NCBI GenBank assembly: GCA_009776735.1
Contig: WRNG01000004.1
Span: 1-43,914 of the forward strand
Direction: 5' to 3'
Source of the DNA: Dehalococcoidia bacterium
Lineage (GTDB): Bacteria; Chloroflexota; Dehalococcoidia; Dehalococcoidales; UBA1222
Length of the DNA stretch: 43,914 bases
How positions within the stretch are numbered: position 1 is the first letter of the stretch; each line of letters begins with the position of its first letter. The position numbers and the translations under genes are program-made. Under the pieces are notes generated by a model that was not told the origin of the DNA, did not search any database, and worked only from the letters and a program-made list of their open reading frames with translations. This document shows, piece after piece, positions 1 through 43,914 of this stretch.

Positions 1-416
1 AGCGGTTTTATTTCTGTGGATACCTGCGGATTTTGGCGAGCCCAATCAGCCACATAACGCTCAAGCCTGCCGATAGCAATCGGCGCGCCTCTTTTTTCCA
101 GCAAGCAATGTGATTCACATTGTGTCTCCTGCGGACAGACCCTCCCACAAATTCCGGGCAAAGCGTTTTTCTCTTTGATTACAGCTAAAGCTTTTGGCAA
201 ATCGTCTTGGCATATAGCAACAATAAAGGAGGTGATATCAATACTAACGGGACAGCCTTTTACACAATTTTTTTTCACACAAGACAAACAGCGCAAAGCC
301 TCTTCTTTCATTTGTTCTGGGGTGTATCCAAGTGCCACTTCGCTAAAGTTACGCGCTCTTTTTTCGGGCGCTTGGCGTGGCATATCCACTCGCTGTAGAT
401 TTAGCGGATTAGGCAT
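1..416 (-). CDS. gltA: Glutamate synthase small subunit-like / NfnB-type NADPH oxidoreductase, N-terminal part (truncated by window edge)
   Basis: Reverse strand reads MPNPLNLQRVDMPRQAPEKRARNFSEVALGYTPEQMKEEALRCLSCVKKNCVKGCPVSIDI...GICGRVCPQETQCESHC..., the Cys-rich Fe-S N-terminus of GltD/GltA-type proteins; overlaps the upstream gene by 8 nt. Confidence 0.8.
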   Translation of the reverse strand, partial: MPNPLNLQRVDMPRQAPEKRARNFSEVALGYTPEQMKEEALRCLSCVKKNCVKGCPVSIDITSFIVAICQDDLPKALAVIKEKNALPGICGRVCPQETQCESHCLLEKRGAPIAIGRLERYVADWARQNPQVSTEIKP

Positions 417-1269
417 TCTTCACCTCATTCCCAATACATGTTCCTCGCTGACATTTCCATTGTTGCCAGGCTTTTTCTTCTTCATCACGATAAGCTTTCT
501 GGCGCGCCATTAATTCATCCCAATCCACACTATGCCCATCAAAATCAGGACCGTCAACACAGGCAAAACGGGTAACCCCATCCACTGAAACGCGACAACA
601 ACCACACATTCCGGTCCCATCCACCATAATCGGGTTTAGAGATACGACTGTTTTTACGCCAAAAGGCTTAGTGGCAAGAGAGCATCCTTTCATCATAATG
701 GTCGGTCCAATTGCAATAACACGAGAAACATCTTTGTTAGCCGTGAGAATATCCTGTAGAGGTTCGCTAACCAACCCTTTCCGTCCATAAGAACCATCAT
801 CCGTAGTAATAATCATTTCATCACTATACATCCCAACTTCACTTTCCCAGAAAAGCAATTCTTTGCTACGTACTCCCACGATACTGATGACACGATTCCC
901 GGCTTGTTTCATTGCCCTCGCGATCGGCATAATCGTAGCTACCGCAAACCCTCCTGCCACACAAACTACCGTGCCTGTTTTTTCAATATGCGTCGGCAGT
1001 CCCAAAGGTCCGACAAAATCAGTTATTTCATCTCCAGCGGTTAAAGATGCTAACTTGGAGGAGGTTAATCCCACTTCCATAAACACTACTGTAACACTAC
1101 CTTGCGCTCGATCCCAATCTGCCAGTGTTAGCGGGATTCGCTCTCCATTCTCACCATGACGCAATATTATGAACTGTCCTGCTTGGGCTCGTTCAGCTAC
1201 TTTAGGGGCCTTGATTACAAACAAATGGACGCTCGGGGTCAGATCTTCCCGTTTAAGTATTCTGTACAA
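409..1269 (-). CDS. Sulfide/dihydroorotate dehydrogenase-like FAD/NAD-binding protein (NfnA-like ferredoxin-NADP reductase subunit)
   Basis: 286 aa ORF; CVAGGFAVATIMPIARA NAD-binding motif and C-terminal MCGCCRVSV..CVDGPDFDGHSVDWDEL typical of this family; paired with GltA-like gene. Confidence 0.85.
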   Translation of the reverse strand: MYRILKREDLTPSVHLFVIKAPKVAERAQAGQFIILRHGENGERIPLTLADWDRAQGSVTVVFMEVGLTSSKLASLTAGDEITDFVGPLGLPTHIEKTGTVVCVAGGFAVATIMPIARAMKQAGNRVISIVGVRSKELLFWESEVGMYSDEMIITTDDGSYGRKGLVSEPLQDILTANKDVSRVIAIGPTIMMKGCSLATKPFGVKTVVSLNPIMVDGTGMCGCCRVSVDGVTRFACVDGPDFDGHSVDWDELMARQKAYRDEEEKAWQQWKCQRGTCIGNEVKNA

Positions 1270-1433
1270 ATGAACCTACCTTCCACTGTTTATCGAAAAT
1301 TTCAGCGGGCAAGAGAATCCCGCCCGTGCTATACTTTACAATAGCCGTAGCGTCTTTTCAAATACTTCTTTGCGCTTGTCTGGTACAATTGTACAATAAC
1401 ATATTGGTCATTATCCTTCACGAGGTGAATGTT

Positions 1434-1721
1434 GTGTCAAAAGAAATGGTACATGTCGGATTCGGAAATATTTTAGCCATCAATCGCGTAATTGCGATTG
1501 CTTCCCCCAATTCAGCACCCACCAAACGCACTATCCAAGAGGCCCGTAATAAGGGTATATTAGTCGATATGACCAACGGTCGCCGTACCAAAGCCGTGAT
1601 TTTTGTTGACAGCGGACACATTGTATTAGCCGCCCTCGCACCCGAAACAATCTCCGGCAGATTACAAGTTAACTGCAGCAGCGCTGCCATACACTCGGAT
1701 CTCAATGATGAAGCCGTTTAA
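1434..1721 (+). CDS. RemA-like / DUF370 extracellular matrix regulator
   Basis: MVHVGFGNILAINRVIAIASPNSAPTKRTIQEARNKGILVDMTNGRRTKAVIFVDSGHIVLAALAPETI; GAGGTG SD upstream of GTG at 1434 (ATG at 1446 is an alternative); adjacent to gmk as usual. Confidence 0.85.
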   Translation: MSKEMVHVGFGNILAINRVIAIASPNSAPTKRTIQEARNKGILVDMTNGRRTKAVIFVDSGHIVLAALAPETISGRLQVNCSSAAIHSDLNDEAV

Positions 1722-2340
1722 CTCGACTACCAATGAGCAAGTACTAACGACGACAAACCTAGTCTTGGTCTTTTCGGGGCCTTCCGGAGCCGGCAAAGAT
1801 TTCACAATCGACGCCATGAAAGAGCGTCGCATACCGTTTCAACATATTACGACCAATACCACCCGCACAATTCGCCAAGGCGAAACTGACGGAGAACACT
1901 ATAACTTCATATCCGTTCCAAAGTTTGAGGAATTAATTAGGACCAACGGGCTTTTGGAATACGCTGAGGTTTACGGTCACTATTACGGGGTACCGAAGGA
2001 ACCTGTTCGCCAAGCACTAGCACAGTATCAAGACGTTGTTATTAAAGTTGATGTACAGGGAGCAATGAGTGTCAAAGAAAACCTCCCAGACTCCATTCTG
2101 ATATTCATTATGCCTCCGTCAATAGAGGAACTGGAAAAACGATTGCATGAGCGTGGTACCGAAACCGAGGATTCTATAAAGCTACGTCTTGCCACTGCCC
2201 GCGCGGAAATAGAACAGTCTTCCCAGTTTGATTACATTATCGTCAGCCACTCAAACCGCATTAATGAAATCCTGGACAAAATTGTGACCATCATTTCCGA
2301 TGAAAAAACTCGTGTCCCCCCACGTCAATATAATTTTTAG
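1705..2340 (+). CDS. gmk: Guanylate kinase
   Basis: GPSGAGKD P-loop, TTRTIRQGETDGEHYNFIS, EYAEVYGHYYGVPKEPV. Confidence 0.93.
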   Translation: MMKPFNSTTNEQVLTTTNLVLVFSGPSGAGKDFTIDAMKERRIPFQHITTNTTRTIRQGETDGEHYNFISVPKFEELIRTNGLLEYAEVYGHYYGVPKEPVRQALAQYQDVVIKVDVQGAMSVKENLPDSILIFIMPPSIEELEKRLHERGTETEDSIKLRLATARAEIEQSSQFDYIIVSHSNRINEILDKIVTIISDEKTRVPPRQYNF

Positions 2341-2381
2341 CAAAAAATACGGAATAAAAAACCTGTCGCAATAAGTTCTGG

Positions 2382-3140
2382 CTATTCCAAAGAGTCCTTT
2401 ATTGACCCATCTCCAGCTTTTTCATCAGCAGCTATAGCTAAACGGTTTTTTACCAGCAGGTCATAGTCTTGCAAAACTGTGTGGCAGTCACCGTCGGCAG
2501 TAATTAAACCTTTATTCATGATCATAACCCGCGAACAAAGAGCTTGCACCATTTCTAAGTCATGGGAAACAATCAGTTTGGTTTGCGGCAATCCGCGTAA
2601 CAGCTTAATTAGTTGCCATTTACCAACGGGATCAAGACTAGAACTTGGTTCATCAAACACCAGTAGTGGTGGAGACATCGCCAGTACTGTTGCTATGGCA
2701 ATACGTCGTTTTTCTCCCAGACTTAAGTGGTGTGGCGAACGTTGTTCGTACCCACCCATACCCACCGCTCTTAGCGCTTGTTGTACCACACAAAGCACTT
2801 CGGCCTCTTTCATCCCCAAATTAAGGGGACCAAAAGCCACATCATCAAAAACCGTGGGGGAAAACAGTTGATCGTCAGGATTCTGAAAAACCATCCCTAT
2901 CTGCCGCCTGACAGTTTTGAAGCTCTTTTTCCGTACCACTTGCCCCAACACTCGCACAACCCCACAATGCGACTGTAATAACCCGTTCAAATGAAGCAAC
3001 AAGGTTGATTTACCGGCCCCATTAGGCCCGATAAGCGCCACACACTCCCCTTCGTGAATACTCAGACTTACCCCACGAAGCGCCGGTTGTCCATCGGGAT
3101 AGGAGAACTTGAGGTTTTCAATTGCAAGAACTTCAGCCAC
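2382..3140 (-). CDS. cbiO: Energy-coupling factor ABC transporter ATP-binding protein (CbiO/NikO)
   Basis: GPNGAGKST Walker A, LSLGEKRRIAIATVLAMSPPLLVFDEPSSSLDP; next to cbiQ/cbiM. Confidence 0.92.
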   Translation of the reverse strand: MAEVLAIENLKFSYPDGQPALRGVSLSIHEGECVALIGPNGAGKSTLLLHLNGLLQSHCGVVRVLGQVVRKKSFKTVRRQIGMVFQNPDDQLFSPTVFDDVAFGPLNLGMKEAEVLCVVQQALRAVGMGGYEQRSPHHLSLGEKRRIAIATVLAMSPPLLVFDEPSSSLDPVGKWQLIKLLRGLPQTKLIVSHDLEMVQALCSRVMIMNKGLITADGDCHTVLQDYDLLVKNRLAIAADEKAGDGSIKDSLE

Positions 3141-3924
3141 TGATGCTCCTCAACAGTAATGGAATCAAGACAATAACCGCTGATGCCACTAAAATGATCA
3201 AAAGATATACCACATCCACAAAGTGCAAACTGAGACGGTCAAAAAAACGGCTGTGTCCTTCAAATCCTCGCGCTAACATAGCTCCGTAAACTCGCTCTCC
3301 CCTCTCAAAACTACGGATAAACAAGGCTCCTACCATAAAACCTAGAGTACGGACATGAAGACGAATTCCCCCACCAAAAGAACGGCTATTGCGTGCCTGT
3401 GACAAATGCTCAGCCTCATCACTCAGCACAAAAACATAGCGGGACATGAAGCTCATCAGCATTATCATTATTCTGGGCATTTTAAGCTTTTCCAGCCCTT
3501 TTAACAGCTCTCCCATGCCAGTGGTTGCCGTAAGGCTTATTATGGACTGAATCGAAAGCCAAGCCTTACACATTATGTCTGCCGCAAGAAGGAGCCCTTC
3601 TCTCTTTATGCCAATATGCCAGTTCCATATATTCACCGCTCCAATTTCTGCTCCTTCTTTGAAAAAGGGCAGAAAAACCACCACTAAAAGAACGAATGGG
3701 ATTACTACTGATGAACGTTTGAGAACATAAGCAACAGGCACGCGTGACAGCAGTATCAAGCACACATTGAGAATTAAAAACAACCCGTATGCGAGCCACT
3801 CAGTTCTCGGCACTGCCACCACTGCAATCACCATCACCAACATTGCCAAAAATTTAACCCGCGGGTCCAGCTTATGGATAAAACTGCCTGTTTCGCGGTA
3901 TTGATCTAAAAAGTGGTATTTCAT
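3133..3924 (-). CDS. cbiQ: Energy-coupling factor transmembrane protein CbiQ/NikQ
   Basis: HKLDPRVKFLAMLVMV N-terminus, multiple TM segments, ARGFEGHSRFF motif. Confidence 0.9.
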   Translation of the reverse strand: MKYHFLDQYRETGSFIHKLDPRVKFLAMLVMVIAVVAVPRTEWLAYGLFLILNVCLILLSRVPVAYVLKRSSVVIPFVLLVVVFLPFFKEGAEIGAVNIWNWHIGIKREGLLLAADIMCKAWLSIQSIISLTATTGMGELLKGLEKLKMPRIMIMLMSFMSRYVFVLSDEAEHLSQARNSRSFGGGIRLHVRTLGFMVGALFIRSFERGERVYGAMLARGFEGHSRFFDRLSLHFVDVVYLLIILVASAVIVLIPLLLRSISG

Positions 3925-3929
3925 GCTAT

Positions 3930-4253
3930 CTAGCCATTATTTATTCTAGCAGTATCAGAAGGTGTTTTGGTATTGTTTTTTCTGGCAATTAGCCAAACCA
4001 AAGTAAAAGCCAACGCAAATACCAGAATCGTACCTATCCAACCAGCTAAAACACCTGCCACTGCTTCATTCTGAATCCCGGGGAAGAGATAGTCGGCAAT
4101 CAAAACAAAAGGAGGTTCTATAATCCGTTCTGTTAAATTATGATCTTCAACCACTCGTTCCAAACCATCCGGAGCCGCTGAGGCTAAAGGAGCAAACGTT
4201 GCTAGAAGTAGGCAAAAAGCGAAAGCTACCAGCCACCATTTCTTATTCTTCAT
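3930..4253 (-). CDS. PDGLE-domain (CbiN/NikN-like) small transport component
   Basis: MKNKKWWLVAFAFCLLLATFAPLASAAPDGLERV...; signal/TM, PDGLE motif, C-terminal TM; overlaps cbiM stop. Confidence 0.8.
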   Translation of the reverse strand: MKNKKWWLVAFAFCLLLATFAPLASAAPDGLERVVEDHNLTERIIEPPFVLIADYLFPGIQNEAVAGVLAGWIGTILVFALAFTLVWLIARKNNTKTPSDTARINNG

Positions 4254-4902
4254 CGGTCTGCCAACTTTCTTGTAAATCAAGTAAATCCGCTCTGGTTTTA
4301 CGCAATAGAGTCAGTGCGGCCACAGTTATTGCCCCTTCCAGTAAACCAATTATGGCATGCGTACCAAACATGGCTGGCAACACCACCCTTAAAGGAATAA
4401 CGTCAGAAATAACAATCTCCAGGGAACAAGCCACGGATGCCAATACAACCGAACACCAAGCTGCTGCGAAACTCAAAATTGTTTTGGTTCGAACATTGTT
4501 TTCAAAAAGCTTCAATCCCAATTGATATATTAAATAGGCTGCTCCCCCGCCGACAATACCCATATTGAAAATGTTGGCTCCCAGAGCTAAGATGCCTCCG
4601 TCTTGGAAAATAAAACACTGCACTATAAGCACCAGTGTAAGAATAATCAGTGTAGCCCAAGGTCCTAATAGGACAACACACAATGCCGCTCCCAAAAAAT
4701 GCCCTGACGTGCCACCAAAAACTATTGGCACATTGAGCATCTGCGCAGCAAAAATAAAAGCGGCCAGTACGCCCATCATCGGAATTTGCTTCTCGCCTAG
4801 TTTTTTCCCAACAACCCGTACAGCACCCGCAACTCCACCAGTGGATATCACCGCTGTGCCAACTAAAGTCCCCGCATTAAGTAAACCATCAGGAATATGC
4901 AT
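4243..4902 (-). CDS. cbiM: Cobalt/nickel ECF transporter substrate-binding subunit CbiM/NikM
   Basis: Diagnostic MHIPDGLL N-terminus (ATG at 4902), FGGTSGHFLGAAL. Confidence 0.93.
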   Translation of the reverse strand: MHIPDGLLNAGTLVGTAVISTGGVAGAVRVVGKKLGEKQIPMMGVLAAFIFAAQMLNVPIVFGGTSGHFLGAALCVVLLGPWATLIILTLVLIVQCFIFQDGGILALGANIFNMGIVGGGAAYLIYQLGLKLFENNVRTKTILSFAAAWCSVVLASVACSLEIVISDVIPLRVVLPAMFGTHAIIGLLEGAITVAALTLLRKTRADLLDLQESWQTDEE

Positions 4903-4934
4903 TCGTGTTATTTCGTACTTGCCATTGCTTGCAA

Positions 4935-4951
4935 TTGCTATTCTATTGCAA
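4935..4951. promoter_or_regulatory. Candidate Nur-type operator upstream of cbiM (TTGCTA-N5-TTGCAA)
   Basis: 33-49 nt upstream of cbiM ATG; sits within CTTGCAAT-N9-ATTGCAAG (4928-4952); same half-site as at the Fur-family gene. Confidence 0.55.
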
Positions 4952-4967
4952 GAACAAATCAAAATTT

Positions 4968-5387
4968 TTATGTGCATTCCTCACAACGACCAAAAATGGC
5001 CATGTGATTCAAATCAGCTCGAAAACGATATCTTTCTATAAGCATATCAGAAAGCGGAGCCAGTGCTGCCGCATCTAAATCAATCACATGACCACAAACA
5101 GAACAGACTAAGTGGTGATGGTGGTCATGTCCAGCACTATGGAAGCGCACTCTCCCATCACCCATATCGGTTTCCGCGACCAATCCCATTACCTTGAGTA
5201 ACTCCAGCGTCCGATATACCGTCGAGATATTTAGCCCAGCGTAATTGTGGCGTACCCCTTCGTATATTTCTTCAGCGCTAATATGCCCACTCGCTTCCTC
5301 AATCGCTTGAAGGATCATCAACCGCTGCGGAGTAATGCGATATCCCTTTTGGGCAAGACTAGCCAAAACATCTCGGTTAGGTATCAT
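4968..5387 (-). CDS. Fur-family metalloregulator, probably nickel-responsive (Nur-like)
   Basis: KGYRITPQRLMILQAIEEASGHISAEEIYEGV, GLNISTVYRTLELL, HSAGHDHHHHLVCSVCGHVIDLD, CEEC; divergent/adjacent metal transporter. Start at 5387 chosen (ORF opens at 5426). Confidence 0.88.
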   Translation of the reverse strand: MIPNRDVLASLAQKGYRITPQRLMILQAIEEASGHISAEEIYEGVRHNYAGLNISTVYRTLELLKVMGLVAETDMGDGRVRFHSAGHDHHHHLVCSVCGHVIDLDAAALAPLSDMLIERYRFRADLNHMAIFGRCEECT

Positions 5388-5397
5388 AATGAAAGGC

Positions 5398-5426
5398 ATT
5401 GTAGCAAGTATTCGCAGATATTGCAA
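5398..5426 (-). promoter_or_regulatory. Sigma70-like promoter of the Fur-family gene
   Basis: Minus strand TTGCAA - 17 nt - TACAAT; the -35 is one half-site of the 5421-5437 operator. Confidence 0.5.
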
Positions 5427-5444
5427 GTGTGTTGCAATATCTGC
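5414..5444. promoter_or_regulatory. Nur-type operator: 13-bp perfect inverted repeat GCAGATATTGCAA-GTGTG-TTGCAATATCTGC
   Basis: Read directly; core TTGCAA-N5-TTGCAA at 5421-5437. Confidence 0.65.
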
Positions 5445-5605
5445 TTGTCGCAGTATTGTTACTGTTCAAAGATATTTAATTTTCAACTGTTTAATGTCTC
5501 ACGCCTATTTGTCTATGGACTTTTAGCTGTGGCCGTTGTAGAATGGTAGCGCTGTCCAATGGAGCAACCCCCACTATGAAAGTATTGTTATCGAAGATGG
5601 ATTTT

Positions 5606-5638
5606 AAGCACTAGGCCTATAGCGGCTGGTGCTTTTTT
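5606..5638 (+). terminator. Rho-independent terminator hairpin just upstream of SWIM ORF (possible attenuator)
   Basis: AAGCACTAG(g)CC-TATAGC-GGCTGGTGCTT stem with T6 tract; SD AGGAGGTG follows about 10 nt later. Confidence 0.6.
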
Positions 5639-5659
5639 ATTATTATTAGGAGGTGTGCC

Positions 5660-5929
5660 ATGCAATCCAGTCTAATTGGAAAAATTGAAAAAGCCACCCG
5701 TTATTCTCAAGAACCTGACCGCATCACCTTTAACGAATTCAAAGTAACATTTCGCGGAAATAACAGCGATCATACTGTCTGTTATACCGATAAAAAATGG
5801 CTTTGTACCTGTAGCTTCTTTCATGATCGTGGGCTTTGTGCTCATACAATGGCTTTGGAGAAAGTACTGGAGCGTATGCTTCCCTCCGAAGCTCTCACCA
5901 ATTTCAACGCAACTGAAATACCTGTTTAA
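5660..5929 (+). CDS. Small SWIM zinc-finger domain protein
   Basis: 89 aa; WLCTCSFFHDRGLCAHTMALEKVL = CxCx(n)CxH SWIM motif; AGGAGGTG SD. Confidence 0.75.
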   Translation: MQSSLIGKIEKATRYSQEPDRITFNEFKVTFRGNNSDHTVCYTDKKWLCTCSFFHDRGLCAHTMALEKVLERMLPSEALTNFNATEIPV

Positions 5930-5939
5930 TACTTTGAGG

Positions 5940-7274
5940 CTAATAACTCAGCCTGTTGGCCCATTTTAGCGCCTCTCCAACAATAAACAGTGAGCCAGTG
6001 ACGCAAATAAGGGCATCCTTGTCTGCTTTCTTTACGGCATAATTCAGAGCGTTCACAACATCAGAAACAATAGTTACCGTTTCCGCCTTACCACGGAAAG
6101 ACTGCTCAAGCTCTTGTGCTGATAACGCCCGAGGATGTTGTGATTTGGTGGTGATGATAATATCAAACAAACCGAATAATTCTTGGGCAACTGAAACATG
6201 ATCCTTGTCGGATGACATTCCAATCACCAGTATACGCTTACGGAATTTTCCTGCTTGCAACAAATCGCACAGCGCAGTTTTGAGTTCATGCGCCGCTTGT
6301 AAATTATGAGCACCATCAATTACCACTAGAGGTTTTTGGCGAATGAACTGGAATCGCCCCGGCCAGCGTACTTGGTTCAAACCAGATTCTATGCTTTCTT
6401 TGGTAATATGATACCCACTCTCCGCCAGAACCTCTAACGCGCCTATTGCAACTTGGACATTTTCCCGCTGAAACCTTCCTTGTAACGGCAGTTCAATATG
6501 GTATGAACCTAAGCGCCCATTTATATCAAGTGCCTGAGGTCCTTGTTGCCCAACCTTACCAAGGCAAGTAATATCAATACCGACACGAATAAGCTGGGCA
6601 TCATTAACACGACAAGACTCTATAATCACATCCTCTGCTTTTGGTTCTTGTTGGGCACATACTAGTGGGACACCATATTTAATGATGCCTGCCTTTTCCT
6701 TAGCGATCATATCAAGCGTATCACCTAATACATCAGTATGATCCATTCCCAGTGTAGTTATTGCGCATACTTTCGGGTGGACCACATTGGTAGCATCAAG
6801 CCTGCCCCCCAATCCAACTTCAACGACTTGGAAGTCTACTTTTTCTTGAGCAAAATAGACAAAACCAATAGCCGTTAAGACTTCAAAAGTAGACAAATTG
6901 CCATATGTGGCTTCTTTATTGATGTACTCTATTTCTGGTTCCAATTTATTAAGACAATTCACCAAAGCTTTTCGTGGAATAAGTTTCCCATTGATACGAA
7001 AACGTTCTTCAAAATCGATTAAATGAGGCGAAACGTACAGTCCAGTTTTGTAGCCAGCAGCACAGAGAACAGAGGCCACCATAGCCGCAGTACTGCCCTT
7101 CCCTTTTGTGCCAGCAATATGCACACAGGGGGCAATAAGATGCAAATTCTCAACCCTCTCCATCAGCAATTGCATACGCCTGAGGTCAAAAAAAACTGGC
7201 GCATGCGGTTGATGCGAAGTCTCATAGTCGGAAAGACTATTCAGATATTTTAAGGCTTTTCGATATTTATCCAT
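5940..7274 (-). CDS. folC: Folylpolyglutamate synthase / dihydrofolate synthase
   Basis: HIAGTKGKGSTAAMVASVL, YVSPHLIDFEERFRING, VGLGGRLDATNVV, DGAHN. Confidence 0.93.
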   Translation of the reverse strand: MDKYRKALKYLNSLSDYETSHQPHAPVFFDLRRMQLLMERVENLHLIAPCVHIAGTKGKGSTAAMVASVLCAAGYKTGLYVSPHLIDFEERFRINGKLIPRKALVNCLNKLEPEIEYINKEATYGNLSTFEVLTAIGFVYFAQEKVDFQVVEVGLGGRLDATNVVHPKVCAITTLGMDHTDVLGDTLDMIAKEKAGIIKYGVPLVCAQQEPKAEDVIIESCRVNDAQLIRVGIDITCLGKVGQQGPQALDINGRLGSYHIELPLQGRFQRENVQVAIGALEVLAESGYHITKESIESGLNQVRWPGRFQFIRQKPLVVIDGAHNLQAAHELKTALCDLLQAGKFRKRILVIGMSSDKDHVSVAQELFGLFDIIITTKSQHPRALSAQELEQSFRGKAETVTIVSDVVNALNYAVKKADKDALICVTGSLFIVGEALKWANRLSY

Positions 7275-7396
7275 AAGTTATTGCATATACTATTCTGTTT
7301 TCCAGGATCCTTTTTCTCCTTGTACATATTATGTCAGTTTGGCAGACAAAATGCCATCCTTCCGCTGACGTTAATTTTTCGCTACTCTTACGATTA

Positions 7397-7405
7397 TGCT
7401 ATAAT
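7397..7405 (+). promoter_or_regulatory. Extended -10 element (TGC TATAAT) upstream of gyrB
   Basis: TGCTATAAT about 105 nt upstream of gyrB ATG; no convincing -35. Confidence 0.45.
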
Positions 7406-7506
7406 GTGAGGTATATTTCAGCTTGAGGTTCGCGCATTACGTTGCTCAATAATTGTCCTGTTGACAAGTGCAAATCTCTCAATATTTCTCATCGGAAGGT
7501 ATTTGA

Positions 7507-9456
<1,950 letters not shown>

Positions 9457-9639
9457 AGTTCTGATTGAACTCGAGAAGCCTATGTCCGTCACAGTAAAAA
9501 CCCTAGGCTAAGTGCTTATCCCACTGACAAAGTTACAGCAGCTTAAACAACATCTTATGATTAAACGGTCGCCTGTGCTCAATCGAACAGATTGGTCGCA
9601 TCCCGTCGAGTATTTCCACCGAATTTCCCCAATCATAAC

Positions 9640-9741
9640 AATAGACCTCTTGCGAAATTACAATAGACGTTCATAATTACAGATGCCAGCAATGAGATTG
9701 AAACGTCGACCAAAGCGTTTTCTGCGGTTACGGTAGTAGTT
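9640..9741 (-). mobile_element. IS5-family remnant: last ~27 codons of a transposase plus terminal sequence
   Basis: Minus strand 9741-9658 reads NYYRNRRKRFGRRFNLIAGICNYERLL*, followed by an end-like AATTTCGCAAGAGGTCTAT. Confidence 0.65.
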
Positions 9742-9754
9742 TCATTGCAGCACG

Positions 9755-10468
9755 CTATCTTATTGGATTTTTATTTGGAAGCCCATTTCTTCGCGGAAAC
9801 TGCTTGGGTGTATTCTTGATTTTTCTTACCACCACCAAACAGCGATTATCATCCATTGCAGGCATAGAAACAGGTATAATAAACTCTTCCATTCCTCCAA
9901 GCACATCAATCGCTTTCCGAGCAGAAAATAACTCCTCCTTTATTTCCCCTTTCTTCTGTGCAATAACTCTGCCATCAACCCTACATAGCGGCAACATTAA
10001 CTCACAAAGATTTGCCATTTTGGCAAGCCCTCTACTGACCACAGCGTGATATTGCTCGCGATAAGTAGTATCCTGTGCAACATCCTCAGCACGCCCATTT
10101 AGAACAATGGTGTCAAGATTAAGTTCCACGCATATGTGATTTAAGAAGTCACATTTTTTCTTGGTTGCTTCAAGCAGGCTTAATGCTATTTGCGGAAATA
10201 CAATCTTTAGTGGCAAACCCGGAAACCCTGCGCCACTTCCAACATCGATTAGAGAAAAGTAATCGGGTAATGGATTGGGGAAAGCCAATAACACCGATAG
10301 TGAATCCATAAAGTGCTTGCGGAAAACGTCCTTTCGCTCGGTAATCGAGGTAAGATTCATGCGTTCATTCCATTCAATAAGCAATTCATAGTAAGTCTGA
10401 AACTGAAATACTTGCCTTTCACTGAGAGAAATACCAAATTGGCTCATATAACTATTTAACTCTTGCAT
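9755..10468 (-). CDS. rsmG: 16S rRNA (guanine527-N7)-methyltransferase
   Basis: YYELLIEWNERMNLTSITERKDVFRKHFMDSLS, LIDVGSGAGFPGLPLKIVFP. Confidence 0.93.
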   Translation of the reverse strand: MQELNSYMSQFGISLSERQVFQFQTYYELLIEWNERMNLTSITERKDVFRKHFMDSLSVLLAFPNPLPDYFSLIDVGSGAGFPGLPLKIVFPQIALSLLEATKKKCDFLNHICVELNLDTIVLNGRAEDVAQDTTYREQYHAVVSRGLAKMANLCELMLPLCRVDGRVIAQKKGEIKEELFSARKAIDVLGGMEEFIIPVSMPAMDDNRCLVVVRKIKNTPKQFPRRNGLPNKNPIR

Positions 10469-10536
10469 AACGTTATTATAACAGACTAATCCGTTACGAT
10501 TTTGCATCAGTTAGCGGCCTGTGTTATATTTGTTTC

Positions 10537-10622
10537 ACCGCTGGGGGTGCTTATTGCTGAGAGTTTTCTTATGAAACAACCCTTGTGGCCTGATCTCGTT
10601 AATCCGAGCGGAGGTAAGCGGA
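10537..10622 (+). promoter_or_regulatory. TPP riboswitch (THI box) aptamer
   Basis: CCGCTGGGGGTGCTTATTGCTGAGAG...ACCCTTGTGGCCTGATCTCGTTAATCCGAGCGGAGGTAAGCGG: CTGAGA and CCTGAT..GTTAAT.C.AGCG.AGG conserved blocks; P1 CCGCT/AGCGG; upstream of thiC. Confidence 0.9.
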
Positions 10623-10672
10623 AGTGTTGTCCGACATTTCCCTGCCGGCATTTTTTACTAGGGGGAAAGTGT

Positions 10673-11968
10673 ATGACGCAATTAGAACAAGCTAAACAAG
10701 GTATTGTTTCCCAACGGATGAAAGAAGTCGCATGTCGAGAAAGCGTCACTCAAGCATTTGTTCTACAAGGAGTGGCCGACGGAACAATTGTTATCCCTGC
10801 CAATACTAACCATCCCCATGCCGTTACCTGTGGCGTAGGCAAAGGGCTTTCCACTAAAGTTAATGCCAATCTTGGCACTTCTTCAGACTGTGTCAATCTG
10901 AAAACTGAACTCAACAAACTAAAGATGTCTATTAACGCTGGTGCTGATGCAGCAATGGATTTATCCACCGGAGGAGACCTACCCAATATAAGACGAGCAA
11001 TCCTAAACGAAGCTACCATTCCTATCGGAACAGTGCCGATTTACCAAGCTGGTGTACAAGCACTGAACACACACAACGCAATCGTAAAAATGACTGTGGA
11101 TGATTTGTTTAACGCTATCTTGGAACACTGCCAAGACGGCGTGGATTTCATAACCGTCCATTGTGGGGTAACTCAGCGTGTAATTTCACTTTTAAAACAA
11201 CAACGACGCGTGACAGATATTGTGTCGCGTGGTGGTTCCTTTCTGATGGGATGGATGCTATACAACGAGCGTGAAAACCCTCTCTACGAACATTTTGATC
11301 GTTTGCTACACATAGCTAGGAAATACGATGTAACCTTAAGTTTAGGCGACGGACTTAGACCAGGCTGCGGCGCTGATGCAACTGATAGAGCGCAAATTGA
11401 AGAATTAGTCACTCTCGGTGAGCTAGTTCAACGCTCGCGTGAGGCTGGTGTTCAGGTAATGGTTGAGGGTCCAGGCCACGTACCGATCAACCAAATTGAA
11501 GCTAATATATTGATTCAAAAGAAACTTTGCCAAGAGGCTCCATTTTATGTTCTAGGGCCTTTGGTGACCGATATAGCAGCTGGTTACGACCATATTACTT
11601 CAGCGATTGGGGGGGCGGTGGCAGCAGCATACGGAGCTGATTTTCTCTGTTACGTCACACCTGCCGAACACTTGTCACTTCCCGACGCGGAAGATGTATA
11701 CCAAGGAGTAATAGCTTCTCGCATTGCTGCTCACGCCGCTGATATTGCCAAAGGAGTAAAAGGGGCTGCTGAGCGGGATTTGAAGATGTCAGAAGCTCGC
11801 AAGAAATTAGATTGGGATACGCAATCCGCGCTGGCGCTGGATCCACAAAGAGTTCGCTACGTACACAAAAAACAACATACTAGCGGAGAAGCTTGTTCAA
11901 TGTGCGGGAAGTTCTGTGCTATGCAACTAGTGTCTCAACATTTAGGCATAGAAATGGCTAAGTGCTGA
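10673..11968 (+). CDS. thiC: Phosphomethylpyrimidine synthase ThiC
   Basis: [69 protein letters not shown] before ATG 10673. Confidence 0.96.
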
Positions 11969-12112
11969 TAACTACATAAAGCTTCTCTGATGCTTTGAAC
12001 ATATAGCACTCAATGGCATAATTCTAGGCATACTTCAGGTTGGAGAAATCAGCGCACATTTCTTTTCGGCTACTTAGTCTTTCAACCACTACCTTTCTTA
12101 CTCGGTTTGCCA

Positions 12113-12141
12113 TTGAAAAATTCCCATACTTTTGCTAGAAT
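12113..12141 (+). promoter_or_regulatory. Sigma70-like promoter TTGAAA-N17-TAGAAT
   Basis: 17-bp spacer; -10 ends 6 nt before a GTG-initiated small ORF. Confidence 0.45.
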
Positions 12142-12147
12142 GAAGTA

Positions 12148-12312
12148 GTGAAATTGATTGACAGCCTTCTTATCCCAGTGTTCCTACTGACCGGTACCGC
12201 TATATTTTTCTGTATCGGTTGGGCATTGGACAAGTACCTAATGAAACATCTTCATAGAAATCATAATACGATAGAGCACGGACCGATTGTTACCAATCCT
12301 CCTGAATTATAG
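12148..12312 (+). CDS. Putative 54-aa single-pass membrane protein (GTG start)
   Basis: MKLIDSLLIPVFLLTGTAIFFCIGWALDKYLMKHLHRNHNTIEHGPIVTNPPEL*; below the ORF-track cutoff; hydrophobic N-terminal helix; promoter directly upstream. Confidence 0.4.
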   Translation: MKLIDSLLIPVFLLTGTAIFFCIGWALDKYLMKHLHRNHNTIEHGPIVTNPPEL

Positions 12313-12903
12313 ATAGAGATATTTATCTCTTATATACTCGGCGACTGTAGCTGGTACCAAGTGTTCAACTGACAACCCCTTTGAAATCCTATCTCGAATA
12401 TTTGAAGCCGAAATGTCAATAAGCGGCTGAGCCATCATTATAACTCTTTGCGCAAGTGCCGGCAAAGCTGTGTCAAGGGTTGACAAATCAATTTCTTTAT
12501 AGCCGCAGCGCGGTACTACCACAAATTGACACAGTTTTGTTAAAGCATCCGCTTCATGCCATTGCGATAAGTTTAGAAAGTTATCATAACCTAAGATAAA
12601 AAAAACCTCATCACTTGGCCCAAGACGTTCTTGAATTTGACGGATAGTATCAATGGTATAAGTAGGGCCTAAGCGCTCTATTTCAACAGTAGAGAGGCTA
12701 TAGCGTGCGTCTCCATCGATTGCCCTGCGAATCATTTCAACCCGATCTTTAGGAGCCGATATTTTAAGCTCCGCCTTGAGCCATGGTTGCCCAGCAGGAA
12801 TGAAAATCACCTTTGCAGATAAATGCTTTGACACCTCTTCCGCAACTTTGAGATGTCCGTTATGGATAGGATCAAAGGTTCCTCCCAAGATTGCGACGTT
12901 CAT
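12307..12903 (-). CDS. nadD: Nicotinate-nucleotide adenylyltransferase
   Basis: MNVAILGGTFDPIHNGHLKVAEEV, FILGYDNF, ISASNIRDRISKG. Confidence 0.94.
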   Translation of the reverse strand: MNVAILGGTFDPIHNGHLKVAEEVSKHLSAKVIFIPAGQPWLKAELKISAPKDRVEMIRRAIDGDARYSLSTVEIERLGPTYTIDTIRQIQERLGPSDEVFFILGYDNFLNLSQWHEADALTKLCQFVVVPRCGYKEIDLSTLDTALPALAQRVIMMAQPLIDISASNIRDRISKGLSVEHLVPATVAEYIRDKYLYL

Positions 12904-12907
12904 GACT

Positions 12908-14167
12908 TTACCATGTCCACTCAAAGTCGCCTATGCGTAACCTATCCCCAGCTTTAATTCCGGCACGCTCGATAACATGGCGCAACCGAGGACTTGTAAT
13001 TCTCCCCCCAATTTGACGTCGCACCTCAGGATCTCTGATATCACTACCAGCCACCATTCGTTCAAGGCCCGGTGAATGCACAATGAAAATACCATCCTCT
13101 GATTCCTCCACTCTCAACCCGCGATTAATGGCAAGAGGATTAAGTATCGGCGCTTCTTTAGGCAAGGCTGGCAGAGGATGTTGTTGCAAAAACTCAAACG
13201 CTTCATCCATAAGATCATTGATACCATCTCCAGTCTGCGCTGAAATGAAGTGTATTCTAATGCCAGCTGCTTTAAAGAGCTTACGCAATTCAGTTTTACG
13301 GGCTTTGACCTCTTCTTTGTCAATCTTATTTATTACGACTATTTGTGGTTTGCGCGACAAAGATGCGTCAAACATAGACAGTTCATTGTTAGTGGCAATC
13401 ATATCGTCCATCGGCGAAGCTGAAGACCCATCCAGCAAGTGAATCAACACTCTTGTACGTATGGCATGCCGTAAAAAATCATGACCAAGTCCTTTACCTA
13501 AATGGGCACCCTCGATAAGCCCAGGAATTTCACATATGATAAATCTCTCTTTAGTGGATTGAACCACCCCCAGCATAGGATCAATAGTAGTAAAAGCATA
13601 ATTGCCAATTTTAGGATTTGCCGCAGTTGACGCGCCTAAAAGAGATGATTTACCCACGTTAGGATAACCAATAATACCTACATCCGCTAGCAGACGTAAC
13701 TCCATGACAATGCTTTTTCGTTCTCCTCCCACACCTTTTTCTGCTAGCCGTGGTGTTTGGTTACTTGCCGAGGCAAAATGTGAGTTACCCAAACCTCCGT
13801 TCCCGCCACTGGCCATTACGACACATTGCTGATCATTGGTTAAATCATCGATTAACAATAACTCTCCGTATTCATCATATGTCTGAATCATTGTTCCAAC
13901 CGGTACGAACAATGTTAAATTAGCCCCGTTTTTACCGTGTTTTCTCTGTCTTTGTCCATGACCGGCATTCTCGGCTTGGTATAGTTTGCCATTATGAAAA
14001 AAAGCCAATGTTGTTAAACTGGCATCAGCTTGAGCAATAACATCGCCTCCTTTACCACCATCACCACCATCTGGACCACCATAAGGTACAAACTTTTCAC
14101 GGCGAAACGTTACAGCTCCGTTCCCGCCATCACCTGCTTTTACCGAAATTGAAACTTTGTCTAACAT
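12908..14167 (-). CDS. obgE: GTPase ObgE/CgtA
   Basis: MLDKVSISVKAGDGGNGAVTFRREKFVPYGGPDGGDGGKGGDV, GYPNVGKSSLL, C-terminal Obg domain. Confidence 0.96.
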   Translation of the reverse strand: MLDKVSISVKAGDGGNGAVTFRREKFVPYGGPDGGDGGKGGDVIAQADASLTTLAFFHNGKLYQAENAGHGQRQRKHGKNGANLTLFVPVGTMIQTYDEYGELLLIDDLTNDQQCVVMASGGNGGLGNSHFASASNQTPRLAEKGVGGERKSIVMELRLLADVGIIGYPNVGKSSLLGASTAANPKIGNYAFTTIDPMLGVVQSTKERFIICEIPGLIEGAHLGKGLGHDFLRHAIRTRVLIHLLDGSSASPMDDMIATNNELSMFDASLSRKPQIVVINKIDKEEVKARKTELRKLFKAAGIRIHFISAQTGDGINDLMDEAFEFLQQHPLPALPKEAPILNPLAINRGLRVEESEDGIFIVHSPGLERMVAGSDIRDPEVRRQIGGRITSPRLRHVIERAGIKAGDRLRIGDFEWTW

Positions 14168-14526
14168 AGTTATTGAAACGCTAATAGTTATTAAACTATC
14201 CAATTAAATCAAGATTTTGTTAGTAGCTTGGTAATAATCATAATAATAGCACAATGAAATTTCTTATGCGTGTATAGCTGTGAATAATTATGCAAAAGAA
14301 ATAGAATAAGGTAACTTTGCGTCTCAACTTTTGTAAAGATATACAAAGAGAAACATAATTATCAAAAATCTATGCAATTATTTTGAACTTACCGAAAAAC
14401 AAAGCAGTGGATTTACCTCGCACCTAAGGACTGATTTTGAAGGCGATAGGATAATCGCTTCCAAAGAATGATTCTTTACTTTTGAACGTTTGTTGCGCTA
14501 TTCTTGCGTGGAGGAGAAAAAGCAAA

Positions 14527-15816
14527 TTGTTTCAAGCACCACGTGGTACACAAGATATTCTGCCTGAAGATCAGCGCTTTATTCATTTCATCCAAGAAAA
14601 AGTGAAGGTATTGGCGCATCTCTACGGATACTACCGAATTGACACTCCTACTTTTGAGGAAGCAGGGTTGTTTGTACGCACAGTAGGAGAAGGCACTGAT
14701 ATTGTGGAAAAAGAGATGTATACTTTCACTGATCTTAGCGGTGGACAAATGACATTGCGTCCGGAAGGAACCGCACCAGTTTGCCGGGCTTACATTGAAC
14801 ATGGGATGGCCTCGTTAGCACAGCCAATCAAACTGTACTATCACGCACCAATCTTTCGCTATGAAAGACCACAAGCCGGTCGTTTTCGTCAGCATCACCA
14901 ATTCGGTTTTGAAGCCATTGGCGAGGCCGACGCCTCGTTGGATGCTGAAATGATTGATATGGCTTGGCGTTTGTTTGCTTCACTTGGGCTTCAGAGTCTC
15001 ACACTTCAAATCAATAGTATTGGTTGCTCTCAATGTCGCCCAGCTTATCTTGGCAAACTAAAAGAGTATTATCGCGGACTTAATGCGGAGCTTTGCGGAG
15101 ATTGTAAAGTAAGGTTGGAAAAAAATACTCTACGTTTGCTGGATTGCAAAAAAACAACTTGCCAACCTTTTGCGGACGGCTCTCCACACAGCGCTACCCA
15201 TTTATGCTCCGAATGCGATGAGCATTTTGGGCAGCTGAGAAAGAATCTGAATGCTTTGGGGTTAACTTATTCAATTAATCCTAGATTAGTGAGGGGGCTG
15301 GACTACTATAATAAAACGGTTTTTGAAATTCAACCAGCTGATGAGGGTGGACAAAGTACACTGGCAGGAGGGGGTCGCTACGATGGATTGATTGCTGAGC
15401 TCGGTGGACATTCGACACCTGCTGTGGGTTTTGCTACAGGGATAGAACGAATAGTTCTTAATCTCAAGAAGCAGAATATTTGCATTCCGGAAATTGCCAA
15501 ACCAGTAATATATGTTGCCTGGTTAGGAGAAGTGGCACGCGAAGTGGCAATAAAAACAACTGTTGCACTTCGTCGCAACAGCATTTCAACACTGTGCACA
15601 TATACACCTCGTAGCTTGAAGTCTCAGTTACGACAGGCGGACGGGGCTGGCTGTCGTTATGTTGCTATTATTGGGGAGGATGAGGTGACGCGTGGAGTGC
15701 TTACTTTGCGCGACCTAGACACCGCACAGCAGGAAGCGGTTACCATTGAGCGGTTAGCTGAAGAATTGACTAATAGGACTAGTGGTTCCGAAAAGAGATT
15801 TGATGTTAACGCCTAA
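14527..15816 (+). CDS. hisS: Histidyl-tRNA synthetase
   Basis: FQAPRGTQDILPEDQRF, LRPEGTAPVCRAYIEH, RYERPQAGRFRQHHQFGFEAIG, VRGLDYYNKTVFE, GGGRYDGL; probable TTG start at 14527 with GGAGG upstream. Confidence 0.95.
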   Translation: MFQAPRGTQDILPEDQRFIHFIQEKVKVLAHLYGYYRIDTPTFEEAGLFVRTVGEGTDIVEKEMYTFTDLSGGQMTLRPEGTAPVCRAYIEHGMASLAQPIKLYYHAPIFRYERPQAGRFRQHHQFGFEAIGEADASLDAEMIDMAWRLFASLGLQSLTLQINSIGCSQCRPAYLGKLKEYYRGLNAELCGDCKVRLEKNTLRLLDCKKTTCQPFADGSPHSATHLCSECDEHFGQLRKNLNALGLTYSINPRLVRGLDYYNKTVFEIQPADEGGQSTLAGGGRYDGLIAELGGHSTPAVGFATGIERIVLNLKKQNICIPEIAKPVIYVAWLGEVAREVAIKTTVALRRNSISTLCTYTPRSLKSQLRQADGAGCRYVAIIGEDEVTRGVLTLRDLDTAQQEAVTIERLAEELTNRTSGSEKRFDVNA

Positions 15817-16276
15817 CGTAGTTATATATACCGATGGAGCATGTCTTGGCAACCCCGGCAGAGGTGGCTATGGAGTCATTGTTGAAACTGGTGGCAAGCA
15901 TCAAGAAATAAGCGGTGGGTTTCGCCTAACGACCAACAATCGAATGGAAATTATGGCAGCTATCTGTGGGCTGGAGTCTTTAAGAGAAAGCTCAGAAGTT
16001 GCTATTTTCAGTGATTCTCAATATTTGGTGCGTGCCATGACAGAGGGTTGGGTGTATAAGTGGCGAAAGCAAGGTTGGATGCGCAATTCGAAGGATCATG
16101 CGCTCAATGTGGATTTATGGGTACGATTGCTTCAGTTATGTCAAAAACATCAGGTAAAGTTTTACTGGGTACGCGGTCATAACAATCAGGCACAGAACGA
16201 GCGTTGTGACACTTTAGCCAATGAAAGCGCCAAGAAGGAAAATTTACTCCCAGATGCTGTCTACGAGTCTTTTTAG
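15803..16276 (+). CDS. rnhA: Ribonuclease HI
   Basis: VVIYTDGACLGNPGRGGYGVI, TTNNRMEIMAAI, FSDSQYLV, WVRGHNNQAQNERCDTLA. Confidence 0.95.
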   Translation: MLTPNVVIYTDGACLGNPGRGGYGVIVETGGKHQEISGGFRLTTNNRMEIMAAICGLESLRESSEVAIFSDSQYLVRAMTEGWVYKWRKQGWMRNSKDHALNVDLWVRLLQLCQKHQVKFYWVRGHNNQAQNERCDTLANESAKKENLLPDAVYESF

Positions 16277-16284
16277 TGAACTGG

Positions 16285-17226
16285 TTAACAAGGTAACCGT
16301 GAACCGATAAAAGTGCGTTGCCCATTTAGGAACTCAATGGCTGACAATGCGCGTTTTCCTTCAACTTGTAAGCGTCGAAGTTCCAATAACCCTTGCCCTG
16401 TGCATACGGCGCACCCACGCCCCAGTGTGACCACTGAGCCCGTTGGGTATTGGAGTTCGCTTTCAACGGGATATACTTCTAGCAACTTCACAACCTTCCC
16501 ATTGAATTTAGTGAAGACTCCTGGCCAAGATTGATAGGCTCTTGCCATTCGCCAAATATCTACGGCTGGTAAAGACCAGTCTATTTCGCCGTCTCCTTTT
16601 TCCAATGATATCGAAGAAGTAGCTTCAGAATGTTCCTGAGCGCGAGCTTTGATACTGCCTTGAACCCATAAAGGCAAGACTTCGGATAACATTGTGGCAG
16701 AAACAATGGCCAGTTTCTCTGAGAGGGTATCAGTAGTATCGGTTGCTCTCACTAGCAATTTGCTTTGGGTAATTATATTGCCAGTGTCTAACCCTTCATC
16801 CATTTGTATCAGGCTTACCCCGCTCCATTTATTGCCGCCTAGTATCGTGGAAGCAATCGGAGAGGCCCCACGGTGAAAAGGTAAGAGCGAAGGGTGAACG
16901 TTGATGCACCCATAGCAAGGAAGATTAAGAACGGCTGGTGGCAGAAGCTGTCCGAAAGCCACTACTACAATTAAATCCGCCGCCATTCTCGCCAATGCGG
17001 TTTGGTTCTCACTTCTATTTAGACTGCCTAGCTGAAACAGTGGTAGACTAAGCTTGAGTGCGGTTTGTTTGACGGCCGAATAGGACAGTTCCTGTCCTCG
17101 CCCAGCGGTTTTATCCTGTTTGGTGCAAACAGCCACTAGTTTGTATCCATCATGAACAAGTCGCAGTAATGACGGCACGGCGAAGGGGGGAGTACCCATA
17201 AAAATTATTCGTAGTGGATTCTTCAT
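16285..17226 (-). CDS. fmt: Methionyl-tRNA formyltransferase
   Basis: IIFMGTPPFAVPSL, CINVHPSLLPFHRGASPIASTILGG, LIQMDEGLDTGNII. Confidence 0.94.
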   Translation of the reverse strand: MKNPLRIIFMGTPPFAVPSLLRLVHDGYKLVAVCTKQDKTAGRGQELSYSAVKQTALKLSLPLFQLGSLNRSENQTALARMAADLIVVVAFGQLLPPAVLNLPCYGCINVHPSLLPFHRGASPIASTILGGNKWSGVSLIQMDEGLDTGNIITQSKLLVRATDTTDTLSEKLAIVSATMLSEVLPLWVQGSIKARAQEHSEATSSISLEKGDGEIDWSLPAVDIWRMARAYQSWPGVFTKFNGKVVKLLEVYPVESELQYPTGSVVTLGRGCAVCTGQGLLELRRLQVEGKRALSAIEFLNGQRTFIGSRLPC

Positions 17227-17565
17227 CCTTGCCATTCTAGCATTAACATGTAGACCAAACAAGATAACTAAACATAAAGGAGGACTCTTGTAAAATATGG
17301 CCTCAAAAGGCAGTTCTTATGTCAATCGAGGCTTGTAGTAGACGAAAATAGTAGGAAAATGAAGAAAGAGAGACTTTGATGGGTGTGTATTGCCTCTCAA
17401 CTAATGCCAAACCAACGCCAGAACTTTTGCTGGTACTGCAAGACCGCTGGTACCATAACAGCTGATTATCAAACTACCGAGGCGGTATTCAGGTTATGAC
17501 AGCAAGTTCAGCATTATTTGAGATGAAGTGCGGTTGCTTTTATAGGTAAAGGGAAATAGAGAAGA

Positions 17566-18900
17566 ATGATTTCAGCCAAAGAAATATGGGAAACTGCTTT
17601 AGGTGAGCTTCAACTACAGGTTAGTAAGCCAAACTATCAGACTTGGTTCAAAGGAACGGAGGGATTGGCTTATGACGGTGAGCAGTTTCTAATTGGGGTA
17701 CCATCTGATTTTGTGCTGGCATACCTCAAAGAGAGCCAACGCTCGCTTATTGAGAAAACGCTCATTAATAGATTACATCATGGTGTGAGCGTGCGTTTCC
17801 AAGTCAGTTGGGCGCAGACTGGCCAAAACAATCCGCAAAACCGTTTCTTACAGAACAAATCAGCCCTCTATGGGTTTAATCCTAAATACAGCTTTGATAA
17901 TTTTGTGGTGGGTGGTGGCAATAGGATGGCGTATGCGGCTGCCGTTAGTACTGCCGGACCTGCGACAGAACAGAGATATAATCCTTTGTTCATCTATTCC
18001 GCGCCTGGCCTTGGTAAAACGCATCTAATGCAAGCCATAGGACAAAAGGCCCTTGAGAATAACCAGCGGCCGGTCTATGTTTCCGGAGAGCAGTTTACTA
18101 ATGAATTTGTGGAAGCTATTCGTGAACGCAGAACCGATGAATTTCGCGCTAAATACCGCTCCGTGGATATGTTAATGGTAGACGACATTCAGTTTATTGG
18201 CGGAAAAGAAGCCACAGAAGAGAGTTTTTTTCATACTTTTAATGATTTGCATAACGCAGGGAAGCAAATAGTTATTACCAGTGACTGTCCACCCCGGAAT
18301 ATGCCGTTGTTTCAGGAACGATTAAGGAGTCGTTTTGAATGGGGGTTGACAATAGATATTCAACCTCCTGATTTTGAAACTCGTCTGGCGATATTGCAGA
18401 GCAAAGCTGAACAGGCACAAGCAACCATTGCTGTTGATGTGCTGGACATGATGGCGCAGGAAATGAAAAAGAACATCAGAGAACTGGAAGGAGGCCTGAA
18501 CCGAATTATCGCCTACGCACAGTTACTGCAGACCCAAATAACGCCTGAATTGGCAATCAAAGCTCTCAAAGATGTTGGCGGAGTCCGCGCATTACCAGAG
18601 ACGCAGGGCGGTTGTCAGGGAATAATCGGTTTGGTGGCAGATTCTTTTGGAGTATCGGTTGAAGAGATAATGGGAAGAAGTCGCACCAAGGAAGTTGCTC
18701 AAGCGAGGCAAATGGCGATGTATGTCATGCGTCAGCAGAGTAAATGCTCTCTTACCGATATTGGTACAGCGATTGGAGGGCGTAATGCCTCCACGGTTAG
18801 TCATGCCTGTGAAAAAATGTCACAAGACATCGGTAATTCATTCATGTTGCGTAGCAAAGTAGAAGATATTCAGAAAAAATTGCGCGCAAAGCCTAGCTGA
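17566..18900 (+). CDS. dnaA: Chromosomal replication initiator DnaA
   Basis: YSAPGLGKTHLMQAIG, MLMVDDIQFIGGKEATEESFFHTFN, GGRNASTVSHACEK. Confidence 0.95.
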   Translation: MISAKEIWETALGELQLQVSKPNYQTWFKGTEGLAYDGEQFLIGVPSDFVLAYLKESQRSLIEKTLINRLHHGVSVRFQVSWAQTGQNNPQNRFLQNKSALYGFNPKYSFDNFVVGGGNRMAYAAAVSTAGPATEQRYNPLFIYSAPGLGKTHLMQAIGQKALENNQRPVYVSGEQFTNEFVEAIRERRTDEFRAKYRSVDMLMVDDIQFIGGKEATEESFFHTFNDLHNAGKQIVITSDCPPRNMPLFQERLRSRFEWGLTIDIQPPDFETRLAILQSKAEQAQATIAVDVLDMMAQEMKKNIRELEGGLNRIIAYAQLLQTQITPELAIKALKDVGGVRALPETQGGCQGIIGLVADSFGVSVEEIMGRSRTKEVAQARQMAMYVMRQQSKCSLTDIGTAIGGRNASTVSHACEKMSQDIGNSFMLRSKVEDIQKKLRAKPS

Positions 18901-18963
18901 GATACCACTTTTTCACCCTTTCATCTATACTAGTCCTAGTTTAGATAGAAAAGAGGCGTCGTT

Positions 18964-21147
18964 ATGACGGCTGAAGCGCTACTGGAAAAAGCGGCAAGAT
19001 ATCTTCCACCGGAGAAAGTTGAATTGGTGTCGGCGGCGTTTGATTATGCTGCTGCTGCCCATGCTGGCCAGTTGCGTATGTCTGGGGACCCGTATTTGGA
19101 GCACCCTTTTCAAGTAGCTTTGACATTGGCTGAGCAACAACTTGATGCTACCACATTAGCCGCGGCTTTACTTCACGATGTGACTGAAGATTGCGGGATA
19201 TCTTTAAAACAATTGGAAGATAAATTCGGTGCGGATGTTGCTAGGCTAGTTGATGGAGTTTCTAAACTTTCCAAATTGGCGCTTCCCATGCCTGATGAAC
19301 TACAACAGCGCCCATCTGTCCGCGAGCAACAAGCTGAAAACCTACGCAAAATGCTGGTGGCTATGGCTGAAGATTTGCGAGTTGTCTTTATTAAATTGGC
19401 CGATAGGCTGCATAACATGAGTACCTTAGGTGCGCTACCGGCTGATCGTCAGGAAGCGATTGCCCGCGAAACCTTGGAGATATATGCCCCATTGGCGCAT
19501 CGCTTGGGAATCTGGGAATTTAAGTGGCAATTGGAAGACATGGCATTTCATTACTTGGAGTCGCGAAAATACAGCCAAATTGCCAAAATGGTATCTAGCC
19601 GTCGTGTGGAACGAGAGGAAATTATCGAGAACGTCATAAATATTCTAAGACGTGAATTCGAGCACCTATCTATCAAGTCGGAAATCTCCGGTCGTCCCAA
19701 GCATCTTTACAGCATTGCCCAAAAGATTGAGCGTTATTTGACGCAAGGGCGGCAGTTCAACGAAATCTATGATCTCTTGGCCGTGAGAGTGCTGGTCGAT
19801 ACCATACCAGAGTGTTATCGCGCCATCGGAGTGGTTCACAACCTTTGGCATCCTATTCCGGGCGCTTTTGACGACTATATCGCCAACCCCAAACCAAATG
19901 GATACAAGTCACTACACACAGCGGTATTGTTCAAAGGGACTACTCCTCTGGAAGTTCAGATTAGGACGCGTGAAATGCACAGAGTGGCTGAGTTCGGAGT
20001 GGCAGCACACTGGCGTTACAAGGAAGATGACAAAGACATTGAGGTTGAAGAACGGATTGGCTGGCTAAGGCAATTGGTTGATTGGCATCGCGAAATGGCC
20101 GGTGCTGAGGAATTCTTGGAGTCAGTTAGAACCGACATCTTCAATGACCAAGTGTTTGTTTTTACCCCCAAAGGCGAAATTAAAGATTTGCCCAAAGATT
20201 CTACGCCGGTTGACTTTGCTTACCGCATACACACTGACTTAGGCAATCGTTGCGCTGGCGCTAAGGTCAATGGGCGGATGGTCCCACTTGATTATTGTCT
20301 CTCTAATGGTAACGTGGTGGAGATTATTGTCTCCAAAAAAGATAAGGGCCCTAGCCGTGATTGGATGAGCCCCAGTCTGGGTTATGTCAAAAGCTCGCAT
20401 GCCCGTGAAAAAATCCGCCAATGGTTTAAGAAGCAAGCACGAAAAGAGAATATTGATCTTGGGCGTGAAATGTTGGATAAGGAGCTGAAGCATCTTGGTT
20501 TGGACGTTTCCTATCGAGAAAAGATTGCTCTGCTATTTAAATATGATGCTATTGAGGATTTCTATGCTGCCATTGGTTGTGGTGACATCAGTACTCAGTC
20601 AATGGCGGTGAAACTTGCCGCTCAAGAACAACCCAAAATGGTGGTGACTGGGACAGTGACTTCTCAGCCATCGGAAAGTGGGATTCGCGTCATGGGCACA
20701 GGTGACTTGCTGACAAACCTAGCCAAATGTTGTAATCCAGTTCTGGGAGATTTAATTATCGGTTATGTGACTAGGAGCCGTGGGATTACCGTTCATCGCC
20801 AAGATTGTTTCAATGTGGTGCGTGAGGACGAAAAGGAACGGTTAGTAAATGTTGAGTGGGGAAAGTCTTCCTCTCATTATCCGGCTAAAATACAGGTGGA
20901 AGCTTGGGATAGAGTAGGGCTGGTCCGAGATATTGCTACTTTGCTGGCCGAGGAGAGGGTTAATATCTCAAGTATGGTTGTCAACGAACACAAAAACTAT
21001 ACCACATCACTGTTTTTTGATGTGGAAACAAGTGGGTTGCCGCAATTATCTTTAATTATGAGCCGGATTGAAACAGTAGCCGGTGTTACCAATGTGGCCC
21101 GAGTGGGGACAGAAGACCGTCTGCTTAAGTCGAAGCAAAGCCAATAG
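18964..21147 (+). CDS. relA: Bifunctional (p)ppGpp synthetase/hydrolase RelA/SpoT
   Basis: HDVTEDCGI HD domain, YDLLAVRVLVDTIPECYRAIGVVH, PNGYKSLHTAV, TGS and ACT domains. Confidence 0.95.
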   Translation: MTAEALLEKAARYLPPEKVELVSAAFDYAAAAHAGQLRMSGDPYLEHPFQVALTLAEQQLDATTLAAALLHDVTEDCGISLKQLEDKFGADVARLVDGVSKLSKLALPMPDELQQRPSVREQQAENLRKMLVAMAEDLRVVFIKLADRLHNMSTLGALPADRQEAIARETLEIYAPLAHRLGIWEFKWQLEDMAFHYLESRKYSQIAKMVSSRRVEREEIIENVINILRREFEHLSIKSEISGRPKHLYSIAQKIERYLTQGRQFNEIYDLLAVRVLVDTIPECYRAIGVVHNLWHPIPGAFDDYIANPKPNGYKSLHTAVLFKGTTPLEVQIRTREMHRVAEFGVAAHWRYKEDDKDIEVEERIGWLRQLVDWHREMAGAEEFLESVRTDIFNDQVFVFTPKGEIKDLPKDSTPVDFAYRIHTDLGNRCAGAKVNGRMVPLDYCLSNGNVVEIIVSKKDKGPSRDWMSPSLGYVKSSHAREKIRQWFKKQARKENIDLGREMLDKELKHLGLDVSYREKIALLFKYDAIEDFYAAIGCGDISTQSMAVKLAAQEQPKMVVTGTVTSQPSESGIRVMGTGDLLTNLAKCCNPVLGDLIIGYVTRSRGITVHRQDCFNVVREDEKERLVNVEWGKSSSHYPAKIQVEAWDRVGLVRDIATLLAEERVNISSMVVNEHKNYTTSLFFDVETSGLPQLSLIMSRIETVAGVTNVARVGTEDRLLKSKQSQ

Positions 21148-21165
21148 GTGTGTATCAATGCTTAC

Positions 21166-21357
21166 TTAAGAATTAGCTGTAGGAGCTCCTTTCATTATGC
21201 GCTCAAGTTTAGAACGAGGAAATAACAAATAATGGCCACACCCTTGGCATTTAAGACCAATATTAGCCCCTAAACGTGTTACCTTCCAAGTAAAACTACC
21301 GCAAGGATGAGTTTTTTTAAGTTTTACCAAATCGTCAATATTTAATTCAGTTAACAT
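21166..21357 (-). CDS. DUF951-like small zinc-ribbon protein
   Basis: DLVKLKKTHPCGSFTWKVTRLGANIGLKCQGCGHYLLFPRSKLERIMK. Confidence 0.75.
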   Translation of the reverse strand: MLTELNIDDLVKLKKTHPCGSFTWKVTRLGANIGLKCQGCGHYLLFPRSKLERIMKGAPTANS

Positions 21358-21371
21358 TTTTTCCGCGCAGG

Positions 21372-22176
21372 CTATCGATATTGATTAATTTCGCAACGCA
21401 ATGTTTCAGCCGTCGCTGCTGCCGCAAATGCAAAGTCTTTTTCTCGTGAGGAGTAGAGTATTTGCCGTGATGAATTGATTATTAATCCGTGTCCGCTGGT
21501 ATTCAAACCTGCATCCATCACAGCTTTTAAGTCTCCTTTTTGGGCGCCAATTCCGGGGACGAGGAAAGTGAAGTTGGGGTGTTTATATCTCAGCGATTTA
21601 ATTTCACTGGGATAATTAGCGCCTACAACTAGCCCAATATTCCGATTGGTATTCCAAAGCTCTGCTTTCTCGGCTACGGCTTGGTAGAGTGCCCTTTCCT
21701 GGTCTTTTTCTTTAATCACCTGTAGCTGGAAGTCAGCCGCGCCTTGGTTAGAAGTGAGACACAGGACAAAAACCGCTTTGTTTTCGTATTTTGTGAAAGG
21801 TGTCAAAGAATCATAACCTAGGTAGGGGCTTACGGTTATTGCGCCGGCACCCAAATACTCAAAAATTGCTTTGGCATAAGCCTTGGAAGTATTCCCGATA
21901 TCACCACGTTTGGCATCGGCAATAACCGGAATTTCTCGAGGGATATATTCAATGGTCTGTTGGAGGATTTCCCAGCCACGGGCGCCTTTGCTTTCAAAAA
22001 AAGCTAGGTTTGGTTTATATGCGCAGACTTTATCTGCCGTGGCATCAATAATAGCTTTGTTGAAATCCAAGAGACTTATTCCAGAGGGAAGTAATGACGT
22101 ATCTGGATCCAGACCGACGCAAAGAAGACTATGATTTTTCTGAGTAGTAGCCTTAAGTTGTGAAAAAAAATCCATA
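21372..22176 (-). CDS. pyrF: Orotidine 5'-phosphate decarboxylase (type 2)
   Basis: LCVGLDPDTSLLP, FNKAIIDATADKVCAYKPNLAFFES, VIADAKRGDIGNTSKAYAKAIF; start near 22176 (MDFFSQLKA). Confidence 0.92.
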
Positions 22177-22345
22177 AGAGTCCTCCAATAATGGTACAAG
22201 AGTAACAATCATAACGTTTGGCGTCAAGGAACATCGCTGGGAAACTTCTTGAATAATTCCCATATAAATATAACTGTCAGTACAGCATTCTCTTCCAAAA
22301 ATGTTAAAATAAAGCCTGTGAAATATGCCTGATTGAGTATATAAA

Positions 22346-22891
22346 ATGCAAATCAATTTTATGGCAGAAACCGACAGGCTTGCTAAGTTGTCAATCAAAG
22401 GTGATCCTCTGGAAATTCTAGAGAGGAACATCAACTGGGATCTGTTTAGTCCCATCATCAATGCTGCCTTCGCGACAAGTTATGGCAAAAGTGGAAGACC
22501 ACCGTTTGACCGTTTGATGATGTTCAAGTTGTTGGTATTACAACGATTATATGGGATTTCGGATGATAGGATTGAATACTTAATTAATGACCGAATTAGT
22601 TTTCAACGCTTTCTTAAACTGACTCTGTCTGATAAAGTCCCTGACGCCAAAACAATATGGCGCTTTAGGCAAGCTTTAATGCAGAAAAACGCTATGGAAA
22701 CGCTATTTCAATTGTGGGAAGAAGAATTGGGAAAGCAGGGCATTTTTGCTTTTGTGGGTTCTATAGTAGAACCGAGTTTTTCTAAAACACGCAAGCGTCA
22801 AAAATTAGAGAATGACGACAAACTTTCAGGTAGATTGGTCGGCATAGGTGTTAGCAAAGAAAAGGAAGGTGTGCAAACCCATCTTTGCTAA
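22346..22891 (+). pseudogene. IS5-family transposase, N-terminal fragment (DDE domain missing)
   Basis: INAAFATSYGKSGRPPFDRLMMFKLLVLQRLYGISDDRIEYLINDRISFQRFLKLTLSDKVPDAKTIWRFRQAL = DUF772-type IS5 N-terminus; ORF stops at 181 aa before a DDE core. Confidence 0.75.
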
Positions 22892-22995
22892 ATATGCGGC
22901 TATTAGGTTAATGCCAGAATATTTGAATAGCCTGACCCACACTGGACAGCACATGACACTGGACGGACAAGCGATTTGACATAGACCATAGGGCT

Positions 22996-24210
22996 CTATA
23001 TCAAATCAAGTTCAAACGCCTTGTGTAATGCCTTGACAGCCTCGTCAGCATTGTCATCGGCAATGATGACAGTTATTCGGATCTCCGAAGTTGTAATCAA
23101 TTGAATGTTTATGCCAGCAGCAAACAAAGTACTAAACATAGAGGAAGCATAACCGGGGGTGTTCTGCATACCACTCCCAATTATGCTCACCTTTGCCAAC
23201 TTGGTATCGACCGCACACTCACGAGCACCCATGTTTTCGGCAATGGGTCTAACAACTATTAGTGCCTTCTCCGTTTCTCCCTTGGCAACTGTGAAAGTAA
23301 GGTCGGCAATATTTTGTATACTGGCGTTCTGTACAATGGTATCCACACTGACACCAGCTTTGGCTAAAGGCTCAAATATTGAAGCGGCTACACCTGGCTT
23401 ATCAGGCACGCCAAGAATCGTGATTTTGGCCACGTCCATATCCTGAGTAATAGCAGTAACTTTATTACGAATCTCCATCGGTCCTCCATGAATAAGCGTA
23501 CCATGGTGGTCATTGAAACTAGAAGCAACCAGTATAGGTACGTTGTAAATTTGTCCTAATTCTACGGCACGAGGGTGCATTACCTTACTTCCGTAGGTTG
23601 TCAACTCCAACATCTCTTCATAACTAACTTCTTTCAGTTTAGAAGCCTCAGGGACTAATCTTGGGTCAGTGGTAAAAATCCCCTCCACATCGGTGTATCG
23701 TTCGCATACCTTAGCCCCTAAGCTAGCTGCTAAAGCTACTGCCGTAGTATCCGAGCCTCCTCGCCCTAAGGTGGTGGTATCAGAATCCTTGGTTATCCCT
23801 TGAAACCCGGCAACAATAACAATGGTCCCGTTGTGGATTTCTTGCATGATACGACTGGCGTCAATATTGACGATACGGGCATGGCTATAATTAGCATCGG
23901 TATGTATACCGGCCTGCGCACCGGACAAACTAATTGCTTCGTACCCAAAGTTCTTCAGTGCCATTGCCAACAGTGTGCTGGCTACAATCTCGCCAGTGGA
24001 AAGAAGCACATCCAGTTCACGAGCATTGGGCTGGTCAGTGATTTGGTATGCTAACTTGATAAGGTCATCCGTGGTGTCTCCCATTGCTGATACAACCGCC
24101 ACAACATCGTTGCCATTATTTTTAGTGGCAATGATTCGCCGTGCAACGTTGCGAATTCTTTCCGCATTGCCAACTGATGTCCCGCCATATTTTTGAACGA
24201 CTACTGGCAT
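22996..24210 (-). CDS. lysC: Aspartate kinase
   Basis: VVQKYGGTSVGNAERI, TTLGRGGSDTTAVALAASLGA, two ACT domains. Confidence 0.95.
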   Translation of the reverse strand: MPVVVQKYGGTSVGNAERIRNVARRIIATKNNGNDVVAVVSAMGDTTDDLIKLAYQITDQPNARELDVLLSTGEIVASTLLAMALKNFGYEAISLSGAQAGIHTDANYSHARIVNIDASRIMQEIHNGTIVIVAGFQGITKDSDTTTLGRGGSDTTAVALAASLGAKVCERYTDVEGIFTTDPRLVPEASKLKEVSYEEMLELTTYGSKVMHPRAVELGQIYNVPILVASSFNDHHGTLIHGGPMEIRNKVTAITQDMDVAKITILGVPDKPGVAASIFEPLAKAGVSVDTIVQNASIQNIADLTFTVAKGETEKALIVVRPIAENMGARECAVDTKLAKVSIIGSGMQNTPGYASSMFSTLFAAGINIQLITTSEIRITVIIADDNADEAVKALHKAFELDLI

Positions 24211-24316
24211 ATTTCTATTTACTTTCGTGCTAAGAATTACGATAAGCTCTTATTTTCTTAGTTTTCCTTCATCTCATTATACAAAAAGGGATGGAAATAA
24301 CATAGGCAGAGCCTTA

Positions 24317-24523
24317 TTAACCGCGCTTTAGCAAGCGATCCCACCAAGAAGGCTTACCTTTTGCTCCGTAACTGGGGGTTGGAAAACTTTGCTCGCAACG
24401 ATTGCACCGCCAGGTCTTAAACACTTTGTTATAGGATATGTTGGGGCTTCCGCAACGTGTGCAAAGTGCCACTCCTCGCTTCTCTTTATTCTGGCGGTAG
24501 AATTCATCTTCACGGCGTGGCAT
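24317..24523 (-). CDS. Small zinc-ribbon protein of unknown function
   Basis: CTRCGSPNISYNKVFKTWRCNRCEQSF: two CxxC pairs; starts inside the end of apgM. Confidence 0.6.
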   Translation of the reverse strand: MPRREDEFYRQNKEKRGVALCTRCGSPNISYNKVFKTWRCNRCEQSFPTPSYGAKGKPSWWDRLLKRG

Positions 24524-24524
24524 A

Positions 24525-25709
24525 TCACTCTCCACAAAAAAGCTTCATAATTTCGTAACCGTTAGCTACTAACAAACCAGTGATACGGGCTTCGGTTTCG
24601 CAAAAGCGTTGCCTACCATTCGCTTTAAATCCTTCTCCCCACATAAGGAAGGGGACCGGTTCTGCCACATGTGTGCGAAGCTCCAGTGGTGTGGGATGGT
24701 CAGGCATTACCAATAAGCGTAAATCTTTTGGATATTGCCGTATGCGTGTCACCACTTCAGCATCAATTTTTTCAATGGCGGAAATTTTTTCCAGCGTGTT
24801 TCCGGCGTGGCCGGCCTCGTCAGGAGCCTCAATGTGAATAACAACTAAATCGTGGTCCCGGAGAGCTGCAATAGCTCCTTCTGCTTGGGCAACAAAATCG
24901 TTACTCATGTTATCCGTAACACCAGCAATTTCCAAAATATCCATCCCCATCATAATGCCAAGGCCACGCAATAAATCTACGCCGGATGTAATGGCCGCAC
25001 TTAATCCATGAGTCTCTTTGAATGAAGGGGTTTTGGGAATAGGACCGCTTCCCCAAAACGGCCAGATTGTGGTTGCCGGCACTTGACCAAGGGCCGCCCG
25101 TTTGTAATTGACTGACTGATGTTTAAGAATCTTTTGTGATTCTTGCATGAGTTCATTGAGCAAGCGGCTACCTCTTCCTTTGGGTAAGTATTCCGTCACT
25201 GTTTTACCGAAGATGTCATGTGGTGGAGTACAAATGGCTTGGGCGGTGTCTTGATGCCCTCGGATTTTAAGTAGATGTCTATACCCAACGCCCGGATAAA
25301 AGCGAATCTCGTCGTTCCCCAAGTGTTCGTTCAACCCCTTTATCAATTGATGAGCGTCTTCATTTTCGATATGCCCTGAACAATAACTCCACATTCGGTC
25401 ATTCTTTATGGCCACAAGATTGCAACGGAAAATCGTTTCACCGCGTTTGACGGGAACTCCCATACTGACCGCTTCTATTGCCGCCCGCCCTTTGTAGTAA
25501 ACCCTAGGGTTGTATCCCAAAAGTGACAGGCAAGCAATGGCGCTTGAAGGTTCCATCCCCGCTGGAACCGTTTCAGTTAGCCCCAGCGTCCCTTCCTGAG
25601 TAAGCACATCCAAGTTAGGAGTGCGTGCTAACTCCAATGCCGTTTTGCCGCCTTGGTCTTTTAGCGGCCATCCTGCGGCTCCATCCATAATCAAAACTAC
25701 GTATTTCAT
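24525..25709 (-). CDS. apgM: Cofactor-independent phosphoglycerate mutase, archaeal/ApgM type
   Basis: MKYVVLIMDGAAGWPLKDQGGKTALELARTPNLD..., VVIHIEAPDEAGHAG, MPDHPTPLELRTH. Confidence 0.93.
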   Translation of the reverse strand: MKYVVLIMDGAAGWPLKDQGGKTALELARTPNLDVLTQEGTLGLTETVPAGMEPSSAIACLSLLGYNPRVYYKGRAAIEAVSMGVPVKRGETIFRCNLVAIKNDRMWSYCSGHIENEDAHQLIKGLNEHLGNDEIRFYPGVGYRHLLKIRGHQDTAQAICTPPHDIFGKTVTEYLPKGRGSRLLNELMQESQKILKHQSVNYKRAALGQVPATTIWPFWGSGPIPKTPSFKETHGLSAAITSGVDLLRGLGIMMGMDILEIAGVTDNMSNDFVAQAEGAIAALRDHDLVVIHIEAPDEAGHAGNTLEKISAIEKIDAEVVTRIRQYPKDLRLLVMPDHPTPLELRTHVAEPVPFLMWGEGFKANGRQRFCETEARITGLLVANGYEIMKLFCGE

Positions 25710-25781
25710 ACGTTTCTTTCAAATATCAGAAAATATTCTTAATTTGCCCAAGTGATAGAAACCACATATAATAACATTTCG

Positions 25782-25860
25782 CGGGGCGTAGCGCAGTTTG
25801 GTTTAGCGCGCAGCGTTCGGGACGCTGAGGCCGGTGGTTCAAATCCACTCGCCCCGACCA
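25782..25860 (+). tRNA. tRNA-Pro (anticodon CGG), CCA encoded
   Basis: CGGGGCG/CGCCCCG acceptor, CAGCG-TTCGGGA-CGCTG anticodon arm, GGTGG-TTCAAAT-CCACT T-arm, ACCA end. Confidence 0.95.
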
Positions 25861-26667
25861 TCATATTCCTGCTCTCTTGGCTTCACTCCACAGTTCGTTT
25901 TTTTCTTCCAGTGTCATTTTGGTCAAATCCTGCTCGCGTTCACGGCAGAGGTTTTCCATATACGAAAATCTGTTATAAAACTTTTGATTAGCTTCACGTA
26001 AAGCCGATTCCAAGTCAATGTTTTGCCGTCTGGCATAATTGGCCAGGGTGAACAGCACATCACCAAGTTCCATGGATTTTTCCCGCGCGGTGGATACTTC
26101 CTGATATTCTTTTATTTCTTCGCTTAGTTTATCCAACACTTCCTCGTCTTTTGGACAATCAAAACCGACACGGGATACTCTTTCTTGAACTGCTTGGCTA
26201 TAAGCTAGAGAAGGTAGTGTTTTCGGCACGCCATCTAGCATGCCTTTTCCTGTTTGACGTTCGTTTTTCTTCAGTTCTTCCCAGCGTATTAATACCTCGC
26301 TGACGTCTTTAACACTGGTCTCGCCGAATACGTGTGGATGTCGACTAATCAGCTTACGATTAATGGCCTCAACCACATCTCCTATCTCAAACTCTCCCGA
26401 CTCCTTACCAATCTGAGCATGCAAAACTATCTGCAGTAATAAATCGCCTAACTCCGAGCAAAGGTTTGTTCTATCAGAATCATCAAGCGCCTCCAACGCT
26501 TCATAGCTTTCCTCCAGCAGATGCTCTCTTAAAGATTCGTGCGTTTGCGCCCGGTCCCAGGGGCACCCGTTGGGTCCGCGCAAAGAAGCGACGACTTGTA
26601 CCAAGCTTTCAAACCGTTTAAGTTCCGGCGGAATATCCACACTTATCCTCGACGCATAATTATACAT
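25861..26667 (-). CDS. mazG: Nucleoside triphosphate pyrophosphohydrolase MazG
   Basis: LRGPNGCPWDRAQTHESLREHLLEESYEALEALD, ELGDLLLQIVLHAQI, ELGDVLFTLANYAR. Confidence 0.94.
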   Translation of the reverse strand: MYNYASRISVDIPPELKRFESLVQVVASLRGPNGCPWDRAQTHESLREHLLEESYEALEALDDSDRTNLCSELGDLLLQIVLHAQIGKESGEFEIGDVVEAINRKLISRHPHVFGETSVKDVSEVLIRWEELKKNERQTGKGMLDGVPKTLPSLAYSQAVQERVSRVGFDCPKDEEVLDKLSEEIKEYQEVSTAREKSMELGDVLFTLANYARRQNIDLESALREANQKFYNRFSYMENLCREREQDLTKMTLEEKNELWSEAKRAGI

Positions 26668-26774
26668 TCTCTTATTATCAAATGATATCGACCACATCGC
26701 TTCATAAAAAATAACAATCCGCTATTTTCTTTGTTGTCGTCATGCTACACCCGTTGTTGCATTTAGGGGAAGGA

Positions 26775-28475
26775 TTAATCTTCGCTTATGACTGGTTCCC
26801 AAACTGCTCGCAAGATAATCCACGACGGGAGCATCCTAAAAGATGTGGTCGCGCTATATTTATCAAATATATCTGGAGAAAGAATGCCTCCGGTTTCTAC
26901 TACCCATTCTTTAAAGACGTAGCCGGTTTTAGTTCCTGCGTAAACAGTTACTACTGACTCGCCGTGCAATGGATAAGGATAATATCCTCCTTCGCCACTA
27001 TTGCCAATTCCGCCGTCAATGATGGTAACTCTGTAAGGAATATATTCAAAAGTTGTCATAAAACCTTCCATCCAAAAAACCTTGTTCAAAGGTTCACCAT
27101 TCTTGGACCAGAAGAAGCGAATTGAAGACTGATTTATTGAGTCGAAATATGGATGATTCCAAACACTTTCTTGATGGATATAGGTTGCCCAACCATTAGA
27201 ACCAATCATAGTATATGGCGTTATTACCTTCATCGTTGCTGCGATGTACCCTCGTTGATTCTCATAGCTGGCATGAATTCTAAACTGAATTTTCGCAAAT
27301 CCGCCGGTATCAAGCAACTCATTATCATTCAAAAGCTTTTGGCTGTAGGTTATGCCATCCTTGTCGTAAAGTGATAATCCCCGTAAGTCTGGGTTGTCGG
27401 ATGTAAAAAAATTTGAGCTCAGAGAAACACGTACCGCAAAAGTATCCACAAATGCATGTTTTGGTGACTCAATCCAGCGATAATAGTATAGAACTCTTAC
27501 TTCGCCAAGCGACACCGTACCATAAAAACTAAAAATCTCAAGCTTTCCACCATCACGTTCGGTGATTGCATAGCTTTTTGTAACTTCTGAACATGCAAAA
27601 TATACTCCGTCGAATGCTCGTATCTCGTCGTCAGGTAGGTCATTAAGCACATAATCAGGCATCCCAAGCGTAGCAAGCTGTTCTCTAGTGGCAACTGTTT
27701 CTGGAGAGGGCTCGTTCTCGTAAATTATGGCTGTTGGAACAGGCGTATTGACATGGTACAAACAACCAATGTTACCTATGACAGTGATTACTACATAGAA
27801 CAGTGTAAACATGCCAAACGCGAAAGACTTAGCTTTGCTTACAGAAGGTTGCATTTCGTATTCTGCAAGTCTGGAATGCTTAATTAATTGGTTGATTATG
27901 ACGACAAAATAGATATACACACACAGCAAATACGGCGCTGCAATATATACCAAAGCAGGTAAATATATCCCAAATAAACTTGCTATATAAAACGGAATGA
28001 ATAGAATAAAGGAGCGCCTGAGCCGATTATGCAGAAACTCATTCCCCATGCGTTGAGCTATAGTTTGAAACCCAGAAAACATGAATGCTATCTGTATTAC
28101 AAAGAGAATTAACATACTGACATTTAGGGTAAGCCAAAGCGATGAACTGGTCGTGTTGGGAAATGCTTCTAGCCAGTAAATGCCAGTGCGCATTAATAGG
28201 AGGACAAAACTTAATCCAAACGCAAAGAATAGTTGTCTATTTTCTGTTCTCAGTATCCAAAGACCAAGTGAGAGCAATATTAATCCAAACCATGTAGTAT
28301 AAACAGGAAGTCCATTGTTGAAAAAGTCGATACTAAAACTTACCAACCCAAAACCCAAACATAAAAGTGTGAGCGCGGGACCAAGCAACCCCGCTTTGCT
28401 TGAAGTGGAATCATTGCCAATCGGCTCCCAATTCAATGCTAAAGCATCTTTGTCACTGGTGCGGTTATCATTCAT
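26775..28475 (-). CDS. Large multi-pass membrane protein with C-terminal Listeria-Bacteroides/InlB-B-type repeat
   Basis: 566 aa; many N-terminal TM segments; C-terminus GNSGEGGYYPYPLHGESVVTVYAGTKTGYVFKEWVVETGGILSPDIFDKYSATTSFRMLPSWIILRAVWEP fits the repeat pattern. Confidence 0.6.
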   Translation of the reverse strand: MNDNRTSDKDALALNWEPIGNDSTSSKAGLLGPALTLLCLGFGLVSFSIDFFNNGLPVYTTWFGLILLSLGLWILRTENRQLFFAFGLSFVLLLMRTGIYWLEAFPNTTSSSLWLTLNVSMLILFVIQIAFMFSGFQTIAQRMGNEFLHNRLRRSFILFIPFYIASLFGIYLPALVYIAAPYLLCVYIYFVVIINQLIKHSRLAEYEMQPSVSKAKSFAFGMFTLFYVVITVIGNIGCLYHVNTPVPTAIIYENEPSPETVATREQLATLGMPDYVLNDLPDDEIRAFDGVYFACSEVTKSYAITERDGGKLEIFSFYGTVSLGEVRVLYYYRWIESPKHAFVDTFAVRVSLSSNFFTSDNPDLRGLSLYDKDGITYSQKLLNDNELLDTGGFAKIQFRIHASYENQRGYIAATMKVITPYTMIGSNGWATYIHQESVWNHPYFDSINQSSIRFFWSKNGEPLNKVFWMEGFMTTFEYIPYRVTIIDGGIGNSGEGGYYPYPLHGESVVTVYAGTKTGYVFKEWVVETGGILSPDIFDKYSATTSFRMLPSWIILRAVWEPVISED

Positions 28476-28491
28476 GGCTCATACCGACAAG

Positions 28492-28587
28492 TTATGACTT
28501 CTGGGATTTTTTGAGTCGACAACCACTACCGCACATGTCAAGGACATGAGTTTTGTGAGTCAACCTCTTAACTGGGGCGATAGCCAT
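28492..28587 (-). CDS. Putative 31-aa basic CxxxC peptide
   Basis: MAIAPVKRLTHKTHVLDMCGSGCRLKKSQKS*; AAGGG SD 7 nt before ATG; 16 nt upstream of the 26775-28475 gene, same strand. Confidence 0.35.
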   Translation of the reverse strand: MAIAPVKRLTHKTHVLDMCGSGCRLKKSQKS

Positions 28588-28695
28588 ATGAAAGCCCTTA
28601 AAAACATACGCACTATGTTACCAATGAAACCTATTAGTCAACCGCTGTAATGTGATTAAGTTTGGCTTTGCGATAAACAATCTTAGGGTTTGAAT

Positions 28696-28923
28696 TTATG
28701 CAGCTACGACTTGCCTAACTTCCGGGATTTCCTGTTTTAGTAAGCGCTCAATCCCATTTTTGAGGGTCATGGTGGACATCGGGCAACCGGCGCAGTGTCC
28801 GACCAGTTTCACTTTTACCACTCCATCCTGGATGTCTATCAATTCAACATTCCCACCGTCAGCTTCAAGCGAGGGGCGAATTTTATTAAGAGAGGTTTCT
28901 ACCTTTGCTTTTAAATCATCCAT
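28696..28923 (-). CDS. NifU C-terminal domain (Nfu) Fe-S scaffold
   Basis: IRPSLEADGGNVELIDIQDGVVKVKLVGHCAGCPMSTMTLKNGIERLL. Confidence 0.93.
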   Translation of the reverse strand: MDDLKAKVETSLNKIRPSLEADGGNVELIDIQDGVVKVKLVGHCAGCPMSTMTLKNGIERLLKQEIPEVRQVVAA

Positions 28924-29105
28924 GTTAAACTCCCTGAGAGATACTTCAACATTGGCAGATTATCACAGCGTTTGGTTGATGTCAATGAAAAATGAGCACA
29001 GGTATGAAACATATGCTTGGAAGAAAAGGTATTTTGCTTGTCTTAATTGTCTTTTGTGGAGTAAAATAGATGGCTGTTGTAATAAAACCTATGTAGTATG
29101 AACGA

Positions 29106-29924
29106 ATGATTCAAGACAAAGAAAGCTTAGAACGACTTATTCGCCAGGCTTCCAAGCAAGCTATCACCTTGGCTCTAGAAGGGCGGTGGCGTGAGGCTGC
29201 TGATGCCAACAAGGTAATATTGGAAAGTTTCCCTAATGATGTCGATACGCTCAATCGATTGGGAAGAGCTCTTATTGAACTCGGTGACTACATTGAAGCC
29301 CGTGCCGCATATACACGCGCTAAGGAAATTGAGCCATACAACGCTATAGCTGAGAAGAATTTAAAGCGGCTGGAACTATTTGATGGTAGCCAAGAAGGCG
29401 GGAAACATGAGGGTAGTACCAAACTTGACCCCAATACCTTTATTGAGGAAATGGGCAAGGCGGGCGTTCTGCGGTTACAAAGAGTTGGTCCCAAGGAGCT
29501 ACTCATACGCATGGTGGCCGGTGACAAAGTAGTGTTGGTTGCAATTGACGGAACCTTACAGGTTAAGAATGAGGCTGAAGAGTACTTGGGAGAAGTAGAG
29601 CCACGTCATGGACAGCGCCTGATTAGGCTGATGGCCGGAGGGAATAGGTATAGCGCCTCGGTAACAAGTTCTTCAGAGGAATCATTATCAATTATCATAC
29701 GTGAGACGTACCAACACCCCAGTCAAGCCGGCCAACTTTCGTTCCCATTGAAAGGGACCAGCGGAGGCGCAAGGTATTCAAGTGGTGACAGAGTACCTTA
29801 TCGATACACAGAGTATGAAGAAGGCCTAGCTGACGAAGGTGGATACGGATTGCTTTCTGACGACGAAGAAATTGAAACGGACCTGCTCGAAGAAAATGAA
29901 GAGGAAGAAGACAGTCAACCTTAA
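29106..29924 (+). CDS. TPR-repeat protein with acidic C-terminus
   Basis: [58 protein letters not shown]; poly-acidic tail; 18 nt before gyrA. Confidence 0.8.
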
Positions 29925-29941
29925 AGGGGATAGGTGAAGAC

Positions 29942-32455
29942 ATGGTTGTGGGAAACATTGTACAAGTAAAAATCGAAGAACAAATGCGTGGGTCCTATTT
30001 GGACTATGCTATGAGTGTAATCGTTTCTCGTGCACTCCCGGATGTACGCGACGGGCTTAAGCCTGTGCATCGGCGTATTCTCTTCGGTATGCGTGAGTTG
30101 GGACTAACTCATAACAGTTCCTACAAAAAAAGTGCTCGTGTAGTTGGTGATGTCTTGGGTAAATACCATCCCCATGGCGATTCTTCGGTGTATGACGCCA
30201 TGGTGCGTATGGCACAACCTTTCTCAATGAGGCACACCTTAATTGATGGACAAGGGAACTTTGGTTCAGTAGATAACGACCCACCGGCGGCCATGCGTTA
30301 TACCGAGTGTCGTCTTGCGGAAATTGCCGAACAGATGTTGCTTGATATTGACAAGGAAACGGTGGATTTTGTCCCTAACTTCGATGATAGTCTTAAAGAA
30401 CCTTCAGTTTTGCCGACGCGAATGCCGAATTTATTGGTCAATGGTTCATCCGGCATTGCGGTCGGTATGGCTACTAATATCCCCCCGCATAATCTGGGTG
30501 AGGTATGCGAGGCGATAGGACATTTGATTGATAATCCGGATGCCACGGTAGATGACCTTATAAAGTTTATCAAGGGGCCTGATTTCCCTACCGGCGGCAC
30601 AATTTTAGGCGTTGAAGGAATCCATTCGGCTTACGCTACCGGGCATGGTCGCGTATTGGTTCAAGCCAAGGCTTTTGTCGAAGATACCCCAGGCACACTG
30701 CATCAACAAATAGTGGTAACCGAACTGCCGTACCAAGTCAACAAAGCAGCCTTGGTGGAACGCATAGCGGAGTTGATAAAGGACAAAAAGGTAACTGGCA
30801 TCAGCGATTTGCGTGATGAAAGTGATCGGCAAGGTATGCGCATAGTGATGGAACTTAAGCGTGAAATCCAACCGCGTCAAGTTCTAAACAATCTTTATAA
30901 GCACACTCAGATGCAAAGTGCTTTCTTTGTGAATATGCTGGCTTTGGTTGAAGGTCAGCCAAGAGTTATTTCTCTCAAAGAGGCTTTGCAAGCGTTTATT
31001 GATTTCCGTCGCAACGTTATTACCCGACGCTCAAAATACGAATTACGTATCGCCAGAGATCGCGCTCATATTCTCGAGGGCTTAAAAATTGCCCTGGATT
31101 TTTTGGATGAAGTGATAAAGACTATTCGCCAGTCAGCCAATGCTGATGCCGCTCGCGTTGCTCTTATGGATAACTTTAAATTATCCAAAATTCAGGCGCA
31201 AGCGATACTCGATATGCAATTGCGTCGTTTATCCAACCTTGAACGTACTCAAATTCTTGACGAGTTGACTCAGGTTAAAAAGACTATTGCCGATTTAGAA
31301 GATTTGCTTGCTGATCGACAACGAATCTCGAGAGTTGTGCAAGAGGAAACTAAAGCCTTGGGGACCAAGTTTGGCAATCCCCGAGCCACTGACATTACTC
31401 ATGAGGAATCGAAGGGTTTTTCCGAAGAGGATTTGATTGCTCATCAAGATATGGTGGTTACGCTATCTGAGCGGGGTTTCGTAAAACGTGTACCCACAAA
31501 GTCTTATGTTACACAGCATCGTGGAGGCCGAGGAATAATTGGCATGTCTACCCGCGAAGAAGACGCCGTGCGTTTCCTGCTTTCGGCGGATACTCATGAC
31601 AGTATTCTCTTTTTTACGAATAGGGGAAGGGTATTTAGTATCAAATGCTATGAGGTTCCTCTGGATGTATCGCGGCTGTCTAAAGGCACTGCCGTAGTGA
31701 ATATTTTTCCGATTAACCCAAATGAAAAAATTACGGCGGTTATTTGCGTGCGGAGTTTTGAGTCTGACACGTACCTACTGATGGCTACAGCTAGGGGAGA
31801 GGCGAAAAAGGTGTCAATTGAGTCTTTCAGTTCAGTTCGCTCCACCGGACTATTGGCAATGGATTTTGACAAAGATGATAATTTGGTTGCGGCGGCCTTG
31901 GGGACGAATGACGATGATGTAATTATGGTTTCACGAAAAGGACAGTCCATCCGCTTTCCGGTGAAGGAATTAAGGAATAGTTTACGAGCCTCAGGAGGCG
32001 TGGATGGTTTTAAAATGCGCAATGGTGATCAGGTTGTGAGTTTGGATGTCGTCAACCCCGACGGTTATCTTTTGGTAGTAACTGCGGGAGGTTTTGGTAA
32101 GATTACCGCGCTTTCTGAGTACCCGGTACAGCATCGCGCAGGTAGTGGCGTTAGAACTTTCAATGTTATTGAAAAAACCGGTGCTGTGGTCGCTGCGACA
32201 TCTGTTGATGAACGGAGTGAAGTGATGCTTGTATCGGCGAACGGTATTATCACTCGTACTCCTGTGAAAGAGAATGACCCTCGTAAGGGAATTACAACGC
32301 AGGGGCGTTCTACACAGGGCGTGAAACTAATGCGGCTTGACGAAGGCGATTCACTTGTCGGTCTTACTTGCCTTAGAACTCGAGGTGAGGACGAATCTCC
32401 TGTGCCAAGTGCTGATAAAGAAAAAGAAAAGCAGGCTTCTTTTCCGAAGTTATGA
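29942..32455 (+). CDS. gyrA: DNA gyrase subunit A
   Basis: [62 protein letters not shown]-terminal beta-propeller repeats. Confidence 0.97.
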
Positions 32456-32498
32456 ATGAAGACCTGAGTGTTTTGGTTTCTTTGCGATTGGGAATGGT

Positions 32499-33032
32499 TT
32501 ACAGGTTGGCTTGCTTGATTTCTTTGGAGGAAACTTTCTCCCCGCGAGTTAAGCGAGTTGCCAACTCAAGAAACTCAGTTGAGAGCATTGAATAGCGGAA
32601 CTTGATTAGACTCTTCAGCACGGGAACGTTGTCTAACAGGACATGTGTCTCGGTAAAGTTGACTTGTTCGGTTATGGTACTGTTATTGGCCTTATCAGTG
32701 GAATTGCAAGGGGCAGTTATTTGGCTAATGGCACGCTCAAACCCTCCGCATTTTTCCAGTTCATCTTTGAGAGCATTGATTTTGGCATGTTGTTTGGCTG
32801 AGATGCCGATATTTAGGCCGGGAGTGAAGTGAGATGCCCCCATTCCCAACCAGAGCGCGCAACTTCCACAAAGGGTATAGATACGAGGTGGATTTTCCTG
32901 TTGGTCAATGGCACTTCCACAAATAGCCATAGAAGGTTGCACAAACCCACAAATGTCACAACGGAAAGTGCCGGAAGGAATTTCTGGTTCTTTATTAAGG
33001 GGCTTTGGTCTATTCTGCCAAAAAAACTTCAA
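32499..33032 (-). CDS. Hypothetical protein with N-terminal zinc-binding motifs
   Basis: FRCDICGFVQPSMAICG...YTLCGSCALWLGMG Cys pairs; no family recognised. Confidence 0.5.
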   Translation of the reverse strand: MKFFWQNRPKPLNKEPEIPSGTFRCDICGFVQPSMAICGSAIDQQENPPRIYTLCGSCALWLGMGASHFTPGLNIGISAKQHAKINALKDELEKCGGFERAISQITAPCNSTDKANNSTITEQVNFTETHVLLDNVPVLKSLIKFRYSMLSTEFLELATRLTRGEKVSSKEIKQANL

Positions 33033-33064
33033 GTTCTAATTGTCCTTAAATGATTAAACTAATT

Positions 33065-34870
33065 TTAGCACCACTTGCCTTCTAGCCCACAAGCGTTGCA
33101 ACTAAATGTGCGGCAGTCAGAAGTAAGGGTGGCAGACATTGCCCGACGATATTCGTCTTTTAGGAACTCAGCAGAGACTCCGGTGTCAATATGTGCCCAT
33201 GGAAGTATTTCGTCTAGTGGGCGCTTGCGACAGGCGTACCACTCAGGGTTGATTCCTTCTTCCTCCATGGCTTTTCGCCATAATTCGAAATTGAAATGTT
33301 CGCTCCAGCCATCAAAAACAGAACCTTGTCGCCAAGCGCCATAAATAACTCTTCCGATTCTTCTGTCACCGCGGGAAATAAGCGCTTCCAATAGGCTGAC
33401 ACGGGTGTCCTGATAAGAATATTTTACACCAGATTTAGAAAAAAGACTTCGTAGGAGTTGGTGGCGGCGAGATAAATTATCAGCGCTTTCTTGCGCCACC
33501 CATTGAAAAGGAGTATGTGGCTTGGGAACAAATGTAGATAATGTCAGGCGAATCTGTGGTTTTCGACCGGGGGCTTTTCCCGCTTGTGCTTTCACTTTAC
33601 CTACAAGCTCTGCAATACAAGCCACGTCATCATCTTGCTCAGTGGGTAGTCCCAGCATGAAATAGAGCTTAAGAGAAGTCCAACCTCTTTCGAAAGCCAA
33701 AGAAGCTGTCGCTAACAATTCCTCTTCTGGAATATGCTTATTGATTACACGTTGCAGGCGCGCCGATCCTGCTTCCGGAGCAAAGGTCAAACCACTTTTG
33801 CGGTGCCTGGGAAGATTTTCGATTAACTGAATTGCGTGAGCATCCAAATGGAGGCTGGGTAAGGACAAGGCTATGCCGGTCCCATGTTTTGCGGTTATGT
33901 CAGCTACTAATGCATCAATTTGTGAATAATCACCGCTGGACAAAGATACTAATGATATTTCGTCATAGCCGCTATTCTCCATAATCGTATCAATAGCGAG
34001 CATTATTTCTTCGCGAGAGCGTTCGCGAACCGGACGGTAAATCATTCCGGCATTACAGAAGCGGCATCCGTGGGAACAACCGCGGGCGATTTCTATTGCC
34101 CCTCGATCATGCACAATCTCCATATAGGGCACAATGGGTTTCGTTGGTGGTGGAGGGAGTTTGGGTACCAATTGGCGGTGGATGGGAATGGCGGCATCAG
34201 CCGTTATGGGAGTAAGAATTTGATATAACCCATCTACGTATGTGACTTCATATAATGAGGGGACATACACCCCGGGTAATTTGGATAGCTCCTTAAGAAG
34301 AAGGTCTTTATTAAAATGACCGTTCGGTGATTTGTTTGAAAGGAGAGTTTCAAGGAAAGAGGGAAGAAGGTCTTCAACTTCTCCGATAATAAATAAATCG
34401 ATGAAGTCAGCAATCGGTTCGGGGTTAAGAGCGGCACTTCCGCCGGCGACAACTAAGGGAGATGTGCTGTCGCGGTCCTTGCTCCAAACCGGCAGCCCCG
34501 CCAAATCAATGATGGATAAAATGTTGGTAAAGGTAAATTCATAACCTAGTGAAAAGCCAATTACATCGAATTCACTAAGGGAGTGTCCGCTTTCAATACT
34601 TTGCAACGGTAACTGGGTTTTGCGCAACATCCGTATCATATCCGGCCATGGGGCAAAGACTCTCTCCGCTAAGCAGTCAGAGCGAGAGTTTATATTTTCA
34701 TAGAGGATACCCATGGCCATATTGGACATGCCGATCTCGTATACATCAGGGTAGCTGAGCGCGAATTTAAGGGACGTTGAATCCCAATTCTTTTGAATGG
34801 AATTCCACTCTCCACCAGAATAGCGTGCGGGTTTGCTTACTTGAAACAACAGTTTGTCGGAATATGGCAA
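33065..34870 (-). CDS. Radical SAM protein, TIGR03960-like
   Basis: ARGCSHGCRFCNAGMIYRPVRERS CxxxCxxC motif, B12-binding-like N-terminus, LSTFVPKPHTPFQW. Confidence 0.88.
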   Translation of the reverse strand: MPYSDKLLFQVSKPARYSGGEWNSIQKNWDSTSLKFALSYPDVYEIGMSNMAMGILYENINSRSDCLAERVFAPWPDMIRMLRKTQLPLQSIESGHSLSEFDVIGFSLGYEFTFTNILSIIDLAGLPVWSKDRDSTSPLVVAGGSAALNPEPIADFIDLFIIGEVEDLLPSFLETLLSNKSPNGHFNKDLLLKELSKLPGVYVPSLYEVTYVDGLYQILTPITADAAIPIHRQLVPKLPPPPTKPIVPYMEIVHDRGAIEIARGCSHGCRFCNAGMIYRPVRERSREEIMLAIDTIMENSGYDEISLVSLSSGDYSQIDALVADITAKHGTGIALSLPSLHLDAHAIQLIENLPRHRKSGLTFAPEAGSARLQRVINKHIPEEELLATASLAFERGWTSLKLYFMLGLPTEQDDDVACIAELVGKVKAQAGKAPGRKPQIRLTLSTFVPKPHTPFQWVAQESADNLSRRHQLLRSLFSKSGVKYSYQDTRVSLLEALISRGDRRIGRVIYGAWRQGSVFDGWSEHFNFELWRKAMEEEGINPEWYACRKRPLDEILPWAHIDTGVSAEFLKDEYRRAMSATLTSDCRTFSCNACGLEGKWC

Positions 34871-34973
34871 AGTTATAGCTCCTTGTTAAATTATATATAC
34901 GCGGGCATTTCTGTGGCAAACATTGATGGAATTGGAACCCAATAACCAAGATTTTTATTTACAAAACTGATGC

Positions 34974-34995
34974 ATTACACGATGATTACACGATG
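34974..34995. repeat. Tandem 11-bp repeat (ATTACACGATG)x2
   Basis: Read directly in cas3 upstream region. Confidence 0.8.
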
Positions 34996-35149
34996 TTTTT
35001 GGTTTCAGAACAGACTACGAAATAGTTACCACAAAACAAATCAAAAAAATTAGATTAACCAAGAATACAGGAAAAAATACTCACAAATAGGACGTATTCT
35101 TAGCACTAATTTCAGGTACGAATTTGTAACCTTTAGCCTTGGTTTTTCT

Positions 35150-35165
35150 CTGTCAAACTGTCAAA
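35150..35165. repeat. Tandem 8-bp repeat (CTGTCAAA)x2 upstream of cas operon
   Basis: Read directly; about 60 nt upstream of the cas3 TATAAT. Confidence 0.7.
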
Positions 35166-35226
35166 GATGGGATTTTACGTAATATATTTAGTCCTATTTT
35201 TGTTCCAAACTAGCGATGCAATGAGG

Positions 35227-35232
35227 TATAAT
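35227..35232 (+). promoter_or_regulatory. -10 box (TATAAT) of cas operon promoter
   Basis: TATAAT 20 nt before cas3 ATG; -35 not obvious. Confidence 0.45.
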
Positions 35233-35251
35233 ACGTCCAGGGAGTGATAAT

Positions 35252-37423
35252 ATGATTTCTTTTCCATATATAGCACATACTCGCAAGGATGGCAAAGAGC
35301 AACAACTATTGATTGACCATTTGTGCGGGACAGCAAATATTGCTAAGTTAAATGCGTCGCCTTGGGGCGATGCATTTGCATATATATGCGGATTGGCACA
35401 TGACATAGGCAAGTACTCTAACGCATTTCAAGAACGTATTCGCGGCAAGGGGCATCGTGTGGACCATGCAACGGCTGGCGGACAGCTTTTATACAACGAA
35501 GTTTTCAATAAATCAAAGTTAGGGTTAATGGCCGCGTATTGTGTGATGGGACATCATGGTGGATTGCCTAATGGAGGTTCTATTAGTCAAGACACTGGTG
35601 ATGATGTGACACTTCATGGTCGCTTGGGAAGATGCGTTGAGGACTATTCCTATCACAAAAATGAGCTAGAACTGCCTTCAATAAACTCACTTCCAAACCA
35701 ATTCAATTTCAAGGATGGTTTTGATGTTGCGTTTTTTATACGCATGGCATTTTCTGCTTTAGTTGATGCAGACTGGCTGGATACAGAGAGATTCTGCGAT
35801 TTCAGCAATGCATCAAGAGGTGGATTTTCTACGCTTGCAGAGTTGTGTTTGAAGTTAAATGAACATACAAATGATTTTTTAGACCCAATGAGAGAAATTA
35901 GTGAGTTAAATCGTAGACGCAATGAATTGTTGCAGAATTGCATAAACGCATCTACGTTACCCAGTGGTTTGTTTACACTTACTGCTCCTACAGGTAGTGG
36001 TAAGACAATTTCTAGTCTAACCTTTGCACTAAACCATGCAGTAAAACATGAAAAAAAACGTGTTATATACGTCGTGCCGTACAACACTATTATTGAGCAA
36101 AATTCAATGGTTTTTGAAAATTTGCTTGGCACGGAAAATGTATTACAGCATAACAGCAATGTGTCGTACGATGGAGATGAAGAGGCGATTAACAATAAAC
36201 GCAATTCCGTTGAAAATTGGGATTATCCTCTAATTATGACCAGTAGTGTTCAGTTTTTTGAGTCGTTGTTTGCAAGTAAGCCGTCTAAGTGTCGCAAGCT
36301 ACATAATATAGCTGAAAGCGTGTTGATATTCGATGAAGCGCAGATGATCCCACTTCCTTACTTACAGCCTTGTGTACGTGCAATCAAAACACTTGTTATG
36401 CAATACGGATGTTCTGCTGTTTTAGCTACGGCAACACAGTCATCGCTTGATAATTTCTTTAAACCCCTTGAATCTAAAGAAATTGCCAAAGATCCTAAAA
36501 AGTTATATGCATTGTTGCGTCGTGCAACGATTAGGTGTATTGATGAACCATTGACGGACGATGCTTTGGTCAAAAAGCTATTTGCACAAGACCAAGTTTT
36601 GTGTATCGTTAATACGCGTTACCACGCACAAATGCTGTTTAAATGTCTATACAAAGTTGATTCTGTAGGAACATTTCACTTATCTACCACGATGTTTCCT
36701 GCACATCGTAAACAAGTGTTGATTACCATACGTGAACGGCTAAAAACTGGAGATGTGTGTCGCGTGATTAGCACAAGTTTAGTGGAAGCTGGTGTGGATT
36801 TGGATTTCGAAACAGTATATCGTGAAAAAGCAGGGCTGGACAGCATTGTGCAGGCAGCTGGACGATGCAATCGAGAAGGCAACCGAAAAAAAGAAGAGTC
36901 TATTGTATGGGTGTTTACTTCATCAGAATATAAGTTACCGCACATGATTTTGCCAAATGTTAGCGCATATGGTCAAATCGCTCGGGAATATGATGATTTA
37001 GCTGAATTGGACGCAATTCACGCGTATTTTAATCAACTGCATTGTAATCTTGGTAATGACAACTTAGACTCCAAGGATATTATTCAAAGATTTAATGAGA
37101 ATGCGAGATTATTATCATTTCCATTTGATGATATTACAAAAGCATTTAAATTAATTGACGATTCAACCCAACAGATGGTATATGTTTTACATGATGTCCC
37201 TGAGCTTGAAGAGCGTATAAATTCTGGCGAACGTAATAAAGAGATATTCAGAGAGCTTGGTGAGTATGTGGTATCGCTTAATGAACAGGACATTCAAGCT
37301 TTGGAAGCGTTTAGTGCTTTGCAACGAATAGATGAGTCTATTTTGTTATTAAAAATGCATAATTATGACGAAAAAATTGGTGTGCCTTTGAAGCCGAAAG
37401 GAGGACAAGCTTTCGTTTGCTAA
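35252..37423 (+). CDS. cas3: CRISPR-associated Cas3, HD nuclease-helicase (type I-C)
   Basis: GLAHDIGKYSNAFQ HD motif, TAPTGSGKTISSL, IFDEAQMI, STSLVEAGVDLDF, QAAGRCNREG. Confidence 0.95.
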   Translation: MISFPYIAHTRKDGKEQQLLIDHLCGTANIAKLNASPWGDAFAYICGLAHDIGKYSNAFQERIRGKGHRVDHATAGGQLLYNEVFNKSKLGLMAAYCVMGHHGGLPNGGSISQDTGDDVTLHGRLGRCVEDYSYHKNELELPSINSLPNQFNFKDGFDVAFFIRMAFSALVDADWLDTERFCDFSNASRGGFSTLAELCLKLNEHTNDFLDPMREISELNRRRNELLQNCINASTLPSGLFTLTAPTGSGKTISSLTFALNHAVKHEKKRVIYVVPYNTIIEQNSMVFENLLGTENVLQHNSNVSYDGDEEAINNKRNSVENWDYPLIMTSSVQFFESLFASKPSKCRKLHNIAESVLIFDEAQMIPLPYLQPCVRAIKTLVMQYGCSAVLATATQSSLDNFFKPLESKEIAKDPKKLYALLRRATIRCIDEPLTDDALVKKLFAQDQVLCIVNTRYHAQMLFKCLYKVDSVGTFHLSTTMFPAHRKQVLITIRERLKTGDVCRVISTSLVEAGVDLDFETVYREKAGLDSIVQAAGRCNREGNRKKEESIVWVFTSSEYKLPHMILPNVSAYGQIAREYDDLAELDAIHAYFNQLHCNLGNDNLDSKDIIQRFNENARLLSFPFDDITKAFKLIDDSTQQMVYVLHDVPELEERINSGERNKEIFRELGEYVVSLNEQDIQALEAFSALQRIDESILLLKMHNYDEKIGVPLKPKGGQAFVC

Positions 37424-37448
37424 ATAAAAAGAGCGGGAGGGATTGCAT

Positions 37449-38099
37449 GTGACTTATGGGTTTAAAATTGAGATATGGGGCAGTACAGCATGTTTTTCGC
37501 GACCAGAACTAAAAGTTGAGCGTGTTAGCTATGAAGTCATAACTCCAAGCGCTGCGCGTGGAATTCTAGAAGCTATCATGTGGAAGCCTGCGATAAAGTA
37601 TGTTATTGATGAGATTGCTGTATGTGCGCCGATTCGGTTTGAAAACATCAGGCGTAATGAAGTGGGGTTCAAGGCAAATTCAATAGAGCCCAAAATTGCG
37701 GTAGAAGAACGCCAACAGCGGGCGTCGCTTGTGCTTAAAGATGTGCGTTATGTGGTGACGGCGCATTTTATATTAACAGACAAGGCTGAAGCTTCTGATA
37801 ACGAAGGTAAGTTTGCTGAGATGATTCGCCGTCGATTGGAAAAGGGGCAGAATTTTCACATGCCATATCTAGGAACGCGTGAATTTCCTGCAAATGTCCG
37901 GCTGATTAGTGATGGTGAAATGGCTCCTGTTACTATCGATGAAACACGTGTTTTAGGGCTGATGTTGCACGATATCGAATATGTTACGGGAAGAAGTAGT
38001 GATGGAATGGAGATTGTTAAAGAGTTTATTCCGACATATTTCTTTGCAGTGATGGAAAAAGGTATTATTGACCTGCGGGGAGTGGAGGTGTTGCGATGA
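37449..38099 (+). CDS. cas5c: Cas5 (type I-C, Cas5d/Cas5c)
   Basis: TYGFKIEIWGSTACFSRPELKVERVSYEVITPSAARGILEAIMWKP; GTG 37449 or TTG 37443 start. Confidence 0.94.
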   Translation: MTYGFKIEIWGSTACFSRPELKVERVSYEVITPSAARGILEAIMWKPAIKYVIDEIAVCAPIRFENIRRNEVGFKANSIEPKIAVEERQQRASLVLKDVRYVVTAHFILTDKAEASDNEGKFAEMIRRRLEKGQNFHMPYLGTREFPANVRLISDGEMAPVTIDETRVLGLMLHDIEYVTGRSSDGMEIVKEFIPTYFFAVMEKGIIDLRGVEVLR

Positions 38100-39790
38100 T
38101 TGTCCAAGCCTTGGTGAAGAGATATGAAGATACATTAGATGTGCCTGTTGGTTGGCAACTACGAGGTGTTTCTTATGCACTGGATATTGATGAAAATGGG
38201 TGCTTGCATAGTATCGTGCGATTAGAAACAGATGATAAAAAAAGCATAAAAAAACGTACGTTCGTATTACCGCAAGAGTACATTCGTTCAAGTGGTGTAA
38301 AGGCGGCATTTCTTTGTGATAATGGTAGTTATTTTTTAGGGTTAGATGAAAAACGTGGAATGGAAAAGTTCGGAAGCGCGCAAGAATTGCACGTCAAAGT
38401 TCTTGAAAACAATGACACCATTTTCGCTAGTGCAATTCGAGCCTATTTCAGCGCACACATGCCGGACAATATCGCCAAGCTTGCCGAGGATATATCTACT
38501 GATTTGAAGACACTTGCAAGCAAGCTATGCATCTTTCAAGTAAATGGGCATTTCGCAGATATTTCTAATGATTCGTTGCGCAGATCTTGGAATGATTATT
38601 ACTTATCAGAGAATGATAAAGAGGCAGAGAAATCATTTTGCTTGGTAACTGGGAATCGGACTGCCATGGAACGAGTTCATGGGAAGATCAAGTTTGGCAA
38701 AACTGCTGGCGGTGCGACATTTATCGGTGTTAATCAGGAGAGTTTTGCCTCATATGGCAAAACAAGGGCAGATCGCGCTACTGATATAGGCAAATACGCG
38801 GCATTTGCCTATGTAACTTCGTTGAATGCCATGCTTAAGGATAGAAATCATCGCCGGCAAATTGGCAGCGATACTTTAGTATATTGGGCAGAAAAAGGTG
38901 GTGAAGCTGAAGAAGACTTGTTTGGAAATCTGTTTGATCCTTTACCAGAAATGGATGAGCCACAGAACCTTTCAGACATTGTTGCTAGAATAGCACGAGG
39001 CGATTATGTTACTGAATACAAGCCCAATCTGAAATTCTATTTATTGTGTTTATCGTCAAATGCGGCACGAATTAGTGTGCGGTTTTTTTACACGGATAAT
39101 TTTGGGGGTTTGATTAGAAATCTTAAATCGCACTATGACAGGCTTGAAATTGTGAATGACGGCCGTGTGGCTCGTCAATTTTTGCCACTATGGCAGATTT
39201 TGCAACATACAACAGTCAAAGCAGAATCGGCGGCTAAAGCAAACCCATTATTGGGCGGACAAGTTCTCTCTAGTATTTTGTCAGGCTCTTCATATCCTCT
39301 AACATTGTATCATTCTATGTTGGCTCGTATAATTGCTGGTGATATAATCAGCAAAGAAAAGGCAGCTGTTATCAAAGCAGTTCTTACGAAAAACTTTAAG
39401 GAAAGCGAGGTAACTACAGTGGGACTAAATGAGCAATCAGACAATCAACCATATGTGCTCGGGCGATTATTTTCTGTGTTGGAGAGATTGCAGGCGACTG
39501 CTAATGGAAGTTCAAGCATTCGTGAGCGTTATTTTGCCAGTGCCTGTGCAAATCCAAATATTGTATTTCCAAAACTATTGAATTTATCTATTCACCATGC
39601 TGCGAAAATCGATAAGGCTGTTTTCTATGAAAAACTCAAAGGAGAGTTGCTATCACATCTAGATGAGGAAAGTCCGTTTCCTGCTGTCTTGGGGTTAGAA
39701 GGGCAGGGAAAATTTATTTTGGGCTACTATCATCAAACGCAATGGTTTTTTACAAAGAGAGATAAAAAAGAGGAGTTAGTTAATGAATAA
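38096..39790 (+). CDS. cas8c: Cas8c (Csd1)
   Basis: CLVTGNRTAMERVHGKIKFGKTAGGATFIGVNQESFASYG, NPLLGGQVLSSILSGSSYPLTLYHSMLARI. Confidence 0.94.
   Translation: MIVQALVKRYEDTLDVPVGWQLRGVSYALDIDENGCLHSIVRLETDDKKSIKKRTFVLPQEYIRSSGVKAAFLCDNGSYFLGLDEKRGMEKFGSAQELHVKVLENNDTIFASAIRAYFSAHMPDNIAKLAEDISTDLKTLASKLCIFQVNGHFADISNDSLRRSWNDYYLSENDKEAEKSFCLVTGNRTAMERVHGKIKFGKTAGGATFIGVNQESFASYGKTRADRATDIGKYAAFAYVTSLNAMLKDRNHRRQIGSDTLVYWAEKGGEAEEDLFGNLFDPLPEMDEPQNLSDIVARIARGDYVTEYKPNLKFYLLCLSSNAARISVRFFYTDNFGGLIRNLKSHYDRLEIVNDGRVARQFLPLWQILQHTTVKAESAAKANPLLGGQVLSSILSGSSYPLTLYHSMLARIIAGDIISKEKAAVIKAVLTKNFKESEVTTVGLNEQSDNQPYVLGRLFSVLERLQATANGSSSIRERYFASACANPNIVFPKLLNLSIHHAAKIDKAVFYEKLKGELLSHLDEESPFPAVLGLEGQGKFILGYYHQTQWFFTKRDKKEELVNE
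39419..39790 (+). CDS. cas11c: Cas11c from internal in-frame GTG within cas8c
   Basis: GCGAGG-TAACTACA-GTG: SD 8 nt before an in-frame GTG; product (M)GLNEQSDNQPYVLGRLFSVLERLQ..., 123 aa. Confidence 0.65.
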   Translation: MGLNEQSDNQPYVLGRLFSVLERLQATANGSSSIRERYFASACANPNIVFPKLLNLSIHHAAKIDKAVFYEKLKGELLSHLDEESPFPAVLGLEGQGKFILGYYHQTQWFFTKRDKKEELVNE

Positions 39791-40682
39791 CAATTACGAA
39801 CAAGCTATTAATAATCGTTACGATTTTGTTTTGCTATACGATGTGGAAAATGGGAATCCAAATGGTGACCCAGATGCCGGCAATATGCCGCGGATTGATC
39901 CAGAGACAGGTAATGGCATTGTGACTGATGTGTGTATCAAACGCAAGATTCGTAACTATATAGAAACACGGCATGGTGACAGGCATGGATTTGATATCTA
40001 TATCCGGCAGAACGCAGTTTTAAACCGGCAGGATCAACGCGGGCTTGAGATAGTTAAAGATGCTAAGGATAAAGTCGAAAAGAGTCAAGGCTTCCGTGCG
40101 ACTATGTGTGAGACTTTTTTTGATATTAGAACTTTTGGTGCAGTAATGACTACAGCGGCGAGAGACCCGTCACTATCAAATATTGCAGGACAAGTACGCG
40201 GACCTGTGCAGCTTTCGTTTGGATGTAGTATTGAACCAATCATTCCTCGAGAAATTACTATAACTCGCATGGCGGTAACCAACGAAGAAGATGCGAAACG
40301 AAAAGAAAACGAAATGGGGCGCAAGGCAGTTGTCCCGTACGGACTTTATCGGCAAGAGGGTTATATATCCGCTAATCTTGCACGTACTGTCACAGGGTTT
40401 TCAGATGTGGACTTGGGTATATTTTGGGATGCGTTAATCCATATGTTTGATGATGATAGGAGTGCTACACGTGGCAAAATGGCGCTTCGTGAGCTTGTTG
40501 TATTTAAACATGACAATCCTCTTGGTAATGCTCCTGCTCACAAACTATTTGACTTGGTGAAAGTATTGCGTAATGAAAAAGTTGCCGTGCCACGTAAATA
40601 TTCAGACTATGCTGTCACAGTTGATATGGAGAAGATACCTACTGGGGTGACAGTTGATAGGAAATACCAGGATAGTGTATGA
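39783..40682 (+). CDS. cas7c: Cas7 (Csd2, type I-C)
   Basis: NRYDFVLLYDVENGNPNGDPDAGNMPRIDPETGNGIVTDVCIKRKIRNYI. Confidence 0.95.
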   Translation: MNNNYEQAINNRYDFVLLYDVENGNPNGDPDAGNMPRIDPETGNGIVTDVCIKRKIRNYIETRHGDRHGFDIYIRQNAVLNRQDQRGLEIVKDAKDKVEKSQGFRATMCETFFDIRTFGAVMTTAARDPSLSNIAGQVRGPVQLSFGCSIEPIIPREITITRMAVTNEEDAKRKENEMGRKAVVPYGLYRQEGYISANLARTVTGFSDVDLGIFWDALIHMFDDDRSATRGKMALRELVVFKHDNPLGNAPAHKLFDLVKVLRNEKVAVPRKYSDYAVTVDMEKIPTGVTVDRKYQDSV

Positions 40683-41331
40683 GGCCGAAGAGTCTTTACT
40701 AATTTCAGGTATTCAGCATTTTGCTTTTTGCCGGCGACAATGGGCATTGATTCATGTTGAATCACAGTGGGAGGATAACGCATATACTGTGTCAGGTGAG
40801 TTGTTACATGCCAATGCCCATAATCCACTTTTCACTGAAAAACGTGGGGGTTTAATTGTCACGCGTGATATGCCAGTGTTTTCTCGTTCAATGCGCGTGC
40901 GTGGGTCTTGTGATATTGTTGAGTTTCAATGTGATGACAGAGGTATAACTCTTTTTGGGCGTGGAGGATTATGGCTTCCATGTCCGATTGAGTATAAACG
41001 CGGTCGACCAAAAACTCATAATGCAGATAGTTTGCAGTTGTGTGCACAGGCTATGTGCTTGGAAGAAATGTTACTTTGCGTACCGATTGAAATTGCTTAC
41101 ATATACCATGGAGAAACGAAACGTCGTGAAGCCGTACTGCTTAACGATGATTTGCGTGAAACAGTTCGGAAAATGTTTGCAGAGATGCATGATTATTACA
41201 ATCGCCGTTACACTCCAAGAGTGAAGCCTACAAAAGCCTGTGCAAGTTGTTCCCTGAATAACAACTGTTTGCCAAAATTACCGCAAGAGCAGTCTGTTGC
41301 CGGCTATATCAAAAATGCTCTCGTAGATTAA
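40675..41331 (+). CDS. cas4: Cas4 (type I-C)
   Basis: ISGIQHFAFCRRQWALIHVE, CASCSLNNNC Fe-S cysteines; GTG start overlapping cas7 stop likely. Confidence 0.92.
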   Translation: MYEAEESLLISGIQHFAFCRRQWALIHVESQWEDNAYTVSGELLHANAHNPLFTEKRGGLIVTRDMPVFSRSMRVRGSCDIVEFQCDDRGITLFGRGGLWLPCPIEYKRGRPKTHNADSLQLCAQAMCLEEMLLCVPIEIAYIYHGETKRREAVLLNDDLRETVRKMFAEMHDYYNRRYTPRVKPTKACASCSLNNNCLPKLPQEQSVAGYIKNALVD

Positions 41332-41338
41332 GGATAAC

Positions 41339-42370
41339 ATGAGAAAGCTACTCAATACTCTATACGTTACTACGCCTGAAGCATACTTGTCTTTAGATGG
41401 GGAGAATGTTGTTGTTTTGAAGGAAGACGATGTGCTGTTGCGTGTGCCGTTGCATAATTTAGAGGGCATTGTGACGTTTGGATATACTGGCGCTAGTCCT
41501 GCGTTGATGAGTGCATGTGCTAAACGCAGTATTGCATTGTCGTTCTGTAACGCATATGGGCGGTTTTTGGCAAATGTTATGGGCGAAACTCAGGGCAACG
41601 TGGTATTACGACGGACGCAATACCGTGCAGCTGATGATGACATGCAAAGTTTGGGAATAGCACGAAATATTCTAATAGGTAAGTTGCATAATAGCCGATG
41701 GGTGTTAGAGCGTGCCACACGAGATCATTCTCATCAGATTGATATTGCTCGTTTGAAGAAAGTTGGGCATTGCATAATGGATGCAATCACAAATATACAG
41801 TCAGCACAGACGCACGGTGCATTAATGGGAATTGAAGGCGAATCTGCCAGTTTGTATTTTTCGGTGTTTGATGAGTTGATATTGCAGAATAAAAATAGTT
41901 TCTTCTTTCGCGAGCGTAGTCGTCGACCGCCTATGGATAATGTAAATGCGTTGTTGTCATTTGTCTATATGTTGTTGGCGCATGATACTGCCGCAGCTAC
42001 GTCGACTGTAGGGCTGGATCCTTTTGTGGGTTTTCTTCATAAAGATCGTCCAGGAAGGCGTTCGCTTGCGTTGGATTTAATGGAGGAACTACGAGCACCT
42101 TTTGCCGATCGTTTTGTGCTGACTCTAATCAATACGCGTCAACTTGACGCCAGTTGTTTTGAACAGAAAGAAAATGGTTCAGTATTGATTCGGGATGGTG
42201 CTCGCAAAGTTCTCTTAAGCGCATGGCATGAGCGTAAACGCGAACAGATTATGCACCCATTTCTGAAAGAAAAAATTGAGTGGGGGCTTGTACCATATTC
42301 TCAAGCATTGCTATTAGCTCGGTTTTTGCGTGGAGATTTAGAGGAGTATCCACCATTTTTGTGGAAGTGA
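41339..42370 (+). CDS. cas1: Cas1 (type I-C)
   Basis: LLNTLYVTTPEAYLSLDGENVVV, GIEGESASLYFSVFDELI, GLDPFVGFLHKDRPGRRSLALDLMEELR. Confidence 0.96.
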   Translation: MRKLLNTLYVTTPEAYLSLDGENVVVLKEDDVLLRVPLHNLEGIVTFGYTGASPALMSACAKRSIALSFCNAYGRFLANVMGETQGNVVLRRTQYRAADDDMQSLGIARNILIGKLHNSRWVLERATRDHSHQIDIARLKKVGHCIMDAITNIQSAQTHGALMGIEGESASLYFSVFDELILQNKNSFFFRERSRRPPMDNVNALLSFVYMLLAHDTAAATSTVGLDPFVGFLHKDRPGRRSLALDLMEELRAPFADRFVLTLINTRQLDASCFEQKENGSVLIRDGARKVLLSAWHERKREQIMHPFLKEKIEWGLVPYSQALLLARFLRGDLEEYPPFLWK

Positions 42371-42379
42371 TGTATCTGG

Positions 42380-42667
42380 ATGTTTGTTTTGATTACATAT
42401 GATGTGAATACGGAAACCACTAATGGGCGTAAGCGACTGCGTCAAGTTGCAAAGGCATGCCAAGACTATGGGCAAAGGGTGCAGAATTCCGTGTTCGAAT
42501 GCGAAGTAGATGCTGGGTTGTTTCTGAAAGTAAAAGAGAGATTGATTCGTTTGATTGATGTTGAACAGGATAGCTTGCGTTTTTATAAGCTAGGTAATGA
42601 CTATCGTAATGTGGAACGCTTTGGGGCTAAGCCGTCTTTTAATGTAACTGAGTCGCTAATTGCATAG
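42380..42667 (+). CDS. cas2: Cas2
   Basis: MFVLITYDVNTETTNGRKRLRQVAKACQDYGQRVQNSVFECEV. Confidence 0.96.
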   Translation: MFVLITYDVNTETTNGRKRLRQVAKACQDYGQRVQNSVFECEVDAGLFLKVKERLIRLIDVEQDSLRFYKLGNDYRNVERFGAKPSFNVTESLIA

Positions 42668-42747
42668 AGAATGATGTTGGTGTGCGAAAATGATGCGAAC
42701 ACTATTCTATGCGTAAGTTCCGCACATAAAACAAAACTGTTTTAGCT

Positions 42748-42776
42748 TTGTACTCAAAGAGAAAAATACTTAAAAT
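42748..42776 (+). promoter_or_regulatory. Pre-crRNA promoter in CRISPR leader (TTGTAC-N17-TAAAAT)
   Basis: 17-bp spacing, about 45 nt upstream of first repeat, correct orientation. Confidence 0.55.
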
Positions 42777-42821
42777 AAACATACCTTGCAAAGGCAATGT
42801 TTTTTTGAGAGTGTTTTTGCA

Positions 42822-43914
<1,093 letters not shown>

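Follow-up and report, generated by a model that had tools for sequence, protein, structure and literature searches.

Nur, the nickel-linked member of the Fur family, has been described from Streptomyces (PMC3919588, PMC7055735). Its operator was given as tTGCaa-N5-ttGCAA (PMC3919588), the same form as was given in a first-pass annotation of the present DNA, and the crystallographic Ni site of the protein was regarded in a review as a possible crystallisation artefact (PMC7055735). A box predicted for Zur in Desulfovibrio, ATGCAAC-N3-GTTGCAT, was linked with zinc on the basis of its genomic context (PMC545781) and has the same form, so the form of a box alone does not name the metal. No report of Nur in Chloroflexota was found in the literature searched. 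Dehalococcoidia, a mostly uncultured class, use nickel hydrogenases and CO dehydrogenase, and the occurrence of Nur across the class names its likely nickel switch.

The window, which is the whole stretch of 43,914 nt analysed here, is contig C4 of a 1.21-Mb assembly. The assembly is 83% complete, and gene absences in this genome are provisional for that reason. A gene for a Fur-family regulator and the genes of an ECF-type metal importer lie side by side in the window, and their positions and those of the predicted control elements were collected in Table 1. Homology, operator sequence and layout, promoter overlap and gene linkage were computed. The best explanation of the locus, with a probability of roughly 0.84, is a self-contained nickel homeostasis module, consisting of a Nur-type nickel-responsive repressor and a NikMNQO importer under its control. 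The bacterium, which is uncultured, probably carries its nickel-sensing repressor beside its nickel importer.

Table 1. Features of the regulator-importer locus in the window, and Fur-family paralogs at CO dehydrogenase genes of related genomes
Feature	Position	Strand	Remarks
nikO (CbiO family), ECF ATPase	2382..3140	-	TIGR01166 211.2 bits, TIGR04521 235.9 bits
nikQ (CbiQ family), ECF T component	3133..3924	-	TIGR02454 159.5 bits (cut-off 111.8)
nikN-like PDGLE-domain subunit, 107 aa, ATG at 4253	3930..4253	-	PF13190 49.3 bits (cut-off 27)
nikM (CbiM family), ECF metal-binding membrane subunit, starts MHIPDG	4243..4902	-	PF01891 200.6 bits
cbiM/nikM operator, box two, TTGCCATTGCTTGCAA, TTGCAA-N4-TGGCAA, one mismatch	4919..4934	-	abuts 4935-4951
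cbiM/nikM operator, box one, TTGCAA-N5-TAGCAA	4935..4951	-	position kept in relatives
Nur-type Fur-family regulator, 139 aa, ATG at 5387	4968..5387	-	PF01475 99 bits
-10 element TACAAT of regulator promoter	5398..5403	-	
-35 element TTGCAA, the promoter-proximal half-site	5421..5426	-	17 bp to TACAAT
Strong operator box TTGCAA-N5-TTGCAA, core of 31-bp palindrome	5421..5437	-	kept in four same-family relatives
Degenerate partner box CTGCGA-CAAG-CAGATA, abuts strong box	5438..5453	-	fits order-wide layout 0/10/16/26(27)
Fur-family paralog beside CO dehydrogenase catalytic gene	L211 (G008:C30:25300-26900); G025:C1:812926; G046:C2:69083; G015:C43:12612; G051:C94:492		

The regulator was compared with known Fur-family proteins by sequence, structure and phylogeny. 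Its best PDB match by sequence was 3EYY, the Nur of S. coelicolor (122.5 bits), followed by PerR (79.3 bits), and a profile of 20 orthologs matched 3EYY with 145 bits against 115. For the AlphaFold model (pLDDT 82), 3EYY also ranked first, with a TM of 0.83-0.87, an rmsd of 2.0 and 45% identity. A tree of 86 proteins was then read for its clade split only, as built from 139 columns with some long outgroup rows including the FurB/Zur reference, and with reference rows from printed PDB alignments, some of them without their ends. The regulator fell into a 61-member clade with 3EYY and Streptomyces proteins (support 100/97), and the PerR, Fur and Zur references lay outside this clade together with the other Fur-family paralogs of the order. 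The alignment with Nur, Zur and Fur proposed in the first-pass annotation thus placed the regulator with Nur and apart from Fur, Zur and PerR. Grouping with Zur failed, the FurB/Zur reference standing outside the clade on a long branch. The closest relatives with named loci came from Dehalococcoidia and other Chloroflexota assemblies, then from Streptomyces and other Actinobacteria.

An iron or peroxide sensor (Fur or PerR), to which the transporter gene would be a bystander, could be read from the PF01475 domain match and from weak NCBIfam matches to Fur and PerR, but the latter scored far under the cut-off (94 of 220 and 87 of 180 bits). Moreover, the regulator lay outside the Fur and PerR rows of the tree, its box does not have the 7-1-7 form, and no iron or peroxide gene was seen adjoining it in this genome, which left this reading extremely unlikely.

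Two further kinds of Fur-family protein were observed in the order. A second group of Nur-like regulators (L197, L198, L231, L245, L246) was recognised, some of them with the same kind of box and with importers. A different paralog adjoined the catalytic gene of CO dehydrogenase in at least five genomes (Table 1), which suggests metal- or redox-linked control of that enzyme.

For the metal site, we took the M-site ligands of Nur to be H33, H86, H88 and H90 and those of its Ni site to be H70, H72 and H126. H36, H91 and H93 of the regulator (Nur H33, H88 and H90) were invariant, and H129 (Nur H126) was present in all rows of the Nur clade, one residue off the histidine of Fur, PerR and Zur. Nur H86 corresponded to D89, and H70/H72 to E73/D75, so only H126 of the three Ni-site ligands was kept; the comparison of metal-site residues, put forward earlier as a check on nickel sensing, showed the residues of Nur kept at H33, H88, H90 and H126 and changed at H70/H72 and H86. 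The positions of H70/H72 were E/D in Dehalococcoidia and H/H or Q/D in some other Chloroflexota. In the second group of regulators, they were K/E or K/K, not E/D (two rows aligned). Given the possible artefact at the Ni site of Nur, this site carries little weight as a criterion, and the E73/D75 change was not taken as disproof. H84 (Nur H81) is a histidine where Fur and PerR carry E or D, and it could be the fourth M-site ligand. As judged from sequence, the regulator is a member of the Nur clade, and strict identity of its metal site with that of Streptomyces Nur is not claimed.

Upstream of the regulator gene, the perfect 31-bp palindrome described in the first-pass annotation (5414-5444) was confirmed as an exact 13-5-13 inverted repeat, GCAGATATTGCAA-GTGTG-TTGCAATATCTGC. 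No longer short-spaced perfect inverted repeat occurred in the window, and in 40 Markov resamples the longest arm was 12, an arm of 13 being reached in 0 of 40. The outer arms, GCAGATA/TATCTGC, were not conserved among the closest relatives, which ruled out the 31-bp symmetry as the operator unit. The palindrome was also ruled out as a terminator by the absence of a T-run after it. Its core is an exact match to the Nur operator (5421-5437), and the second copy (4935-4951), noted earlier just upstream of cbiM, was found to be real, with one mismatch.

The N5 motif was weakly above chance in the window (9 matches with at most 2 mismatches, 5.4 expected) and in marginal excess in the genome (8 matches with at most one mismatch, 5 in the control). 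Its significance comes from conservation across the order, given that the excess in this single genome is marginal. One-mismatch N5/N4 sites elsewhere in the genome, on C2, C5, C20, C21, C24, C32, C49, C52, C58, C68 and C72 and at C4:34591, were mostly intragenic and their counts were near control, and none was claimed as a target. One and the same repetitive protein end of 787 aa occurs on both C68 and C72 of this assembly (G000; L146, L147), and it is probably a repeat or was duplicated in the assembly.

Among 61 genomes of the order, exact TTGCAA-N4/5-TTGCAA gave 31 matches compared with 4 in the control, mostly at the regulator locus. Around the named relatives (at most one mismatch), the N4 spacer was found 26 times, any other spacer 0-1 times, and the reversed control gave 0. 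The usual operator of the order consists of two abutting TTGCAA-N4-TTGCAA boxes with half-sites at 0/10/16/26, located before regulator and transporter alike. In the family of the window, one box has slipped to N5, and the regulator promoters of four relatives from this family (G001, G003, G006, G008) carry TTGCAA-N5-TTGCAA; the N5 spacer assumed earlier thus holds for the family, and N4 is the usual spacer of the order. Of 288 layouts, 0/10/16/26 came first in two separate regions. Its mean score was 18.0 of 24 in 45 sequences from upstream of the regulator (shuffles at most 12.8) and 17.3 in 20 sequences from the stretch separating regulator and nikM (shuffles at most 12.2), with shuffles run on 27 of the 288 layouts. 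The half-site was taken from the window, and the layout scan is the independent part of this result.

A 32-bp double-box pattern (at most 2 mismatches) was matched in 37 of 156 genomes of the order, and the reversed control gave 0. Of 30 matches read as loci, 28 lay at the regulator or a second-group relative, most of them adjoining an importer, and the other two stood before operons that encode binding proteins of the NikA/CntA type together with NikBC-type permeases (NikABC-type). The pattern was built from regulator promoters, so that their recovery is partly by construction. This does not apply to the two NikABC-type operons, or to the lack of matches at other places and in the control. 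The N5 sites of the window are unmatched by this N4 pattern. The motif scan proposed in the first-pass annotation yielded little above control in the genome alone, and succeeded order-wide, at the regulator and metal transporters. With its 32 bp, the paired operator is specific enough to find nickel-uptake genes in raw genomes, and new nickel transporters are predicted from it. Double Nur-type boxes were recorded before operons combining a methyltransferase with NikABC-type transporters, distant from the regulator gene (L264:733-10000, L265:862-3352). At the regulator loci of Actinobacteria and other Chloroflexota, no TTGCAA-N-TTGCAA (at most one mismatch) was found nearby.

These results also bear on the palindrome as a chance repeat or a transcription terminator instead of an operator, a reading that draws on the near-control count of the N5 motif in this genome. 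It is refuted by the order-wide conservation, and the fixed layout, the fixed distance to the promoter and the missing T-run speak against it as well, leaving a practically negligible probability. The natural variants of this system, in spacer (N4 to N5) and in ligands (H/H to E/D), are ready-made tests of how Fur-family proteins choose metal and DNA.

Seen against the order-wide layout, both sites of the window are pairs of which one box each had been noticed earlier and the partners, 4919-4934 and 5438-5453, had been missed. The cbiM/nikM site (4919-4951) was taken as a double box because box two directly abuts box one. The regulator site spans 5421-5453 with a degenerate distal box, and this partner was placed by position, being weak in this genome.

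The half-site nearest to the regulator coincides with its -35 element, in line with the overlap suggested earlier. In 27 of 32 regulator promoters, a -10 element sharing 4 or more of its 6 bases with TATAAT followed the last half-site after exactly 17 bp, and other spacings reached at most 7. Because the half-site is the -35 element, a bound regulator would obstruct its own promoter, and this supports autoregulation. With 10 nt separating the -10 and the ATG, the regulator mRNA is probably leaderless. Divergent from the regulator, a small protein with a SWIM-like CxC...CxH pattern and no Pfam match is encoded at 5660-5929 (+), and it is conserved near the regulator in several relatives. Elsewhere in the window, a TPP riboswitch (10533-10633, +, 54.4 bits) precedes a ThiC-like gene.

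The M, N, Q and O subunits of a NikMNQO importer were found in a single operon. The M subunit matched TtNikM2 structures with 103 bits compared with 46 bits for Rhodobacter CbiM, and in a tree of CbiM proteins it lay on the NikM side, apart from the B12-linked cobalt CbiM of the order. CbiC, the marker of corrin-ring synthesis, was above cut-off in 6 of 61 genomes and in 0 of 10 in the family of the window. The 28 CbiM genes of the 61 genomes divided cleanly into 6 from CbiC genomes and 22 others. The six start with MHIAEG, form one separate clade and have no box nearby; five of them adjoin CbiC, and in the sixth (G031) CbiM and CbiC both lie at contig ends. The other 22, nearly all starting with MHIPDG, were near this regulator (20), a second-group relative (1) or a box (1).

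ECF systems of the CbiMNQO/NikMNQO family can move either metal, and Pfam and NCBIfam name the parts of the operon cobalt transporters, so a cobalt sensor beside a true CbiMNQO cobalt importer was considered. A cobalt CbiMNQO would be linked to corrin-ring synthesis or a cobalamin riboswitch; however, CbiC is absent from the family, the cobalt CbiM of the order forms its own boxless clade beside CbiC, and no Rfam cobalamin riboswitch was found in the window, by which riboswitch control of the transporter was rejected. Elsewhere in the genome, a cobalamin riboswitch precedes CobT and CobU-, CobS- and BtuFCD-like genes, a corrinoid salvage operon (CobU-, CobS- and BtuFCD-like genes assigned by eye, CobT not). 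Cobalt seems to enter as corrinoid, which leaves nickel for NikMNQO. The NiCoT-type and HypA partners of orthologs and the presence of a [NiFe] hydrogenase in the genome also favour nickel, and cobalt sensing was judged very unlikely. The earlier view of the transporter as a nickel rather than a cobalt uptake system agreed with the grouping of its M subunit, which makes nickel the probable substrate.

The importers downstream of the regulator were then counted at 56 loci, of which one NikL-type and one ZnuABC-like locus belong to second-group regulators. NikMNQO was found at 23, NikMN fusions at 3, NikL-type CbiMQO at 3, NiCoT-type permeases at 6, ZnuABC-like operons at 13, FmdE with a FecBCD-type transporter at 2, HypA at 1 and none of these at 5. 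Relatives keep sensor and site, whereas their importers differ, and some of these importers may be nickel transporters not yet recognised as such. ZnuABC-like operons behind the regulator (L182, L183, L186, L177, L178, L050) in several cases include a methyltransferase, and the binding protein of the regulator-linked operons bears an unusual CPGHFD motif; these operons are candidate nickel importers. In two genomes from the family of the window (L189, L190), an FmdE-family protein with a FecBCD-type ABC transporter was observed under the Nur-type regulator.

The ZnuABC-like partner, found in 12 of 54 orthologs (about a fifth), was the main reason to keep zinc in play; on this view, a zinc sensor acting as a Zur would have arisen inside the Nur clade, and the linked transporters would follow zinc. 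Zn, Mn or Fe is the usual substrate of this transporter family, the box predicted for Desulfovibrio Zur shares half-site and spacing with the box found here (PMC545781), and the regulator, as the only Fur-family protein found in this 83% complete genome, might serve several metals. Nevertheless, nickel/cobalt genes (CbiMNQO, NiCoT, NikL-type, HypA) are more often the partner, and the tree excludes the Zur reference, although that reference is long-branched. In two genomes (G044, G016), a separate Zur-like paralog adjoins its own ZnuA, which shares only 21-22% identity with the regulator-linked kind, and one operon (L027) joins NiCoT and a ZnuA-like gene. The zinc reading was thus held to be improbable. 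There is about an even chance that the regulator heads an exchangeable nickel-importer slot, filled by at least six importers, in which the ZnuABC-like (12 of 54) and FmdE/FecBCD-type (2) systems are misannotated nickel transporters. If so, two transporters now annotated for zinc/manganese or iron would move nickel.

Taken together, gene linkage and operator position support the regulator as a likely controller of nickel uptake. The idea of the first-pass annotation that it senses nickel was largely supported through the Nur clade, the NikM2 grouping and the operator, with nickel specificity as a deduction from these. Ni(II) would be the effector and binding would repress, presumably with two dimers per double site. 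With enough nickel, Ni-bound dimers would occupy the paired TTGCAA boxes before regulator and nikM. The box over the -35 would then block RNA polymerase, so that the regulator represses itself, and the double box at nikM would shut off uptake. When nickel falls, the dimers would leave, uptake would rise, and the metal would supply the [NiFe] hydrogenase, which this genome encodes together with its small subunit and its protease. The genome (83% complete) yielded no CO dehydrogenase, and the roughly 250 bp upstream of the [NiFe] hydrogenase contained no box. The E73/D75 residues, the ZnuABC-like partners, the Zur-like form of the box and the boxless hydrogenase upstream count against a nickel-sensing Nur.

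Compared with known systems, the regulator resembles S. coelicolor Nur (3EYY) in clade, sequence (45% identity), fold, TTGCAA half-sites and link to nickel uptake, and in the M-site residues H33, H88 and H90 and the histidine in the register of H126. Differently from S. coelicolor Nur, H70/H72 are E/D and H86 is D, the operator consists of two paired boxes, for which N4 is the common spacer in the order, and the regulator would control an ECF importer next to its own gene, whereas S. coelicolor Nur controls nikABCDE and sodF, which lie elsewhere. The importer shares with NikMNQO/NikMN2 ECF systems (TtNikM2, PDB 4M58) a single operon that holds the M, PDGLE-type N, Q and O subunits, and its M subunit is nearer to NikM2 than to Rhodobacter CbiM. 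Unlike the TtNikM2 system, it has a separate small N subunit, and Nur-type control takes the place of NikR. The predicted Desulfovibrio Zur box, compared by box only, has the same half-site and N5 spacing. As in the NikR-controlled nik operons of deltaproteobacteria, a gene for a nickel repressor is combined with NikMNQO and an operator in its promoter (PMC545781), but NikR belongs to the ribbon-helix-helix proteins and has GTGTTAC-N13/14-GTAACAC sites, and a Fur-family protein fills this role here.
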